Shown here one piece after another: positions 1 through 64,000 of a DNA stretch of 64,000 bases. The first letter of the stretch is position 1. Every line of letters starts with the position of its first letter. The position numbers and the translations under genes were made by a program. The stretch is from Coprothermobacter platensis DSM 11748 (lineage in GTDB: Bacteria; Coprothermobacterota; Coprothermobacteria; Coprothermobacterales; Coprothermobacteraceae): positions 501,468 through 565,467 of the forward strand of contig NZ_KB899040.1 of assembly GCF_000378005.1 (NCBI RefSeq), in the 5' to 3' direction. A model generated the notes under the pieces. That model did no database searches. It worked only from the letters and a program-made list of their open reading frames with translations, and had not been told where the DNA came from.

Positions 1-999
1 ACAGGTACCAATGGTAAAACGACAACGACCTCACTCATTGGTCATTTGCTCAAAAAAGCTGGACATCAGGTTGTCATTGGTGGGAATATCGGCGTTCCCA
101 TAACGTCTTTTCTTACTCAGCCTATCAGTGAAACAATTATTGTGGCTGAAGTGAGCTCGTTTCAATTGGAAACGGTATACACTTTCAGACCACAGGTGGC
201 AGCTTTTTTGAACCTTACGCCTGACCACTTAGATCGTCATGGGACAATGGAAAACTATTTCAATACAAAGGCGAGAATATTCGCTATGCAACAGGAACAA
301 GACCGAGCAGTCTTGAATGCTGAAGACAGGTGGACACGGTCATTACTAGGAACATTAAAGAGCCAAACGGTTACGTTTGGGATAGAAAAGGGCGATGTTC
401 ATTGGGAAAACGGCATGCTTCTTATTGATGGTAAGGCTGTTGCTAGTCTGGATAATGTAAAACTAAAGGGAACGCACAATTTAGCTAACATTTCCGCTGC
501 TGTTGCTTGCTGTCATCACATTTTGCCTGAGAACTTCGATTATGCCAGTGCTATTTCAAGCTTCTTGGCGCCTGAACATAGGATAGAATTTGTTCGTTCA
601 GTGAACGGTGTTGATTTTTACGATGATTCCAAGGCGACAAACATTGATTCTACAGTTGTTGCCTTAGAGGCATTTAGTGAGCCTGTAATACTCATATTAG
701 GCGGCAGGAACAAGGGTATGGATTTTACGCCTCTGGCTGACTTCATCAAAAATGAGTCAAGTGTGAAGTGGATTGTATTAATGGGGGAATCTAAAGATTC
801 TCTAAGAGATGCTTTGATAAAAAAGGGAATAGACAGTTTTTCTGAGGCAGATTCTTTAGAAAAAGCGGTAGAAGAAGCGTTCGACGTCGCTAATGAGGGA
901 GATGTTGTCTTGCTGTCGCCGGCTTGCGCATCCTTTGATATGTTCAAGAATTTTGAAGAACGTGGGGACAAATTCAAGGAGATTGTAAAAGCGTTATGA
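1..999 (+). CDS. murD: UDP-N-acetylmuramoylalanine--D-glutamate ligase (MurD), 5' truncated by the window
   Basis: MurD adds D-glutamate to UDP-MurNAc-L-alanine in the cytoplasm, with ATP, during peptidoglycan precursor synthesis. The frame is already open at base 1, so the N-terminal Rossmann domain lies outside the window. The first visible residues form the P-loop GTNGKTTT of the central Mur-ligase domain. Further on come the Mur signatures NLTPDHLDRH (about visible residues 70-80), DDSKATN and GGRNKGMDF, the last two in the C-terminal glutamate-binding domain. The stop codon overlaps the ftsW start (ATGA), so the two are translationally coupled. Identity is clear; only the start is missing. 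Confidence 0.96.
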   Translation, partial: TGTNGKTTTTSLIGHLLKKAGHQVVIGGNIGVPITSFLTQPISETIIVAEVSSFQLETVYTFRPQVAAFLNLTPDHLDRHGTMENYFNTKARIFAMQQEQDRAVLNAEDRWTRSLLGTLKSQTVTFGIEKGDVHWENGMLLIDGKAVASLDNVKLKGTHNLANISAAVACCHHILPENFDYASAISSFLAPEHRIEFVRSVNGVDFYDDSKATNIDSTVVALEAFSEPVILILGGRNKGMDFTPLADFIKNESSVKWIVLMGESKDSLRDALIKKGIDSFSEADSLEKAVEEAFDVANEGDVVLLSPACASFDMFKNFEERGDKFKEIVKAL

Positions 1000-2021
1000 C
1001 AAAACTGCTCCAAGTTTTGTCTGTTTTTTTATTGATCGTTATAGTGTTTCTGTTTGGTTTGATTACCTGGCAAACGGGAACTGTTACGGCAAAGAACGTA
1101 CTTTTATACATAGCATTGATGGCGGGGGTTTACTGGTTCGCTTTTTTTATCGTGTACGGCTTAAGAAAAACGAACTTTTTAGGCAGCCTCCAATGGATCG
1201 TTGGAGGGCTCACAGTTGTTGCCCTTTCCATGACGTTAATGATAGGAGAGGTTCGCTACGGTTCAAAACGGTGGCTTTATGGCGTACAGACATCGGAGTT
1301 AGCAAAAGGGCTGTTATTGCCAATGTTTTTTAAATCTAATGGAACCTATGTGGTTATTGGTTTGATTTCGTCAGTATTGGTTATCCTTCAGCCAGATTTG
1401 GGTACAGGTTTAGTGATTTTGTGTTCCATTGGCATTGCGTGGTTTCTAAGAGCGCAGAAAAACAGAAGCGTGGAAGTAATATGGATGATATTGATGGCGT
1501 TGATAATTTTGGTTCCTTCAGTGTTTTGCTATTCTTTGCCCATGAGACAGCAGGTTGTCTCAAAAATGTCCTCCGTTCCAATATTCTATGAACACTGGGA
1601 AGACAGATTTCAAAATTGGGCAGATCCATTGAGAGATCCATTTGGCGAAAGCTATCAAACGCTTTCTGCTTTAAGTTCATTGGGGCAATCAGCTGGCTTC
1701 GGAAAGGGTATAGGGCTTATGACAAGTTTACCTGTGTCATGGTCAGACTATGCCTTTGCGGAAATGGTCAGAAAGTATGGGATTCTTTCAGGTTTGTTAT
1801 TGCTTCTTTTATTCGGTGCCTTACTTGAAATGATCATCAATTGGGGGGGTCGCAGTAAGTACTACGTGGCTTCCGTTATGGCTCTCCACATCATAATAAA
1901 CTTATACACTGTCGCGAATGTACTTCCCGCTACAGGTATACCACTTCCATTTGTAGGCAGGGCGCTTCAAAATTCTATTGTTCTATCTGCTATGATAGGT
2001 GCTACTTTGGGGGAAGCATGA
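996..2021 (+). CDS. ftsW: FtsW/RodA-family septal peptidoglycan polymerase
   Basis: FtsW is a polytopic membrane glycosyltransferase that polymerises lipid II at the septum with a class B penicillin-binding protein. The 341-residue product is almost entirely hydrophobic helices. It carries the SEDS signatures QPDLGTGLV (residues about 131-139), the Ser-Asp-Tyr loop before AEMVRKYG, and PLPFVGRALQNS near the C-terminus, where the family usually has PFVSYGG. It is a little shorter than typical FtsW (about 360-400). Its place between murD and murG makes FtsW a better call than RodA. The start overlaps the murD stop by 4 bases, and a terminator-shaped hairpin begins inside the start codon. Confidence 0.9.
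   Translation: MTKLLQVLSVFLLIVIVFLFGLITWQTGTVTAKNVLLYIALMAGVYWFAFFIVYGLRKTNFLGSLQWIVGGLTVVALSMTLMIGEVRYGSKRWLYGVQTSELAKGLLLPMFFKSNGTYVVIGLISSVLVILQPDLGTGLVILCSIGIAWFLRAQKNRSVEVIWMILMALIILVPSVFCYSLPMRQQVVSKMSSVPIFYEHWEDRFQNWADPLRDPFGESYQTLSALSSLGQSAGFGKGIGLMTSLPVSWSDYAFAEMVRKYGILSGLLLLLLFGALLEMIINWGGRSKYYVASVMALHIIINLYTVANVLPATGIPLPFVGRALQNSIVLSAMIGATLGEA
998..1030 (+). terminator. Terminator-shaped hairpin at the murD-ftsW junction, inside ftsW
   Basis: Perfect 9-bp arms GACAAAACT (998-1006) and AGTTTTGTC (1013-1021) enclose a 6-base loop. Two bases later a run of seven T follows (1024-1030). The geometry is that of a Rho-independent terminator, but the stem is A/T-rich. It begins at the last base of the ftsW ATG and one base after the murD stop starts. 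Ribosomes translating murD into ftsW would cover it, so it could reduce ftsW expression when coupling fails. Activity is inferred. Confidence 0.4.
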
Positions 2022-2902
2022 TCCTAGTTGTTGGTGGTTCCAGTGCTGGGCACAGTATTCCTGCACAGGTTATGGGCAACATATTAAAAGAGGCTGGATT
2101 TGAAGTTCATTTTTATAATGGCAAAGAAAAAGTAGACTGGAATAGCGTTGATGCGGTATTAGCTGCCGGTAGCCGTAAAAGTGTCCCTATGGCGCTCCAA
2201 GCAAAACTTCATAGAAAAAAACTTTTCTTGCATGAACAGAATGTGATTCCGGGGAGAGCAAATCGTTTCATGTCTGCCATGGCAAATAAGATTTTTTTAT
2301 CATTTGAAGATTCAAAACTCTTTTTCCATAGCAGTGATTGGGACAAACTTGTGACAGTAGGTATGCCCGTTAGAGAACCTACTCGCACAGTAGACGAACT
2401 AAAAAGAGAATTAAAAGTGCGGTGTCCCATGATTCTTGTGACAGGAGGAAGTCAAGGTTCGGCTTTTTTGAATTTTTTCGCTGATCAAGTTTTAATTCCT
2501 CTAAGAGAAAAATATTTTGTGGTACATCAATCTGGACGTTTAGAAGAAGAGCGCTATATGAAAAACTACATTAGAGTCCAGTCGTTGCCTGATCTTCAGA
2601 ATTACATTGCTGCTGCTGACGTTGTTATAGGTAGAGCTGGGTCATCTACTTTACACGAGTGTTTACATTTTGGAACTCCAGCGATATTCTTTCCTATGGC
2701 ATCATCTCCCGATAGACATCAATGGGCAAACGCTGAAGTGTTCAAAGAAAAACATGGATATCCATTTTTCTGGGAACATGTAGCCAAACCATCTGAGGTT
2801 ATCTCTACTGTGGAACAGCTAATTGAACAAGGTAGAAACACAGCTACTGATGTGTTCGATAGTGACCTTTTTGTAGATACTGTTAGGAGGGCTATGGTAT
2901 GA
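2018..2902 (+). CDS. murG: Short MurG: UDP-GlcNAc transferase making lipid II
   Basis: MurG transfers GlcNAc from UDP-GlcNAc to lipid I on the cytoplasmic face of the membrane. Family landmarks seen are the N-terminal glycine loop (GGSSAGH, usually GGTGGH), HEQNVIPGRANR, VTGGSQGS, and GRAGSSTLHE followed by a P-region and DRHQWANA in the nucleotide-binding domain. At 294 residues it is about 60 shorter than usual. The missing stretch falls between the glycine loop and HEQN, the region that holds the membrane-associating patch in E. coli MurG. It overlaps ftsW and ddl by 4 bases each. Function is confident; the shortening is real because the frame is fixed by overlaps at both ends. Confidence 0.9.
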   Translation: MILVVGGSSAGHSIPAQVMGNILKEAGFEVHFYNGKEKVDWNSVDAVLAAGSRKSVPMALQAKLHRKKLFLHEQNVIPGRANRFMSAMANKIFLSFEDSKLFFHSSDWDKLVTVGMPVREPTRTVDELKRELKVRCPMILVTGGSQGSAFLNFFADQVLIPLREKYFVVHQSGRLEEERYMKNYIRVQSLPDLQNYIAAADVVIGRAGSSTLHECLHFGTPAIFFPMASSPDRHQWANAEVFKEKHGYPFFWEHVAKPSEVISTVEQLIEQGRNTATDVFDSDLFVDTVRRAMV

Positions 2903-3813
2903 ATATCGTAGTATTACTTGGCGGAATGTCGCCAGAGCGTGATATTAGTTTAAGAAGTGGTGAAAACGTCGCTAATATTTTGAGGAATAGGGGACACCAT
3001 GTTATTACCATTGATACCGCTGAGCCGCATTTCATTGATCATCTTTTGAATAGCCATGCAGATTGCGTTTTCCCTGTACTTCACGGCGAAGGCGGAGAAG
3101 ATGGCAATATTCAAGGATTCTTGAATGTGCTTGGTTTCCCTTATGTTGGTTCTGACGTAAGAGCATCGGTTATATGTATGGACAAGTATTTAACGAAGCT
3201 TGTGGCTATTGATAATGGCGTTCCAACGCCAAGATATACATACATATATGATCCAGACAATGTTCCGCCTTATGAGAATGTGATAAAAACAATAGGTAGT
3301 CCTTTTATTGTAAAGCCATGCAACACAGGTTCTACAATTGGGTTAAGTCTGGTAGGTAATGAGGACGATTACAACACAGCTTTGCAAAATGCATTTCAAT
3401 TTAGTACGCGGCTTCTTTTTGAGGAATTCATAGATGGACTTGAAGTAACAGTGGGAGCTTATTCATTGGATGGAGATATCGGTACGCTTCCGCCTATATG
3501 GGTGGTCAAGCCTGATAAAGTATTCGATTATGGGACGAAATATACTGCCGGCGGTGCGAAACACGTTTACGACATACCATTGGATAGCAAGCCATTGAAT
3601 GAACTTTTGAGCAATACAAAAAAGATTTGCAACGTTGTGGGAATAAGGGGTGTAGTTCGCTTAGATTTTATAGTTAAAGATGAAACTTCTTATCTTCTGG
3701 AGATCAACAGCATACCTGGTATGACATCTGAAAGTTTGGTGCCTGATGAAGTAATGCACATGGGAAACGATTTTGGGGACTTTTTGGAAGAACTTTTGAA
3801 AGATGCGCTATAA
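2899..3813 (+). CDS. ddl: D-alanine--D-alanine ligase
   Basis: Ddl joins two D-alanines with ATP to make the dipeptide that ends the peptidoglycan stem peptide. The 304-residue ATP-grasp protein has the N-terminal motif GGMSPERDISLRSG, HGEGGEDGNIQG, the ATP-binding segment PFIVKPCNTGSTIGLS and the C-terminal metal-binding LEINSIPGMT. The start is the ATG overlapping the murG stop, with AGGAGG at 2885-2890. In many bacteria murC and murB stand between murG and ddl; here neither does. The 3' end overlaps the FtsQ-like gene by 11 bases. Confidence 0.95.
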   Translation: MNIVVLLGGMSPERDISLRSGENVANILRNRGHHVITIDTAEPHFIDHLLNSHADCVFPVLHGEGGEDGNIQGFLNVLGFPYVGSDVRASVICMDKYLTKLVAIDNGVPTPRYTYIYDPDNVPPYENVIKTIGSPFIVKPCNTGSTIGLSLVGNEDDYNTALQNAFQFSTRLLFEEFIDGLEVTVGAYSLDGDIGTLPPIWVVKPDKVFDYGTKYTAGGAKHVYDIPLDSKPLNELLSNTKKICNVVGIRGVVRLDFIVKDETSYLLEINSIPGMTSESLVPDEVMHMGNDFGDFLEELLKDAL

Positions 3814-4399
3814 GGTATTACTTTGGTTAGGAGTGCTTCTCGTTGTGTTTTTCGTTGCTTTCGCATTTTACATAACCTATAAACCGTGGACATTGGTTTT
3901 CAATGCACCAGAGTACAGTAACTTCTCTACTTTTAAGACAGCAGGTAAGTCTTTCAAAGATGTTATAGCGCATTTTGTCCCTGGTATCACGCAGGTAAAA
4001 ATAGATTTTAAAAGTCGTTCTGTTCTTATGAATGTCGTATTGCCAAAACCCAAAGGATGTGCAAGTCTAAAGGGCATCGACTATGTGGTTACTGGCTCAA
4101 CATTAATGGAGTCTAAATACTATAGCAAAGACGCTCTTAATAACTGCGTACAAGTCGATGCTTGGGACAATGAACATGAGAGAATAATTGCAACTATGCA
4201 AAATAATGGCATTGTTCCTGTTTCAGTGCGCTATGTAGAAGGAATATATGAAGTCAGAGGAAAAAGGCAGTGTGGCATGGGCACGATAAAGGTAACTTTG
4301 CAAAACCTTGATAAGGTAAAGCAAATAATGAAATACTGGCCTGATTGCCATTATACTGAATATAGACTTCTTTATGATACAGGAGCGGTGCTCAAATGA
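3803..4399 (+). CDS. Putative FtsQ/DivIB-like division protein
   Basis: The gene lies where ftsQ/divIB usually does, directly after ddl. The 198-residue product has a short basic N-terminus, one membrane segment (about residues 5-25) and an extracytoplasmic domain, which is FtsQ topology. A segment around residues 62-100 (alternating beta pattern, then a YVV-Gly-Ser turn) resembles the FtsQ beta domain, but I see no decisive motif. It has four cysteines (86, 115, 157, 182), all predicted outside the membrane, which is unusual for FtsQ and would allow disulfides or metal binding. The call rests on position, topology and weak similarity. Confidence 0.55.
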   Translation: MRYKVLLWLGVLLVVFFVAFAFYITYKPWTLVFNAPEYSNFSTFKTAGKSFKDVIAHFVPGITQVKIDFKSRSVLMNVVLPKPKGCASLKGIDYVVTGSTLMESKYYSKDALNNCVQVDAWDNEHERIIATMQNNGIVPVSVRYVEGIYEVRGKRQCGMGTIKVTLQNLDKVKQIMKYWPDCHYTEYRLLYDTGAVLK

Positions 4400-5085
4400 A
4401 GAAAACAAGTTACTTTATCATTCTTGGTGTGACGTTGATTATCGGCATTGTCTTGGGATTCCAGCGGAGCGTAGTAGCAAGAAGTTCTTACATCCTGACA
4501 AGCAGAAAGGGAGAACTTGTAGCACAAATAGAACAGAAGGAGAATGAATTGGCAAGACTGCAAGAAGAAGTGAAACAGTTAAGTGACCAGATAGCCTCTT
4601 TCCCACAGGTTTCCTCGACGGTAGATCTTCAACCTTCCATCGATTTGGAAAAGCGAAAATTAGGATTTAGCTCAGTTCAGGGGCCTGGAATTATAATAAC
4701 GTTGTCGGATTCAAAACAAAAACCAAAAGCGGAGGATGATCCTAATTACTATATTGTCCATGATTGGCAGATAAGGAACTTGGTTCGTTTTTTGCTTGGG
4801 AATGGTGCAGAAGGTGTTGCAGTCAATGATCAACGCATTGTATTCAATTCAGAGGTTGTTTGTGCTGGCCCCATAATAATCGTAAACGGTCAACGTTTAT
4901 CGCCTCCATACAAAATCATGGCAGTGGGGAATCCTGAAGTTTTACAATCGGTGCTGGAAAAGTTTCCTGATTTAGACCTTTTAAAGGCTCTGAGAGATTC
5001 CTATGGCCTTGTTTTCCAAGTGGAAACATCTGATAGCATTACGCTTCCAGATAGGCCCGTAGAGGTGATAGTTAGTGAGAAATAG
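4396..5085 (+). CDS. DUF881 (YlxW/YlxX-type) membrane-anchored coiled-coil protein
   Basis: This DUF881 protein has 229 residues. It has one N-terminal membrane segment (about 7-23), then a coiled coil rich in E, K, Q and L (about 40-70), then the DUF881 domain with QGPGIIITLSD, the HDWQIRNLVRFLLGNGAEGVAVNDQRI stretch split across about 125-150, and an SPPYKI/GNPE segment. DUF881 genes cluster with sbp and ftsZ in Firmicutes and are linked to division, but the biochemical role is unknown. It overlaps the FtsQ-like gene by 4 bases and the next DUF881 gene by 11, suggesting tight co-expression. Confidence 0.85.
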   Translation: MKKTSYFIILGVTLIIGIVLGFQRSVVARSSYILTSRKGELVAQIEQKENELARLQEEVKQLSDQIASFPQVSSTVDLQPSIDLEKRKLGFSSVQGPGIIITLSDSKQKPKAEDDPNYYIVHDWQIRNLVRFLLGNGAEGVAVNDQRIVFNSEVVCAGPIIIVNGQRLSPPYKIMAVGNPEVLQSVLEKFPDLDLLKALRDSYGLVFQVETSDSITLPDRPVEVIVSEK

Positions 5086-5719
5086 CTGGTTAGTCTACCT
5101 TACTGTGGCTATTGTTGCATTCACAACAACATTTGGTCTTGGTTTTGCAAGAAGTGGCTCTCAAGTAGATCTGAAGAGCCTATCTGAGGGTGATTTGGCC
5201 ATGATTTATGCTAAAACATTGGATGAAGTTAACAAGTTAGAATCAGCAAAAACGCTGCTAACGGAGGATCTGAATAAGATGCAGAACCAAACGCAAAACG
5301 TACAAGCCATCAATGAAGAGCAGGAACAGACACTGCAAAAGTTAAAAGCGCTAGCTTGCGACTCACCACTCACGGGCTCAGGTGTAAGAATAATCATAAA
5401 TGTGCCTGAAAATACATATTTAGGCTGGGATTGGGCTATTACCTTAGTGAATAATGCTTATAGCGCCGGTGCATTAGGCGTTTCTGTAAACAATGTTAGG
5501 CTGAGCCCCAAATGGTACATTTATTATGAAGGTGGTCATCTAAATGTGGACGGTACCAATGTAAATGGTCCTTTTGTATTCGATATCGTGGGAGAACCTG
5601 ATTCTGTTCTCTCTGCTATGTACTTGCCTAGTGGTGTTTTCGATACTTTACAGCTTTGGGGGGTTAAAATAGAACATGAGCTCAAACCAAAACTCACGAT
5701 TAAACAGTGCAATAATTAG
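5075..5719 (+). CDS. Second DUF881 family protein
   Basis: This is a second copy of the same architecture (214 residues): an N-terminal membrane segment, a short coiled coil (about 45-90) and a DUF881 domain with SGVRIIINVPEN, NNAYSAGALGVSVNNVRLS and IVGEPDSVLSAMYLP. The GTG start overlaps the preceding DUF881 gene. The two copies have diverged, so this is an old tandem pair, as in the ylxW-ylxX arrangement of Bacillus. It overlaps sbp by 44 bases, the longest overlap in this cluster. Role unknown, probably at the division site. Confidence 0.85.
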   Translation: MRNSWLVYLTVAIVAFTTTFGLGFARSGSQVDLKSLSEGDLAMIYAKTLDEVNKLESAKTLLTEDLNKMQNQTQNVQAINEEQEQTLQKLKALACDSPLTGSGVRIIINVPENTYLGWDWAITLVNNAYSAGALGVSVNNVRLSPKWYIYYEGGHLNVDGTNVNGPFVFDIVGEPDSVLSAMYLPSGVFDTLQLWGVKIEHELKPKLTIKQCNN

Positions 5720-6083
5720 GAATGTGGTACTTGCTGTTTCTGTTGTGGTCATAGCAGGACTTGGCTTCTATTTCGGTATGCATTTTGGAGAGCGGACGTC
5801 CTACTCGTCTTCGCAGGTGCGTTATGTAGGTGTGTTAGTGCTCGTAGTGCTGGATGCAGTTTTTGGCGGAATAAGAGCAGAAATACAAGACATGTTTGAT
5901 ATAGTCATATTCACGACTGGTATTGCGGTGGGCGGTTTGGTAGCTGTGTGGCTCCTGTTTCTCGGAGACCTATTCGGCATTGATTTGAGCTTAGCTGCTG
6001 TTGTCACATTTGGAGGAAGGATTTTCCAGAATGTGTCCATAATTAGACGAATACTTATTGAGAAGATAAGGAGGGCAAGGTAA
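5676..6083 (+). CDS. sbp: Small basic protein (Sbp family, DUF1290)
   Basis: This membrane protein of 135 residues has three or four hydrophobic helices and a basic C-terminus (RRILIEKIRRAR). The segment DAVFGGIRAEIQDMFD is the recognisable DUF1290 core. sbp sits directly upstream of ftsA-ftsZ in many Firmicutes; here ftsA is absent and sbp abuts ftsZ (TAATG overlap). Molecular function is unknown. The ATG at 5676 is inside the upstream gene, with no strong Shine-Dalgarno, so translation may depend on coupling. Confidence 0.85.
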   Translation: MSSNQNSRLNSAIIRNVVLAVSVVVIAGLGFYFGMHFGERTSYSSSQVRYVGVLVLVVLDAVFGGIRAEIQDMFDIVIFTTGIAVGGLVAVWLLFLGDLFGIDLSLAAVVTFGGRIFQNVSIIRRILIEKIRRAR

Positions 6084-7141
6084 TGGAGGAGAGAATCCCC
6101 GACCTGTGGGAGGGCATACAAGCGCAGATTAAGGTTGTCGGTATAGGAAGTGCGGGCAACAATGCTCTGAATAGGATGATCAGTGAAGGAATAGATGGCG
6201 TCGATTTTATTGCCATGAATACGGACGTGCAAGCACTTTCGAAGTGCTTGGCGCCACAAAAACTCAACTTGGGTCCAAAACTAACAAGAGGTTTAGGTGC
6301 AGGTTTGGATCCTGATAAAGGAAAAGCCGCTGCAGAAGAAAGCGTAGAAGAAATCAGGAAACTGTTGGAAGGGTCGGATTTGGTTTTCATTACAGCAGGA
6401 CTTGGTGGCGGGACAGGTACAGGGGCCTCCCCTGTAGTAGCGCAGGTAGCAAAAGAATTAGGTGCATTGGTAGTAGCAGTAGTTTCTAAACCACACCCGT
6501 TTATTGAAGGAACACGTCGGTACAGAATAGCTGATGAAGGGCTAAGGCAACTTTCCGAGCAGGTTGACGCTCTGATACCCATATCCAACGAAAACATATT
6601 TAAGATGACTAACACCGACCTAACGCTGGATCAGGCATTTAGTCTCGGTGACCAGATTCTTATGCAGGGTGTAAAGGGCATTTCTGAAATCATACTCAAA
6701 CCAGGCTTTATCAATGTAGATTTCGCTGACGTGAGAATGGTGTTACAGAATGCAGGTACTGCTGTTATGGGCATAGGCTCTGCCACCGGTGACAACCGAG
6801 CAGAGAAGGCGGCGCAACAAGCTATTTCTTCGCCACTTCTGGAGTTTAAGCCCACTGGAGCAAGTAGGCTGCTCTACAATATCACAGTGAAATCGGGGCA
6901 TATAACCACAAAGGACATAGCTAGTATAGCGGAGATCTTCCAGCAAATCGTCAGCGATGACGCGTTGATTAAATTCGGAGTGGTTTATGATGATGATTTG
7001 GAGGACAGTAAAATTGAGGTTACGCTTATCGCAAGCGAATTCAAAAACGAGCCTGTTAAAACGTCGACTACGCAAATTTCTAAAGAACAGCCGGTGAAAG
7101 AGGTAAAGCGAGTAACCATACCCGAAATATTTGGTAGATGA
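6083..7141 (+). CDS. ftsZ: Cell division GTPase FtsZ
   Basis: FtsZ is the tubulin-like GTPase that forms the division ring. The 352-residue product has the N-terminal nucleotide loop GIGSAGNNALNRM, the tubulin signature GGGTGTGASP (about residues 110-119) and the T7 synergy loop NVDFADVR. The end, VTIPEIFGR, looks like a diverged C-terminal conserved peptide (usually IPAFLR) that normally docks FtsA or SepF. No ftsA lies next to it. GGAGGGCAAGG just before the ATG serves as ribosome site. The stop overlaps the radical SAM gene by 4 bases. Confidence 0.97.
   Translation: MEERIPDLWEGIQAQIKVVGIGSAGNNALNRMISEGIDGVDFIAMNTDVQALSKCLAPQKLNLGPKLTRGLGAGLDPDKGKAAAEESVEEIRKLLEGSDLVFITAGLGGGTGTGASPVVAQVAKELGALVVAVVSKPHPFIEGTRRYRIADEGLRQLSEQVDALIPISNENIFKMTNTDLTLDQAFSLGDQILMQGVKGISEIILKPGFINVDFADVRMVLQNAGTAVMGIGSATGDNRAEKAAQQAISSPLLEFKPTGASRLLYNITVKSGHITTKDIASIAEIFQQIVSDDALIKFGVVYDDDLEDSKIEVTLIASEFKNEPVKTSTTQISKEQPVKEVKRVTIPEIFGR
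6418..6436 (+). repeat. Short inverted repeat inside ftsZ
   Basis: Arms TACAGGGG (6418-6425) and CCCCTGTA (6429-6436) flank a 3-base loop, in codons for the segment just after the tubulin signature. No T-run follows. Arms of eight are expected a few times in 64 kb by chance, and the coding constraint here is strong, so this may have no function. Confidence 0.3.
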
Positions 7142-8475
7142 GCTGGAAGCAAGAGCAAGAAATTGACAAAATAAAAGCCAGCGAACGGTGGCTCCAGGAG
7201 CCTCGGTTTTTTGGTGATGATACAGAATTGGTTGTGTTTCCTGGCAGCTACAGTATTGGTGTAGCCAACCTTGGATATCAGTTTTTGCTTGGCCGTTTGA
7301 TACATGCAGGAAAGTCGTTTGATCGTTTTTTCATAGACACATCGCTGCCTGATAGCATTAGCTTTGATACAAAAAGACCTATACTGGATTTCCCGCGATG
7401 GGATGTTACTCTTCCTTTTGAAGACAATTTGCTTCAGCTAATAAAGTTGCTGCAAAGATTAAACCTGCCTCTACAAGGTTCAATGCGCCAGTATCCAATA
7501 ATAAATATCGGTGGACCAATGACGTTCATTAATCCTGCACTGATATCTTTTATAGCCAACGAGATGTATGCTGGCGAGGCTGATGATGACTGGCCGGAAG
7601 TTCGCGAGACAACGGAATGGAAATTGTCTGCGCATTTCGGGGTAAATTCTGTGGTTACTGGTCCCAGGAGCGTATTCAAAAATAGTATCTTAATTGAGGT
7701 AGCGAGAGGTTGTATGTGGCAATGTAAGTTTTGCCTTTACAGACGAGCTTACGGGCGCATACGATTTGTTTCCAAAGAACGTGTTATGGAGACAATAAGC
7801 AGTGCCAAAGCGAAAGGCTTTGATAAGGTAGGGCTTATTGCTGCTAATGTTAGTGATGTTCCGTGGATTGGAGAAATACTTCAATTCTGTGAACAAAAAA
7901 ATGTCAGTGTTAGTGTTTCCTCTCTGGCTGTGGAAACGTTGTCTGAGGAAATGATGCACGCACTCAAGGGACTCGGTGTCGACCAGTTAACGGTAGCGGT
8001 GGAGCATGGCGATGAAAAAACCAGGCAGCAACTCGGTAAACCTTTTACTGATGATGAACTGGTAGATACGTTAAAAGCTGCAGAATCCAATGGGTTTAGA
8101 AGTGTAAAACTTTATTTCATTAACGGTATAACTGATGATTGGTCGTTTAACGCTTGTAGCGCGGCATCCTTACTAAATCGTTTGTGCGAATCGGTCAATA
8201 TGAAAATACGTGTTTCTATGTCCGTTTTTGTACCTAAACCGGGTACTCCTATGGAAGATGCCTTATTTCCCGCACAGAAAGATGTGGAAGAAGAGCGCAA
8301 GTTTTTAGTAAGCAATTGTCCTCATGTGGAATTTACCTTTGAACCATATTACGAAGCGCGGAAAGAGTTCGTGTTAGGGCGGCTTCTTCCTGAAGATTTG
8401 TCATTGTTCTCATCGTTACTTAAGGAGAATGGAGAGCGCAAAGCAATTAAGTTTTTTGCTGAGAAATACGCTTAA
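7138..8475 (+). CDS. Radical SAM protein of unknown substrate
   Basis: The 445-residue product has a [4Fe-4S]-binding CX3CX2C motif (C192, C196, C199 in RGCMWQCKFCLYRR), the mark of radical S-adenosylmethionine enzymes. The region before it (residues about 30-150) resembles the N-terminal domain of the radical SAM group with the SYSIGVANLGYQFL and INIGGPMTFINPAL patterns, related to B12-binding types. The C-terminal half has the usual barrel motifs, including VSVSSLAVETL and GVDQLTVAVEHGDE. Substrate cannot be told. It overlaps ftsZ by 4 bases (ATGA), which hints at co-expression with division genes. Confidence 0.75.
   Translation: MSWKQEQEIDKIKASERWLQEPRFFGDDTELVVFPGSYSIGVANLGYQFLLGRLIHAGKSFDRFFIDTSLPDSISFDTKRPILDFPRWDVTLPFEDNLLQLIKLLQRLNLPLQGSMRQYPIINIGGPMTFINPALISFIANEMYAGEADDDWPEVRETTEWKLSAHFGVNSVVTGPRSVFKNSILIEVARGCMWQCKFCLYRRAYGRIRFVSKERVMETISSAKAKGFDKVGLIAANVSDVPWIGEILQFCEQKNVSVSVSSLAVETLSEEMMHALKGLGVDQLTVAVEHGDEKTRQQLGKPFTDDELVDTLKAAESNGFRSVKLYFINGITDDWSFNACSAASLLNRLCESVNMKIRVSMSVFVPKPGTPMEDALFPAQKDVEEERKFLVSNCPHVEFTFEPYYEARKEFVLGRLLPEDLSLFSSLLKENGERKAIKFFAEKYA
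7190..7212 (+). terminator. Weak terminator-like hairpin in the radical SAM gene
   Basis: GGCTC (7190-7194) pairs with GAGCC (7198-7202) around a CAG loop. After four bases comes a run of six T (7207-7212). It lies about 50-75 bases into the gene. The stem is only 5 bp and the T-run is set back, so this is a weak candidate listed for comparison with the stronger ones at 998, 29686, 34473 and 50443. Confidence 0.2.
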
Positions 8476-8598
8476 TTAGAGTGTTATCATATAGTTATTA
8501 CGAGACCTTTTACAGGCTTTGATGTATAAAACAAAAATGTTTTGTTTTGGCAATACATGTTAGGACTTTTACAAAACAGTTATGCGGGAGGAAACTAT

Positions 8599-11322
8599 AT
8601 GGCAAAGGAAAAAGGAAAGTACGACAGTACGATTAACTTGCCTCAACCTGTCTTGCGGATGAAGGCCAATTTACCTCAGACAGAGGAAAACTGGCTTGAG
8701 TTTTGGCAGGAAAATCATATCTATGAAAAGGCACTGGAACAGAGAAAAGGGAACTCCGTTTTTGTTTTGCATGATGGTCCACCTTATGCCAACGGCGATA
8801 TCCATTTAGGCACTGCTCTTAACAAAGTTCTAAAAGACGCGGTGAACAAATACAAACTGTTGAAGGGTTTTAAGACACCGTATGTGCCTGGTTGGGATAC
8901 ACATGGTCTGCCTATTGAGCAACAGGTGACAAAACAGACAAAGGTCAATCCGGACGATGTCGCGATTACTGAATGGAGAGATAAATGTCGCGATTTCGCG
9001 CTTTCTTATATAGATAAACAGATGAAAAGTTTCAAGCGTTTAGGTGTTTTCGGTTTGTGGGATAACTACTATGCCACGTTTAAACCTGAATACGAAGGTA
9101 AAGAGTTGGAAGTACTTGCCGATTTAGTTGAGAAGGGTTTTGTAGTGAGGAAAAGGCGTCCTGTTTACTGGTGCCCTCATTGCAAGACGACGTTGGCAGA
9201 GGCAGAAATTGAGTACAAAGAGATATCTTCTCCATCCATTTATGTGAGTTTTCCAGCGAAAAACGGTGATTTTAAGGTGATTGCGTGGACCACTACACCG
9301 TGGACTCTTCCAGACAACGTCGCACTCGCATTCAATCCTGAAGAAAACTACGTCTTTGTAAAAGTGGACGGAGAAACGTTTGTCGTTGCAGAGAAGCGTT
9401 TGTCAGATGTAGCAAAAGTACTTGAGTGGAAGAACTACGAGGTGATTGCTTCAAAGCCAGGTTCAGCGTTTGAAAGTGAACGATTTGAACATCCCATTTA
9501 CGGAGATAAAGAAACAGTTGGCATAACTGCTGATTATGTTGCTATGGATGAAGGTACAGGTATTGTACATATTGCTCCAGGGCACGGAGAAGAGGACTAT
9601 AGTGTCTGGGAAGAAAAAGGCATTTCTGATTTCCCCATGATGATTGATGATAACGGCAGATTTACTGACCAAGCAGGATTCCTTTCTGGCATGTTTTATG
9701 AGGATGCGAATGATGTCATATTATCGTTTCTGAGCGAACGCGGAAAGTTATTGCATAAGGGCAGTATCACGCATTCTTATCCTCATTGTTGGCGGTGCCA
9801 TAACCCTGTCATTTTCAGGGCTCTCAGCCAGTGGTTCATCGACGTGGATCTATATAGGCAGGATGCGCTGGATGCACTGGACAAGACACGCTGGATTCCA
9901 GAAGGCTCCGATGTACGAATTCGGGACATGATAAAGAGTAGGCCTGATTGGTGCCTGAGCAGGCAAAGGATTTGGGGTGTACCGATACCGTCGGTGCGGT
10001 GTACTCACTGCGGCCGTTCCATATTAGACCCACGTGTTGTTAGAAACGTGGCGCAATCCGTAAGAAAAAGTGGTTCAAATGTTTGGTACTCTGAGCCGTT
10101 GGAAACATTCCTACCACCCAAATTTAAGTGCCCTGATTGTGGAGGAACCGACTTTGAAAAGGAATATGATATTTTGGATGTGTGGTTCGACAGCGGAGTA
10201 AGTCATTATTCAGTTCTTGAACAGTATCCAGATTTGAAATGGCCTGCGGATTTGTATCTTGAAGGTTACGACCAACATCGAGGCTGGTTCCAGACAAGCC
10301 TGCTTACGGCTGTACCTTTGAAAGGTGAAGCTCCTTTTGCATCTGTGCTGTCGCATGGGTTTGTACTAGATGAATCTGGTCGAGCGATGTCAAAAAGTGT
10401 TGGAAATGTTATTGACCCATTAAAGGTTGTTGGCGAAACAGGAGCAGACGTACTTCGGCTTGCCCTTTTAATGAGCGACTTTACTGCCGACATACAGGTG
10501 GGGCAGAATATTCTGAACCAAGCATCCGAGATTTATAAGAAGATAAGAAATACCTTCAGATTCATGGAAGGCAATCTGTTTGACTTTAAGGACGTTGATG
10601 CAGTGCCTTTCGATGAAATGAAAGCTATCGACAGATGGATTTTAGCTCGTTGGAGCGAAATGAAGAAACGCCTTTCAGCTTCGTTCGATGCTTATGAGTT
10701 CTATAGTTTTGTAAGTATTTTCCACAGTTTTTGTGTGAAGGAACTAAGTTCCATTTACCTTGACGCAATAAAAAGCAGACTTTATATGAGAAAACCAGGG
10801 CACAAAGACAGAAGAAGTGCTCAGACAGCGCTTGCTGTCATGGCTAAGGAATTTCCCATACTCATTGCACCAATATTAACGTTTACGGCTGAGGAAATGT
10901 GGCAGGCTCTCAGAAGCCATGATTTAGTTAGCGAAGAATCTGTTTACCTTGCTGACTGGCCAGATTTTAATTTTGAACTTAGCGATAAAGAAAATGATTT
11001 TTGGGAGAATGCCCTGGAGCTACGAGAAAAAGCAAATGAGCTTATGGAAAAGCTAAGGCAGAATAAAGAAATCGGCCATTCTTTGGATGCCTCAGTTACT
11101 ATTTATGGAAGCGGTGCAGATTTTCTAAGCCCCGCTGAGTGGTCTGAGCTATTGGTAGTGTCCTCTGCTGATGTGCATAGTGAAGGTAAGGAATGGGATG
11201 TAGAAGTAAATAAAGCAGAAGGCGAAAAGTGTGCCAGATGCTGGAGGATTAGAGAAGATGTTGGCCTGGATGACCAACACCCAGAAATATGCGGCGAGTG
11301 TTTAGACGATATAACTGGCTAA
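8599..11322 (+). CDS. ileS: Isoleucyl-tRNA synthetase
   Basis: IleS charges tRNA-Ile and edits mischarged valine. The start is the ATG at 8599, preceded by GGGAGGA (8586-8592); an in-frame TTG at 8542 has no such site. The 907-residue product has the class I HLGT motif (69-72), the AMSKS signature (596-600), the editing domain between them and a C-terminal zinc finger (CARC ... CGEC). The 123-base gap upstream holds an A/T-rich inverted repeat (8528-8543). It has no recognisable T-box, which often controls ileS in Firmicutes. The 3' end overlaps lspA by 34 bases. Confidence 0.97.
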   Translation: MAKEKGKYDSTINLPQPVLRMKANLPQTEENWLEFWQENHIYEKALEQRKGNSVFVLHDGPPYANGDIHLGTALNKVLKDAVNKYKLLKGFKTPYVPGWDTHGLPIEQQVTKQTKVNPDDVAITEWRDKCRDFALSYIDKQMKSFKRLGVFGLWDNYYATFKPEYEGKELEVLADLVEKGFVVRKRRPVYWCPHCKTTLAEAEIEYKEISSPSIYVSFPAKNGDFKVIAWTTTPWTLPDNVALAFNPEENYVFVKVDGETFVVAEKRLSDVAKVLEWKNYEVIASKPGSAFESERFEHPIYGDKETVGITADYVAMDEGTGIVHIAPGHGEEDYSVWEEKGISDFPMMIDDNGRFTDQAGFLSGMFYEDANDVILSFLSERGKLLHKGSITHSYPHCWRCHNPVIFRALSQWFIDVDLYRQDALDALDKTRWIPEGSDVRIRDMIKSRPDWCLSRQRIWGVPIPSVRCTHCGRSILDPRVVRNVAQSVRKSGSNVWYSEPLETFLPPKFKCPDCGGTDFEKEYDILDVWFDSGVSHYSVLEQYPDLKWPADLYLEGYDQHRGWFQTSLLTAVPLKGEAPFASVLSHGFVLDESGRAMSKSVGNVIDPLKVVGETGADVLRLALLMSDFTADIQVGQNILNQASEIYKKIRNTFRFMEGNLFDFKDVDAVPFDEMKAIDRWILARWSEMKKRLSASFDAYEFYSFVSIFHSFCVKELSSIYLDAIKSRLYMRKPGHKDRRSAQTALAVMAKEFPILIAPILTFTAEEMWQALRSHDLVSEESVYLADWPDFNFELSDKENDFWENALELREKANELMEKLRQNKEIGHSLDASVTIYGSGADFLSPAEWSELLVVSSADVHSEGKEWDVEVNKAEGEKCARCWRIREDVGLDDQHPEICGECLDDITG

Positions 11323-11678
11323 TACTGGGTATTTATGGGTTAGTCGTGGATAGGATATCGAAGTCTGCAATCCTTTACGCGGCTAGCCCTTATGTGTTAA
11401 ATCAGGGCGTTTCATTTGGCGTCAGTTTCGGGCAAGGCACTACTATTCTTGTCATATTTGCTGTTATTTTGCTGCTGTGGGTTGCACTTAGTGAGAAAAA
11501 GTACCTTTGGTTATCTCTTTTTGGCGCATTAGGTAATGTCCTTGATAGGTTTATTTATGGTGGTGTTATAGATTTTATACACATGGGGAGTTTTCCATGG
11601 TTCAATGTGGCAGATTTTCTCATTACTTTAGGGCTTGTGCTATGGGCGATGAAGCAGTTAGGGTTATTAGCGGAATAG
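11289..11678 (+). CDS. lspA: Lipoprotein signal peptidase (signal peptidase II)
   Basis: LspA is a four-helix membrane aspartyl protease that cleaves signal peptides of lipidated prolipoproteins. In 129 residues it shows VLNQGVSFG, GALGNVLDRFIYGGVIDF and FNVADF; the likely catalytic pair is D95 and D109. It is short for the family (about 150-170), mostly at the N-terminus. The start overlaps ileS by 34 bases; ATG 11289 or GTG 11298 are both possible and neither has a strong ribosome site, so coupling is likely. It overlaps rluD by 37 bases. Confidence 0.88.
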   Translation: MRRVFRRYNWLILGIYGLVVDRISKSAILYAASPYVLNQGVSFGVSFGQGTTILVIFAVILLLWVALSEKKYLWLSLFGALGNVLDRFIYGGVIDFIHMGSFPWFNVADFLITLGLVLWAMKQLGLLAE

Positions 11679-12592
11679 CCGACCTTGATGGAAGGCTAGA
11701 CATTGCACTCATGGACCTCATAGATGATGAGGGTATATCCAGAAGCTGGGTACAGAGGTGCATAAAGTCAGGCCTTGTTCAAGTGAACGGTAAAACTGCT
11801 GAAAAATCTTCACAACATGTGCATCCGGGTGACCGCTTGCAAATCACGTTAGAACCGAGGACAACAGAACTATTACCCATGGATGTTGCATACGAGGTTG
11901 TTTATCGTGATCAGTATATGGCTGTTGTAAACAAACCACCTCATTTAGTGGTTCATCCAGCGCCCAGTGTTCGAGGTGCTACCTTGTGCCATGGTTTATT
12001 AAAAGACTTTCCAGAAATTAAAGATGTTGGTAGTCCAGAGCGACCGGGAATTGTGCATCGCCTGGACAAAGATACATCAGGTTTAATGCTTGTTGCTTTG
12101 AACATCGATAGTTATATGCGCTTGATTAAAATGATTGCTTCGAAAGAAGTCATAAGAAAGTATCTTGTGGCTGTTCTTGGAAAAGTAGACGCTCCGTTTC
12201 AGGTCAACGCACCTATAGGACGGGACGAAAGAAATCCTACGCGAATGGCTGTCACAGAAACAGGTAAATTTGCCTATACCAGTTTTAAACCGCTTGCTCA
12301 AGCTTCCAACAATGTGACATTATTGGAGGCATCTTTGGGAACAGGTAGGACCCATCAGATCAGAGTTCATCTACGTTATAGAAACCTTTATGTGCTTGGT
12401 GATGAAACATATGGAAATGCTGAAAGTTCCATGCTAGCTCCACGAGTTTTTTTGCATAGTTACTTTGTCCAATTTCAGCATCCTATAACCGGTGAAGTGC
12501 TATGCTTTACATGTCCACTTCCCGATGATTTGAAAAACGCTTGGGACAATTTAGGAGGCGATAGTATTGTATACCCTTCGATTTGTGCGTGA
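11642..12592 (+). CDS. rluD: RluA/RluD-family 23S rRNA pseudouridine synthase
   Basis: The enzyme isomerises uridines in 23S rRNA. The 316-residue product starts with an S4 RNA-binding domain (about 20-65, SRSWVQRCIKSG...VNG). The catalytic motif GIVHRLDKDTSGLML, with its catalytic Asp, follows, and then GRTHQIRVHL. ATG 11642 is chosen because homology begins soon after it; the upstream extension to 11597 lies wholly inside lspA. lspA-rluD is a common Firmicutes pair. Which RluA-family uridine is modified cannot be read from sequence; RluD type is favoured by the S4 domain. Confidence 0.9.
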   Translation: MGDEAVRVISGIADLDGRLDIALMDLIDDEGISRSWVQRCIKSGLVQVNGKTAEKSSQHVHPGDRLQITLEPRTTELLPMDVAYEVVYRDQYMAVVNKPPHLVVHPAPSVRGATLCHGLLKDFPEIKDVGSPERPGIVHRLDKDTSGLMLVALNIDSYMRLIKMIASKEVIRKYLVAVLGKVDAPFQVNAPIGRDERNPTRMAVTETGKFAYTSFKPLAQASNNVTLLEASLGTGRTHQIRVHLRYRNLYVLGDETYGNAESSMLAPRVFLHSYFVQFQHPITGEVLCFTCPLPDDLKNAWDNLGGDSIVYPSICA

Positions 12593-13823
12593 TAACGAGA
12601 AAGATTTACGTGAGGCATTAAGAAAGAGACAAAGTGATGCGTTTATTCTCGATCAAATACTCGCTTTGGATGATCAGCGTAGAAGCGAAGTTACGGCTTT
12701 ACAAGAGCTCAATACAAAACGTAACGAATTAACGGCTGTGGTTGCTCAGAAGAAGAAAAACAAAGAAGATGCGCCAAATGAAATTGCTTTGCTTAAAGAA
12801 CTAAAAGATTCTGTCAATTCTAAAGAGGCCATTGTTAGTGAGCTCGATGGAAAGATTAGAGAACTCCTTATGCAACTTCCGAATATTCCTGACAGTTCTG
12901 TTCCAGAGGGCAAAGATTCTTCCGATAATGTGGAGATACGACGATGGGGTGAACCACGACAGTTCTCTTTCGAACCAAGACCGCATTGGGAAATTGGCGA
13001 AAGCATGGGTATCCTTGATTTCGATCGTGCAGCAAAGATATCTGGTTCACGTTTTGTTGCTTACAGGGGTTTAGGGGCCTTACTGGAACTTTCACTTATA
13101 AACCTGATGGTTTGGACACATGTAAATGAGCATGGGTACACCTTTGTTTTTCCGCCTTATTTAGTTAAAGAAGAGACAGCTTTCGCTACAGGTCATTTGC
13201 CTAAGTTTAAAGATGAAATGTACTACTGCCCGGAAGATAATCTTTATTTAATACCCACTGCTGAACTTCCTATGATCGCTTACCATGGCGGCGAAGTACT
13301 TAACGAAAGTGAGTTGCCCAAGCGTTATGTTGCATACTCCGCGTGTTTCCGTAGAGAAGCTGGTGCTGCTGGGAAAGATACGCGAGGGCTTATAAGACGT
13401 CATCAATTCAACAAGGTCGAGCTAATAAAAATCGTTAAGCCTGAAAACTCATTCGATGAGTTGGAATCACTGGTGCAAGATGCTGAATCCATACTTCAGA
13501 TGCTGAACCTGCCTTATCGTGTTATTGTGCTATGCACAGGCGATATGGGTTTTTCTTCTGCAAAAACGTATGATATAGAAGTTTGGATGCCTTCCTATGG
13601 TCGTTATGTAGAAATATCTTCTTGTTCCAATACCACTGCATTCCAATCACGTCGGGCTAACGTAAGAATGCGTCGACCAGATGGAACAATGGATTTTCCA
13701 CATATGCTGAACGGATCTGGATTAGCGGTGGGTAGGACGGTGGCCGCTATTATGGAAAACTATCAAAAAGAAGATGGGACGTTTGAATTGCCTGCGGCAC
13801 TGCAACAGTTTATGAAGTTATAA
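12567..13823 (+). CDS. serS: Seryl-tRNA synthetase
   Basis: SerS charges tRNA-Ser and tRNA-Sec. The 418-residue product has the N-terminal antiparallel coiled-coil arm (about 30-105, rich in K and E) that grips the tRNA. The class II core includes the motif 2 region CFRREAGAAGKDTRGLIRRHQF and motif 3 LNGSGLAVGRTVAAI. The start is a TTG with a strong AGGAGG at 12553-12558; this explains an otherwise odd codon choice. It overlaps rluD by 26 bases. It converges with the penicillin-binding protein gene, with only 4 bases between stop codons. Confidence 0.97.
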   Translation: MYTLRFVRDNEKDLREALRKRQSDAFILDQILALDDQRRSEVTALQELNTKRNELTAVVAQKKKNKEDAPNEIALLKELKDSVNSKEAIVSELDGKIRELLMQLPNIPDSSVPEGKDSSDNVEIRRWGEPRQFSFEPRPHWEIGESMGILDFDRAAKISGSRFVAYRGLGALLELSLINLMVWTHVNEHGYTFVFPPYLVKEETAFATGHLPKFKDEMYYCPEDNLYLIPTAELPMIAYHGGEVLNESELPKRYVAYSACFRREAGAAGKDTRGLIRRHQFNKVELIKIVKPENSFDELESLVQDAESILQMLNLPYRVIVLCTGDMGFSSAKTYDIEVWMPSYGRYVEISSCSNTTAFQSRRANVRMRRPDGTMDFPHMLNGSGLAVGRTVAAIMENYQKEDGTFELPAALQQFMKL

Positions 13824-13825
13824 AA

Positions 13826-13845
13826 AGCTAAGGTGTGTAACCTTT
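13826..13845 (-). terminator. Possible weak terminator for the minus-strand PBP gene
   Basis: On the minus strand a 5-bp stem AAGGT/ACCTT with a short loop ends at the PBP stop and is followed, after AGC, by five T. The stem is short, so this is a weak candidate. It would also separate the converging serS and PBP transcripts. Confidence 0.2.
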
Positions 13846-15291
13846 AAAGAGCATTACGTCGCGGACGACTTGCCTAAACCAAGGAGCCGCGACGTAAACA
13901 GCCAACGAAGGACTGATGTTGGCAGGTCGGTCTATGCTCACGAGCAAAATCATCTGTGGATTGTCACCGGGTAGTATTCCCACGTATGAATACAATCTAT
14001 CGGTTTGTGTGTACTGCCCATTTACTGGAACCTGTGCGGTTCCTGATTTCGCAGCCACATTAAAGTATTTACCCTTGTATGGAACAGCAGCAGCAGATAC
14101 TGTCGGTGTGGCTATAGTCTTCATTATGTTTCTAACGATGCGAGCAGATTCTGCACTTACTACTCTGGTGGGCGTGGCAGTAGGAAACTCTATCCGCTGC
14201 CCATCCACACTTATGCTTTTGACCAGACGCAAATCGTAAAGCAGGCCATCGTTTGCTATAGCTGTATAAGCACGCAAGAACTGTAACGGCGTAAGAGCTA
14301 CACCTTGACCAAAGCCTGCGTTTAGAATACTTGCTATAGCATTTTGTGGCAAAATTGACGTTGCTTCTCCTGGGAAATTCAAGGCTGGTTTATCCATTTC
14401 ATACTTTTTAAAACCTTCTATCAATCTTTGATAACCTACTCTCTTTGCCACGTTAGCCATATAAATATTGCTCGATTGTTGCAGAGCCCGTGTGATATCC
14501 ACTGTACCTAAGTATTTCCAATCTTTTATTGTTATTCCGTCGATTTGTACAACTCCGGGTGAATATACTGTGTATGATGTATCGATGGCTCCTATGTCCA
14601 ATGCCCAGGCCATTACCAGGGGTTTAAAAATCGATCCTGGTTCGAAAAGTTCTTGATAAACAGGAGAAGAACCTGTCTTGTTTTTTGTGTAAGCAGAAGC
14701 TGCCAAAACGTCTCCTTTGTTTGATATTACCGTTATCCATGCACGCTGCGGATTGAGTTCTTGAGCAATCTGGGCAACATACTTGTCAGTAATATTCTGT
14801 ATGCCAGCATCAATTGTTGTCTCCACCAGTGGTTGCGTTGCCGTCTTCGAAAATGAATAGCGTGTTCCGAGAACCATGCCCAAAGCAGATTCTAAACCTG
14901 TGTCGCCGCCCGGGGCGTGGGTGCCTATGATGTACTGAACGTTCTTTGCTTGCTGACGTTCTTCTCTAAGCTCAACCCAAGCGTATGGTGTATCAACATA
15001 AACATGCGGTAACGATGTGATTTCGCTGCATTTTAAGCCCAAGGTTTTCTCAAGATTTTCATTGCAACTATCTCCAAGAAGCGCTTTCGGACCCCAAATC
15101 CGTTTTGTTATGGAAGAACTGTTATATGCAATCAGACCACCTGAAGACGTTATGGAACCTCTCAATACCAGAGAAGGAGACAACGGCTTTTCTGCCTGAT
15201 CGTGAATGAATTCTGTAGAGGAAAAGACAGATAAGAACATTATTACAAAAGCCGAGAACAGAAGCAGTGGTATCATTATGTAACGTTTCAC
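13828..15291 (-). CDS. Class B penicillin-binding protein (FtsI/PBP2-like transpeptidase)
   Basis: This is a membrane-anchored D,D-transpeptidase that cross-links peptidoglycan. It has one N-terminal membrane segment after KR and an extracellular transpeptidase domain. All three active-site motifs are present: SIFK (Ser220, Lys223, counted from GTG 15291), SSN (273-275) and KSGT (415-418). At 487 residues it is small for FtsI. Its likely partner in the window is FtsW, but it sits alone on the minus strand, divergent from the pfkB gene. Start is uncertain: TTG 15315, GTG 15291 and ATG 15276 are in frame and none has a ribosome site. GTG gives the most typical MKRY-membrane N-terminus. Confidence 0.85.
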   Translation of the reverse strand: MKRYIMIPLLLFSAFVIMFLSVFSSTEFIHDQAEKPLSPSLVLRGSITSSGGLIAYNSSSITKRIWGPKALLGDSCNENLEKTLGLKCSEITSLPHVYVDTPYAWVELREERQQAKNVQYIIGTHAPGGDTGLESALGMVLGTRYSFSKTATQPLVETTIDAGIQNITDKYVAQIAQELNPQRAWITVISNKGDVLAASAYTKNKTGSSPVYQELFEPGSIFKPLVMAWALDIGAIDTSYTVYSPGVVQIDGITIKDWKYLGTVDITRALQQSSNIYMANVAKRVGYQRLIEGFKKYEMDKPALNFPGEATSILPQNAIASILNAGFGQGVALTPLQFLRAYTAIANDGLLYDLRLVKSISVDGQRIEFPTATPTRVVSAESARIVRNIMKTIATPTVSAAAVPYKGKYFNVAAKSGTAQVPVNGQYTQTDRLYSYVGILPGDNPQMILLVSIDRPANISPSLAVYVAAPWFRQVVRDVMLFKGYTP

Positions 15292-15294
15292 GTT

Positions 15295-15300
15295 TATAAT
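15295..15300 (+). promoter_or_regulatory. -10 box for the PfkB-family gene
   Basis: A perfect TATAAT lies 36 bases before the ATG at 15336, so a transcript would start near 15307 and carry the AAGGAGG site at 15323-15329. No convincing -35 box is seen. The complementary strand reads ATTATA and could serve the divergent PBP gene. Confidence 0.45.
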
Positions 15301-15335
15301 GTTAGCATGAAGCAAGGAAAGAAAGGAGGGATGTC

Positions 15336-16271
15336 ATGATTATAACGGTAACCCTTAATCCAGCTATTGACATGTGGCTGACTGTTTCCAGTTTGCAGAA
15401 AGGGCAGTTCGTTAGATCTGAAAAAGAACGTCTCAACGCTGGAGGAAAAGGCGTAATTATAGCTCGCATTCTGCAAAAGCTAAATATGGGACCAGTGGTG
15501 GCATCCGGCATTCTGGCAGGTAGGACAGGCTTGAGCTTGGAGGATTACCTTTCCAGAGAAAAAGTTCCGGCGAATTTTGTCTTTTTGCCAGGTTTTGATA
15601 CGAGATTAAACATCGAAATCGTGGATAATTCTGACGGATCGGTCACACAAATTAATACCAGCGGGCCTTCTGTGGCTGAAGAACATGTTAATCAACTTCT
15701 TGATAACATTGGACGCATTAGCCACGTCTCCGACGTAGTTGTTCTGGCAGGGCAAGTGCCATCGGGTCTACCTGAGGATATTTATCAAAAGATGGCGGAC
15801 ACGTTGACAAAGAAAGGTCTAAAAGTGGTTGTCAACTCAGGTGCCCAATTTGTAAATCCCATTTTAGAATCCAACAATGCTGTGAGCGTTGTATTGGACC
15901 CAAAGGGCCCCAATGGGTATCAGGCTACATCTTTGGACGATGAAATTGAGTTGGTAAAGAAGTATTTAGGTGACAGACCTGTGCTTAGCTTTTCTTTGTC
16001 CAATACAGAAAACGTCATCGGAATGAATGGAAATATCTATCATGTCCGCATCCTTAATCCGAACATAAGGACACTGTGGGGTGCGAACTCCGCTTTAGCT
16101 GCAGGTTTGATCCGTGGTATTCATGAAAATGTGAAGCCTGAGGATGCAGTAAGCACTGCTATGGCTATGGCTTATTACATGGCTCGCGACCCTTGGGCAC
16201 TGTTTGACAACACAGCTCCATTGGATGAAATAAACAAACTTAGGGACTCCATCGAAGTTAGGAAGATTTAA
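15336..16271 (+). CDS. PfkB-family sugar kinase homologue with a degenerate active site
   Basis: The fold is that of 1-phosphofructokinase/tagatose-6-phosphate kinase: N-terminal NPAIDMWL, AGGKG (35-39), and the family length of 311. Key residues are missing. The C-terminal anion-hole and catalytic motif, normally GAGD(S/A), reads WGANSALAAG (248-257), with no Asp anywhere in it. The Asn that follows GGKG-x in true kinases is Ile41. The SxGxxG segment is also lost. It is therefore probably not a kinase, or a very altered one; it could bind a sugar phosphate or nucleotide as a sensor. Strong ribosome site AAGGAGG at 15323-15329; a hairpin terminator follows. Confidence 0.7.
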   Translation: MIITVTLNPAIDMWLTVSSLQKGQFVRSEKERLNAGGKGVIIARILQKLNMGPVVASGILAGRTGLSLEDYLSREKVPANFVFLPGFDTRLNIEIVDNSDGSVTQINTSGPSVAEEHVNQLLDNIGRISHVSDVVVLAGQVPSGLPEDIYQKMADTLTKKGLKVVVNSGAQFVNPILESNNAVSVVLDPKGPNGYQATSLDDEIELVKKYLGDRPVLSFSLSNTENVIGMNGNIYHVRILNPNIRTLWGANSALAAGLIRGIHENVKPEDAVSTAMAMAYYMARDPWALFDNTAPLDEINKLRDSIEVRKI

Positions 16272-16286
16272 TAATTTTCCTTACGT

Positions 16287-16309
16287 GGAGCCCCTGAGGT
16301 AGGGGCTCC
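16287..16309 (+). terminator. Hairpin terminator after the PfkB-family gene
   Basis: Perfect 9-bp GC-rich arms GGAGCCCCT (16287-16295) and AGGGGCTCC (16301-16309) enclose the loop GAGGT. It stands in the 53-base gap between two convergent genes. Only TT follows on the plus strand and no T-run on the minus strand, so it is strong as a hairpin but poor as a classic intrinsic terminator. Confidence 0.65.
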
Positions 16310-16324
16310 TTAAGAGCTAAATTG

Positions 16325-17359
16325 TTAACGGTCGGCTGTTACGAAAGCTTCGTCATCGTAGTAAAGTTCGTCTGAAAGTTCTATAGTGCCGCTAACCAGC
16401 GGTTTTAAGTCTTTTACAGCATAAACTCTGTAGTAATCTGAAGTGTAGAAATAAACATCAGGTGCTCCCACATCAACGGGAGCCTCAGTCACTACTCTAA
16501 AGCCCTGTGTTAGCAGGTCATCAGCATCTAAATCATATTCATGAAAATCTCGTATTATATCTGTTATTACAAAACCCATTTCATGAAGGCGTCCTTGAAT
16601 TTCGTACCATTTCTTGCGACTACTCTCAATGTGTGTAAGTCCAAAATAACCAGTAGAATCTTCACCACGAAGGCCTTCTGCACAACGAGAAAGGAATAAG
16701 GTTATACCGTCTATTGTCTCTACTGGATCAGTAATGAATACATCGTATGATTTCCTTATTTCATCGCGAAATGGGTGTTGCACATCATACAACTCTGCAC
16801 TCACATTAGAAAACCCCAAAGATTCGGCTTTTCCATTTATGTAGTGAACTAAACGCTCATCAACTTCGAGAACTTTAACACTTCTTGGTAACCCAGTAAT
16901 CGCTAAAGCCAAAGACGTTAAATCGTCGTCACCGACAATGAGTATATCTTTGTTTTCTAAATCACCAAATCGGTGTACCAACGAGACACGCCTTATGGTA
17001 TCGTCTGTAATGACATACCCTTGATCATAATCTTTTATTGCCTTTGGTCTGTCCTTTGTCACTTCGTGAAATTTATCTGCCCATTCAGCATACGTCCCTC
17101 GAAGGACGATAGTCTTTCCCTCACAGGTATCACAAACTGGCGACTCATAAGGCGTGAGTCCCTCGTGTAAAGCAGTATTTTTACCTTCATCAGTTAAAAC
17201 GAAAATCTGATTGTCAACTTTTACTAAACCTTGTTCCAATAAACGTTGCAATTCTTTTTCAAAATTTGGTAAACTATCGTCTTGATATCTTATGAGTTGC
17301 CAATAAGATTTTGGGCCTTTCAGCAAAGCTCTTAGCAGATTTCTTGTTGTTCGGGTCAT
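16325..17359 (-). CDS. bpsA: N4-bis(aminopropyl)spermidine synthase (branched-chain polyamine synthase)
   Basis: BpsA moves two aminopropyl groups from decarboxylated S-adenosylmethionine onto spermidine N4, giving a branched pentaamine found in thermophiles, and releases methylthioadenosine. The 344-residue product has an N-terminal winged-helix-like domain (1-65), a CDTCEGK segment (76-82), the signature GDDD (143-146) in the Rossmann core, LEVDER and TDPVET, and an acidic C-terminal tail. Spermidine synthases lack the GDDD form. The gene is alone on the minus strand with a good ribosome site (GGAGGTGA) and its own promoter. mtaD and the MtnP homologue at 34-36 kb could recycle its by-product. 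Confidence 0.85.
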   Translation of the reverse strand: MTRTTRNLLRALLKGPKSYWQLIRYQDDSLPNFEKELQRLLEQGLVKVDNQIFVLTDEGKNTALHEGLTPYESPVCDTCEGKTIVLRGTYAEWADKFHEVTKDRPKAIKDYDQGYVITDDTIRRVSLVHRFGDLENKDILIVGDDDLTSLALAITGLPRSVKVLEVDERLVHYINGKAESLGFSNVSAELYDVQHPFRDEIRKSYDVFITDPVETIDGITLFLSRCAEGLRGEDSTGYFGLTHIESSRKKWYEIQGRLHEMGFVITDIIRDFHEYDLDADDLLTQGFRVVTEAPVDVGAPDVYFYTSDYYRVYAVKDLKPLVSGTIELSDELYYDDEAFVTADR

Positions 17360-17383
17360 GGGGTCACCTCCGTCAAAAGTAGC

Positions 17384-17412
17384 ATTTTATTTATTTGCCT
17401 TATAGTTCACAA
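17384..17412 (-). promoter_or_regulatory. Promoter of bpsA
   Basis: Read on the minus strand, TTGTGA (17412-17407) and TAAAAT (17389-17384) are 17 bases apart, a good primary-sigma spacing. The predicted leader of about 20 bases carries GGAGGTGA. It overlaps, back to back, the acpS promoter. Confidence 0.6.
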
Positions 17413-17432
17413 AGCAGCATTTATAGTATAAA
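17406..17432 (+). promoter_or_regulatory. Promoter of acpS, predicted leaderless
   Basis: TATAAA at 17427-17432 lies 6 bases before the acpS ATG (17439), so transcription should begin at or next to the start codon. TTCACA at 17406-17411 is a possible -35 with a short 15-base spacer. No Shine-Dalgarno precedes the ATG. Confidence 0.45.
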
Positions 17433-17438
17433 TTATAC

Positions 17439-17765
17439 ATGATGATAAAAGGCGTTGGCGTGGACATCATTTCAGTGGAACGTTTTGATCGTGTTTTGCA
17501 AAAACACGGAGACAGGTTATTAAATACATATTTTGCAAAAGAAGAACGGGAAATGCCGTTGCTTTCCTTAGCAGCTCGTTTTGCAGCCAAGGAAGCGGTT
17601 AAGAAAGCACTGAACACTCCCAAGATATCTTTTAAAGATATCTTCATACCGTCTCCTGCAAAGGAGGCAGTGTTACGTAATATTGACATAGACGGTCGCA
17701 TCCTTGTATCTATAAGCCATGAAAAAACGATGGCGGTAGCCGTAGCCATTTGGGAGAGTGATTAG
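17439..17765 (+). CDS. acpS: Holo-[acyl-carrier-protein] synthase
   Basis: AcpS moves 4'-phosphopantetheine from CoA to acyl carrier protein, activating fatty acid synthesis. The 108-residue product has the N-terminal GVGVDIISVERF with metal-binding Asp9 and the second motif RFAAKEAVKKAL with Glu52. Length is typical. Start is ATG 17439 (a second ATG follows at once); there is no ribosome site, and a -10 box ends 6 bases upstream, which suggests a leaderless message. It is followed by nnr, a very common pairing. Two notable inverted repeats lie inside the gene. Confidence 0.93.
   Translation: MMIKGVGVDIISVERFDRVLQKHGDRLLNTYFAKEEREMPLLSLAARFAAKEAVKKALNTPKISFKDIFIPSPAKEAVLRNIDIDGRILVSISHEKTMAVAVAIWESD
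17490..17508 (+). repeat. Inverted repeat near the 5' end of acpS
   Basis: CGTGTTTT (17490-17497) and AAAACACG (17501-17508) flank a 3-base loop, about 50-70 bases into the gene. Only four of eight pairs are G-C. Arms of this length occur by chance a few times per window. Confidence 0.3.
17622..17644 (+). repeat. 23-base palindrome inside acpS
   Basis: AAGATATCTTT (17622-17632) and AAAGATATCTT (17634-17644) are perfect reverse complements around a single central T. It also contains two direct copies of AGATATCTT. A spacer of one base does not suit an RNA hairpin but suits a dimeric DNA-binding site. Function is not shown. Confidence 0.4.
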
Positions 17766-17766
17766 T

Positions 17767-19140
17767 ATGATTCCCTTGGTTGGCAGAAATATGAAGCATA
17801 TTGAGGAAAACCTTTTTAATACATTCGCTGTTTCACCTTCTGCCCTGGTAGAACTGGCAGGGCAATCAGCCTTTCGCGAAATAGTTACATCTTTTGATGT
17901 AAAACATGTCGGTGTTGTGGCAGGTAAGGGAAATAACGGAAATGATGCTTTAAGCTGTGCTCGTTTCTTGCTTAATGCTGGATACATGGTTGACGTGTAT
18001 TCTCTTTCGCAATCATCGCAACTAGATTACCTAAAGGCATTCGGTGCTCATCTGTCATTGGATATTTCCGAACTAAAAAACGCTGAGCTGATCGTAGATG
18101 GCATGTTTGGTTACGGATTTGTTCCTCCGCTGTCCGACAATCTTAGGCATGTGGTAGAGGTTTTAAATGAATTAAGATGCCCTATCCTTAGTTTAGATAT
18201 TCCTTCGGCTCTTCCAGCTGAAGGTGCGTTGGACGATTTAATGGTTCATTCATCAGAAACGGTTATCATGGGACTTCCCAAGCTCAACGAAGTGACAGGA
18301 TTGGGGTTGATAAACAGTGGGAAATTGGTTCTAAATAACTTCGGGTACCGTGGGTATTTTTATGGTGTAGGTGCTGATGCTTATATGGTTGAAGAGAGCG
18401 ATGCTATCAACTTTTGGAAAAAAGCACAAAAAAATACATACCACAAACGCGATGCAGGCCAGGTGACCATTGTAGCAGGTTCTGATCAGTTTCCGGGTGC
18501 AGCCATTCTTGTGGCTAAAACATTGGTCTACATGGGCACTGGTTTGATATATATATCCGGTAGTGAATCTGTGCAGAATATGATTGTGAATCTTATTCCG
18601 CAGATTATAAAGGGGAATGGCAATGGTGTCTATGTAGCTGGGCCTGGCGTTGTAGAACCCTATTCATGCGTAAGATATTTGCCTGCTGATTCAATAAAGG
18701 TTTTAGATGCAGGAATGCTAAGAAGCGATATCCTTGAGGATGTTGATAATGCGGTAATAACGCCTCACGAAGGTGAGGCCGCTCGTCTTTTAAACACAAC
18801 ACCAGAAGTGGTCAGGATGAACCGTTATAAAGCAGCAAAAGATCTTTTTGATAGATTTGGACATGTGGTGGTACTTAAAGGTCCGGGAACCATCATTTAC
18901 GATGGTTCTTCATACTTTGTTATACCAATCAATGAACCGAAATTGTCCACTGGTGGTACAGGAGATGTCTTGTCTGGTCTCATAGCTTTCTTCCTATGCC
19001 ATGGATTGGGTTTTGTGAAGGCTTCTATAGCGGCTGTCTATCTGCATGCTTTTGTTGCGAAGTCTTTCACTACGGGTTTGGATTTAAACAAGTTCATTGA
19101 AAAACTTTCAGAATGCTGGTGGTCGAACTGTGACCGTTGA
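17767..19140 (+). CDS. nnr: Bifunctional NAD(P)H-hydrate epimerase/dehydratase
   Basis: The protein repairs damaged NAD(P)H hydrates. The N-terminal YjeF_N domain (about 1-205) epimerises; it has the GKGNNGNDALSCAR loop. The C-terminal ribokinase-like domain (about 210-457) dehydrates with ATP or ADP; it shows VVLKGPGTIIYDG and the STGGTGDVLSG motif. Start chosen is ATG 17767, with GGGAGA 10 bases upstream; an in-frame GTG at 17758 is too close to that site. The 3' end overlaps dnaG by 11 bases. Confidence 0.9.
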   Translation: MIPLVGRNMKHIEENLFNTFAVSPSALVELAGQSAFREIVTSFDVKHVGVVAGKGNNGNDALSCARFLLNAGYMVDVYSLSQSSQLDYLKAFGAHLSLDISELKNAELIVDGMFGYGFVPPLSDNLRHVVEVLNELRCPILSLDIPSALPAEGALDDLMVHSSETVIMGLPKLNEVTGLGLINSGKLVLNNFGYRGYFYGVGADAYMVEESDAINFWKKAQKNTYHKRDAGQVTIVAGSDQFPGAAILVAKTLVYMGTGLIYISGSESVQNMIVNLIPQIIKGNGNGVYVAGPGVVEPYSCVRYLPADSIKVLDAGMLRSDILEDVDNAVITPHEGEAARLLNTTPEVVRMNRYKAAKDLFDRFGHVVVLKGPGTIIYDGSSYFVIPINEPKLSTGGTGDVLSGLIAFFLCHGLGFVKASIAAVYLHAFVAKSFTTGLDLNKFIEKLSECWWSNCDR

Positions 19141-20836
19141 TGAAGCGGCTGTTTACATACGTAATAACGTTGACATTGTAGAAATCATTTCCCGATATGT
19201 TTCTCTGAAGAAAGTCGGACGAAATTACTTTGGTCTTTGCCCATTTCATAGCGAAAAAAGTCCTTCTTTTAGTGTGAATCAAAGCAAGGGCATTTTCAAG
19301 TGTTTCGGATGTGGCGAAGGTGGAGATGTCATAAAGTTTTTGTCAAAAATAGAGAACATTTCTTATAGGGAAGCTGTTATCCGTTTAGCTGGAGAAATAG
19401 GCATCACTGTTGAAGTGGATGCTAGAACTGAAGCTCTTTTCAAGCTAACTGAGGATTCTCAGAAACTTTTGAATACTGTTTTAGAAACGAAGGCGGGTAG
19501 TCTGGCTTTAAGTTATCTGAAAGACAGAGGAATAAAGGACGAAACAATAAAAAAGTTTGGTATCGGGTATGACCCTGCAAGAGATTTTTTGCAGAAGGGT
19601 TTGACGAAACGTGGCTACAAACTGGATATGCTTCGAGCTGCAGGCTTAATAAATTCATCTGGCAACGACTTTTTTGCGTATCGTGTGGTCTTTCCCATAG
19701 ATAACATGAGTAAGCGGGTGGTTGGGTTCGGTGGGCGCTCGTTAGACAATAATAATCCAATAAAGTACTTAAATACTGGAGAAACGCCATTGTTTAAGAA
19801 ATCGAGAGTACTTTATGGACTTAGGCAGGCTTTGCCCATTATTGATAAGAGCAAGTCAGTCATTTTAGTGGAAGGGTACTTCGATACAGTAGTATTAAGT
19901 CAAGAAGGGTTTATGAATGTGGTTGGCATCCTTGGAACTTCTGTTAGTCCTGAACAGTCCAGATTATTGAGCCGTAGGGTGAGGCGTGCCATATTGCTAC
20001 TTGATGCCGATGATGCAGGCATAACAGCAGCATTAAAAGGGTGCTTTGCCTTACTTTCCCAGAATGTGGAACCTGTGGTGGGCATTTTACCTGAGGGTCT
20101 GGACCCCGATGAGACAGCGTTAAGATACAAAGACAAACTTATGGATATTCTGAATGCACCCATGAATCTTGTACCTTTTATAAGCTTTGTAGCAACCAAG
20201 TATTTCAAGGGAATTAGGTCGCCGGAGTTCCTCGAGGTGCTTTCTCAGAATCTCCGTGGTTTATCTACCTCTCCTCTGCTGGAGATGGCCTTAAAAGAAA
20301 TCTCCGAGGCTATGGGGGTGGAGCCAAGGACGTTACTGGGATTTGTTTCTATGAAAAGCAATTCTTCAGAAAATGATTTTAGTGACCGCTCAGTGCAAAC
20401 GCAGAGAAAGTTAAGTGATGTGGAAAATATTGAAGAGCAGATGGCACGGCTTATCGCAAATACTCCTGAATTGAGTACTGTAGTTATGGCGGATGAATAT
20501 TTTTATCCCTATACTCCTGGTTTAAAAGAGGTTATGGACGCTGTGACAAAATGGGATCCAGAAATCCACAATGCAGAGAATTATATAGATTTATTTCCCG
20601 ATTACCTAAAAGACTTTGTTGAAGAATCGCTTGCAGAAAACTTTGGTACATATGAACAAAAAGAAAAACTGGTGAAAGAACTACTTGGGAGGTGGCGAGT
20701 AAAAGATTTGGATAATTTCATTAAAAAACTCAGAGAGCAGATTGAACACGCTCCAAGTGATAATTTACTGGAGCAATTACAGGAAGTGCTTAAAGAACGT
20801 GAGGAGGTAAGTAGAGAACTTCAAAATATAGAATAG
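19130..20836 (+). CDS. dnaG: DNA primase
   Basis: DnaG makes RNA primers for replication. From GTG 19130 the product has 568 residues. It has a CHC2 zinc finger (C37, H40, C58, C61), the catalytic core with RNA-binding segment, and TOPRIM residues E248 (VEGYFD) and D292/D294 (DADDAG). The C-terminal part after about 420 is a diverged helicase-interaction region. The frame is open upstream to TTG 19097, but family members begin at this point (TVDEAAVYIRNNVDIVEII). dnaG-rpoD is the classic macromolecular synthesis order; here rpsU is missing and uvrB follows rpoD. Confidence 0.93.
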   Translation: MTVDEAAVYIRNNVDIVEIISRYVSLKKVGRNYFGLCPFHSEKSPSFSVNQSKGIFKCFGCGEGGDVIKFLSKIENISYREAVIRLAGEIGITVEVDARTEALFKLTEDSQKLLNTVLETKAGSLALSYLKDRGIKDETIKKFGIGYDPARDFLQKGLTKRGYKLDMLRAAGLINSSGNDFFAYRVVFPIDNMSKRVVGFGGRSLDNNNPIKYLNTGETPLFKKSRVLYGLRQALPIIDKSKSVILVEGYFDTVVLSQEGFMNVVGILGTSVSPEQSRLLSRRVRRAILLLDADDAGITAALKGCFALLSQNVEPVVGILPEGLDPDETALRYKDKLMDILNAPMNLVPFISFVATKYFKGIRSPEFLEVLSQNLRGLSTSPLLEMALKEISEAMGVEPRTLLGFVSMKSNSSENDFSDRSVQTQRKLSDVENIEEQMARLIANTPELSTVVMADEYFYPYTPGLKEVMDAVTKWDPEIHNAENYIDLFPDYLKDFVEESLAENFGTYEQKEKLVKELLGRWRVKDLDNFIKKLREQIEHAPSDNLLEQLQEVLKEREEVSRELQNIE

Positions 20837-20910
20837 TTTAAGAAGTTCGTTTAATCTTATTATATTTTGGGTATACCATTATGGAGAATTCTTAAGGCAG
20901 AGGTGGTGTT

Positions 20911-22005
20911 TTGGAGAATATGGCCAGTAGAGGGAAAAAAGCGAAAAAAGATTTGAGTGAAGAATTAGAAAACCTCTACAACAGTAAGAAGTTTGGCTTA
21001 ATGGAAGAAGATTTAGATTTGCTCATCAACAGTTTGGATCCTGAAGAACTGGATGTGGACCAAATTGACCTGTTTTTAGAGGAAAAAGGTATTAGTTTAA
21101 TTCCTGAAGAGCCTCGTATTTATGGAGAAAGTGTTTCCTATGAACAAGGACTTCCGGAAGAGGAGGAACAGGTAAGAGAGCTCATGCAGGTTTACCTGCA
21201 TGATGTGGGACAATACGACTTGCTTACCGCTGAACAAGAACGTATTCTTGCTCAGAGAATTGAGAAGAATGATTCCGCAGCACGTGAAGAACTCATTAAA
21301 AGAAATCTACGTCTGGTGATTTCTATTGCAAAGAAATACACTAATAAAGGCCTCAGTTTTATGGAACTTATACAAGAAGGTAATATAGGGCTCATAAAAG
21401 CAGTAGAAAAATTCGATTGGCGCAAAGGTTACAAGTTTTCTACTTATGCTACGTGGTGGATAAAACAGGCGATAACGCGTGCTTTGGCAGACCAGTCAAG
21501 GCTTATTAGACGCCCTGTTCATATGGTTGAAGCATATCACCAATTCCAGAAGAAGTTAAATGAGCTGTACAACCAATTAGGTAGAGAACCTACAGCTCAA
21601 GAACTCGCTACTGCTCTTGGATTTAGTGAAGATAAAGTTCTGGCTTTGAAACAAATGTCCAACCCGGAACCGCAATCTTTGGATGCTACCATAGGTGACC
21701 AAGATGACAGCCGCGTACAGGATTTTGTTCCTGACACAGGTGAGGGTGCTGCTGATAAGTATTTCTGGGAAGAAGAACGTAGACGTGTCCTTGAAGAAGT
21801 CCTCAGTACTCTTAACAAAAGAGAACGAGAAATAGTCGAGATGAGGTATGGCTTAGTTGATGGCGTGGAGCACACGTTGGAAGAAGTGGGAGCGAGCTTC
21901 AATATAACACGGGAACGAGTTAGACAAATAGAAACTAAAGCGTTGAGAAAACTTCGTCATCCAACAAGGATTAGAAAGCTTAGAGAATATCTGGATATAG
22001 AGTAG
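20911..22005 (+). CDS. rpoD: Primary RNA polymerase sigma factor (sigma-70/SigA)
   Basis: The housekeeping sigma factor directs RNA polymerase to -35/-10 promoters. The 364-residue product has a short acidic N-terminus, region 1.2 (about 85-115), region 2 with [19 protein letters not shown], region 3 (RPVHMVE onward) and region 4.2 with the helix-turn-helix [20 protein letters not shown]. The start is TTG 20911, set by AGAGGTGGT at 20900-20908; ATG 20920 is too far from it. The 74-base gap from dnaG holds A/T-rich -10-like sequences (TATTAT, TATACC), none with a clear -35. A 22-base palindrome lies inside the gene. Confidence 0.96.
21182..21203 (+). repeat. 22-base palindrome inside rpoD
   Basis: Ten-base arms TCATGCAGGT (21182-21191) and ACCTGCATGA (21194-21203) flank two central T. 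It lies in codons about 91-98, region 1.2. The short centre fits a DNA-binding site better than an RNA hairpin. Function is not shown; by rough count an arm of ten is expected less than once per window. Confidence 0.35.
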
Positions 22006-22007
22006 GC

Positions 22008-23963
22008 ATGAAGGAACAATTTCGTGTAGAAGCGCCGTTTGTACCAAGTGGCGATCAGCCTGAAGCTATTAATCAATTGGTTCAGGGAATAAAGAACGAC
22101 TATCGTTTTCAGACGTTACTTGGTGTTACTGGTTCTGGAAAGACATTCACTATGGCAAAGATTATCGAAGAGATGAACATGCCAACTTTGGTAATATCTC
22201 CTAACAAGACATTGGCTGTGCAACTGTACTCAGAATTTAGAGAGTTCTTTCCTCATAATGCTGTAGAGCTTTTTATGAGTTACTATGACTACTATAGACC
22301 AGAAGCGTATATCCCAGAGACGGATACATACTTGCCAAAAGACGCAGCAATAAACGAGGACATTGATAAAATGCGTCTTTCGGCAATCTCTTCTTTGCTT
22401 TCACGCCGAGATACGATAGTCATTGCTTCTGTGTCATGTATTTATTCTTTAGAGAACCCTGAAGTGTTTGCTGGTTCTTCCTTCACTGTGAGCGAAGGCA
22501 TGAAGCTGGATACGAAGTTATTCATACGCCGCTTATCCCAGATAAGTTATGAAAGGAATGATATCGAATTAAGACCAGGTAATTTTAGGTCTCGAGGTTT
22601 TAAAGTGGATGTTTTTCCTCCACATGCCCAAGGAACTATTTCTGTGGTGTTCGATGACGACATTGTCGAAGATATTTATGAAACAGACCCACTCACAGGT
22701 GAACGCTTGTTTTCTTACCATTCTTATACGTTCTTTCCTGCAAAGTATTTTGTAACTTCAGAGGAAACAATTCGAAAAGTTGTCGATCAAGTTATGGTAG
22801 AGCTTCAACGCCAAGTACAGCAATTCAAAGAGGAAGGTAAGTTCATAGAAGCTCAGCGTATTGAAGAACGTACTAAGTATGATATGGAAATGCTCTTGTC
22901 AACTGGCTACTGCAGCGGCATAGAAAACTATTCCCGCTACTTTAGTGGACGACAGGAAGGACAAAGGCCTTATACTCTTTTGGATTATTTCCGAAAACCA
23001 TACTTGTTATTTATCGATGAGAGTCATCTAACGGTCCCTCAAGTGAGAGCAATGTATCACGGAGAAATGCAAAGGAAAGAAACATTGATTAGGTTTGGAT
23101 TCAGGCTTCCCTCAGCGAAAGACAACCGTCCTCTTAATTTTGATGAGTTTTTGTCGCTGTTGGACAAAGTTGTTTTTGTTAGTGCAACGCCTGGACCTTT
23201 TGAGCTAAGCGTTTCTGATCAGGTGGTAGAGCAGATTGTGCGCCCCACAGGGTTGGTGGATCCTCAAGTAGAAGTAAAACCTGCAACTAACCAGGTGGAA
23301 GATGTGGTTAGAGAACTCACAGAGATTGTCAAGCGTGGCGAACGTGCTTTAGTTCTTACATTGACGAAACAAATGGCTGAGCGTCTTTCAACATACCTAA
23401 GTTCGCTCAAGTTTAAGGTGCGATATTTACATTCAGAAATCGATGTTATAGAAAGGTCCAAGGTATTGAAAGAACTCAGAACAGGTGTGATCGATGTGGT
23501 TGTTGGTATTAACCTTCTTAGGGAAGGGCTTGACCTTCCAGAAGTATCTTTGGTCGCAGTGTTGGATGCTGACAAAGAGGGCTTTTTGAGAAGTGAACGG
23601 TCACTTATTCAAATGATAGGACGCGCGTCACGTAATGTAAACGGAAAAGTGATTTTATATGCTGACCAACTAACTGATTCCTTAAAGTTGGCTATCGATG
23701 AAACCAACAGAAGACGAGAAAAACAGTTGGCTTACAATGAAGAACACGGTATCACGCCTCAAACTGTTCGTAAGAGAGTTGTAGATTACCTCGATTTCAT
23801 AAGTGGTCAAGCAAACAGCGCTCGTATGAGTAGAGAAGAAGTTAGCTCTATGCTCATGCAGCTTGAACAGCAGATGTACGATGCAGCTGAGGCACTGGAG
23901 TTTGAAAAAGCTATTGAAATTCGCGATAAAATAAAAGAACTAAAAATGGCATATAAAGTATAG
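22008..23963 (+). CDS. uvrB: Excinuclease ABC subunit B
   Basis: UvrB is the damage-verification helicase of nucleotide excision repair. The 651-residue product has Walker A GVTGSGKT (about 39-46), the beta-hairpin region YYDYYRPEAYIP, the DESH box and VFVSATPGP of the first helicase domain, then QMIGRASRN in the second. The C-terminal UVR domain (about 615-650) binds UvrC. The start is the ATG two bases after the rpoD stop. uvrA and uvrC are not in the window. Confidence 0.97.
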   Translation: MKEQFRVEAPFVPSGDQPEAINQLVQGIKNDYRFQTLLGVTGSGKTFTMAKIIEEMNMPTLVISPNKTLAVQLYSEFREFFPHNAVELFMSYYDYYRPEAYIPETDTYLPKDAAINEDIDKMRLSAISSLLSRRDTIVIASVSCIYSLENPEVFAGSSFTVSEGMKLDTKLFIRRLSQISYERNDIELRPGNFRSRGFKVDVFPPHAQGTISVVFDDDIVEDIYETDPLTGERLFSYHSYTFFPAKYFVTSEETIRKVVDQVMVELQRQVQQFKEEGKFIEAQRIEERTKYDMEMLLSTGYCSGIENYSRYFSGRQEGQRPYTLLDYFRKPYLLFIDESHLTVPQVRAMYHGEMQRKETLIRFGFRLPSAKDNRPLNFDEFLSLLDKVVFVSATPGPFELSVSDQVVEQIVRPTGLVDPQVEVKPATNQVEDVVRELTEIVKRGERALVLTLTKQMAERLSTYLSSLKFKVRYLHSEIDVIERSKVLKELRTGVIDVVVGINLLREGLDLPEVSLVAVLDADKEGFLRSERSLIQMIGRASRNVNGKVILYADQLTDSLKLAIDETNRRREKQLAYNEEHGITPQTVRKRVVDYLDFISGQANSARMSREEVSSMLMQLEQQMYDAAEALEFEKAIEIRDKIKELKMAYKV

Positions 23964-24028
23964 CCGATACTCCTGTCAGCAGCAGGGTTGAAAGCTTTTC
24001 ATGTTTTAATGTTCTTTCCTGTGTTCAA

Positions 24029-24057
24029 TTGCATGCCTGTTCTTTTTATGTTATAAT
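24029..24057 (+). promoter_or_regulatory. Promoter of the ylxM-ffh operon
   Basis: TTGCAT (24029-24034) and TATAAT (24052-24057) are separated by exactly 17 bases, the best primary-sigma promoter I see in the window. Transcription should begin near 24064, four or five bases before the ylxM ATG. A perfect dyad (24058-24077) lies directly over the predicted start site. Confidence 0.75.
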
Positions 24058-24077
24058 GTCAACCTGAAATGGTTGAC
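24058..24077 (+). promoter_or_regulatory. Operator-like dyad over the ylxM transcription start
   Basis: Arms GTCAACC (24058-24064) and GGTTGAC (24071-24077) flank six bases. It starts immediately after the -10 box and spans the ylxM ATG, so a protein bound here would block initiation. Most of the left arm lies before the likely transcript start, so a DNA site is likelier than an RNA hairpin. No regulator can be named. Confidence 0.4.
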
Positions 24078-24377
24078 AGAAAACGTTTTGACAGAAATGT
24101 TCGTTTGTTGGACATATATGGAAAAGTATTGTCACAAGCAGAATTTGAAGTGGCGAGAGACTCTTTATACTATGAGCTCTCTTTATCTGAGATTGCATCT
24201 CAGCGGAACATAAGTAGGCAAGCAGTTGAAAAACAACTAAAAAATGCCTTGGCAAAAATGGAGCGGTTGGAAAAGCAAGTAGGTTTTTTACGATTTGTCG
24301 ACAAAATAGTAGACGCTTTACCCCAATCGGAAAAAGAAATACCCATGAAGATTCTGGAGGAGAATAGCGATGTTTGA
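24069..24377 (+). CDS. ylxM: YlxM-family DNA-binding protein, SRP-associated
   Basis: YlxM is a small helix-turn-helix protein encoded beside ffh in Firmicutes and thought to assist the signal recognition particle. The 102-residue product matches the family in LSLSEIASQRNISRQAVEKQL (split around residue 45), a sigma-region-4-like helix-turn-helix, followed by a basic coiled helix. The ATG at 24069 starts where the family starts, has no Shine-Dalgarno, and lies about 5 bases after the predicted transcript start, so it should be nearly leaderless. It overlaps ffh by 8 bases. Confidence 0.85.
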   Translation: MVDRKRFDRNVRLLDIYGKVLSQAEFEVARDSLYYELSLSEIASQRNISRQAVEKQLKNALAKMERLEKQVGFLRFVDKIVDALPQSEKEIPMKILEENSDV

Positions 24378-25671
24378 AGGATTGGCAAGAAGGATTCAAA
24401 ACATTTTTGCGCCGTTTAAATCTAAAGGCATACTGAAGCAGGAAGACATCGATCAATTCTTGAAAGACCTTCGCTGGCTCCTCATTGAAGCAGATGTCAG
24501 TCTTCCTGTGGTTAATGAACTTATTGAACGATTAAAGAATACACTTAAACCACAAACAGGTGTTGTTTCACCACAGGATTATTTACTAAAGACCGTTTAC
24601 GAAGAACTTACAGGAATTCTTGGCTCATACAGACCATTAAAAAACAATCCCAAAGGCGTATCTATTTACCTGTTGGCTGGTTTGCAAGGTTCTGGTAAAA
24701 CAACCACTGCCGCCAAGTTGGGTTACTTCTTGAAACGCTCTGGGAAATCCGTGGTTTTAGGGGCTGCTGACCCTTATAGGCCAGCAGGTGCAGAGCAGCT
24801 AAGAGTTCTGGCTCAAGAAAACGGTCTTAATTATGAGAGCTTTATCGAAGATGGCCATGTTAATGTGAACAAGATCAAAGATTTTGCCAAGCGCAGTCTG
24901 CATGATGTACTTATTCTCGATACAGCAGGTCGTTTGCATGTCGAGGCAGACATGCTTAAAGAACTTAGCATGCTAAACGCGCAACTAAATCCACAAGAGG
25001 TATTGCTCGTTGTGGATGCCATGTTAGGACAGGAGGCTGCAAACATTGCTAAGTCCTTCAAAGAGGCAGCTCCGGTAAGTGGTGTTGTCCTAGCTAAAGC
25101 AGATGGAGATGAACTCGGTGGCGCTGCGTTGTCTGTTGCCTTTGTTTCTGGCGTGCCTATTTTGTTCATGGGAACGGGAGAGCATATTAAGGATTTTGAG
25201 CCCTTTGACCCAGCGGAAACAGCGGCCATGATACTGGGCATAGGAAATCCAAAATCATTTATGCGGAAGATCATGGAACTTCAGCAGGAGATGGAGGATA
25301 AGCCTTCAGCAAAGGGCAAAGAAGAAAAATTCGATATGAGCATGTTGCTGGATGCCTTTGATTCCATAAGCAAAGAATCGTTAGTGGATTATATGGCTCG
25401 AGCTCTTCCTGTAAATGCTAATGTGGATCCTGAAGCATTGGAACAAGGTAAGGAACGCATTAAACATATGAAAGCTATTATTCAGTCCATGACTGCTTAT
25501 GAACGTAAGCACCCGGAGGTGCTCAACGCCTCTCGGAGGCGCCGCATTGCTAATGGTAGTGGAACGACAGTACAAGAGGTTAACATGCTTATGAAACAAT
25601 ATGGAATGATGCGTAAATTTGCTAAGAACCCTTCTCAGCTCAGAAAGATGCTGAAGGGCGGTCTAATATAA
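24370..25671 (+). CDS. ffh: Signal recognition particle protein Ffh
   Basis: Ffh binds signal sequences and 4.5S RNA and, with FtsY, delivers ribosomes to the membrane. The 433-residue product has an N domain (1-95), a GTPase G domain with G1 GLQGSGKTTT (104-113) and G3 DTAGRLH (184-190), and a methionine-rich M domain ending in FAKNPSQLRKMLKGG. The G4 guanine-specificity motif, usually TKLDGD, reads AKADGD (242-247): Lys and Asp are kept, Thr and Leu are both Ala. The ATG has GGAGG a few bases upstream. Confidence 0.96.
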   Translation: MFEGLARRIQNIFAPFKSKGILKQEDIDQFLKDLRWLLIEADVSLPVVNELIERLKNTLKPQTGVVSPQDYLLKTVYEELTGILGSYRPLKNNPKGVSIYLLAGLQGSGKTTTAAKLGYFLKRSGKSVVLGAADPYRPAGAEQLRVLAQENGLNYESFIEDGHVNVNKIKDFAKRSLHDVLILDTAGRLHVEADMLKELSMLNAQLNPQEVLLVVDAMLGQEAANIAKSFKEAAPVSGVVLAKADGDELGGAALSVAFVSGVPILFMGTGEHIKDFEPFDPAETAAMILGIGNPKSFMRKIMELQQEMEDKPSAKGKEEKFDMSMLLDAFDSISKESLVDYMARALPVNANVDPEALEQGKERIKHMKAIIQSMTAYERKHPEVLNASRRRRIANGSGTTVQEVNMLMKQYGMMRKFAKNPSQLRKMLKGGLI

Positions 25672-25687
25672 AAGGAGGTGTTTTGTA

Positions 25688-25933
25688 GTGGCAGTAAAGA
25701 TGAGATTGTTACGTGTAGGAGCCAAAGGTCAACCGTCTTATCGTGTGGTAATTGCAGACGAGCGTTCGCCTAGGGATGGTAGGTTTATTGAGATTGTGGG
25801 ATTTTATAACCCGAGAACAGAGCCAGAAACCATTCAGTTAAAAGAAGACCGTGTGAAGTATTGGCTTAGCGTCGGTGTACGTCCTACAGATTCTGTAAGA
25901 ATGCTCCTAAGGAAATCAAACATTTTAGGCTAA
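25688..25933 (+). CDS. rpsP: 30S ribosomal protein S16
   Basis: S16 stabilises the 16S rRNA 5' domain. The 81-residue product is the full family length, with MRLLRVGAKGQPSYRVVIAD at its start, GRFIEIVGFYNPR, and WLSVGVRPTDSVRMLL near the end. The GTG start at 25688 follows an excellent AAGGAGGTG site. It lies 16 bases after ffh, the standard order. The KH-domain gene khpA that often comes next is absent. Confidence 0.97.
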   Translation: MAVKMRLLRVGAKGQPSYRVVIADERSPRDGRFIEIVGFYNPRTEPETIQLKEDRVKYWLSVGVRPTDSVRMLLRKSNILG

Positions 25934-25948
25934 TGAGGAAGTGATGTC

Positions 25949-26353
25949 ATGCAAGTGAAAAGAAATGTTGTTATTAAAGGGATTGTCACGCCGTGGCTTA
26001 GGGACGATTTGAGAGCAAAAGCCAATGCTTTGATAAAACAAACAGAAATAGAAATGCAAACATTGGAGCGTCAGATGCGTCAATTGTCTGTTATGGTGCC
26101 TGGAGAGAATGATGCTCAGAAGAATATGGTTCGGCAGCAGCTCCAGTTGGAACTGAACGATAGGGAAACATTGATCAGGCAGTTGAAATCGGATTTGGCT
26201 AACATCGATAAGCTCCAAGACGGTGAAGAAGTTGTTTATGCAGTTTTAGAAGGCTTTGTGGATCTGCAGCCTGGTGATGTATTTGAAGATAAGATCAACA
26301 AGGCTGAAGTTATCATAAAAGATGGAGCAGTCGTCGAACTGAGAAATGCCTAA
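25949..26353 (+). CDS. ylqD: YlqD-family protein
   Basis: This 134-residue soluble protein matches YlqD in position (between rpsP and rimM) and plan. An N-terminal stretch VKRNVVIKGIVTPWL is followed by a long charged coiled coil (about 20-90) and a small beta domain with EGFVDLQPGD and an acidic-hydrophobic end. Its function is unknown; the context suggests ribosome maturation. The ATG overlaps no gene and follows GAGGAAGTGAT. It overlaps rimM by 8 bases. Confidence 0.7.
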   Translation: MQVKRNVVIKGIVTPWLRDDLRAKANALIKQTEIEMQTLERQMRQLSVMVPGENDAQKNMVRQQLQLELNDRETLIRQLKSDLANIDKLQDGEEVVYAVLEGFVDLQPGDVFEDKINKAEVIIKDGAVVELRNA

Positions 26354-26828
26354 AGAGAAAATTTGCTTGGGAAGTTTCGGTAGAGTCTTCGGCGTTAAAG
26401 GTGAGATTTATTTTAACCTTTATGGATCTCCTGATATATTGCAAACGGCCGATTCTTTATTCTTAGATGATGGAACAGCGCTAGTGATTCAGCACGTAAC
26501 TTTAGGTCCTGATGGGCGTTACTTAATAAAATTCCGTGGTGTTAATAGTGCCGAACAAGCCGAAACACTTGTGAACAAGAAGGCGTACGTAAAGGGACGT
26601 ACTGGATCAGGTGATTTCTATACTACCAGTGAGCTTATAGAGATGGACGTAGTGTTAAACGGGAGTATCGTCGGCAAAGTCTTGGACTTGCAAGGTACAG
26701 AAGATGCTCCTTATCTTGTATTGGATATAAATGGAAAAGAAATGCGCACACCGTTCATTAAGGAAGCATTGAGAATCGATCGTGAGGCTAAAAAAGTAGA
26801 AATAATAAGCGAGGGTTATTTGGTGTGA
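26346..26828 (+). CDS. rimM: 16S rRNA processing protein RimM
   Basis: RimM assists maturation of the 30S head domain and binds S19. The 160-residue product has the N-terminal barrel with LGSFGRVFGVKGEI and the C-terminal PRC-barrel with LIEMDVVLNGSIVGKV, then DINGKEMRTPFIKEAL. The start ATG lies inside the end of ylqD, and the 3' end overlaps trmD (GTGTGA), so rimM-trmD are coupled as in most bacteria. Confidence 0.93.
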   Translation: MPKEKICLGSFGRVFGVKGEIYFNLYGSPDILQTADSLFLDDGTALVIQHVTLGPDGRYLIKFRGVNSAEQAETLVNKKAYVKGRTGSGDFYTTSELIEMDVVLNGSIVGKVLDLQGTEDAPYLVLDINGKEMRTPFIKEALRIDREAKKVEIISEGYLV

Positions 26829-27589
26829 AGAAATTCGTTGTGGTTACGCTTTTCCCAGAGGTCTTGGATTGTTGGCTAAACGCAAGTGTCATAGGTAGGG
26901 CTCGTGGTAACGTCTTTGATGTAAAGTATGTGAATCCAAGAGATTTTTCCACAGATAACTACCATTCCGTTGATGATTATATGTTCGGAGGCGGAAGTGG
27001 CATGCTTATGCGCTATGACGTGTTGAAGCCTGCTTTAGAGCACGCCAAAGCTATGAGCACTAATCCGTTTTGTTTGGCTTTTTCCGCTGGCGGAAGGGTT
27101 TTGAAGCAAGACATGTGCCAAGAGATGAGCGAGTATGATGGAGACATCGTCCTGATGTGCGGTCATTACGAAGGCATGGATGATAGAATCATGGACGATG
27201 TTGACTTAGAACTCTCCATAGGAAACTTTGTCCTCAGTGGTGGAGAAGTGGCTGCAGCAGTTTTAATGGAGTCAATAATACGTCTGCTTCCTGGTTTTGT
27301 GGAAAAACCTATCAATGTGCAAAAGGAAAGCTTTGTTGATGGACTTTTGGAAGAACCTCAGTTCACACGTCCTCGTGTGTATGAAGGTAAGAGCGTTCCT
27401 GATATCCTGTTAAGTGGCCATCATGAACGTATCGAACAATGGAAAAGGGAACAAAAGCTAAAAAGAACTTTACTGCAAAGACCTGATTTATTGCTTTCTA
27501 CACATTTAGATAAAAAGGACATGCAACAGCTCAAACAAATTTTCCAGGAATTAGAAGACGTGAAGAGGGCGATATTTAGTGGACAATAG
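26825..27589 (+). CDS. trmD: tRNA (guanine-37-N1)-methyltransferase TrmD
   Basis: TrmD methylates G37 next to the anticodon, preventing frameshifts. The 254-residue SPOUT enzyme has the knot motifs GGGSGMLMR, CGHYEGMDDRI and LSIGNFVLSGGE, plus the C-terminal tRNA-binding domain with LLSGHHERIEQWKREQ. The start is the GTG overlapping rimM by 4 bases. It overlaps the next gene, a second SPOUT protein, by 11. Confidence 0.96.
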   Translation: MKKFVVVTLFPEVLDCWLNASVIGRARGNVFDVKYVNPRDFSTDNYHSVDDYMFGGGSGMLMRYDVLKPALEHAKAMSTNPFCLAFSAGGRVLKQDMCQEMSEYDGDIVLMCGHYEGMDDRIMDDVDLELSIGNFVLSGGEVAAAVLMESIIRLLPGFVEKPINVQKESFVDGLLEEPQFTRPRVYEGKSVPDILLSGHHERIEQWKREQKLKRTLLQRPDLLLSTHLDKKDMQQLKQIFQELEDVKRAIFSGQ

Positions 27590-28172
27590 TAATGGGCAGT
27601 CTGAGCGAAGACATTGCAGTTTGTCTATTGCTCTTATGCATTATCCCATGTATGATCGTGAGTATAAGGTTGTCACCACATCCATTACAAATCTCGATAT
27701 TCACGACATTGCCCGATTGAGTAGAACATACAACTTATCGGATTTTTGGGTCATTACGCCCATAAAGGCGCAGCAGGAGCTCGTAGGGCGCATTATAAAG
27801 TACTGGAGTTCTGATGCGGGTAGGTCTTACAATCCCCATCGGGGTGATGCTTTGTCGTTGGTAAGAGTTGTTGATGATATTGAGAATGTCGTAGAGATTA
27901 TTCATAATCGTGAAGGAAAACTGCCAAAGTTGATAGCTACAGACGCGAGGCCTTACCCCAATATGGTAAACTATGAGTTTGTAAAGGATTTGGTCAGAGC
28001 TAATGAACCTGTGGTTCTTGTTTTAGGTACAGGCCACGGTATTGCATACGAGATGATTAGAAGAATGGATTACTTCCTGGCACCGATAAGGCCAAATGGG
28101 GATTTTAACCATTTGTCTGTTAGGTCGGCCGCATCCATTCTGGTTGACAGAATCATCGGCGACAGTTTGTGA
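27579..28172 (+). CDS. SPOUT-type RNA methyltransferase encoded next to trmD (TM1570-like)
   Basis: The 197-residue product resembles the small trmD-linked SPOUT family typified by Thermotoga maritima TM1570 (Pfam Methyltrn_RNA_4). It has ALMHYPMYDREYKVV, a central LIATDARPYPN and the C-terminal knot segment LVLGTGHGIAYEM followed by FNHLSVRSAASILVDRI, which would hold the S-adenosylmethionine. RNA target is unknown. The GTG start overlaps trmD; rplS follows. Seen mainly in thermophiles and anaerobes with this gene order. Confidence 0.75.
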   Translation: MDNSNGQSERRHCSLSIALMHYPMYDREYKVVTTSITNLDIHDIARLSRTYNLSDFWVITPIKAQQELVGRIIKYWSSDAGRSYNPHRGDALSLVRVVDDIENVVEIIHNREGKLPKLIATDARPYPNMVNYEFVKDLVRANEPVVLVLGTGHGIAYEMIRRMDYFLAPIRPNGDFNHLSVRSAASILVDRIIGDSL

Positions 28173-28192
28173 ATGTAAGGAGGTTGTAAAAA

Positions 28193-28549
28193 ATGGACAT
28201 CGTTAGAAGAATTGAACAAACGATGATGAGAGAAGATTTGCCGTCTGTTGATGTAGGCGACACAGTACGTGTAAAATGGAGATTCAACGAGAAAGATCGC
28301 AGCGGTGAGGAAAAGAGCCGTGTGCAGGCTTTTGAGGGTATTATCATAGCTAAAAAGGGTACAGGCATAAGCGAATCCATTTTGGTAAGAAAAATATCTT
28401 CAGGCATTGGCGTGGAGAAGTCTTTTCCTATTCACAGCCCCAATCTGGTCGGACTTGAAATCGTTACCAAAGGTAAAGTAAGAAGAGCAAAACTTTACTA
28501 TTTACGCGATAAGAAACACTTGGTTGTGAAGAAGAGAAGCAGATTCTAA
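28193..28549 (+). CDS. rplS: 50S ribosomal protein L19
   Basis: L19 lies at the subunit interface. The 118-residue product has the family core [30 protein letters not shown], and [13 protein letters not shown], with the basic [10 protein letters not shown] tail. The ATG has a strong AAGGAGG site. lepB starts one base after the stop codon. Confidence 0.97.
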
Positions 28550-28550
28550 T

Positions 28551-29072
28551 ATGCCTCGAAAATTTCTTGGCGAAATTTTTGAGTGGATTATCGCAATAGT
28601 CTTGGCTGCAGCCATAGTTATTCCCCTAAGGGTGTATGTGCTGCAGCCTTACAAAGTTTATATGACTTCCATGGTTCCTACTTTCGAACCTGGTGATGTG
28701 GTTATTGGCCTTAAGAGTACCGTTGCAGGCAAGATTGAACGCGGCGATGTAGTGATAGTGGGTGGTCCGTTTAGTAACAACGAATTGTATATTAAACGTG
28801 TCATCGGACTGCCTGGTGAAATCATTTCCATATCTAATGGCGTCGTGTATATAAATGGTTCCCCCTTGGCCGAGCCGTGGCTTCCCAGCGATGCACTGAA
28901 CGCATCGGGAGAAATGCCTCCAACAAAGCTCTCAAATGATCAATACTTCGTGATGGGTGACAACAGAATCGCAAGTAGAGATAGCAGAGCCTTCGGGCCA
29001 GTTACCAAACAGGAAGTAAAAGCCAAAGTTGTACTTCGTATATATCCGCTGGATAAAATAAGGAGTTTCTGA
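28551..29072 (+). CDS. lepB: Signal peptidase I
   Basis: LepB removes signal peptides of exported proteins at the outer face of the membrane. The 173-residue product is the short Gram-positive type: one N-terminal membrane segment (about 10-30), the catalytic Ser40 in MTSMVPTF, the catalytic Lys82 in YIKRVIGLPGE, and GDNRIASRDSRAFG. There is no separate ribosome site in the one-base gap from rplS, so it depends on the upstream ribosome. A 12-bp hairpin starting within the first codons could hide the start. Confidence 0.95.
   Translation: MPRKFLGEIFEWIIAIVLAAAIVIPLRVYVLQPYKVYMTSMVPTFEPGDVVIGLKSTVAGKIERGDVVIVGGPFSNNELYIKRVIGLPGEIISISNGVVYINGSPLAEPWLPSDALNASGEMPPTKLSNDQYFVMGDNRIASRDSRAFGPVTKQEVKAKVVLRIYPLDKIRSF
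28555..28583 (+). promoter_or_regulatory. Hairpin over the first codons of lepB
   Basis: Twelve paired positions (28555-28566 with 28572-28583; one G-T wobble) enclose the loop TTGGC. The left arm begins at the fifth base of lepB. By random expectation such a stem should not occur in a window this size. It could reduce initiation at lepB unless a ribosome finishing rplS opens it, matching signal peptidase to rplS translation. This role is inferred. Confidence 0.4.
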
Positions 29073-29674
29073 TGAAAGACACACCGTCATGGGAGCTAGA
29101 ACATCAGCTGTTCGGTGACGCTGTGGTGGGTGTAGATGAAGTGGGAAGAGGCTCTGTGGCGGGCCCATTAATTGTTTGCGCTGCTCGTTTTCATGATTTT
29201 CCACCTGTTACTTGGCGCGACTCTAAACAGATGACTCCCCGTGGACGAAAGAATGTTTTCCCCATGCTTTTAGACTCCTGCGATTTCGGTATAGGTATGG
29301 TTATGCCTTGGGATATAGATAAGCATGGAATAACCTGGGCCTTATCTTATGCTGCCGAAGAAGCGCTATCTAAAGTTTATGACAATAAAAGTGTAGTTGT
29401 CTTCGACGGACGTATTCCTTTGACCAGAGGAGTTAAAAACGGACGCTGTATGGTAAAGGGAGATGCCTTGCTCCCCACAGTGGCTGCTGCAAGTGTTATT
29501 GCTAAAGTGACCAGAGACGAGCTGATGGTGTGCTTAGATGGTTTTTTTCCTAAATACGATCTATGCCATAACAAAGGGTATGGCACGAAGAAACACTTGG
29601 AAGCTGTAAGACGTTACGGTGTAACAAACCATCATAGACGCTCTTTCCTGAGGTCTTTTGTTGGGGAAGAGTAG
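29072..29674 (+). CDS. rnhB: Ribonuclease HII
   Basis: RNase HII cuts RNA in RNA-DNA hybrids and at single ribonucleotides in DNA. The 200-residue product has the active-site start GVDEVGRGSVAGPL with D22 and E23, DSKQMTPRGRKN, and the later SVIAKVTRDE with a third acidic ligand. The ATG overlaps the lepB stop (TGATG). A terminator-shaped hairpin begins 12 bases after its stop codon, already inside yraN. Confidence 0.95.
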   Translation: MKDTPSWELEHQLFGDAVVGVDEVGRGSVAGPLIVCAARFHDFPPVTWRDSKQMTPRGRKNVFPMLLDSCDFGIGMVMPWDIDKHGITWALSYAAEEALSKVYDNKSVVVFDGRIPLTRGVKNGRCMVKGDALLPTVAAASVIAKVTRDELMVCLDGFFPKYDLCHNKGYGTKKHLEAVRRYGVTNHHRRSFLRSFVGEE

Positions 29675-30014
29675 ACACTTTTCTGAAGACGCAGTGGCGT
29701 CTTTTTTATCTTCTCAGCATTACGTTATTTTGGACAGGAATATTGTTTTTCCCGGTGGAGAAGTAGATATTGTTGCCGAAAAAAAGCAACAACTTGTTTT
29801 TATTGAAGTGAAGTACAGAAAGTATTTTGATGCTGCGGAGGCTTTTGATTTAAGAAAATTTCAACGCATATGGAATTGTGCTTATCTTTATACGAGGGGA
29901 GAACGCAGTTTTCGTGTCGACCTCTTTGCATGCGGACCGAAAGAAACATTCTGGTATAAGGGGGTTAGAGAAGATGGATGTTGTGACAGTATGGAGCGGG
30001 TTAACTTATGGTAA
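29661..30014 (+). CDS. yraN: YraN/UPF0102-family nuclease-like protein
   Basis: This family of small proteins has a restriction-endonuclease-like fold, and its biological role is unknown. The 117-residue product keeps the core motif GGEVDIVAEKKQQLVFIEVKYR, interrupted only as in the family: Glu-x-Asp then Glu-x-Lys, the nuclease metal site. It follows rnhB and precedes comM, the usual order. TTG 29661 is preferred because GAGG at 29650-29653 is 7 bases upstream; TTG 29658 is also in frame. It overlaps rnhB by 14 bases and comM by 41. Confidence 0.85.
   Translation: MGKSRHFSEDAVASFLSSQHYVILDRNIVFPGGEVDIVAEKKQQLVFIEVKYRKYFDAAEAFDLRKFQRIWNCAYLYTRGERSFRVDLFACGPKETFWYKGVREDGCCDSMERVNLW
29686..29707 (+). 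terminator. Intrinsic terminator shape inside the 5' end of yraN
   Basis: AAGACGC (29686-29692), loop AGTG, GCGTCTT (29697-29703), with an unbroken run of six T (29702-29707). This is the most canonical intrinsic terminator structure in the window. It starts 12 bases after the rnhB stop but lies about 25-47 bases into yraN, in conserved helix codons. It may end the rnhB transcript or attenuate yraN-comM-dprA. Confidence 0.55.
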
Positions 30015-31410
30015 TGCGTTCATACCTGTGGAAATACAGGTTACCTATGGCGCAGGTCTACCTGCTTTTCATATGGTGGGAATGGTATCGGAAAGCGTGG
30101 AGGAATCCAAAGAGCGTGTTCGATACGCTTTAAAATCTGTTGGAAAAACGCTACCTCAAGGAAGGGTCATGGTAGCTTTTTTACCAAGCGAAGTAAGTAA
30201 AAGCGGGGCACACTTCGATTTAGCCGTGCTCTATGCGTTCTTAAAAGGCAGCTCAGAAAGGTTCATTGTGGGGGAAGTTGGATTAGATGGAACGGTGAGG
30301 ATTACTCCTCAGAGTTTAAAGGTGATTGCATCGGCATATTTGAACGGTAAACGTTCTTTCATTTGTCCAACGCTGACGAGCGACATATTGGAACTCATGC
30401 CTGAGGCAGATTTTTTTATGATAGATAAAGTTTCTCAGCTCATGGATGGTGAAACATCTAAGCCCCTTCCGTCTCCTAACAAGGTTGCTCAAGCTAAATA
30501 TGACCTAAATGAAGTAAAAGGCTCCGGTATAAAAAGAGTTGCGTTAATTGCTGCTGCCGGTTGGCATCATATGCTTCTACTCGGTAATCCAGGTGTTGGT
30601 AAGACTATGGTCGCCGAGCGTTTGGTAGGGATCATGCCAGAGATGAGTCAAGAAGAGAAATTGGACTTGCTGTCAACTACGGGGTCTTTTCCTGTACAAA
30701 GGCCATCTCGTTTTACGTCTTGGAATAGTACGCCCGCTGGTTTCTTTGGTTCAGCAAAGGGATCTCCAGGTGAAGCGACGTTTTCTCATAGGGGCATTCT
30801 TATCATGGACGAGTTTCCTCAATATAGAAAAGATATCCTGGAGGGTTTGAGAACGGTTTTAGATACAGGAACGATTGTGGCTTCATACGGGAACCAGCGG
30901 CTCACCTGGCCAGCAGATTTTCTTCTGGTAGCCACTTCAAACCCATGCCCGTGCGGATATTTAGGACATCCTAAAAAAGTTTGTAAAGATGCTCCGAGTA
31001 GTGTTTTGAGATACTTGGGACGCTTAAGTGGACCGGTGGCTGATCGTATAGATCTTCACTATTGGGTTAAGAGCGATGAAACCGATAGATATGTAGAAGG
31101 GGCATGTGACAAGGTTAAAGCGGTTTGGGAGAAGCAATATGAACGGTGGCATAAAGAGGGCATAGATCATGCAGGTAAAATTCCTGGCGAACACGTAGAT
31201 GATTTAATATGTGTCAGTAGCAGTATAAAAAGCATGCTTAATGACTCAGTAGAAAAGTCTGGGCTCTCTCGTAGAGAACGCCATAAAATACTACGTTTAA
31301 GCAGGACAATAGCAGATTTGGACGGTGAAGAAGACATAAGTGTGGCGCATCTTGCCGAAGCACTGTCTTACAGGCAGGTTTTGCCTTGGTTAAAATCTTT
31401 GGTGCCATAA
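29974..31410 (+). CDS. comM: ComM/YifB-type AAA+ protein (Mg chelatase-like)
   Basis: ComM is a hexameric helicase that promotes branch migration during natural transformation in some bacteria. The 478-residue product has an N-terminal Lon-protease-like fold domain (about 1-170, with GLPAFHMVG and SVEESKERVRYALKS), a AAA+ domain with Walker A GNPGVGKTM and Walker B ILIMDEFPQY, and a C-terminal helical domain with CPCGYLG. ATG 29974 is chosen; the earlier in-frame TTG (29878) lies deep in yraN. dprA follows after one base, so both transformation genes are coupled. Confidence 0.9.
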   Translation: MDVVTVWSGLTYGNAFIPVEIQVTYGAGLPAFHMVGMVSESVEESKERVRYALKSVGKTLPQGRVMVAFLPSEVSKSGAHFDLAVLYAFLKGSSERFIVGEVGLDGTVRITPQSLKVIASAYLNGKRSFICPTLTSDILELMPEADFFMIDKVSQLMDGETSKPLPSPNKVAQAKYDLNEVKGSGIKRVALIAAAGWHHMLLLGNPGVGKTMVAERLVGIMPEMSQEEKLDLLSTTGSFPVQRPSRFTSWNSTPAGFFGSAKGSPGEATFSHRGILIMDEFPQYRKDILEGLRTVLDTGTIVASYGNQRLTWPADFLLVATSNPCPCGYLGHPKKVCKDAPSSVLRYLGRLSGPVADRIDLHYWVKSDETDRYVEGACDKVKAVWEKQYERWHKEGIDHAGKIPGEHVDDLICVSSSIKSMLNDSVEKSGLSRRERHKILRLSRTIADLDGEEDISVAHLAEALSYRQVLPWLKSLVP

Positions 31411-31411
31411 G

Positions 31412-32176
31412 ATGGATTACGTGTTGAACGGTAAAGATCCCCTTTTCAATGACAGGTTAGCGGATTTAGATCCCAAGCGTTCTTTGTACCTCCGTGGAAA
31501 CAGAATAGGTTTGGAAAGAACAGTTGGTATTGTCGGTACAAGGCATGCGTCTCCATATGGTTTAAGAATTGCTTATGAGCTTGGACGCTATTATGCATGC
31601 GAGGGCTACGTGGTCATCAGTGGGCTGGCTTACGGGGTCGATGAGAAGGGCCACGAGGGGGCACTTTCTGTGGGTGGTAAGACTGTCGGCGTTTTGGGCC
31701 ATGGTTTGAACCATCACTATCCAAAGGCAACGCTGCCTATTAGGAAGCAAATTGAACAAACAAGCTTTGTCATAAGTTGGTATGAACCTGACCAAGGTCC
31801 ACGTAAGCCGTTTTTCAGAGAACGCAATTGGCTTATTGCAGCACTGAGTGATTTCATCGTTGTAGTGGAAGCTCCTTTGAAGAGTGGGGCATTAATCACA
31901 GCTAGTTTTGCTTTGGAAATGGGCAAAGATGTTAAAGCAGTACCCGGTGATATAGATAGACCCAGTGCTGCTGGCAGTAACTTGCTCATACTGGATGGTG
32001 CGGAGCCCATTGTTTCTGTACCAGAAAGCGAAATGCAGAAATACAAGAGCTGCAAAACTTTACAGGACATAATTGCTGTCAGTGGTAGTCTGGTAGAGGC
32101 TGGCCGATTGTTGGCTAAATGGCAGTCTACAGGTATGCTTACCATGGATGGCGATATCATAAAGTGGCGTAGCTAA
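31412..32176 (+). CDS. dprA: DNA processing protein DprA (short form)
   Basis: DprA binds incoming single-stranded DNA and loads RecA during transformation. The 254-residue product is the Rossmann domain, with IVGTRHASPYG, VISGLAYGVDEKGHEGAL, GALITASFALEMGKDV and PGDIDRPSAAGSN, plus a C-terminal winged helix (about 205-254). The N-terminal SAM-like domain of longer DprA proteins is missing. topA, which often lies between dprA and trmFO, is absent. Confidence 0.93.
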   Translation: MDYVLNGKDPLFNDRLADLDPKRSLYLRGNRIGLERTVGIVGTRHASPYGLRIAYELGRYYACEGYVVISGLAYGVDEKGHEGALSVGGKTVGVLGHGLNHHYPKATLPIRKQIEQTSFVISWYEPDQGPRKPFFRERNWLIAALSDFIVVVEAPLKSGALITASFALEMGKDVKAVPGDIDRPSAAGSNLLILDGAEPIVSVPESEMQKYKSCKTLQDIIAVSGSLVEAGRLLAKWQSTGMLTMDGDIIKWRS

Positions 32177-32201
32177 GTGTTTTTAAAGCGCTGATGAATT
32201 G

Positions 32202-32207
32202 TAAAAT
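32202..32207 (+). promoter_or_regulatory. -10 box of trmFO, predicted leaderless
   Basis: TAAAAT ends 6 bases before the trmFO ATG at 32214. No Shine-Dalgarno lies between. A T-rich stretch at 32180-32184 is a weak -35 candidate. The short 37-base gap after dprA leaves room for little else. Confidence 0.4.
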
Positions 32208-32213
32208 ATAAAC

Positions 32214-33515
32214 ATGGATGTTTTTGTCATAGGCGGCGGCTTAGCTGGAAGTGAGGCTGCTCTCACACTTGCAGATGATGGTTTCCATGTAAAGCTATTT
32301 GAAATGCGTCCTTTCACTATGACGCCGGCTCATAAAACCGGCGACTTTGCTGAACTTGTTTGCAGCAATTCGCTTGGATCATTATCTCAGGAAAACGCAA
32401 AGGGTGAACTCATCTTTGAATTGACTAAACTCGGTTCTCACCTTATCCGGTATGCCTTTTTGTCTCGAGTAGGAGGCGACAAGGCATTGGTTGTGGATCG
32501 GGAAAAGTTTTCTTTGCTTGTTACAGATGCTATCAAGAATCATCCAAATATAGATATCGAGCAGAAAAAGTGTTCTGAGGTGCCTTCCACTGCACCATGC
32601 ATTATAGCTCCAGGTCCTTTAGCCAGTGGTGACCTGGTTAACTTTTTATCGGAAGCCGAAGGTACGTTAAAAGCAGAGTACTATGATGCAAGTAGCCCCA
32701 GTGTGTTAACAGAAACCATTGATATGGACTATGCTTTCTGGGGAAACCGCTTCGATGAAGGGGCGGATTACTTAAATGTTCCTTTATCAAAAACAGAATA
32801 CGAGTGGTTTGTAGAAGAATTGCTTTCGGCACGTATGGGATATAGGCACGAGTTTGACAGCATGGACAGTTTCTTTGAACGTTGTCTGCCTATCGAAGAG
32901 ATTGCGCACAGGGGCAAAGAAAGTTTGGCTTTTGGACCCATGAGGCCTACTAATCTCAATATTCCGGATCGCTTTAAGGATGTATACGCTGTTATTCAAT
33001 TAAGAAAAGAGAATGATACTGGTTCCATTCTAAACATGGTAGGTTTCCAAACAGGCATATCCCAGCAAGAGCAACTTCGTATCTTTAAGAGTTTGCCAGC
33101 ATTCAAAAATGCAGTATTTGTTCGCTTGGGGCAGATACACCAAAATACGTTCCTTCCTGGTGCTGTGAATAGATATTTTCAAAGCAAGAGCCACGCAAAT
33201 TGGTTTTATGCGGGCCAGTTTACAGGGACTGAAGGTTATGTCGAAGCCATAGCTGGAGGTTTGTGGGCGGCTATTAACCTGTCACGTTTTCTTAAGAACG
33301 AACAGCTTTATGCCCTTCCTGAAGAAACCATGCTCGGCGGGCTGACAACTTATGTGGAGACAACACTTCCTTCTATTCGTCAGCCTATGGGTTCTAATTG
33401 GGGTCTGGTTCCTTCCGTAAAAGGTAAAAAGAGCCAAAGGAAAGTACAGAGGGCAGAGAAAGCGAGGATAGCTATAGAAAATGCAGTTAGAGAATTGGGA
33501 AGAACTGCTGGATGA
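32214..33515 (+). CDS. trmFO: Methylenetetrahydrofolate--tRNA-(uracil-5-)-methyltransferase
   Basis: TrmFO makes ribothymidine at position 54 of tRNA using methylene-tetrahydrofolate and FAD. The 433-residue product begins with the FAD-binding VIGGGLAGSEAA, followed by FEMRP, ELVCSNSLG (C50) and the family motif FERCLPIEEIAHRG, and ends with the GLVPSVKGKKSQRK region. Its start is fixed by the dinucleotide-binding fold at the very N-terminus. No ribosome site precedes it. It overlaps the Xer recombinase by 35 bases. Confidence 0.95.
   Translation: MDVFVIGGGLAGSEAALTLADDGFHVKLFEMRPFTMTPAHKTGDFAELVCSNSLGSLSQENAKGELIFELTKLGSHLIRYAFLSRVGGDKALVVDREKFSLLVTDAIKNHPNIDIEQKKCSEVPSTAPCIIAPGPLASGDLVNFLSEAEGTLKAEYYDASSPSVLTETIDMDYAFWGNRFDEGADYLNVPLSKTEYEWFVEELLSARMGYRHEFDSMDSFFERCLPIEEIAHRGKESLAFGPMRPTNLNIPDRFKDVYAVIQLRKENDTGSILNMVGFQTGISQQEQLRIFKSLPAFKNAVFVRLGQIHQNTFLPGAVNRYFQSKSHANWFYAGQFTGTEGYVEAIAGGLWAAINLSRFLKNEQLYALPEETMLGGLTTYVETTLPSIRQPMGSNWGLVPSVKGKKSQRKVQRAEKARIAIENAVRELGRTAG
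32619..32647 (+). terminator. Terminator-like hairpin in the middle of trmFO
   Basis: TTAGCCAG (32619-32626) pairs with CTGGTTAA (32634-32641), with one G-T wobble and a 7-base loop. One C and five T follow (32643-32647). It is about 400 bases into the gene, unlike the others listed, which cluster near 5' ends. It may be a chance structure. Confidence 0.25.
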
Positions 33516-34341
33516 CTTTTGTAACTCCATGATGTCTGCCGGCTTCTCTGAGCATACGATAAAGTCGTATTACACAGACCTGAAGCAGTTTTTCACCTTT
33601 ACCACAATTATCGACCAAGATAATGTTGACAATTACTTGATGCACATGTCTTCTAAAGGAATATCTCCTACGTCACTCAATCGCTTTCTTTCATCTTTTA
33701 GAAAATTCTGTACATTCTTGGAAAAAAACGGCTACAGGCTTCCCATAATGGAACTGAGCGGTTTTAAAACCGGATTCAAAGTTCCAGAGGTCATCTTAAA
33801 ACAGGACGCAGACGTGCTCCTTACCTTGCCTGAAGACAACGCTTCACAAATAAGAGATAAAGCGCTTATTTGGTTCTTACTGGGGACGGGAACAAGGATA
33901 AGTGAGGCACTTTCGTTAACAATTGAGGATATCGATTTTGCAAATGGCAGCTGTCAAGTTCTTGGTAAAGGGAACAAAAAGCGTACTGTCTATATTCCAT
34001 CGAAAGCGTTAAAATTATTGACAAGATACATTAAGGAATTTAATATTAAGGAAGGGCCGTTATTCGTAAACTTGAAAGGTGGTCCTCTTACAGACAGAGG
34101 TGCCAGATACATTTTGCAGAAAACGAGTGTAAGATATGGGCTTAGAGAGTTATTGCACCCGCATATGTTGCGGCACACATTTGCTACCCATTTGTTAGAA
34201 GAAGGAGCAAATTTGAGAGAAATACAAGAATTGTTAGGGCACAGCAGTTTGCGTTCTACGCAGATTTACACACACGTCTCGCCAGCTATGGTAAAAGAGG
34301 CAATAGAAGCGATGAGGAAGGAGGCTGGCAAATCCATATGA
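33481..34341 (+). CDS. XerC/XerD tyrosine recombinase
   Basis: Xer recombinases resolve chromosome dimers at dif. The 286-residue product has an N-terminal SAM-like core-binding domain (1-100) and the catalytic domain with the complete set R139, K163, H228, R231, H254 and nucleophile Y263 (IYTHV). No integrase extras or attachment sites are near, and the position after trmFO matches housekeeping xerC/codV, so this is not a mobile element integrase. XerC and XerD cannot be told apart here. Confidence 0.9.
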   Translation: MQLENWEELLDDFCNSMMSAGFSEHTIKSYYTDLKQFFTFTTIIDQDNVDNYLMHMSSKGISPTSLNRFLSSFRKFCTFLEKNGYRLPIMELSGFKTGFKVPEVILKQDADVLLTLPEDNASQIRDKALIWFLLGTGTRISEALSLTIEDIDFANGSCQVLGKGNKKRTVYIPSKALKLLTRYIKEFNIKEGPLFVNLKGGPLTDRGARYILQKTSVRYGLRELLHPHMLRHTFATHLLEEGANLREIQELLGHSSLRSTQIYTHVSPAMVKEAIEAMRKEAGKSI

Positions 34342-35594
34342 AAGTAACATTCAAAGATTGTTGGTACCCGGATTTCGACAACCAGCTATTAAGAAAAGGC
34401 ACGTTTTTTATCGATGGAGACAAAATTACATTCAAAGAGCCTGTTGGCGAAAATGATGCATTATTTACTAATGCCCTGGTTACTCCAGGGCTTTTTGATG
34501 CCCATAGTCACGTTGCTATGGACCTTTTTAGAGGTATTGGTGATGATGTTTCTTTGGATGAATGGTTAAATGACTACATTTGGCCACTGGAAGCACGCTT
34601 GAACGATGACTATGTTTACTGGTCTTCCTTATTGGCATGCTTGGAGCTGATAAGGAGTGGTTCAACGACATTCTTAGATATGTATTTCTGGGAAAAGGCG
34701 ACGTTAAAGGCAGCCAAAGAAGTAGGTATAAGACCTATTTTTACACCAGGCGTCATTGAACGTCCAGGTTGGGAAAGCGCGTTAGAAAGGGTAGAGGAGC
34801 TTAAGAACTTAGGCGCTTTAGTAGGAGTGGGGCCACATGCTTTGTATACAGTTTCCATGAAGATAATGCCTGAAGTGGTTGAGTTTGCAAAGAAGAATAA
34901 TCTCTTTCTCCATATGCACCTTATGGAAACCGCGTCGGAAGAAGCTTTCATCCATAACACATTGGGAAAAGATTATCTGAAGCGTCTGGAGGACATCGGG
35001 TTCTTTGATGTTCCTGTGGTGTTTGCTCATGGAGTACACTTTTCTGAAGAAGATTTTGATTTTCTCGGAAAGAAGAATGTTGTGGTAGCACACTGTCCTC
35101 AAAGTAATATGAAATTGTCCTCAGGCCTTTTCCGCTGGGATAAAGCAAAGAACAACGGTGTTAAAGTTGGCATAGGCACAGATGGTGCGGCTTCTAACAA
35201 CAATTTAGACTTCATAGAAGAGCTTAGAACAGGCGTTCTATTAGCAAGAGGCGTATCGGGGAAACCTGATCTTCTTTCTCCATTGGAAGCTTTAGAGTCG
35301 GCAACCGCCGTGCCAGCAAAAGTGCTGGGTTTACCATTAGGCGAAATAAAAGAAGGGTATTGGGCAGATGTTGTGGTGTGGGATGAGAGTGACATATCTA
35401 TGGTCCCTGTAGATAAACCTGAAGATTGGCTTTCGCATATTGTTTACTCTTCTGGTAGTCAAGCTGTGAAAGATGTTTTCGTTCAAGGGCGCTGGGTACT
35501 TCAAAATAAGTCATTTGTTGGTATCAATCCCTTAGAAGTTTCCGACGAAGTAAATAAGAGAAGGCAAAGTATTAGGAAGGAGGACATATTGTGA
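34338..35594 (+). CDS. mtaD: 5-methylthioadenosine/S-adenosylhomocysteine deaminase
   Basis: MtaD deaminates methylthioadenosine and S-adenosylhomocysteine to their inosine forms. The 418-residue amidohydrolase has the metal motif DAHSHVAM (normally HxH after NAH), MDLFRGIGDD, HMHLMETASEE, a FAHGVHFSEED segment, HCPQSNMKLSSG and the metal/catalytic Asp in GTDGAASNNN. It overlaps the nucleoside phosphorylase gene by 4 bases, implying consecutive steps. A methylthioadenosine source is encoded at 16.3-17.4 kb (bpsA). Confidence 0.9.
   Translation: MKVTFKDCWYPDFDNQLLRKGTFFIDGDKITFKEPVGENDALFTNALVTPGLFDAHSHVAMDLFRGIGDDVSLDEWLNDYIWPLEARLNDDYVYWSSLLACLELIRSGSTTFLDMYFWEKATLKAAKEVGIRPIFTPGVIERPGWESALERVEELKNLGALVGVGPHALYTVSMKIMPEVVEFAKKNNLFLHMHLMETASEEAFIHNTLGKDYLKRLEDIGFFDVPVVFAHGVHFSEEDFDFLGKKNVVVAHCPQSNMKLSSGLFRWDKAKNNGVKVGIGTDGAASNNNLDFIEELRTGVLLARGVSGKPDLLSPLEALESATAVPAKVLGLPLGEIKEGYWADVVVWDESDISMVPVDKPEDWLSHIVYSSGSQAVKDVFVQGRWVLQNKSFVGINPLEVSDEVNKRRQSIRKEDIL
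34473..34496 (+). terminator. Intrinsic terminator shape inside mtaD
   Basis: GCCCTGG (34473-34479), loop TTACT, CCAGGGC (34485-34491), followed directly by five T (34492-34496). Six of seven pairs are G-C. It lies 135-159 bases into mtaD, in codons for the conserved TPGLFDAHSH region, so coding constraint explains part of the sequence but not the complementarity. Confidence 0.5.
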
Positions 35595-36340
35595 AAATAG
35601 GCGTTATTGGTGGATCCGGAATTTATAAAATCGAAGGTTTACCATCAACAGAGATCAGTGTCAATACAGAGTATGGTGATGTTTCCGTCTTTGTAGCTCA
35701 AGTCGATCAAACGGAGGTATATTTTTTGCCACGTCATGGATTGGGGCATTCTGTTCCACCCCATCTGGTCAATTATAGGGCAAACATAAGGGCACTGCAA
35801 GGATTAGGTGCTGACCGAATCATAGCTACAAACGCTGTAGGTAGCTTGAACCCTGATATTAAACCGGGTACTGTGGTTTTAGTGGATCAATTTCTCGATT
35901 TTACCAAACTGCGTAAATCGACTTTTTTTGAAGAAGGAAATGTTGTACACACAGATATGACTTATCCCTATTGCCCAGAAATGATTGACGTTGCTTACAA
36001 TGTGCCTACGCCATTCCCTAAGAGGAAAGGCGGCGTCATGGTTGTTACTGAAGGTCCACGTTTTGAAAGTGCTGCGGAAGTGAAAGCCTATGGAATGCTG
36101 GGTGGAGATGTAGTAGGGATGACGTCTATCCCAGAAGTCGTTTTATCTCGAGAAGCTGGAATGTGTTATCTATCTCTTGCTATTGTAAGTAACTTTGCTG
36201 CCGGTTTACAAACAGAAGTAAGCCATCATGAAGTCTTAGATATCATGGATAAGCTAAACAATCAGATTCAGACGTTCATAGTTGATTTAATCAAGGCTAT
36301 GCCAGAAGAGAAACACTGCAACTGCCCGAGGAGGGCTTAG
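35591..36340 (+). CDS. mtnP: Methylthio-nucleoside phosphorylase, probably 6-oxopurine (methylthioinosine) type
   Basis: The trimeric phosphorylase family includes methylthioadenosine and methylthioinosine phosphorylases. The 249-residue product has GVIGGSGIY, LPRHGLGHSVPPH, TEGPRFES, and GMTSIPEVVLSREAGMCY. Human methylthioadenosine phosphorylase has Asp220 contacting adenine (TDYD). The aligned residue here is Asn201 (SNFA), as in purine phosphorylases that bind 6-oxopurines. With mtaD directly upstream, the likely substrate is methylthioinosine. A C-x-C near the end (KHCNCP) is like archaeal relatives. GTG start, 4-base overlap with mtaD. Confidence 0.8.
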   Translation: MKIGVIGGSGIYKIEGLPSTEISVNTEYGDVSVFVAQVDQTEVYFLPRHGLGHSVPPHLVNYRANIRALQGLGADRIIATNAVGSLNPDIKPGTVVLVDQFLDFTKLRKSTFFEEGNVVHTDMTYPYCPEMIDVAYNVPTPFPKRKGGVMVVTEGPRFESAAEVKAYGMLGGDVVGMTSIPEVVLSREAGMCYLSLAIVSNFAAGLQTEVSHHEVLDIMDKLNNQIQTFIVDLIKAMPEEKHCNCPRRA

Positions 36341-36368
36341 GTGATTTTATTTAAGGAGGTGCTGTGAA

Positions 36369-36833
36369 ATGCGAGTAGTTATCGGTGCAGATCACGCAGG
36401 TTATCATTTAAAAGAGTTAGTTAAAGAAAATCTCATCGAATTAGGACATGAAGTTATTGATAAAGGAACAAACTCTTTGGAATCTGTAGACTATCCAGAC
36501 TATGCTGCTGCCGTATGCACGGACATCGAGAAAAATGGTGGCTTCGGTATTCTCATATGCGGTACAGGAATCGGTATGAGTATCGCTGCGAACAAATTTC
36601 CTGGCATAAGGGCTGCTTTAGCATATGACCTGTACGCTGCCAAGAAGGCACGACAGCACAATGACGCTAACGTGCTTTGCTTGGGTGGCAGAGTGTTGGG
36701 CCCTGATATCGCCACTGAGATTGTACAAACTTTTTTAAACACGTCTTTTGAAGGTGGTAGGCACCTTAGAAGGATAAGAAAAATAGAAAAGATAGAAGAA
36801 AAATATAGTGGTGGGGGATGTGACGAAGAATGA
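36369..36833 (+). CDS. rpiB: Ribose-5-phosphate isomerase B
   Basis: RpiB interconverts ribose-5-phosphate and ribulose-5-phosphate. The 154-residue product has [17 protein letters not shown], the active-site Cys64 in [13 protein letters not shown] and the phosphate-binding [13 protein letters not shown] strong AAGGAGGTG site stands before the ATG. It overlaps glyA by 4 bases. rpiB-glyA-upp is a common order in Gram-positive bacteria. Confidence 0.96.
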
Positions 36834-38080
36834 TGACCTATGATGATATCGGCAAAGAAGATCCAGAAATCTTCGAGCTTATTAACAAAGAAATGAATCG
36901 TCAGCAGGAATCATTGGACCTTATAGCTTCAGAGAACATTGTTTCACCAGCAGTTTTGGAAGCTACAGGCTCAATCTTTACTAATAAATACGCTGAGGGT
37001 TATCCCAACGCACGGTACTACGGTGGTTGCGAGTTTACTGATGAAGTGGAATTACTTGCGATAGAAAGAGCAAAGAAGTTATTCGGTGCTGAACACGCAA
37101 ATGTTCAGCCTCATTCTGGTTCTCAGGCTAACCAAGCGGTTTATTTAGCATTTTTGAAACCCGGTGATACCATTCTCTCCATGTCACTTGCAGCAGGTGG
37201 CCATTTATCCCATGGCGCACCTGTTTCTATGACCGGAAAATGGTTCAATATCGTTCACTATGGTGTCAGCCCAGAAACAGAAATGATCGATCTTAACGAA
37301 GTGGAACGGTTAGCAAAAGAACATATGCCTAAAATAATCATCGCGGGTGCCTCTGCTTATCCAAGGTTCATCGATTTTGAAGGGTTTAGACGCATAGCTG
37401 ATGAAGTCGGTGCCATACTCATGGTGGATATGGCTCACATTGCTGGTTTGGTTGCTGCAGGAGTTCATCCGAGTCCTGTGCCTTACGCCGATGTTGTTAC
37501 CACAACTACTCATAAAACGTTGCGTGGTCCCAGGGCTGGGCTCATATTGTGCAAAGAAGAGCATGCAAAAGCTATAGACAAGGCTGTATTTCCTGGCCTT
37601 CAAGGTGGTCCGTTAGTTCATGTTATTGCAGCGAAAGCAGTAGCCTTTAGAGAGGCAATGGAACCATCTTTCAAGGAATATTCTTCTCAAATTGTCAAGA
37701 ACGCAAAAGTTATGGCAGAAACGTTCGCAAAAAAGGGCATACGAATAGTAACCGGTGGTACTGATAACCACTTAATGCTATTGGATGTCACTTCTGTTGG
37801 GACAACGGGCAAGGATGCTGAGGCCATGCTTCACGATGTAGGCATTATCGTTAATAAGAACGCTATCCCCTTTGATAAGTTGTCTCCACGAATCGCAAGT
37901 GGTATAAGAATTGGTACACCCAGTATAACTACCAGAGGGCTAAAAGAGAATGAATGCCGTGCAATAGCAGAACAAATCAGTGACTTTTTAATAGAAAAAA
38001 GCGATGAGCGCAAGAACGTACTGCGGCAGACTGTGCAGGAGATGGTTAAGAAGTTTCCGGCTTACGGGGAGTGGTTGTAG
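36830..38080 (+). CDS. glyA: Serine hydroxymethyltransferase
   Basis: GlyA converts serine and tetrahydrofolate to glycine and methylene-tetrahydrofolate, the one-carbon donor used by TrmFO. The 416-residue PLP enzyme has [20 protein letters not shown], and the PLP-binding Lys229 in [14 protein letters not shown]. Start is one of two adjacent ATG codons overlapping rpiB. An 8-bp hairpin at 37088-37109 has no clear role. Confidence 0.97.
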
Positions 38081-38701
38081 ATGCTGACGGTGGTCGACCA
38101 TCCGCTTATCAAGTATAAAGTTAGCCTGCTTCGTGATAAGAACACGGGTCCTAAGGAATTTCGGGAATTAGTCCAGGAGCTTGCTATGTTCTTAACGTAT
38201 GAAGCGACTAAAAATATTGAGTTAGTGGAGCAAACGGTGGAAACCCCGCTATCGGCTACCACAGGTTATGTTCTTTCGCGTAAAATTGCCATTGTTCCCA
38301 TACTTCGTGCAGGGTTAACTATGGCAGAAGGTGTATTGAAAGTTATTCCAAATGCTAAAGTTGGTCATGTAGGACTTTATAGAGACCATACAACACTCAA
38401 GCCAATAGAATACTACGCGAAGTTTCCCTCAGGATTGAGTGACATGGAGTGCATCATTGTCGATCCCATGTTGGCTACAGGCAACTCTATCAAATACACA
38501 ATAGAACTCTTAAAAGAACAGGGCGTAAGCCAGATAAAAGTTCTTTCTATAATCGCCGCTCCAGAAGGTATAGAGAATGTACTTTCCTGCAGTGATGGTA
38601 TAGAGCTATACATTGCTGCAAAAGATGAGAGGCTGAATGAAGAGGGCTACATAATACCTGGTTTGGGAGACGCTGGTGACAGGCTTTTCGGCACAAAGTG
38701 A
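38081..38701 (+). CDS. upp: Uracil phosphoribosyltransferase
   Basis: Upp salvages uracil to UMP. The 206-residue product has HPLIKYKVSLLRD, the LVEQTVETPLS segment, LRAGLTMAEG, and the PRPP-binding DPMLATGNSI, ending in IPGLGDAGDRLFGTK. Its ATG follows the glyA stop immediately. It overlaps wecA by 26 bases. Confidence 0.97.
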   Translation: MLTVVDHPLIKYKVSLLRDKNTGPKEFRELVQELAMFLTYEATKNIELVEQTVETPLSATTGYVLSRKIAIVPILRAGLTMAEGVLKVIPNAKVGHVGLYRDHTTLKPIEYYAKFPSGLSDMECIIVDPMLATGNSIKYTIELLKEQGVSQIKVLSIIAAPEGIENVLSCSDGIELYIAAKDERLNEEGYIIPGLGDAGDRLFGTK

Positions 38702-39641
38702 GATCTATCTCTTTGGTATATTAGCGGGTGTGGGTAGTTTTCTAATGAGCTGGCTGCTCACACCTCTTACCATAAAAATTGCCTTCAAGTATGATTTTTT
38801 AGATTACCCAAATGAGCGAAAGGTACATCATGAAGCGACGCCAAGAATAGGTGGTATGGCTGTTGTACTTGCTTTCGTTATTGGGGAACTCGTTTTTTGG
38901 CATGGCAACCCGCCTTTGGGTTATGGTGTTTTAATAACGGTTCTTTTGTTTTTCTTGGCCATGCTTTTTGATGATAAATACGACCTGCCCGCTGTTCTTA
39001 AATTTGTTGTACAAATAGGGGCAGCTTTGGCTGTGGTTCTTATGGGCGTCAAAATAGGCGTTGTCACTCTTTGGGGAGGAAGATACGCGGTATTCCCCCA
39101 GTGGCTTGGTGTAGGAATATCCGTTTTATGGTTGGTCTTACTGTCTAATGCGATAAACCTTATTGATGGCTTGAATGGACTTTCATCGGGCATAAGTGCA
39201 ATTGTTCTCATTTTTGCAAGCATTATCACTTTTGGCAAAGGTATTTTTAGCGTCGGTTTAGATTCTTTGCTTCTGGCAGGTGCCGTTCTCGGCTTTTTGC
39301 CGTATAACTTTCCCGATGCGAAAACATTTATTGGTGATTGTGGGGCTCAGACGCTGGGTTTTATTATTGGGATACTTTCCATTGTCGGTACCTTTAAAAG
39401 CACTGCAGGTATTATGTTTATCGGTTTTCTACTCCTTCTGTTTTTACCTGTTGAGGACACGCTCTCTGCATGGTTTAGAAGACTCGCTGCAGGTCAACAT
39501 CCTTTTACCGCTGACAGAAAACATTTACATCACAAATTATTAGATTGGGGCTTAACACCCAAGCAAGTAGTGCTTCTTATGTACTGTGCTACAATTGTTC
39601 TTGGTATTATCGCTATTTTGTTGATGGGGTGGGCAGCCTGA
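38676..39641 (+). CDS. Undecaprenyl-phosphate GlcNAc-1-phosphate transferase (WecA/TagO family)
   Basis: This membrane enzyme links GlcNAc-1-phosphate to undecaprenyl phosphate and starts teichoic-acid-type or secondary wall polysaccharides. The 321-residue product has about ten membrane segments. Family motifs are RKVHHEATPRIGG, the acidic FDDKYDLP, NLIDGLNGLSSG and DRKHLHHKLL. The GTG start has GGGAG 7 bases upstream, inside upp. wecB follows with a 13-base overlap, so both likely serve one glycan. Confidence 0.9.
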   Translation: MTGFSAQSEIYLFGILAGVGSFLMSWLLTPLTIKIAFKYDFLDYPNERKVHHEATPRIGGMAVVLAFVIGELVFWHGNPPLGYGVLITVLLFFLAMLFDDKYDLPAVLKFVVQIGAALAVVLMGVKIGVVTLWGGRYAVFPQWLGVGISVLWLVLLSNAINLIDGLNGLSSGISAIVLIFASIITFGKGIFSVGLDSLLLAGAVLGFLPYNFPDAKTFIGDCGAQTLGFIIGILSIVGTFKSTAGIMFIGFLLLLFLPVEDTLSAWFRRLAAGQHPFTADRKHLHHKLLDWGLTPKQVVLLMYCATIVLGIIAILLMGWAA

Positions 39642-40759
39642 AAAAGAGAATCGGTATTGTTGTTGGTACAAGGCCTGAAGCTATTAAAATGGCTCCGGTC
39701 TATTTAGCGCTTAAAGATAAGTTTGACGTTGATTTTATAGCTACTGGTCAGCACAAAGAAATGTTTTACCAAGGTCTCAGTCCGTTTGGAATAAAACCCA
39801 CGGTCGATTTAAAAATCATGGAACAGAGTCAATCGCTGGAATCTGTACTATCTAAAACGGTGACAGGCCTTTCTGAAATGTTTAAAGATAAAAAATATGA
39901 TATGGTACTTGTCCATGGTGATACCACTACAACCTTGGGTGGTGCTCTTGCAAGTTTTTATAATAAGATTCCTTGCGCACATGTGGAAGCCGGCTTGAGG
40001 ACAGGCGACCTTGATTACCCTTACCCAGAAGAGGCTAACAGAGTATTGGCTGATGATATCTGCACTATTCTCTATGCGCCCACGCCATGGTCTTGGGATA
40101 ACTTAAAACACGAGGGGCTTGCTGACAGAGAACATTTGGTTACGGGCAACACAGTAATAGATGCACTAACGATAATGCAAAAGAGACTTGGTATTAATAC
40201 TGATGAAAAAGAGAATTTGGTTGTTGTTACTACACATCGTAGAGAGAATTGGGGCTCACCTTTGGAACATATTTGTGCTGCTATTAAAGATTTGGCATTG
40301 GAATTTAAAGATTTTAAATTTGTTTTTCCTGTACATTTGAACCCTGTGGTAAGAAGAGTGGTATATTCAGTTTTGGATGGAATACCTAATCTGGAACTGA
40401 CGGATCCTATGGAATACGATGATTTTTTGAAATTGCTTGCTAGAGCAAAGGTTGCTCTTAGTGACAGCGGAGGAATTCAGGAAGAAGGACCCCATTTCGG
40501 AGTTCCAGTTATTCTGCTTAGGCATGTAACGGAACGTCCAGAAGGAATTCCAAGAAAAATAGTTTTTTTAGCTGGTCCTGATAGCGAAAAAATAAAAGAG
40601 TATTTTCATTTTGTCGTTGAAAACACATGGTGGGAGTATGTCAGTAACCAGCCGAATCCATATGGTGATGGCAGAGCATCGGAACGAATAGCGGCTCATT
40701 TGTCACACTACTTTGGAATCAGCGAAACGATCCCATCAGCATTTGAGGAGGTGTTTTAG
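39629..40759 (+). CDS. wecB: UDP-N-acetylglucosamine 2-epimerase (non-hydrolysing)
   Basis: The enzyme makes UDP-ManNAc from UDP-GlcNAc. The 376-residue product has IGIVVGTRPEAIKMAPV, HGDTTTTLGGALAS, HVEAGLRTGD, the catalytic-site segment YPEEANRVLADD, and SDSGGIQEEGP in the nucleotide-binding half. GTG 39629 gives the usual family length; the frame is open to 39545 but that part lies inside wecA. With wecA and csaB it suggests a ManNAc-containing wall polymer. Confidence 0.93.
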   Translation: MGSLKKRIGIVVGTRPEAIKMAPVYLALKDKFDVDFIATGQHKEMFYQGLSPFGIKPTVDLKIMEQSQSLESVLSKTVTGLSEMFKDKKYDMVLVHGDTTTTLGGALASFYNKIPCAHVEAGLRTGDLDYPYPEEANRVLADDICTILYAPTPWSWDNLKHEGLADREHLVTGNTVIDALTIMQKRLGINTDEKENLVVVTTHRRENWGSPLEHICAAIKDLALEFKDFKFVFPVHLNPVVRRVVYSVLDGIPNLELTDPMEYDDFLKLLARAKVALSDSGGIQEEGPHFGVPVILLRHVTERPEGIPRKIVFLAGPDSEKIKEYFHFVVENTWWEYVSNQPNPYGDGRASERIAAHLSHYFGISETIPSAFEEVF

Positions 40760-40764
40760 GTCCA

Positions 40765-42045
40765 ATGAGCGTTTTGATTATAGATGGTGGAGTTCCATTA
40801 AGAGGTAGAGTAACTGCGCAAGGTTGTAAAAATAGTGCTTTAGCCGTTCTGGCTGCTGCCGCCTTATGTGAAGACAAGGTTTACTTAACAAATGTTCCCG
40901 ACATAGGTGACGTCAGGACCATGATTAGCATATTAAGATCGCTTGGTTACAAAGTAACATGGAATAGTGGTGTAACGATAAAACCCGGTAATACTATAAA
41001 GAACTATGATTTAACAAGAACGGGCGCTGGTTCAATAAGAGGTTCTCTACTTTTCTTAGGTGCACTTTTAGGACGTTTAGGCAAAGTTGTTTTGCCTATG
41101 CCCGGCGGCTGTAATATTGGAACACGCCCGATTGATCTCCATTTGAAAGGTCTCAGTTTAATGGGAGCCAAACTCGATGTACAAGGTGGAAGTATACGAG
41201 GAGAGGCCCCAGATGGGCTAAAAGGTGCTTATGTTTATTTGGATTTTCCCAGTGTTGGTGCTACAGAAAACATTATGATTGCTGCAGCATTGGCAAATGG
41301 CGAGACAACCATAGAAAATGCGGCTCAGGATCAGCAAGTAGTTGAGCTTGGTAAATTTCTAATGGCGTGTGGTGTAAAAGTTCACGGTCTTGGCACAAAA
41401 GTTATACGCATAAAGGGCAAACGAGAAATAGGTGGCGTGACATTTAGGGTATCAGGTGATAGCATAGAGGCAGGAACATACATTATTGCTGCTGCTGCTA
41501 CCAGAGGTTCTATAACCGTTGACGGTATTGATGTGACGTTTTTAAGGCCACTTTTATTTAAGCTTCAAGAGGCTGGCATAGAAGTTGTAGTTACTAATGG
41601 TCATGAGATAACTTTGCATTCCAGTCCTCGACCCAGAGGAATTACGATAAAAACTATGCCTTTCCCTGGTTTTCCTACGGATCTTCAACCATTAATGGCT
41701 TCCTTGCTTGCTACTGCAGATGGACGTTCTGTGATTACAGAGACTGTCTATGACGGCAGAATGGGGCACGTGAGTGAACTTTGGAAAATGGGTGCCAACA
41801 TAGAGGTGGAAGGAAATACGGCCATTATCAACGGTGTGGAGAAACTTACCGGTGCACCGGTAGTAGCTAATAATCTCCGTGCTGGAGCAGCTCTTATCGT
41901 TGCAGGCTTATCTGCTGAAGGACGTACGGCTGTTTACGGCATGGAACATGTTATGCGCGGTTATTCCAGTATAAATCAAAAACTGAAAGCCCTAGATGCT
42001 AGGGTGCAGCTTTTAAGTGATGAAGAAGCCGTCAGTATTGCTTGA
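40765..42045 (+). CDS. murA: UDP-N-acetylglucosamine 1-carboxyvinyltransferase
   Basis: MurA commits UDP-GlcNAc to peptidoglycan by adding enolpyruvate. The 426-residue product has the active-site Lys in QGCKNSALA and the fosfomycin-reactive Cys in PGGCNIGTRPIDLH; family members with Asp there are naturally resistant, so this one is predicted sensitive. PFPGFPTDLQP and YDGRMGHV are also present. GAGGAGGTG lies about 10 bases upstream, inside wecB. Confidence 0.96.
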   Translation: MSVLIIDGGVPLRGRVTAQGCKNSALAVLAAAALCEDKVYLTNVPDIGDVRTMISILRSLGYKVTWNSGVTIKPGNTIKNYDLTRTGAGSIRGSLLFLGALLGRLGKVVLPMPGGCNIGTRPIDLHLKGLSLMGAKLDVQGGSIRGEAPDGLKGAYVYLDFPSVGATENIMIAAALANGETTIENAAQDQQVVELGKFLMACGVKVHGLGTKVIRIKGKREIGGVTFRVSGDSIEAGTYIIAAAATRGSITVDGIDVTFLRPLLFKLQEAGIEVVVTNGHEITLHSSPRPRGITIKTMPFPGFPTDLQPLMASLLATADGRSVITETVYDGRMGHVSELWKMGANIEVEGNTAIINGVEKLTGAPVVANNLRAGAALIVAGLSAEGRTAVYGMEHVMRGYSSINQKLKALDARVQLLSDEEAVSIA

Positions 42046-42349
42046 AATAGATAGGAGTGCAGTCCCAGTCGTTGCGGTAAAAGAGCCGCTTAAGGACTGG
42101 CTGCACGAGCTTCATGTTTCCTTGAAGGTAGGAAAGTTAAGGAAGCACAATTGTGATGTTTACTACTGGGACAAAGGCAAGATATTGTACCATGAAAATT
42201 CTGTAGTTATTGTGCCAGAAGAGATGCGAAAGAGTGCGCTGGAGGCTGGGTACAAGCCATGGCAAATATTTACCTTACCTGCTTCTAAAACAGATATTCT
42301 TTTTATGTTGAAGCAGGTAAGTTGGAGAAAAAAACAGGGCTACCGATGA
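42020..42349 (+). CDS. Hypothetical protein, 109 residues
   Basis: I do not recognise this protein. From ATG 42020 (GTG 42017 is also possible) it is basic, soluble, with no membrane segment or signal peptide. It is rich in Lys, Trp and Val and has a two-part look: a hydrophobic beta-rich start (VLLEIDRSAVPVVAV) and a basic Lys-Trp end (KQVSWRKKQG). It overlaps murA by 26 bases and csaB by 4, so it is translated with envelope genes. No catalytic pattern is visible. Confidence 0.6.
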   Translation: MKKPSVLLEIDRSAVPVVAVKEPLKDWLHELHVSLKVGKLRKHNCDVYYWDKGKILYHENSVVIVPEEMRKSALEAGYKPWQIFTLPASKTDILFMLKQVSWRKKQGYR

Positions 42350-43338
42350 AAAACGTTTTAATGGTTGGTTATTGGGGTGGGTTTAATGTTGGAGATGAGG
42401 GCTTTCTTGAGATTGTTCTTCCGCGGCTCATGAATATTGCCAATGTAACGGTGGCATCTAAAAATCCAGAAAATACGACAAATAACTTCCATGTTAATGC
42501 CATTAAAGCGGAGCCTAAGTCTTTGCTTAACGAGATTAAACGCAGTGATGTCGTTTTAGAGGGCCCTGGCGGTCTTTATCAAGATGCCACAAGTTTCAAG
42601 AGTCTGTTTTATTATGCTTCGGCCGTGTTTATGGCAAAACATTTTCGCAAAAAAGTGTATTTATATGGTATAGGTATAGGGCCTATAAAGAGACATGTAA
42701 GTGAACAGTTAACAAAAAAAGCATTTTCCATGGCTGATGGTCGCTTTGTACGAGATAAATTTTCTTATGAATGGCTGATGAAGCGAGGAATACAAAGCGA
42801 ATACGCGGCTGACGTGGTTTTTACGGCAGCAAGCGAGCAATTCAAAGGTTACAAACCTGGGCATGATTCCGTATTGTACATACCCAGTCATAAATGGGAA
42901 AACTTGGATGTGGATCAGGTGGATGGGAGTATGGTCATTTTCTTTCCCGGTAAAGATATGCCTATAACAGCTGCTTCCGGTGGCGATTTCATTGACGGTT
43001 TACAACTCGGTATTGCTGAGATATTAAAGCTGTTTAAAGAATATAAAGGTGCCGTAGTGGGAAGACTACATGCCGGCATTTTAGCAACCATAGCGGGATT
43101 ACCATTTGTGTGCATACCATACGATGTAAAGTTGAGCGAATACGCCAAAGAACTTTCAGCAGCCTTAGATGTTCCTGAAGATGCCATTGTTGCATCAAAC
43201 ATAACAGAAGCAAAAGCAAAGTTATCTTCGCTTTTAGAAAATGCTTCTGAGGTTAGTGATAAACTTATACGCTTTTCTTTGGCTCAAAAGGAAAGAGCCG
43301 ACAGAATGATGCATTATATAGAAGGTTCTGTGTTATGA
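42346..43338 (+). CDS. csaB: CsaB-type polysaccharide pyruvyltransferase
   Basis: CsaB adds a ketal pyruvate to the secondary wall polysaccharide; pyruvylated ManNAc is the ligand of S-layer homology domains. The 330-residue product has the N-terminal GYWGGFNVGDEG, EGPGGLYQD, YGIGIGPI, and GRLHAGILATIAGLPF. ATG 42346 overlaps the previous stop by 4 bases and matches the family start; an in-frame TTG at 42322 is less likely. Together with wecA and wecB it completes a sensible pathway. Confidence 0.85.
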   Translation: MKNVLMVGYWGGFNVGDEGFLEIVLPRLMNIANVTVASKNPENTTNNFHVNAIKAEPKSLLNEIKRSDVVLEGPGGLYQDATSFKSLFYYASAVFMAKHFRKKVYLYGIGIGPIKRHVSEQLTKKAFSMADGRFVRDKFSYEWLMKRGIQSEYAADVVFTAASEQFKGYKPGHDSVLYIPSHKWENLDVDQVDGSMVIFFPGKDMPITAASGGDFIDGLQLGIAEILKLFKEYKGAVVGRLHAGILATIAGLPFVCIPYDVKLSEYAKELSAALDVPEDAIVASNITEAKAKLSSLLENASEVSDKLIRFSLAQKERADRMMHYIEGSVL

Positions 43339-44441
43339 AGAAAGCAATATTAGTAGATAGTAATTCACTCCTCTATAGGGCGTTCTATGCATTGCCAAAG
43401 TTCACATCATCAGACGGAATGCCCACAGGGGGCATTTACGGTTTTCTGAGGATACTTTCGAAGCTTCTTAAAGAGCCTCACAGCCATTTTATCGTAGTTG
43501 GTGATTCAAAAGGACCATTATCGCGATCTTCCATACTAAAAGAGTACAAATGCAATAGGCCTAAAGCACCTGATGAGTTGAGCGTTCAACGTAGTGAATT
43601 GCCGCAAGTGCTGGCTGCATTGAACATACCTTATGTTGTCTTCGAAGGAAAGGAAGCAGATGATTCTATAGCTTCCTTGTCGGCATTATTCGAACATTGG
43701 GGATTCGATATCGACGTTTATACGTCGGATACTGACATGCTCCAACTTATTTCAGACCACACGCGTATTGTAATGTTCAAGAAGGGAATCACCCAGGTAA
43801 AAATATACGATAAGAGTACTTTCACAGATGAATATGGTTTTTTACCCAGCCGTTATGTAGACTATAAGGCATTAGTTGGCGACCAGTCAGACAATATTCC
43901 AGGAGTAAATGGCATAGGGCCAAAGACTGCGTCATCACTAATGAGAGAATCGGACAGAGATGCCATTAAGAAGAAATATGGAGAGATTTTCGATCGAAAC
44001 GTGGAATTGATAACATTAGAACGTTTTGATGTACCATTGTCCATGTTTCTTTATAGGATAAAACCTGTCTTCGATTTTGGAACATTGGATGATCTACAAT
44101 TTCGCTCGTTGATTCCATCGCTTCAAAAAGTTTTGAGTCCTATTGAGGTACAAGTAAGCTTATTTGGTTTAGAGGGGTTAAATGCGTTACCTTGGCAATC
44201 TTTGGAACAAAGCACCGTTGTTGCTGAACCATTTCCATTCGCATTCATAAAAGGGCAGGAACCTATAATGAGTTCATGCCTTCTTTTTGCACAGTCTTCT
44301 TACTCCATAAACAACCTTCAATTTGCTTCTGTTTTTGTTGATGGTGAGGCAATTGAGTTAAATGAGCAGCTTACTGCGACGCTAATAAATGCTGCATCGT
44401 CAGTGAAAGTGGATGGGAATACCTTATGGATTCAGGCATAA
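43335..44441 (+). CDS. PolA-derived 5'-3' exonuclease lacking the polymerase domain
   Basis: The first 290 residues are the DNA polymerase I 5'-nuclease: VDSNSLLYRAFYALP, GGIYGFLRIL, the metal ligands in VVGDSKG, EADDSIASL and TSDTDMLQL, and the helix-hairpin-helix GVNGIGPKTAS. About 80 more residues resemble the beginning of the vestigial proofreading domain (PFAFIKGQEPIM, then L-rich), and then the gene stops at 368 residues, overlapping coaE by 16. No polymerase domain follows in any frame. It should act as a flap or 5' nuclease in primer removal. polA-coaE is a common order, so truncation in place is likely. Confidence 0.85.
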   Translation: MKKAILVDSNSLLYRAFYALPKFTSSDGMPTGGIYGFLRILSKLLKEPHSHFIVVGDSKGPLSRSSILKEYKCNRPKAPDELSVQRSELPQVLAALNIPYVVFEGKEADDSIASLSALFEHWGFDIDVYTSDTDMLQLISDHTRIVMFKKGITQVKIYDKSTFTDEYGFLPSRYVDYKALVGDQSDNIPGVNGIGPKTASSLMRESDRDAIKKKYGEIFDRNVELITLERFDVPLSMFLYRIKPVFDFGTLDDLQFRSLIPSLQKVLSPIEVQVSLFGLEGLNALPWQSLEQSTVVAEPFPFAFIKGQEPIMSSCLLFAQSSYSINNLQFASVFVDGEAIELNEQLTATLINAASSVKVDGNTLWIQA

Positions 44442-44998
44442 CCTTAGGATTAGCTGGCTGGATAGGTGTTGGCAAAAGCACTATCGCTTCATATTTTGAA
44501 GAACAATTAGCGGCAGAAACATTCCGTTTGGATGACATAAGCCACGATCTTTACAAAAACGACGAATTGTGCGCTCAGCTGAGAAAAACTTTTGGAACGT
44601 CGGAACGAAAAGAAATCGGTTTCATTTTACAATCACAGCCTTCTCTTTGGGATAGTCTCGATGGTATATTCAAACCCTTTCTTGTGGAAGAAACGCGTAG
44701 GCTATGGAGTTTGTCCCCGTCGTCCTTTCGTATCATAGAAGGCAGCTTGCTCTTAAAGTTGGACTTGCAAGATTTGTGCGACGTGGTAGTTTGGGTCACA
44801 ATGCATCCTCTGGAAGAAGCTCTAAAACGTAGTAGCGTACGAATGAATAAACCATATGCTTATTGCTTAGGAATCATGGACAGGCAGATTAAGTCTGGTT
44901 TGTTCGATCCAAAGAAAATTGACATTTTAGAAGTGGAAGATCAGGAAAGGGATTCGTTGTCTGTGTATGAAGATATTAGACGGCACTTACGCTTATAA
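44426..44998 (+). CDS. coaE: Dephospho-CoA kinase
   Basis: CoaE phosphorylates dephospho-CoA in the last step of CoA synthesis. The 190-residue product has the P-loop GWIGVGKST, a RLDDISHDLY segment where the family has DxD, and a lid region with RSSVRMNKPYAY. It is more diverged than usual. Position after a PolA-type gene supports the call. It overlaps ogt by 32 bases. Confidence 0.8.
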   Translation: MDSGITLGLAGWIGVGKSTIASYFEEQLAAETFRLDDISHDLYKNDELCAQLRKTFGTSERKEIGFILQSQPSLWDSLDGIFKPFLVEETRRLWSLSPSSFRIIEGSLLLKLDLQDLCDVVVWVTMHPLEEALKRSSVRMNKPYAYCLGIMDRQIKSGLFDPKKIDILEVEDQERDSLSVYEDIRRHLRL

Positions 44999-45437
44999 AC
45001 TACCATTTGGCCTCTATCTGTGCATAGATGTAAAAAAGGATTTATTACTTAAATCATGGTTCTCTGATCAAGCGGTTTTTCTCGACAGTCCTCCACCGCC
45101 GTTAAAGACGTTTTTGGACGGTTATTACAACGGTTTATGGCAACCAGATTTGTACTTTCACCTCATCCCTTGGTCTTCTTTTAAGGACAAAAGAGCAGCA
45201 GTTTATAGATGTTTGATCAATGTAACAACAGGGACCACTGTGACGTATGGTGAATTAGCGCGCTATACAGGCTGTGCCAGTCGTGAAGTTGGTACCTATA
45301 TGCGTACAAACCCATTACCTCTTTTTATCCCTTGCCACAGGGTAGTGGGAGAAAAAAGTTTGGGTGGATTCACTCCTAATGTAGAATGGAAGAAAATGAT
45401 ACTTGATTGGGAGTCGGCGCAATGCAAAAAGTTATAG
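44967..45437 (+). CDS. ogt: Methylated-DNA--protein-cysteine methyltransferase
   Basis: The protein repairs O6-alkylguanine by taking the alkyl group on its active-site cysteine. The 156-residue product has an N-terminal alpha/beta domain and a C-terminal domain with TTVTYGELARYTG, VGTYMRTNPLPLFI and the active PCHR (Cys123), then GGFTPNVEWKKMIL. The usual Ala-x-Asn-Pro segment is altered to Met-Arg-Thr-Asn-Pro, keeping the Asn. ATG 44967 lies inside coaE with no ribosome site, so it is probably coupled. Confidence 0.9.
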   Translation: MKILDGTYAYKLPFGLYLCIDVKKDLLLKSWFSDQAVFLDSPPPPLKTFLDGYYNGLWQPDLYFHLIPWSSFKDKRAAVYRCLINVTTGTTVTYGELARYTGCASREVGTYMRTNPLPLFIPCHRVVGEKSLGGFTPNVEWKKMILDWESAQCKKL

Positions 45438-46291
45438 TGGTAACTGGGCTTTCAGGAGCAGGAAAATCAACGGTATCTAAGGCACTGGAAGATCTTGGAT
45501 ATGTTGTCGTAGATAATGTTCCCGTGGAACTTCTGAATAGTTTGCTCCAATTGTACGAAGCAAAGAACCAAGAACAGCGTGTGGCTGTAGTTGTCGATAG
45601 TAGAAGTTTAAGGGGCCAAGCAGATGTGTCTAACTTTGTCTCCGATTTGCAATTTCTCAAAAGTAAACTACCTCTGAGTGTTGTTTTCTTGGAAGCAAGT
45701 ACGGACACGCTTTTGTCTCGTTTTAATTTGACGCGGCACTTACACCCGTTGGTTCATGCCACAGGTAGCCGCTTGGCTCTGATAGAGGCTATCGAAAGCG
45801 AAAAAGAGTTAATGTCCGAGCTTAGAGATATTAGTGATTTTGTGCTTGATACGACGAACATGAAAGACAAAGAACTTGTTTATCATGTTGAAAACTTTGT
45901 TGGTAAGGACAGGGGACCAGAGTTTTACCTAATCAGTTTTAGTTATCAGCGGGGTCTTCCTACTAACGCCGACATGGTTTTCGACGCAAGGGTATTCAGA
46001 AATCCTTACTACGTTGAAGAATTGCGTACCCTAACGGGTTTGGACGACGGTGTAGCAGCGTACGTTAGAGCCGATGATAAGTATCCTTTCTTCTTGGACT
46101 TGTGGCTTCAATTAGCAGAGAGGACATATGAAGAGCATGTGAAACTTGGTAAACCTTATGTCGTTATCGCTGTAGGATGCACAGGTGGTCAACATCGAAG
46201 TGTGCTTGTAGTACGTGATTTGGCTCAAAATCTTACAGATAGTGGCCACAGTGTTGTTACGTGGCACCGTGAACTGGGTAGTGTCAGTTAG
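45422..46291 (+). CDS. rapZ: RapZ/YvcJ-family nucleotide-binding protein
   Basis: RapZ-family proteins bind nucleotides; in E. coli RapZ controls glmS small-RNA decay, and in Firmicutes YvcJ affects competence. The 289-residue product has Walker A GLSGAGKST (9-17), DNVPVELL, FLEASTDTLLSRF and the C-terminal GCTGGQHRSV. ATG 45422 follows GGGAG with an 8-base spacer. It precedes whiA, as in most Gram-positive bacteria; the usual yvcK between them is missing. Confidence 0.93.
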   Translation: MQKVIVVTGLSGAGKSTVSKALEDLGYVVVDNVPVELLNSLLQLYEAKNQEQRVAVVVDSRSLRGQADVSNFVSDLQFLKSKLPLSVVFLEASTDTLLSRFNLTRHLHPLVHATGSRLALIEAIESEKELMSELRDISDFVLDTTNMKDKELVYHVENFVGKDRGPEFYLISFSYQRGLPTNADMVFDARVFRNPYYVEELRTLTGLDDGVAAYVRADDKYPFFLDLWLQLAERTYEEHVKLGKPYVVIAVGCTGGQHRSVLVVRDLAQNLTDSGHSVVTWHRELGSVS

Positions 46292-47114
46292 CGAAAATTT
46301 CTGGATAGAACTTACATCTTTAGAAATAAAAAATCCACAAAGTGAACTCGAGGGTTTGCTATTGGGTTCTGGTGAAATGGATTTAAACGGTGATCTGTTT
46401 ATTAGTTTTCGCAGAACGGAACCTGTGCGAAGAGTTGTCCGCATATTATCTCAGCTAAAACTTCCCTATGAAATCACTTTTCAAAAGAACCATGCTGCTG
46501 GGTCACGACAGACTTACGTTGTAAAGGCAAAAAACGTAACATCTGTTTTGAAGAATCTACCACTGAAAGATACCACAAGGCTAAACTGGGACGTTATAAG
46601 AGGCATAATGCTGACTACAGGTTACATATCTGACCTAAATCCTTGGTATCATGCGACAATGGATGTGGAAGTGCCGGAGGATGCAGAAGAAGTAAATTAC
46701 TGGCTCAAAGAAAGAATCGGAAAAAGTTACCTCATTTCTAAGCAGAATACTAATACAATTCATATAAGATCCTTTGATGCTCTCTATCGGTTTGTTGATG
46801 GGTTAGGTGCTATTAAAACACGTGAAGAAATCTATGAGCATCACTTCATGCGGATGAAAAAGATATCTGCTCAACGATTGGCAAACTGTGACAATGCTAA
46901 TTTAAAGCGTCAGGTTGCAAAAGCAGAGTTCTATAAGGAATTGTTGGATAATAAGGACATAACTATCTTAAATGATGAAGAAGTGTCACTGCTCAAACTT
47001 AGAGTCGAAGAGCCTGAACTTTCTTATTCGGAAATCGGAGAGCGCCTTGGGATTAGCAAGAGCAAAGTTGCTCGGCTATTAAAAGCAATAGAGGAGAAGC
47101 TGAAAAGTGAATAA
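46281..47114 (+). CDS. whiA: WhiA sporulation/division regulator homologue
   Basis: WhiA is a DNA-binding protein that has a role in division or sporulation in Gram-positive bacteria. The 277-residue product has a LAGLIDADG-like N-terminal part (RGIMLTTGYISD and NPWYHATMDV), the family signature SAQRLANCDNANLKRQVAKA, and a C-terminal helix-turn-helix (SYSEIGERLGISKSKVARLL). GTG 46281 is chosen because the family begins there; the frame extends back into rapZ. No sporulation genes are in the window. Confidence 0.9.
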   Translation: MSVSENFWIELTSLEIKNPQSELEGLLLGSGEMDLNGDLFISFRRTEPVRRVVRILSQLKLPYEITFQKNHAAGSRQTYVVKAKNVTSVLKNLPLKDTTRLNWDVIRGIMLTTGYISDLNPWYHATMDVEVPEDAEEVNYWLKERIGKSYLISKQNTNTIHIRSFDALYRFVDGLGAIKTREEIYEHHFMRMKKISAQRLANCDNANLKRQVAKAEFYKELLDNKDITILNDEEVSLLKLRVEEPELSYSEIGERLGISKSKVARLLKAIEEKLKSE

Positions 47115-48096
47115 TAGCGGCTCGCAAAAACAAGTTCAGCGCATAACGGTCAAAAGGCGACAACTCCTTCGAACTTATATGTCAGAAGGGCTAGCACTTC
47201 CATTTGCGGATTTTGTTACGAAGTACAGCAGTGTATCGGTTCCTGATGAACTTCTTGAAGATCGCATAAGTAGTCAACCCCAAGATATTGACTGGGAACT
47301 TGTGGAACTGCAAATTGACATGATTTTCGAGGAAGAAGAAGCACAAATTGCTTATGGGATCTTAAAATCACTCGATTATCGAGGTTATTTTTCTGGTGAT
47401 ATCCGAGGGCTTTCTTCACAATATAATGTTTCGCTGTCAAAGGTGGAGGAAGTAAGAAAAAAACTAATAACACAGGTGGAACCGTACGGACTGGGAAGTT
47501 TAGGAGAAGACGAATTCTCTGAAATCATAAGACAATTAAAATTGGATCGTCGTGAACACCCTATAGAAAGCCAAGATAATAGTCTGCGACAAACAGAACC
47601 AGATTTCTATATAAGCATAGAGGACGGTACTTTTACGTTACGCCTCAACGACAAATACGAGTACGTTATTCAGAATACCACAGGCATTTATAAGGTAGTG
47701 GCTGAATACCGAATGGATTTGATACGAAGGCTAGCACAGTTGATCATTGAAAACTGCGCTTCAGAATTGGCTAATGGACGAATGACGTTTCTCACACTTG
47801 ACCAAGCCGCTCATGCACTTGGTGTTTCTAAATCTACTGTTTCAAGGTTGGCAAAGTCAAAAGTATTCGATTTTTGTGGCGCCTTGTACGATGTTTCTCA
47901 TTTCTTTACAAGAAGCATAAAAGGTATACCGCAAGGTGAACTTCTTATGGAGATTGCAACCATACTAAAAGAGAACCCTACTGCAACAGATGAAATGATT
48001 GCCCAGCTCTTGAGAATACGTAAGGGATGGAAATTTTCTCGAAGAACAGTGAATAAATACCGTAATATTTTAAGGGAATATGAGACGAAGACGTGA
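47107..48096 (+). CDS. rpoN: Compact, diverged sigma-54 factor (RpoN/SigL)
   Basis: Sigma-54 recognises -24/-12 promoters and needs an ATP-driven activator. This product has only 329 residues, against about 450-500. The core-binding domain is clear (LDYRGYFSGDI, VEPYGLGS; about 85-145), as are EPDFYISIEDG, a DNA-binding helix-turn-helix (LDQAAHALGVSKSTVSRL, 231-248) and the RpoN box SRRTVNKYR (311-319, consensus ARRTVAKYR). Region I, normally glutamine-rich and the target of activators, is a short basic stretch (about 10-45), and acidic region II is nearly absent. Position before gap matches clostridial sigL. No activator or -24/-12 promoter was seen. Confidence 0.85.
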   Translation: MNNSGSQKQVQRITVKRRQLLRTYMSEGLALPFADFVTKYSSVSVPDELLEDRISSQPQDIDWELVELQIDMIFEEEEAQIAYGILKSLDYRGYFSGDIRGLSSQYNVSLSKVEEVRKKLITQVEPYGLGSLGEDEFSEIIRQLKLDRREHPIESQDNSLRQTEPDFYISIEDGTFTLRLNDKYEYVIQNTTGIYKVVAEYRMDLIRRLAQLIIENCASELANGRMTFLTLDQAAHALGVSKSTVSRLAKSKVFDFCGALYDVSHFFTRSIKGIPQGELLMEIATILKENPTATDEMIAQLLRIRKGWKFSRRTVNKYRNILREYETKT

Positions 48097-48136
48097 ATTT
48101 GTTTGCATAAAAGTATCTTAAACAAGGTTTTTGTGA

Positions 48137-49180
<1,044 letters not shown>

Positions 49181-49181
49181 T

Positions 49182-50360
49182 ATGAAATTGAGGACAGTCC
49201 GAGAGGCGGATGTAAAGAACAAAAAGGTCATTGTTCGTGTCGACTTCAATGTGCCTCTGGATGCAGACGGAAATGTCGTGGATGATTTCCGTATAAGAGC
49301 AGCGTTGCCTACTATACAGTACCTCATTGACAATGGAGCAAAAATAATTCTAATCTCTCATCTTGGAAGGCCGAAAGGAAAGAGAGATAAGAAATATAGT
49401 TTGGTAGGAGTAGCTAAACGGTTAGCCGAATTGCTTCACAAAGAGGTTCTTTTTGCTCCTGATGTCATAGGCGAGGAAGTGGAATTGGCAGTCAACGGAC
49501 TTAGAGCCGGAGATGTTCTTCTCTGTGAGAACGTGCGTTTCCATGAGGAAGAAGAGAAAAACGATCCAGAATTCGCAAAGACTATTGCTTCTATGGGCGA
49601 GCTTTATGTAAACGATGCTTTCTCGGCAAGTCATAGGGCCCATGCGACTGTGGAAGCCATAACGAAGTATTTGCCATCATATGCTGGTTTCTTGATGGAA
49701 AAGGAAGTTAATTACCTTTCCATGCTCACTGAGAATCCTGAAAGGCCATATTTCCTTGTTTTAGGCGGCGCTAAGGTAAGTGATAAAGTGGCTCTTTTAC
49801 AAAATCTACTACCTAAAGTCGATGGTATGGTGATCGGCGGAGCCATGGTGTTCACTTTCTGGAAGGCTCAGGGTAAAGAAACAGGAAAATCTATTGTTGA
49901 AGCGGATTTGGTTGATTTTGCCAGACAGCTAATGGAAGACGCTTCAAAGCAGGGCAAAGAAATCGTTTTGGCACAGGACTTTTTGGTTAGCGATGAAGCA
50001 AAAGAGAGCGTTTCCGTTAAGAATATAAACGATTTTGGACCAGAAGATATCGGATATGATATCGGCCCAGAAAGTATAAAGTCTTTTAAGAATGCTTTGG
50101 TAAAAGCCAAAACGGTATTCTGGAATGGCCCACTGGGTCTCTTTGAGGAAGAAAAGTTTGCTAACGGGACCCGAGAAGTAGGTACATTCTTAGGTGATTT
50201 TTCAGGAACAGTGGTAGTGGGCGGTGGAGACACTGCTAATGCAGTTCGAGAAATGGGATTGTTCGACAAATTTGACCACGTTAGTACGGGTGGAGGAGCT
50301 TCTTTGGAGTTCTTAGAAGGCAAAGTTTTACCTGGCATTGCTCCTCTTTTGGAGGCATAA
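49182..50360 (+). CDS. pgk: Phosphoglycerate kinase
   Basis: Pgk makes ATP from 1,3-bisphosphoglycerate. The 392-residue product has VIVRVDFNVPLDADG, ISHLGRPKG, ENVRFHEEEEKND, NDAFSASHRAHA and the nucleotide-binding GGGDTANAVREMG ... STGGGASLEFLEG. ATG 49182 comes one base after the gap stop; the earlier in-frame TTG lies inside gap. tpiA follows after 3 bases. Confidence 0.97.
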   Translation: MKLRTVREADVKNKKVIVRVDFNVPLDADGNVVDDFRIRAALPTIQYLIDNGAKIILISHLGRPKGKRDKKYSLVGVAKRLAELLHKEVLFAPDVIGEEVELAVNGLRAGDVLLCENVRFHEEEEKNDPEFAKTIASMGELYVNDAFSASHRAHATVEAITKYLPSYAGFLMEKEVNYLSMLTENPERPYFLVLGGAKVSDKVALLQNLLPKVDGMVIGGAMVFTFWKAQGKETGKSIVEADLVDFARQLMEDASKQGKEIVLAQDFLVSDEAKESVSVKNINDFGPEDIGYDIGPESIKSFKNALVKAKTVFWNGPLGLFEEEKFANGTREVGTFLGDFSGTVVVGGGDTANAVREMGLFDKFDHVSTGGGASLEFLEGKVLPGIAPLLEA

Positions 50361-50363
50361 AGC

Positions 50364-51083
50364 GTGCGATACGTGTTTGGTAACTGGAAAATGAATGGAA
50401 CTATAGCTTTCACGCGTGATTATGTGAAAGCGTTGCTAAATGAAGTGCGACCTGCCACAGTGCAGGTCGCACTTTTTCCTCCATTTACTGCTTTAAGCAA
50501 TATGGCTGATGCTGTAAACGGTTCATTTGTTAAGTTCGGCTCTCAGAATATGTATTTTGAGGAGTCTGGTGCTTTTACAGGTGAAATTTCCCCTGCGATG
50601 TTAGAGGAAATTGGAGTGGATTATGTTTTACTTGGCCACTCTGAGAGACGGCATATATTTAATGAGAGCGACGAACTCTTAATGAAGAAACTTGAAGCAG
50701 CCCATAGACACAATTTCCCTGTGGTTTTCTGTATAGGAGAAACACTTGATGAAAGGAAGTCCGGGGTTACCAAAGATGTTATCAAAAGGCAACTGATTCT
50801 TGTAAAAGATCTTCTAAGATTAGGTGATCTTGTGGCTTACGAACCCGTTTGGGCCATCGGTACCGGTGTTACACCTACGATGGATGAGATTGCAGAAAGT
50901 ATTTCTTGGGTCAAGGACTACTTGAAGACAGACATACCTGTACTTTATGGCGGAAGTGTAAATAAAGGCAACGCGAAGGATATTGCTGCAATAAACATTG
51001 TTGATGGTGCTTTGGTTGGAGGAGCAAGTTTAAAAGTTGATGAATTTGCTATTATAATAAAAGCGTTCGGCGAGAATAATTAG
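50364..51083 (+). CDS. tpiA: Triosephosphate isomerase
   Basis: TpiA interconverts the triose phosphates. The 239-residue barrel has GNWKMN (Lys9), LGHSERR (catalytic His), AYEPVWAIGTG (catalytic Glu) and YGGSVNKGNA. The GTG start is set by GGAGG at 50351-50355. Length is slightly below the usual 250. A strong terminator-shaped hairpin lies in codons 27-38, which is highly unusual. Confidence 0.97.
   Translation: MRYVFGNWKMNGTIAFTRDYVKALLNEVRPATVQVALFPPFTALSNMADAVNGSFVKFGSQNMYFEESGAFTGEISPAMLEEIGVDYVLLGHSERRHIFNESDELLMKKLEAAHRHNFPVVFCIGETLDERKSGVTKDVIKRQLILVKDLLRLGDLVAYEPVWAIGTGVTPTMDEIAESISWVKDYLKTDIPVLYGGSVNKGNAKDIAAINIVDGALVGGASLKVDEFAIIIKAFGENN
50443..50477 (+). terminator. Strong intrinsic terminator shape inside tpiA
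   Basis: A perfect 13-bp stem (50443-50455 with 50462-50474) with the 6-base loop CACAGT runs into five T (50473-50477). Eight of 13 pairs are G-C. It starts 82 bases after the pgk stop. By simple counting a 13-bp perfect stem should occur in well under one window in a hundred. It could attenuate tpiA-secG relative to gap-pgk. The T-run is on the coding strand, so it is oriented to act on this operon. Confidence 0.55.
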
Positions 51084-51101
51084 CTGCGAGGTGTTTAAGC
51101 T

Positions 51102-51317
51102 ATGAAAGAAGTTTTGATGATTGTTTTAGGCGTTGTGTCTTTTATTTTGCTTCTGCTGATTTCGTTCCAGGAGCCTAAGGAAGAAGGTTTAGGCGCCATT
51201 GGAGGTTCTGCATCCATGTTCCACGGCGCATCTCCACGGAGTAAGTTGTTTGACAAGATGATTATAGGTTTTGGAATTGCCTATGTGGCGTTGGTAATTC
51301 TGACTGTACTTTTGTAG
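51102..51317 (+). CDS. secG: Protein translocase subunit SecG
   Basis: SecG is the small accessory subunit of the SecYEG channel. The 71-residue product has two membrane helices (about 3-23 and 52-70) flanking LISFQEPKEEGLGAIGG and a Gly/Ser-rich turn, which is the family plan. GAGGTG precedes the ATG. tpiA-secG is a frequent neighbour pair. Confidence 0.9.
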   Translation: MKEVLMIVLGVVSFILLLLISFQEPKEEGLGAIGGSASMFHGASPRSKLFDKMIIGFGIAYVALVILTVLL

Positions 51318-51326
51318 TGCTAAAAT
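51318..51326 (+). promoter_or_regulatory. Extended -10 promoter upstream of rpsO-pnp
   Basis: TG-C-TAAAAT directly after the secG stop has the extended -10 form. TTCTGA 17 bases further upstream is a poor -35. A transcript would have a leader of about 100 bases before rpsO, long enough for S15 control, but I cannot draw the known S15-binding fold with confidence. Confidence 0.4.
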
Positions 51327-51435
51327 AGTGATTGTATCTAATTAACAGTGGTTCCAAGGTACAAACGTTATTGAATAGCACGATTGTTCAGTTTTGATGA
51401 AAATACTGGACAAATCGCAAGTAGGAGGTATTTAT

Positions 51436-51699
51436 ATGGATAAAGAATTGAAGGAAAAGATTATTCAGGAGTATGCTACGCACCCAGGGGACACAGGTTC
51501 CCCAGAAGTTCAGGTTGCATTACTTACTACTCGGATACAAAATCTCACTGAACATCTACGTAGAAACCCTAAAGATGTGCATTCCCGGAGAGGCCTCATT
51601 CTTATGGTAAGTAAGAGAAGAAAACTTTTAAATTACCTGAGGGGGAAATCTCCAGAGAGGTATCAAACATTAATTCAGCGATTAGGATTGCGACGTTAG
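51436..51699 (+). CDS. rpsO: 30S ribosomal protein S15
   Basis: S15 organises the 16S central domain. The 87-residue product has the signature [22 protein letters not shown] (within about 22-43) and [23 protein letters not shown] 51436 follows AGGAGGT; the frame extends to 51394, but that part lacks homology. rpsO-pnp is nearly universal. The 118-base leader region is described with its promoter. Confidence 0.97.
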
Positions 51700-51700
51700 T

Positions 51701-53803
51701 ATGATTGAAAGAAAAAGAATAGAAGTCAGTGGAACTATAGCTGGTAAAAATGTTGTTTTTCAATCTGGCTTTTTAGCTCTTCAGGCGAATGGGGCCGTGC
51801 TTGCTCGTTTTGGTGACACTACAAGCTTGTCTACAGTCCTTATGAGCAGTGAACCGAAACTGGATCAGGATTTCTTCCCACTTACTGTGGACTATGAAGA
51901 AAAGTCATATGCAGTAGGCAAGATACCTGGCGGGTTTTTAAAGAAGGAAGGGCGTCCCAGTGATGCTGAAATATTAAAAGCTAGATTGATTGATAGGGCC
52001 ATACGCCCTATGTTTCCAGATGGCATGCGCAATGAAGTACAAGTTCTTAACATGATATTGTCGGCTGATATGGAAAATCCACCTGATATCGTTGCTCTAA
52101 ATGGAACTGCCGCTGCCTTGGCTGTTTCTGATATTCCTTTGCCAGAACTAATCGCGGGCGTAAGGGTAGGGTACATAGATGGTAATTACGTGCTCAATCC
52201 GACTTTTGAAGAAATGTCCAAGTCTAAATTAGACTTGACAGTCGCGGGCACTCGTGATGCCATAGTCATGATCGAAGCTGGTGCGGCAGAGGTAGATAAA
52301 GAGTTACTACTGGGTGGATTGAGGTTTGCTCAAGATGGCATACGCCAGATTATTGATTTAATAGCGGAACTGCAAGAAAAAGCAGGACGTGAAAAGACGC
52401 AGGTAACTGTTGTGGAGTTCCCCACGGAACAGATGGACTTTTTGCGAGGTTACAGTGACCAATTGCAAAAAGCTATGGTTACCCCTATTAAGCAGGAAAG
52501 AGAGAAAGCTGTCGGCGAACTGAGAAAATCTGTTTACCAGACGATGCTTGAACAATATCCGGACTTAGGAGAACCGCTCTTCAACCTAATGTTTGAAGAG
52601 ATTCAAAGAGAAGTAGTCAGAGCCTATATGAAATCTACACGAAAACGTGTTGATGGAAGAAGCTTTGATGAGATAAGGCCTCTTTATGCCGAAAGCGGTG
52701 TTCTCCCTCGGGTTCACGGTTCTGGACTTTTCATCAGAGGTCAGACGCAGGTAATGTCCACGGTTACATTAGGGAGTTTTAGTGATGTACAGTTTATTGA
52801 TGCTATAGGTTTGGAAGAATTCAAACGTTTTATGCACCAGTATGATTTCCCGCCTTTTAGTACGGGTGAGCTGAAACCTCGTAGGGGACCGTCGCGTCGA
52901 GAGATTGGTCATGGTGCTCTTGTGGAAAGAGCGTTATCGTATTTGATTCCTTCTGAAGAAGATTTTCCTTATACCATACGCGTGGTAAGTGAAGTCCTTG
53001 AGAGCAATGGGTCTACTTCTATGGCAAGCACGTGCGCAAGTTCTATTGCCTTAATGAATGCTGGTGTCCCTATAGCTCGCCATGTTGGTGGTATTGCCAT
53101 GGGTTTGATAGAGTATGACGATGAAAATATTGTTCTTACAGATATTCAAGGTCTGGAAGATCATCTGGGCGATATGGATTTCAAGGTTGCTGGAACGCGC
53201 CAGGGCATTACTGCCTTACAGTTGGATGTTAAGGTTAAGGGCATAAGTGTTGACACATTAGATAAAGCTGTGGACCAAGCCGAAATAGCTCGGATGAAGA
53301 TACTAGATGTGCTTTATAACGCTATTCCTGAGCCAAAGTCGCTTTCCGAAACCGCTCCAAGAATTGTGAAAATTGAGATACCTATTGATAAAATAGGTGA
53401 AGTTATCGGACCCGGTGGAAGAAACGTTAAACGTATAGCTCAGGATACAGGAGCGACTATTGATATTCGTGAAGATGGTGTTGCTTTCATAAAAGGTCTT
53501 AGTGATGAATCTGTGAATATGGCTAAACAGCAAGTCGAAATGATTGCAAAAGATCCTGAAGTGGGAGAAGAGTTATCTGCGCGGGTTATTAAAGTAACCC
53601 CTTCTTACGCTATAGTAGAAATAGCTCCGGGAAAAACAGGATTGCTTCACGTTTCAGAAGTTTCAGAAACACGTATAAAGACGCTTGAGGATGTACTCAG
53701 CGTAGGAGATACAATAAAAGTTTGGGTAAAAGAGAAAGATGCCGAAGGGCGTCTCAGGTTTACCGCTAAGGAGAAAAAAGTCGAATCTCGGAAACAGGAA
53801 TAA
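51701..53803 (+). CDS. pnp: Polyribonucleotide nucleotidyltransferase (PNPase)
   Basis: PNPase degrades RNA phosphorolytically from the 3' end. The 700-residue product has two RNase PH domains ([21 protein letters not shown] split over 65-86; then [12 protein letters not shown] and [11 protein letters not shown]), a KH domain ([15 protein letters not shown]) and an S1 domain ([17 protein letters not shown]). Length is typical. The ATG follows rpsO by one base with no ribosome site between, so coupling is likely. With the RNase J gene 3 kb on, this is an RNA decay neighbourhood. Confidence 0.97.
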
Positions 53804-53806
53804 TCG

Positions 53807-54367
53807 ATGAACGAAAACCTATGGAAAGAGCTTGAACACTTTGCTCTTGGTTGCACCGCTTGCGAACTGTGCAAGACTCGAAAAAATGTGGTTTTCGGTT
53901 CAGGTGATCCGTTTTCCAGATTATGGCTCATTGGAGAGGCTCCTGGATCAACAGAAGACGAAAAAGGTTTACCTTTTGTAGGACAAGCTGGTTCTCTTTT
54001 GGATGGTTTTCTCACTAAGAATGGGTTCAAAAGAGACAGCTTGTTCATAACAAACGTGATCAAATGCAGGCCGCCTAATAACGCTGATCCTACTGATGAA
54101 CAAAAAGATCAGTGCTTTCCTATTTTGACTGCTCAGTTGTCCATAGGTAAGCCTAAATATGTTTTGGCTTTGGGAAGACATGCCGCAGAAGCATTGGTAC
54201 CAAGGCCATTTAAAAGTATAAAAGAAATTAGAGGACAGATCATCCAGTTGGATGAAGTAAAAGTCGTAGTCACTTATCATCCTGCAGCGGTTCTTAGAAA
54301 TCCTCGACTCGGTGAAATTGTTGACCATGATATTCAGATGATGTCCAAACTTATTGCTGGAGAGTGA
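53807..54367 (+). CDS. Type-4 uracil-DNA glycosylase (Fe-S cluster)
   Basis: The enzyme removes uracil from DNA; family 4 is typical of thermophiles. The 186-residue product has the motif GEAPGSTEDEKGLPFVGQAG and the later TYHPAAVLRN. It has the cluster cysteines C16, C19, C87 and C103, with an extra Cys22. It starts 3 bases after pnp and overlaps the RNase J gene by a few bases. Confidence 0.92.
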   Translation: MNENLWKELEHFALGCTACELCKTRKNVVFGSGDPFSRLWLIGEAPGSTEDEKGLPFVGQAGSLLDGFLTKNGFKRDSLFITNVIKCRPPNNADPTDEQKDQCFPILTAQLSIGKPKYVLALGRHAAEALVPRPFKSIKEIRGQIIQLDEVKVVVTYHPAAVLRNPRLGEIVDHDIQMMSKLIAGE

Positions 54368-54369
54368 AT

Positions 54370-56019
54370 ATGATTAGGTTTTATGCACTTGGTGGTTTAG
54401 GTGAAATTGGTAAGAATTTGTATGTTGTAGAAAAAGATGGAAAAATACTCATACTTGATTGTGGTCTTAAGTTTTCGGATGTTCCCGGAGTAGATTTTCT
54501 TCTTCCAGATTTTTCATATTTAGAAAAAAGAGCGAAAGATATTGTCGGGCTATTCTTGAGCCACGGGCACGAAGATCATATTGGTGGTGTTCCATTTTTC
54601 TTGCAACGTGTTCGTGTACCTGTGATAAGCTCCAGACTAAGCTTGGAACTGGTAAAAGCGAATCTCGGTTCCAAAGCATCAGAATATGAGTTTATTCAGG
54701 TAGCACCTGGCGAATCTATGGAGTTAAACCCGTTTGAGCTTCACTTTGTGGAAATGCGTCATTCAATACCGGAAGCATTAGGTCTCTACATTAAGACTGA
54801 TGAAGCGCGAATTTTCTTTACAGGTGATTACAAAATCGAAGTGGCCCCAGTCTCTGGGAAACCAACTGATTTTAAAACGCTGTCCAGTATAGGAGAAGAA
54901 GGTGTTGATTTCCTTCTTGCAGATTCGACGAATGCCGAGCCATCCATGGTGTGGAATGGAGGAGGAAGTGCGGCAGATTGTCTGACTGAACAACAGGTTT
55001 ATGAGTTGCTGGACAAAGAGATAAGTAGTTCCACGGGTCGTGTAATTGTAAGTACGTTTGCTTCTCACATTGACCGTATTCAACAGATTATTAAAATCGC
55101 TCAGAAGGAAGAACGCAGTGTAGCCATTGAAGGCCGCAGTTTAATTAAAAATATGAAAATTGCTGAGAAGCTCGGATATATGGATGGTTTAAGCCATCGT
55201 ATTGTCACTGCTCAAGCACTGGAGGCACTTCCAAGAAATAAGCAGATGATCATCGCTAGCGGTAGTCAAGGTGAGCCACTTTCAGCTTTGGTCAGGATAT
55301 CTTCGGGAACACATAAACGTGTGAAAGTTGAAAAGGGCGATAAGGTTATCATAGCAGCTTACCCCATACCTGGGAACGAAAGAGCCGTTACAGATGTCAT
55401 TAATAGTTTGCTTTACAAAGGAGCAGAAGTTAGGTTCATACATAGCTCTGGGCATCCTTGTACAGCAAAAGATCATCAACTAATCATGCTTAATCTTTTG
55501 AAACCGCGCTATCTAGTACCCATTCACGGAGAGTGGCAACATTTGGTGGGGCATGCAGATATAGGAAAACGTGCAGGTTTACCTTCCGAGAATATTTTTC
55601 TCATGGAAAATGGTGATGTCTTGGTTTATGAAAAAGACAAGGACAACCCTAGGATAAAGAAGCATGGTATAGAGAACGTTGGTACCTTTATAGTGGATGG
55701 CATACTTAGCAAAGTGGAAGCGGCTGTGGCTGTTAAAGAACGTATGAAAATTGGTGCTGAAGGTGTTGTGATCGTCGAAGCTGTTTATATGGAAGACAAG
55801 CATGACTGGTTGGTGGATACTGTCATGCTTGGTGTCGTTACGGAATCTTCGCAAAACACAGTGAGCAAATCTCTTAACGATGCTCTTTACAAAATGTTGA
55901 GTGACCAATCTCCTGATGCTATGAGTGGGTTAGAATCGCGTATAACAGCTTCAGTAAAAGAGTACCTAAAAGGTATGAACCAGTATCCTGAAGTAGTGGT
56001 CCGCCTAAGTACAATATAG
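54370..56019 (+). CDS. rnj: Ribonuclease J
   Basis: RNase J is a metallo-beta-lactamase nuclease with endo- and 5'-exonuclease activity in mRNA decay. From ATG 54370 the product has 549 residues: GGLGEIGKN, the metal motif SHGHEDH (H65, H67, D69, H70), GDYKIE, the beta-CASP motifs FASHIDR, SGSQGEP and SSGHPC, and a C-terminal domain. GGAG at 54359-54362 sets ATG 54370 over the GTG at 54364. Whether it is J1 or J2 type cannot be said. Confidence 0.95.
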   Translation: MIRFYALGGLGEIGKNLYVVEKDGKILILDCGLKFSDVPGVDFLLPDFSYLEKRAKDIVGLFLSHGHEDHIGGVPFFLQRVRVPVISSRLSLELVKANLGSKASEYEFIQVAPGESMELNPFELHFVEMRHSIPEALGLYIKTDEARIFFTGDYKIEVAPVSGKPTDFKTLSSIGEEGVDFLLADSTNAEPSMVWNGGGSAADCLTEQQVYELLDKEISSSTGRVIVSTFASHIDRIQQIIKIAQKEERSVAIEGRSLIKNMKIAEKLGYMDGLSHRIVTAQALEALPRNKQMIIASGSQGEPLSALVRISSGTHKRVKVEKGDKVIIAAYPIPGNERAVTDVINSLLYKGAEVRFIHSSGHPCTAKDHQLIMLNLLKPRYLVPIHGEWQHLVGHADIGKRAGLPSENIFLMENGDVLVYEKDKDNPRIKKHGIENVGTFIVDGILSKVEAAVAVKERMKIGAEGVVIVEAVYMEDKHDWLVDTVMLGVVTESSQNTVSKSLNDALYKMLSDQSPDAMSGLESRITASVKEYLKGMNQYPEVVVRLSTI

Positions 56020-56058
56020 ACTACCGTTCAATTGAGCTCAGGTGGGGAGGTGTTTGTT

Positions 56059-56451
56059 ATGCTAAAGGGGTTTAGGGAGTTTCTCTCTAGAGGCAACGTT
56101 GTTGACCTGGCTGTAGCTGTTATTGTAGGTGCTGCGTTCAACAATGTGGTGAATTCGTTAGTAAAAGACCTTTTCACGCCATTGCTCGGTCTTATTGGCG
56201 GTTTACCAGATTTTAGCAATTGGAAACTTGGCCCAGTGATGATCGGTTCTTTTATAAACAGTGTAATTTCTTTCGTTGTTATTGCGGGCATTGTTTATTT
56301 TGTTATTGTTCTGCCACTTAACAGTCTGGAAAACAGAACTAAACAGCGAGAGCAGAAAATAGCCTCACCGCCGGAACCATCTGAAGAAGTTAAACTCTTA
56401 CGCCAAATCGTTGAATTACTTCAAAAGAACTCCGGCGGCGAGCAGAGCTAG
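56059..56451 (+). CDS. mscL: Large-conductance mechanosensitive channel
   Basis: MscL opens at high membrane tension to release osmolytes. The 130-residue product has the N-terminal FREFLSRGNVVDLAVAVIVGAAF, two membrane helices and a C-terminal charged helix (EEVKLLRQIVELLQK) typical of the bundle. ATG 56059 follows GGGGAGGTG; an upstream in-frame TTG at 56032 lies before that site. It converges with the cupin gene, leaving 5 bases and no terminator. Confidence 0.95.
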   Translation: MLKGFREFLSRGNVVDLAVAVIVGAAFNNVVNSLVKDLFTPLLGLIGGLPDFSNWKLGPVMIGSFINSVISFVVIAGIVYFVIVLPLNSLENRTKQREQKIASPPEPSEEVKLLRQIVELLQKNSGGEQS

Positions 56452-56456
56452 TATGC

Positions 56457-56804
56457 TTAATCGCGCTTAGGAATTACGCAAATGAACTTCCACACAGAAG
56501 AACCAGTGTTTTCGTAGCCATGAAGTGCTTGCGGTTCTATGAACATTGCATCTCCTGCTTTTACATCTACAGGTTCGTCACCTACAGTTATGCGCCCTTC
56601 TCCTTCTAATGTAAAAATCTCATGTTCCCAAGAATGACGGTGAGGAAACATTTTGGCTCCCACCGGAAATTCGAAGAGCCGCATCTCAAAGTGAGGGACA
56701 CCTATGTCCTTGTGAAGTAACCAGCGGATGCTTACGCCTCCCTCTGTACCTGAAACATCCTCTGTAGGTACATCTTTGTAATTGACCTTATAATAATCAG
56801 CCAT
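56457..56804 (-). CDS. Single-domain cupin protein
   Basis: This small beta-barrel metal-binding protein has 115 residues and no known substrate. The first cupin motif is PHRHSWEHEIFTLEGEG (H55, H57, E62); the second is FIEPQALHGYENTG (H95). Such stand-alone cupins may be sugar-phosphate isomerases, dioxygenases or sensors; sequence does not decide. It is on the minus strand with a good GGAGGTGAT site and diverges from rpsB. Confidence 0.85.
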   Translation of the reverse strand: MADYYKVNYKDVPTEDVSGTEGGVSIRWLLHKDIGVPHFEMRLFEFPVGAKMFPHRHSWEHEIFTLEGEGRITVGDEPVDVKAGDAMFIEPQALHGYENTGSSVWKFICVIPKRD

Positions 56805-56841
56805 ACGATCACCTCCAAGGCTTATTCTATCATTGTTGCTG

Positions 56842-56850
56842 TGCTATAAT
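56842..56850 (+). promoter_or_regulatory. Extended -10 promoter of rpsB
   Basis: TG-C-TATAAT (56842-56850) is a perfect extended -10. TTATTC at 56822-56827 is a poor -35, which extended -10 promoters tolerate. Transcription should start near 56857, giving a leader of about 95 bases. Confidence 0.6.
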
Positions 56851-56856
56851 TAAAAA

Positions 56857-56952
56857 GCTATGGAAGTAAGCACGTCCCTTTTAAGGCATGGCTCCCACAT
56901 AAATAGTGGGTAATAGGGGCGGAAGAATAAAAACCATTTGGAGGTGTTTTTT
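56857..56952 (+). promoter_or_regulatory. Candidate structured leader of rpsB-tsf
   Basis: An outer stem GTCCC/GGGGC (56874-56878 with 56916-56920, one G-T) encloses an inner hairpin CCCAC/GTGGG (56894-56898 with 56906-56910, 7-base loop) and an unpaired AAGGCATGG. This could be an S2-binding element for autoregulation, as known for rpsB leaders in other groups, but it matches no family I can name. Stems are short. Confidence 0.35.
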
Positions 56953-57762
56953 GTGGCAGTAGTGACGTTGAAACAGTTATTAGAGGCCGGTGTACATTTT
57001 GGCCATCAGACAAGACGCTGGAACCCTAAAATGAAACCATTCATTTATGCTGAGAGGAATGGCATATACATTATTGATCTGCAAAAGACGTATGAGCAGT
57101 TGGAGAAGGCGTACGATTTTGTGAGGGATGCCAGTAAAGATGGCAAAGTTGTTCTGTTTGTAGGTACAAAACGGCAAGCTCAGGAACCAATTCGTGAAGA
57201 AGCGGAAAGAGCAGGCATGCCTTATGTCAATCAGCGGTGGATCGGTGGGTTCTTAACGAACTTCCGTACCATACGTGGTCGTATAAAGAAATATAAGGAA
57301 CTGCTTGCACTTAAAGAACAGGGCTATATTGAGTCACTCGGTTATAAAGAGCAGAAAACAGTGATGAGAGAATTAGATAAGTTGGATAAATACTATTCGG
57401 GTGTGAAAGATATGGAAACGCTTCCGGATGTGCTTTTTGTGGTTGATACGAAAAAAGAGGAAGCAGCAATAAGGGAAGCAAAGAAGATTGGTATACCTGT
57501 GGTCGCAATGGTAGATACAAACTGTGATCCAGATATGATCGATTATCCCATACCTGCAAACGACGATGCTGTTAGAGCTATCAAACTGGTTACTTCTAAA
57601 ATTGCGGACGCTATTTTAGAAGGCCGGGAAGGACGTCAAGGTGTAGTTACACCAGAAGGCCAACAGGCAAGCATGGAAGAAATAGCTGAGGAACTGGAAG
57701 GCATCGATGAGACCGAGAAATATCTCGATTTGATCGAAGACCAAGAAAAGGAGGAAGAGTAA
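56953..57762 (+). CDS. rpsB: 30S ribosomal protein S2
   Basis: S2 binds late to the 30S head. The 269-residue product has [29 protein letters not shown], the [13 protein letters not shown] stretch and [20 protein letters not shown]. It ends in an acidic tail (EDQEKEEE). The start is GTG 56953, set by GGAGGTG at 56940-56946; the upstream in-frame TTG overlaps that site. tsf follows after 2 bases. Confidence 0.97.
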
Positions 57763-57764
57763 CA

Positions 57765-58358
57765 ATGGATATATCTGCTTCATGTGTGAAACAACTCCGT
57801 GATGAAACCGGAGCTGGTTTCATGGAGTGCAAAAAAGCATTACAGGAAACAAATGGCGATATGGAAAAGGCAAAGGAAGTACTGAAGGAAAAAGGTCTTG
57901 CTAAGGCTGAGAAAAAGGCCGGGCGTGCTGCGTCACAAGGGCTCATCCACTCTTATATTCACGGTGAGGGTAAACTTGGCGTCCTTGTTGAGGTTAACTG
58001 CGAAACCGATTTCGTTGCAAGGACGGACGATTTTAAAGAACTTGTCCACGAAATAGCGTTGCAGATAGCAGGTATGGCTCCTGAGTACGTCAGCATTGAA
58101 GATGTACCTGCTGACGTGTTGGAGCAAGAAAAAGAACTGTACAGAAAACAAGCTGAAAATGAAGGGAAGCCTGCTGAGATTATAGATAAGATCGTAGAAG
58201 GAAAAGTACAGAATTTTTATAAAACCAAAGTTCTATTGGAGCAACCTTATGTAAGAGACGATTCTAAGGTCGTAAAAGATCTCATCAAAGAAAAAATAGC
58301 TTTGATCGGCGAGAATATCGTCGTACGTCGGTTTGTTCGTTGGACTTTAGGTGAGTGA
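57765..58358 (+). CDS. tsf: Translation elongation factor Ts
   Basis: EF-Ts recharges EF-Tu with GTP. The 197-residue product is the short form: UBA-like N-terminus with VKQLRDETGAGFMECKKAL (about 8-26), the TDFV motif in NCETDFVAR, and one core subdomain ending in NIVVRRFVRW. The ATG is preceded by AAGGAGGAAG. Order rpsB-tsf-pyrH-frr is standard. Confidence 0.96.
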   Translation: MDISASCVKQLRDETGAGFMECKKALQETNGDMEKAKEVLKEKGLAKAEKKAGRAASQGLIHSYIHGEGKLGVLVEVNCETDFVARTDDFKELVHEIALQIAGMAPEYVSIEDVPADVLEQEKELYRKQAENEGKPAEIIDKIVEGKVQNFYKTKVLLEQPYVRDDSKVVKDLIKEKIALIGENIVVRRFVRWTLGE

Positions 58359-58363
58359 AGGCC

Positions 58364-59080
58364 ATGCAGCCCTTTAAAAGGTTGCTGGTAAAATTAAGTG
58401 GCGAATTGTTGGGCGGAGAAAACATCGTTTTCTCCGCTCCTTATTTAGATGCTCTCTGTAATGCGGTTAGTGCTCTGAAGCAGTCCGACCGAGAATTGGC
58501 ATTTGTGGTTGGCGGAGGAAATATATGGCGAGGGCGCGATGCAGAGAGATTAAAGATTGATAGTACTGATGCAGATTACGTAGGTATGTTGGCTACTGCA
58601 GTGAATGGTTTAATGCTTAAAAGTGTCTTTGAAAGCAGAGGCATAGGAACAGAATTAGTTTCGAGCTTCAACATTGATGGTATAGCCTGTCGCAAACATC
58701 CTTCGGAAGTAAGAGAGCTGATCAAACAGCAGGTTGTAGTTTTTGTGGGAGGAACAGGTATGCCTCATCTAACCACTGATACCTTGGCTGCGATAAGAGC
58801 TGTGGAAATTGGTGCGGACACATTGGTTAAACTGACAAAAGTTGATGGCGTTTATGATAAAGATCCTGAGAAATACAAAGATGCAAAGAAATTTGATCGT
58901 ATTTCCTTTGATGAAGCTTTGCAAAAGCGTTTAGAAATTATGGATTTAGCAGCTTTCGAATTGTTGCGTGATCATCATATTTCGGTGGCTGTTATAAAAG
59001 GAACAGATCCAAAAGCGTTAACACGTTTTGTAGATAACCCGCAAGAAGGAACATTGGTTTTGCCAACAGTGGAGGTGTGA
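58364..59080 (+). CDS. pyrH: Uridylate kinase
   Basis: PyrH phosphorylates UMP. From ATG 58364 the product has 238 residues: LLVKLSGELLGG, VGGGNIWRGRD, the DSTDADYVGMLATAVNGL region, VGGTGMPHLTTDT and KVDGVYDKDP. GTG 58355, overlapping the tsf stop, is also possible, but GGTGA at 58350-58354 fits ATG 58364 better. A strong hairpin lies about 50-75 bases into the gene. Confidence 0.95.
   Translation: MQPFKRLLVKLSGELLGGENIVFSAPYLDALCNAVSALKQSDRELAFVVGGGNIWRGRDAERLKIDSTDADYVGMLATAVNGLMLKSVFESRGIGTELVSSFNIDGIACRKHPSEVRELIKQQVVVFVGGTGMPHLTTDTLAAIRAVEIGADTLVKLTKVDGVYDKDPEKYKDAKKFDRISFDEALQKRLEIMDLAAFELLRDHHISVAVIKGTDPKALTRFVDNPQEGTLVLPTVEV
58413..58437 (+). promoter_or_regulatory. Strong hairpin near the 5' end of pyrH
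   Basis: Eleven-base perfect arms GCGGAGAAAAC (58413-58423) and GTTTTCTCCGC (58427-58437) flank a 3-base loop; wobble and one more pair extend the stem. It is followed by TCCTTATTT, not a clean T-run, so a translation or RNA-stability role is likelier than termination. By rough count an 11-base stem is expected about once in ten windows. Confidence 0.4.
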
Positions 59081-59085
59081 ACTTT

Positions 59086-59646
59086 ATGAAAGAGCATGAA
59101 ATAACCAAGGAAGCCAGAGACCATTTCAAGAAGACTATAGACACTATGAGCGAACAGCTCAGCACTATTCGTGCTTCACGGGTGAGCCCTGCCATACTGG
59201 AGCCTATAACTGTGGAGTATGGTGGCTCTAAGTACAGGATAAATGACTTGGCTATGATAGTTGCTCAGGATGCACGTACACTGTTAATAGAACCTTGGGA
59301 CAACTCCATGATTCCGGCTATTTCAAAGGCCATACAGAAAGCTAATATCGGTGCTAATCCTAGTGACGATGGTAAAAGCATAAAACTGCTGTTTCCTACA
59401 CTATCTCAAGAGCGACGTCAAGAACTCACAAAACTTGTAGATAAGTATCTGGAAGAAGCTCGTATCGCCTTGCGTAATATCCGCCGCGAGTACGTGGATG
59501 AGGTAAAAGGAAAAGAAAAGAAGAAAGAACTCTCAGAAGACGAAAGCAGACGAGTCCAGAATGAAATTCAGAAAGTCTACGAAGAGTTTGAAAAAGAAAT
59601 GGAGCAAATTTGTGATAAGAAACGAAAAGAGATTATGGAAGAGTGA
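59086..59646 (+). CDS. frr: Ribosome recycling factor
   Basis: Frr splits the post-termination ribosome together with EF-G. The 186-residue product has the three-helix bundle with LSTIRASRVSPAILEPITVEYGG (within 20-45), IEPWDNSMIPAISKAI and the C-terminal helix rich in K and E. The start is ATG 59086, 8 bases after GGAGGTG; the GTG at 59077 overlaps that site. It is followed by cdsA; uppS, normally next, is absent. Confidence 0.96.
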   Translation: MKEHEITKEARDHFKKTIDTMSEQLSTIRASRVSPAILEPITVEYGGSKYRINDLAMIVAQDARTLLIEPWDNSMIPAISKAIQKANIGANPSDDGKSIKLLFPTLSQERRQELTKLVDKYLEEARIALRNIRREYVDEVKGKEKKKELSEDESRRVQNEIQKVYEEFEKEMEQICDKKRKEIMEE

Positions 59647-59652
59647 ATCAGG

Positions 59653-60426
59653 TTGCTTGGGGGGCTAATTGATCACGAGCTCATTGTACGAGCTCTATGG
59701 GGCATAATTGTTGTCGTATTAGTCGTAGTGAGCATACTTTCTAACTGGAGTTATGGTTTATTGACATTTTTCATTGGGTTGATGTCTGTTCTTGAACTTG
59801 CAAGCATGTTTAGGGTAGACTACATCCATGCAATTATCATTTATGTTGTGGACTACGTTGCTACGGTGTTCTTCGGCTTAGGTATTGGTCTGGCTCTTGG
59901 CCTGATAATCGTTATTTTATCCTCCCTTAGGTTAAATCCGTTAGAAAGCACAGATAAGCGTTGGATACTTGTAAAAGTTGTCTCAGTCTATATAGCACTT
60001 TGTACAAGCAGCTTTATAATGTTCAAATTGTATGTGCCTTCTCCGTGGATAGTGTTGTGTTTTTGGCTTTCCCTTTGGGTTTTTGATTCTACAGCGTATT
60101 TATGGGGAAGGAATACAGGCTCTGAGCGTTTTGCCCCGTTTATAAGCCCTGGGAAAAATTTAGAGGGGTTTGTGTTTGGCTATATAACAACGATACTGTG
60201 CAGTGCACTACTGAGTGTTATCTTTAAGCAACCTATCATAAATATGTTTGGCATTTTCGTTCCCTTGTCTGGTATATGTGGAGATTTGTTGGAATCTTGG
60301 GCTAAGCGTATAGCTGGGGTAAAAGATTCCGGAAAAATCATTCCGTATCATGGCGGCATATGGGATAGATTTGATAGCTCATTGCTTGCATCACTGGTTG
60401 TTTTGGTGGTGATCGAATGTCTGTAA
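59653..60426 (+). CDS. cdsA: Phosphatidate cytidylyltransferase
   Basis: CdsA makes CDP-diacylglycerol, the precursor of acidic phospholipids. The 257-residue product has about eight membrane segments and the C-terminal signature (ESWAKRIAGVKDSGKIIPYHGGIWDRFDS, positions about 213-241), where the family has KD-x-PGHGG-x-DR-D. The start is TTG 59653, with poor ribosome site; other starts downstream would remove the first helix. It overlaps dxr by 10 bases. Confidence 0.9.
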   Translation: MLGGLIDHELIVRALWGIIVVVLVVVSILSNWSYGLLTFFIGLMSVLELASMFRVDYIHAIIIYVVDYVATVFFGLGIGLALGLIIVILSSLRLNPLESTDKRWILVKVVSVYIALCTSSFIMFKLYVPSPWIVLCFWLSLWVFDSTAYLWGRNTGSERFAPFISPGKNLEGFVFGYITTILCSALLSVIFKQPIINMFGIFVPLSGICGDLLESWAKRIAGVKDSGKIIPYHGGIWDRFDSSLLASLVVLVVIECL

Positions 60427-61499
60427 AAGTTGCTGTGTTCGGCGCTACTGGTTCTGTGGGCATGCAGACAATGGAAGTTTTAGACGCTTATCGTAACCAG
60501 TACGAGCCTTTTTTGTTATTAGGTGGTCATAACGTAGAGCCTTTAGAACAACTTGGTGCTAAATATAATTGTCCTATCTACAGTCCATGGTTGGCCAATT
60601 TTAGCCGAGAACAATTACGTGATCATCTAAAATTGGCGGACATATTAGTGTACGCTGTTTCCTCTGTTGATTATTTGCCAGAGCTGGTCAATTTTCTTTC
60701 CCAGGGTAAGCCTGTCTGCCTTTCCACAAAAGAAGTCATTGTTGAGGCTTGGCCATTTATAAAAACTTATTCCGATTTAATACGACCGGTGGATTCTGAA
60801 CACAATGCCCTGTGGAGATTGGGAGCTGGACACAAAGGTATAGATAAGCTTTACGTTGTTGGGTCTGGAGGTTCTCTTAGAGAAAAAAGTAAAACCGAAA
60901 TTGAGGAAGCAACTCTCAAGGATGTTATGAACCATCCCGTATGGCAGATGGGTCCAAAGGTTACGTTTGATTCAGCATTGCTTATTAATAAATCTATGGA
61001 AGTTATAGAAGCCAGCCATTTATTTGGGTTAGATGGCGAGAATATTGAGGTAATCATAGAACCTTCGGGACATGTACATGGCGTGGTGGATTTCTGCGAT
61101 GGTTCTCGTGAGGTTTTGCTTTCCGAACCGACAATGAAATTACCTATTGCTTATGCGTTATCATTTCCAGAATATCTACCCAGTGTTTCCTCTCTGCGGT
61201 CTTTGCTTGAGGAACAGTTGAACTTCAGAAAGCCTGATACAGAGCGATTTCCATGTGTTGAACTCGGGCATCTTGCCCTTACCGTTGGATATACAGGTTG
61301 TATGGCATTTTCTGTCGCCGACCAAATAGCATTTCAAGAATTTTCTCTTGGTCACATAAGGCCATCGGAAGTTTATAAACTTCTTTTAAATGCCATAGAC
61401 TACTATAGGGGTGAAACTTATCCTGATACTATAGAAGACTATTTTGAATTGAGGCAGGAAATGATAGAAGCGATTACAAAGGAGGCTCACGAGATTTGA
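60417..61499 (+). CDS. dxr: 1-deoxy-D-xylulose 5-phosphate reductoisomerase
   Basis: Dxr catalyses the second step of the MEP isoprenoid pathway. The 360-residue product has the NADPH loop FGATGSVGMQTMEVL, STKEVIVE, the metal-binding PVDSEHNALWRL, GSGGSLREKS, then HPVWQMGPKVTFDSALLINKSMEVIEASHLF. GGTGGTGAT precedes the ATG. With ispG 2 kb on, it shows this organism uses the MEP route. Confidence 0.95.
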   Translation: MSVKVAVFGATGSVGMQTMEVLDAYRNQYEPFLLLGGHNVEPLEQLGAKYNCPIYSPWLANFSREQLRDHLKLADILVYAVSSVDYLPELVNFLSQGKPVCLSTKEVIVEAWPFIKTYSDLIRPVDSEHNALWRLGAGHKGIDKLYVVGSGGSLREKSKTEIEEATLKDVMNHPVWQMGPKVTFDSALLINKSMEVIEASHLFGLDGENIEVIIEPSGHVHGVVDFCDGSREVLLSEPTMKLPIAYALSFPEYLPSVSSLRSLLEEQLNFRKPDTERFPCVELGHLALTVGYTGCMAFSVADQIAFQEFSLGHIRPSEVYKLLLNAIDYYRGETYPDTIEDYFELRQEMIEAITKEAHEI

Positions 61500-62506
61500 A
61501 TGCTCTTTACGTGGTTATAGCCATAATAGCCATATCTGTATTGTTGGTTGCACATGAATATGGTCATTACTTGGTAGCTAAACGTCTCCATTATGAAGTA
61601 ACGGGATTCGGTGTAGGGTTTGGTCCCGTTATTTATAAGCGGAAGCATGGAGAGACAGAGTTTAGATTAGGTATAATACCATTTGGCGCTTACGTAGAAG
61701 TACCGGCTATGGATGGACAAGGGGCAAGTATTATTAGACCACTTCATAAGGTAGCCATCGCAGTAGCTGGGCCATTAATGAATTTTGTTCTTGCGTTTAT
61801 TATTATATTCGTTGTGCTCATTGCAGGGAATCCCACTGAGCCGAGTACAACTATTGCATCCATAGTTCCCAATTCGCCAGCATCTCAAGTACTTCAGGTG
61901 GGAGATAAAATACTGCAAATAGATGGTCAGAATGTGGCAGACTATTCACAGTTCCAACAGACCATTTCTAAGAAAAATGTCGGAGAACCTGTAGAACTTT
62001 TGATCCAGCGTGACAATCAACAATTAAAGGTGCGATTAACAGTGGAGAACATCTCTTACGATGGCCAAAAATTTGTCGGAATAGGCATCACTGCTGCCCC
62101 AAAGAAGTATTCTCCTGTTGATGCGTTTGTGAAGTCATTTTCGGAAGTCTGGTTAATGATAGAGCAACTATGGCAAGGGCTGATACTATTGGTGACACGC
62201 CCGAAGACCACTGAAGTTATGGGCATCATCGGGATAACGGCCACTATGGCAACGTTTGCGCGTTCGAACTTTGTTGTGTTCTTATACCTTGTTTCACTTA
62301 TTAGTGCGAACTTGGGTTTTGTCAATTTGATTCCTTTTCCCGCTCTGGATGGTAGCCTCATACTTACGGGGCTTGTTGAATCAGTTATAGGAAAACCACT
62401 TCCACAGTCTTGGATTAATGTCATAAATGCTATCGGGTTTGTGTTTTTGATGGGACTCATGGTCTATGTGTCTTTCCTTGATGTAGGAAGGTTGATAGGT
62501 CTATGA
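61496..62506 (+). CDS. rseP: Site-2 intramembrane metalloprotease (RseP/RasP)
   Basis: RseP-type proteases cut membrane-bound regulators within the bilayer. The 336-residue product has HEYGH (H20, E21, H24) in the first membrane helix, one PDZ domain (about 105-190; Gram-negative RseP has two) and the C-terminal metal ligand in NLIPFPALDGS. The TTG start overlaps the dxr stop and follows AAGGAGG at 61479-61485. No target anti-sigma factor is in the window. Confidence 0.93.
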   Translation: MNALYVVIAIIAISVLLVAHEYGHYLVAKRLHYEVTGFGVGFGPVIYKRKHGETEFRLGIIPFGAYVEVPAMDGQGASIIRPLHKVAIAVAGPLMNFVLAFIIIFVVLIAGNPTEPSTTIASIVPNSPASQVLQVGDKILQIDGQNVADYSQFQQTISKKNVGEPVELLIQRDNQQLKVRLTVENISYDGQKFVGIGITAAPKKYSPVDAFVKSFSEVWLMIEQLWQGLILLVTRPKTTEVMGIIGITATMATFARSNFVVFLYLVSLISANLGFVNLIPFPALDGSLILTGLVESVIGKPLPQSWINVINAIGFVFLMGLMVYVSFLDVGRLIGL

Positions 62507-63558
62507 TTGAACGCAGAAAAACCAGGTCTGTAAAAGTTGGAAATCTAACCATTGGCGGTGATGCTCCTGTCATTGTCCAAACGATGTTGAAAACAAATAT
62601 TGCCAATTTAGATGATGCGTTATCAGAACTCAGAGAAGATATTTCTGCTGGTGCACAGCTTGTACGCTTTGCTGTTCCGGATAAAACTGCGGCGGCGAAT
62701 ATATCAGCTTTAGTTAAGGAAAGTTCAGTTCCTTTAGTTGCGGACATTCATTTTGACCCGCAGTTGGCCATTATGGCTCTTGAGAGTGGTGTTTCAAAAC
62801 TTCGACTAAACCCTGGAACGATAAAAGATAAGCTTGCTCGAAAAGATATTGTCTTATTAGCGAAAGAAAAGCACGTTCCTATACGTATAGGATTAAATAC
62901 GGGTAGTTTGCCTATGGAACGAAAACGCCCTGAAGAGGAATTAATCTCATTTGCAATCAGAGTAATGTCTGAGGAAGTGGCAATGTTAGAAGAATTATCA
63001 TTCTTTGATATCGTTCTTTCTATAAAGAGTTCTGACCCTGTAGAAAATGTTGCCATAAACCGAAGATTGAGCGAAACGTTCGACTATCCTGTACATTTAG
63101 GTGTCACTGAAGCAGGGCAGGGGACAGAAGGATTAATTTATTCTGTTTCAGGTATGGCGCCTCTTTTAATGGATGGCATAGGGGACACCATAAGGGTTTC
63201 CCTAAATGGTCCTTCTGTAGAGGAAGTTGAAGCTGCCTATCATTTACTTCGCTCCTGCGGTAGGCTAAAAAAAGGCGTTCATATTGTGGCATGTCCAACG
63301 TGTGGGCGTCTTGAGAGGAAAACGTGGGATGTTGTTAAGACTTTACGAGAACAGTTAAAAGACGTTGAAAAACCTTTGACAATTGCCGTAATGGGATGCA
63401 TGGTTAATGGACCACAGGAAGCATCTCGCGCAGATATCGGTGTAGCCTTAGGTTCAGCGGGCGCTGTCCTGTTTAAGAAAGGGAGCGTCATTCGTGTTCT
63501 TAAGCGTGATGAAGATATTGTTAACGCTATAATGGAAGAAGTAGGGAGGTTATCATGA
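62503..63558 (+). CDS. ispG: 4-hydroxy-3-methylbut-2-en-1-yl diphosphate synthase
   Basis: IspG (GcpE) is the Fe-S enzyme of the sixth MEP step. The 351-residue product has the TIM barrel with [11 protein letters not shown] and LRLNPGTI, and the cluster ligands C264 and C267 (CPTCGR), C299 ([10 protein letters not shown]) and the nearby Glu. Overlaps with rseP and proS are 4 bases each. Confidence 0.96.
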
Positions 63559-64000
63559 TCGCACATGCAAAAAACTTTTTTTACAAAACCCTTAGAGAAG
63601 ACCCAAAGGATGCGGAAGCTGTTTCACATAAGCTGCTTATACGTTCCTCGATGATAAAGCAAATTGCCTCTGGAATATACGCATTCCTACCCCTGGGGCA
63701 CCGTGTTCTCAAAAAGATAGAAACCATCGTACGTGAGGAGATGGATGGGATCGGTGGCCAAGAGATGACCATGTCCATTATGATGCCTGCAGAAATGTGG
63801 AAAAAGACAGGACGTTGGGATATTTACGGTGACGATATGCTAAAACTCAAAGACAGAAAAGAACAAGATTTTTGCCTTGGTCCCACCCACGAAGAACAAG
63901 TCACCACACTGGCAGGGCAGGTAATTTCATCATATAAACAGCTTCCTTTGCTGGTTTATCAGATTCAGACAAAATTCCGTGATGAGCCTCGACCACGTTT
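63555..64000 (+). CDS. proS: Prolyl-tRNA synthetase, 3' truncated by the window
   Basis: ProS charges tRNA-Pro. The window ends after 148 codons. Visible are the bacterial-type N-terminus with [37 protein letters not shown] and the class II motif 2 region PTHEEQV ... FRDEPRPR. The ATG overlaps ispG by 4 bases and has GGGAGG at 63544-63549. ispG-proS is a familiar order in Firmicutes. Confidence 0.95.

Follow-up and report, generated by a model that had tools for sequence, protein, structure and literature searches.

Sigma-54 (RpoN) is the textbook case of a sigma factor whose RNA polymerase stays closed until it is opened by an ATPase; region I, region II and the extra-long helix are each ascribed a role in this lock. 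In E. coli, R336 sits at the junction of the extra-long helix with region I, and its mutation results in activator bypass; on a pre-formed DNA bubble an activator becomes dispensable once region I is deleted or R336 is mutated, as stated in an excerpt of PMC7057263. Activators devoid of a DNA-binding domain, CtcC of Chlamydia and FlgR of Helicobacter, are described in an excerpt of PMC3162934. In the open PMC literature nothing was found on Coprothermobacter in combination with sigma-54 or RpoN, nor on Coprothermobacter with extracellular protease, genome and subtilisin, and the matches listed contained no case of a natural sigma-54 that is truncated or lacks region I. The Coprothermobacter platensis protein described here is most likely, as judged from sequence comparisons, a new variant of sigma-54: minimal in size, with a changed gate, one activator and apparently two promoters, and still activator-dependent.

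The window, i.e. the whole stretch of 64,000 nucleotides that was analysed, contains the rpoN gene at 47107..48096 on the plus strand, identified from the list of open reading frames (ORFs) and by Pfam and NCBIfam searches. It starts with GTG and overlaps the preceding whiA gene (46215..47114, plus strand; ORF list and Pfam), and it is followed by gap, encoding glyceraldehyde-3-phosphate dehydrogenase (48155..49180, plus strand). The local gene order is rapZ-whiA-rpoN-gap-pgk-tpi, in which all names except whiA and rpoN were assigned by eye. Since a stop codon lies in frame two codons upstream of the GTG, a longer start is impossible. The 329-residue product, as proposed in the original prediction, matches the sigma-54 DNA-binding domain (PF04552, E=3.1e-16), with a helix-turn-helix at residues 228-257 (47788..47877, plus strand; Pfam search) and the RpoN box SRRTVNKYR at residues 311-319 (48037..48063, plus strand), which in known sigma-54s read the -12 and the -24 element, respectively. 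The core-binding domain (CBD, PF04963) is matched above the cut-off (E=6.7e-11) only along profile positions 17-81 of 185, which correspond to residues 67-131 (47305..47499, plus strand) and thus to the first half of the domain. The protein scores 93.7 with the NCBIfam sigma-54 equivalog TIGR02395, under the cut-off of 277, and the 1.42-Mb host genome contains no second match to the DNA-binding domain. On sequence grounds the protein qualifies as a sigma-54 by its DNA-binding domain, which includes the RpoN box, and by the first half of a core-binding domain.

Relatives of the short rpoN were sought in 41 genomes, among them the host genome (G000), three other genomes of the same genus (G001-G003; G002 78% and G003 68% complete), one of a second genus of the same family (G004), two of another family of the same order (G005 and G006, 93 and 87% complete) and two of the same phylum (G007 and G008). 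The short form is present in all five genomes of the family, and hence in both genera, with lengths of 328-332 residues; the proteins of G001 to G004 (332, 332, 332 and 328 residues) are 51, 51, 52 and 42% identical to the window protein, and their genes are likewise located between whiA and gap. A genome scan with the family alignment yielded matches in two Coprothermobacter metagenome-assembled genomes (MAGs) and one Coprothermobacteraceae MAG. By contrast, the sister-family proteins of G007 and G008 comprise 418-420 residues, and no sigma-54 above the cut-off was found in G005 and G006, even at E<=10. The upstream neighbour of rpoN in G007 and G008 is a short gene that by eye resembles whiA (L011:77-730 and L017:2706-3362); its product of 217-218 residues compares with 276-299 residues in the window family. 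The minimal sigma-54 is, by these comparisons, typical of the family Coprothermobacteraceae. The short length of the protein and its rapid divergence (51-52% identity within the genus versus 84% for the activator) might suggest a decaying gene or a truncation through assembly or annotation. This is highly improbable, as the length is practically equal in five genomes of two genera, the whole-gene dN/dS ratio of G001 versus G002 is 0.10 and the stop codon lies two codons ahead of the start; the occurrence of the same short form in all five genomes rules out an annotation slip.

Canonical sigma-54s, represented by the E. coli protein of 477 residues and the chains 9mse_M, 8f1i_M and 8f1j_M, share with the window protein the first half of the CBD, the helix-turn-helix and the RpoN box; the host genome likewise encodes an activator with GAFTGA and contains consensus -24/-12 promoter sequences (see below). 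The window protein is 148 residues shorter and displays no region I match. The losses were counted against the E. coli chain with Q127, P187, Y303 and R336 as anchors, which are Q69, P126, Y184 and R202 in the window protein. Of the residues missing, 58 would precede the CBD, whose first and second halves account for another 3 and 58, respectively; a further 15 are lacking between the tyrosine and the R336 equivalent, and 14 after the latter. What remains of the second half of the CBD (residues 127-184, 47485..47658, plus strand) falls short of the E. coli stretch P187-Y303 by 58 residues, as counted on alignments, so that the loss from the CBD is as large as that from regions I and II. The extra-long helix (residues 194-222, 47686..47772, plus strand; AlphaFold model and alignments) has been cut back at its region I-contacting end, again as counted against E. 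coli. The original prediction thus recognized the DNA-binding part and the RpoN box correctly; its core-binding part holds for the first half of the domain, and the further losses from the CBD and the extra-long helix had been missed.

R202 (47710-47712, plus strand) occupies the place of E. coli R336 in the alignments, and the equivalent arginine is invariant in two MAFFT alignments (13 of 13 and 8 of 8 sequences), while a third shifts R202 by one position. R202 also aligns with this place in a match to an 8rec chain, which carries an alanine there. An AlphaFold model based on four sequences (mean pLDDT 76, pTM 0.55) contains a 29-residue helix at 194-222; its N-terminal helices are short and of low confidence. 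By VIA the model best matches the sigma-54 of a polymerase complex (8f1j_M; Z 15.9, 289 residues, rmsd 12.1), and the alignment begins at E. coli residue 12, which would fit a position of the N-terminus at the site of region I, without proving it. In Foldseek, the sigma-54 rows down to rank 31 have low TM-scores (0.25-0.44).

The segment that replaces regions I and II (residues 1-61, 47107..47289, plus strand) is conserved in the family. The Pfam profile of region I (Sigma54_AID, PF00309) matched none of the five short proteins at E<=10, nor any other sequence of the host genome at this threshold; in the set of seven sequences scanned, the two matches were those of the sister-family proteins of G007 and G008 (1.7e-8 and 1.3e-6). 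A minimal sigma-54 without a normal region I, as originally proposed, is borne out in this respect, and the profile alignment that had been suggested as a check disclosed no complete region I in the window protein. The original description of region I as reduced to a short basic stretch fits approximately residues 8-24; it does not account for the approximately 60 residues that precede the core-binding part. Profiles of our own gave variable results when compared with shuffled sequences: 19 to 435 of 1000 shuffles were as good as the family proteins with a profile of ten canonical sequences, 29 to 1105 of 2000 with the sister family only, 1 to 724 of 2000 with the sister family plus the short protein of genome G194 (see below), and 1 to 110 of 2000 with all twelve sequences, a profile that carries little weight, having been chosen after the first had failed, and with which the window protein was the worst of the five (110 of 2000). 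Applied to whole proteins, the ten-sequence profile found its best match in the window protein at residues 275-291, outside the N-terminus. The alignment by hhalign with canonical sigma-54 starts only at residue 65; MAFFT sets the N-terminus against region I in two alignments and shifts it in another. The faint signal centres on LxLPFxE/DF, which the two MAFFT alignments pair with LSLPIGEI of G007. The region I signal obtained with our own profiles is therefore weak and profile-dependent.

Substitution rates suggest purifying selection on the segment. Between G001 and G002, dN/dS is 0.02 in residues 1-60 (about one amino-acid change) versus 0.10 in the whole gene, and between G001 and G003, where dS is saturated, dN is 0.090 in the N-terminus versus 0.092 in the whole gene; the degree of conservation of the N-terminus is thus similar to that of the remaining protein. 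Most likely it is a segment in use that represents a much-changed region I. In this scenario region I would have been eroded and re-formed rather than simply being absent, and region II would be gone.

Four places in the host genome match the sigma-54 activator domain PF00158, of which only L001 encodes a receiver-AAA+ activator with GAFTGA, comprising the Response_reg and Sigma54_activat domains. G001 to G004 each contain one strong PF00158 match, and the GAFTGA loop is intact in all five genomes with the short sigma factor. In G005 and G006 the counterpart keeps the Walker motifs, whereas the stretch that contains GAFTGA is deleted in both; the G005 counterpart follows the same kind of transporter ATPase gene as the activator of the window family. 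G008 combines a full-length sigma-54 with an activator that carries both GAFTGA and the HTH_8 domain. Eight activators were aligned (that of G007, L041, with GAFTDA and possibly not an orthologue, was left out), of which HTH_8 matched three at E<=10, namely those of G005 and G008 and, identified by sequence, G006. It follows that the five family activators lack HTH_8, which is shown singly only for L001 (no match at E<=10); no match was obtained in L036 at E<=0.01. About 45 residues of a diverged C-terminal tail are left. The family activator therefore seems to have lost the Fis-type DNA-binding domain, and binding of DNA by other means through the diverged tail is possible. It resembles CtcC and FlgR in having an AAA+ sigma-54 activator domain without a recognizable C-terminal helix-turn-helix, here coupled to a receiver domain; it differs from them, as far as they are characterized in the excerpt of PMC3162934, in its diverged tail of approximately 45 residues and in the shortened sigma factor that it would serve.

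The strongest argument that the short sigma factor still needs its activator comes from the reciprocal pattern of GAFTGA and HTH_8, although it is drawn from sequences, and the GAFTGA contrast, based on a single sister genus, may reflect one event. As an observation apart, L042:1078-2451 and L043:1006-2208, in genomes without detectable rpoN, encode NtrC-like response regulators that have lost the GAFTGA stretch and kept the Walker motifs; they have likely switched their use from sigma-54 activator to plain regulator.

Coprothermobacter is thermophilic, and a sigma factor that has lost region I and whose extra-long helix has been trimmed could open DNA unaided, perhaps with the help of high temperature, the activator serving another purpose. 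Such a natural activator-independent form had been envisaged in the original prediction; it would be consistent with the lack of a region I match in all five proteins, with the 15 residues missing from the extra-long-helix stretch and the 58 from regions I and II relative to E. coli, and with the bypass on a pre-formed bubble by region I deletion or R336 mutation (PMC7057263, excerpt). We consider it improbable. The bypass forms need pre-opened DNA, according to the same excerpt, and the laboratory mutants resemble the Coprothermobacter protein in an unrecognizable region I and an altered lock between region I and the extra-long helix but differ from it in that Coprothermobacter keeps the R336 equivalent, a conserved N-terminus of the size of region I, which does not drift freely, and a GAFTGA activator. 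The retention of GAFTGA in five of five genomes, its loss in two of two without detectable rpoN, and standard -24/-12 sequences between genes also argue against independence. Of the two features that had been named beforehand as speaking against an unusual form, standard promoter sequences were found, in two strong copies, and several normal activators were not, the genome having one. A newly wired form, the other option of the original prediction, may apply insofar as region I is changed and the activator seemingly lacks a DNA-binding domain.

A minimal, still activator-dependent sigma-54 with canonical promoters, a very small regulon and an activator that works from solution is in our view the probable reading of the sequences as a whole. 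The sigma factor would use the first half of its core-binding domain for binding RNA polymerase and would read canonical -24/-12 promoters, and the closed complex would be held until the single AAA+ activator engages the changed N-terminus with its GAFTGA loop. The regulon would be very small, with the two promoters in the host genome located before exported-looking proteins as targets, and the activator, which seems to have no Fis-type DNA-binding domain, would act from solution as a global on/off switch. It is conceivable, though we would not expect it, that the gate which region I forms with the extra-long helix was rebuilt such that the very few promoters are melted with little or no ATP-driven help, or such that the activator acts from solution through a new N-terminal contact that has ceased to be a region I. 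The activator-dependent system resembles a reduced switch for surface proteins that is still under control. Lock parts that have been lost or rebuilt while the GAFTGA activator was kept, beside rpoN-less relatives without the loop, amount to a natural deletion series that could reveal the minimal lock of sigma-54, and the small protein with its apparent two-promoter regulon would suit a simple in vitro system.

The putative promoters were identified through the element TGGCACGTTTGTTGC, which we take to be the sigma-54 consensus TGGCACG-N4-TTGC. Exact copies occur twice in the host genome (P1 and P2), twice in G001 and once in G004, and G002 has one copy that differs by a single mismatch. Copies with <2 mismatches are absent from G003 (68% complete) and from the four non-family genomes G005-G008. 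By chance approximately 0.002 exact copies per genome are expected, as calculated from base composition. All six family sites follow the end of a gene, and their distance to the next listed ORF downstream is 15 to 264 bases. The proteins encoded after four of the copies (G000, G002 and G004) have a signal-like start, by eye. Cu_amine_oxidN1 is present in both proteins after P1 and P2, combined with bacterial Ig-like domains in the second; between P1 and P2 a subtilase of 1169 residues is encoded. The protein downstream of P2 matches the protein after the G004 site, in another genus (4.4e-78, 33%), and at its end also the protein after the second G001 site (57%). By sequence, the two intergenic copies, conserved in the family, represent candidate -24/-12 promoters. 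No shared word of >12 bases was found upstream of the promoters by a search that would miss a degenerate site, which suits an activator that binds no enhancer.

The spacer GTTTG is conserved equally with the -24/-12 boxes, beyond the known needs of sigma-54 alone, and the promoter search was limited to one pattern with few mismatches. Both points would agree with a sigma factor and activator that work as outlined but have their main targets elsewhere, the 15-mer serving another protein and the true promoters being too divergent. We regard this as rather unlikely, since the element equals the presumed consensus, is intergenic and ahead of genes in three species, and has no equally good copy in the rpoN-less genomes G005 and G006.

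The looser pattern TGGCACNNNNNTTGCW, with up to one mismatch, yielded 91 sites in the host genome versus 74 and 55 in G005 and G006. Raw counts fail to distinguish genomes that have rpoN from those that lack it, and the control, the pattern reversed, was poorly matched; the counts were rejected as promoter evidence. In the window, the count with two mismatches, 26 sites, is lower than the shuffle mean of 33.6. The three exact matches in the host all lie inside open frames of 265-418 codons. Both GG and GC are kept in 59 of the 91 host sites; filtering by overlap with ORFs, which covered the host genome, placed 52 of the 58 sites examined (site 1344950 was left out) in ORFs of >=150 residues, 4 in ORFs of 60-149 residues and 2 in no ORF of >=60 residues. 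P1 is one of the two uncovered sites, and P2 is one of the four, under short antisense frames only. Site 847544 was rejected because it overlaps in antisense a tiny Cys-containing ORF (L163:about 530-650) before a gene that by eye is radical-SAM-like; the tiny ORF is presumably SCIFF-like, as judged by eye.

The leaders between P2 or its counterparts and the ORF, 190-260 bases long in three genomes (L097:10946-11138, L098:11200-11462 and L135:7262-7491), contain 5, 6 and 9 units of ACCTA, ACCTT or ACCTG, often as GATGACCTAA or CACCTAA. An Rfam search of the P2 leader gave one match, below the gathering score.

Short sigma-54s also occur elsewhere. In a survey of 192 genomes, 161 match the sigma-54 DNA-binding domain, and twelve with weak or short matches were re-examined. 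At least six unrelated genomes outside the phylum (G194, G127, G057, G121, G035 and G178) encode short divergent sigma-54s in open frames of 331-395 residues, which resemble the Coprothermobacter form in length and in mostly lacking a region I match (one of seven proteins matched at E<=0.1, that of G057). The CBD is matched only at 4-79 of 185 in G194, a part similar to that in the window protein, and at 7-174 in G127, which keeps most of the profile; four proteins of G121, G035 and G178 had no CBD match in a scan at E<=0.1. A strong PF00158 match is present in each of the six, with GAFTGA in G194, G057, G121 and G035 and only GAFTDA in G127 and G178 (one G178 activator, L216, stood outside the comparison). 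Sigma-54 has probably shrunk more than once with the activator being kept, as far as sequences tell. Frames that reach the edge of the examined stretch, G144 (308) and G196 (373), were not counted as short, and G112 and G193 fell below the family cut-off on re-examination. In G100, a single frame (L206:1327-2271) joins a sigma-54 DNA-binding-like domain to a GIY-YIG domain; it has no CBD or region I match, the only PF00158 match of the genome is weak and no true activator, and the frame is taken as decayed or repurposed.
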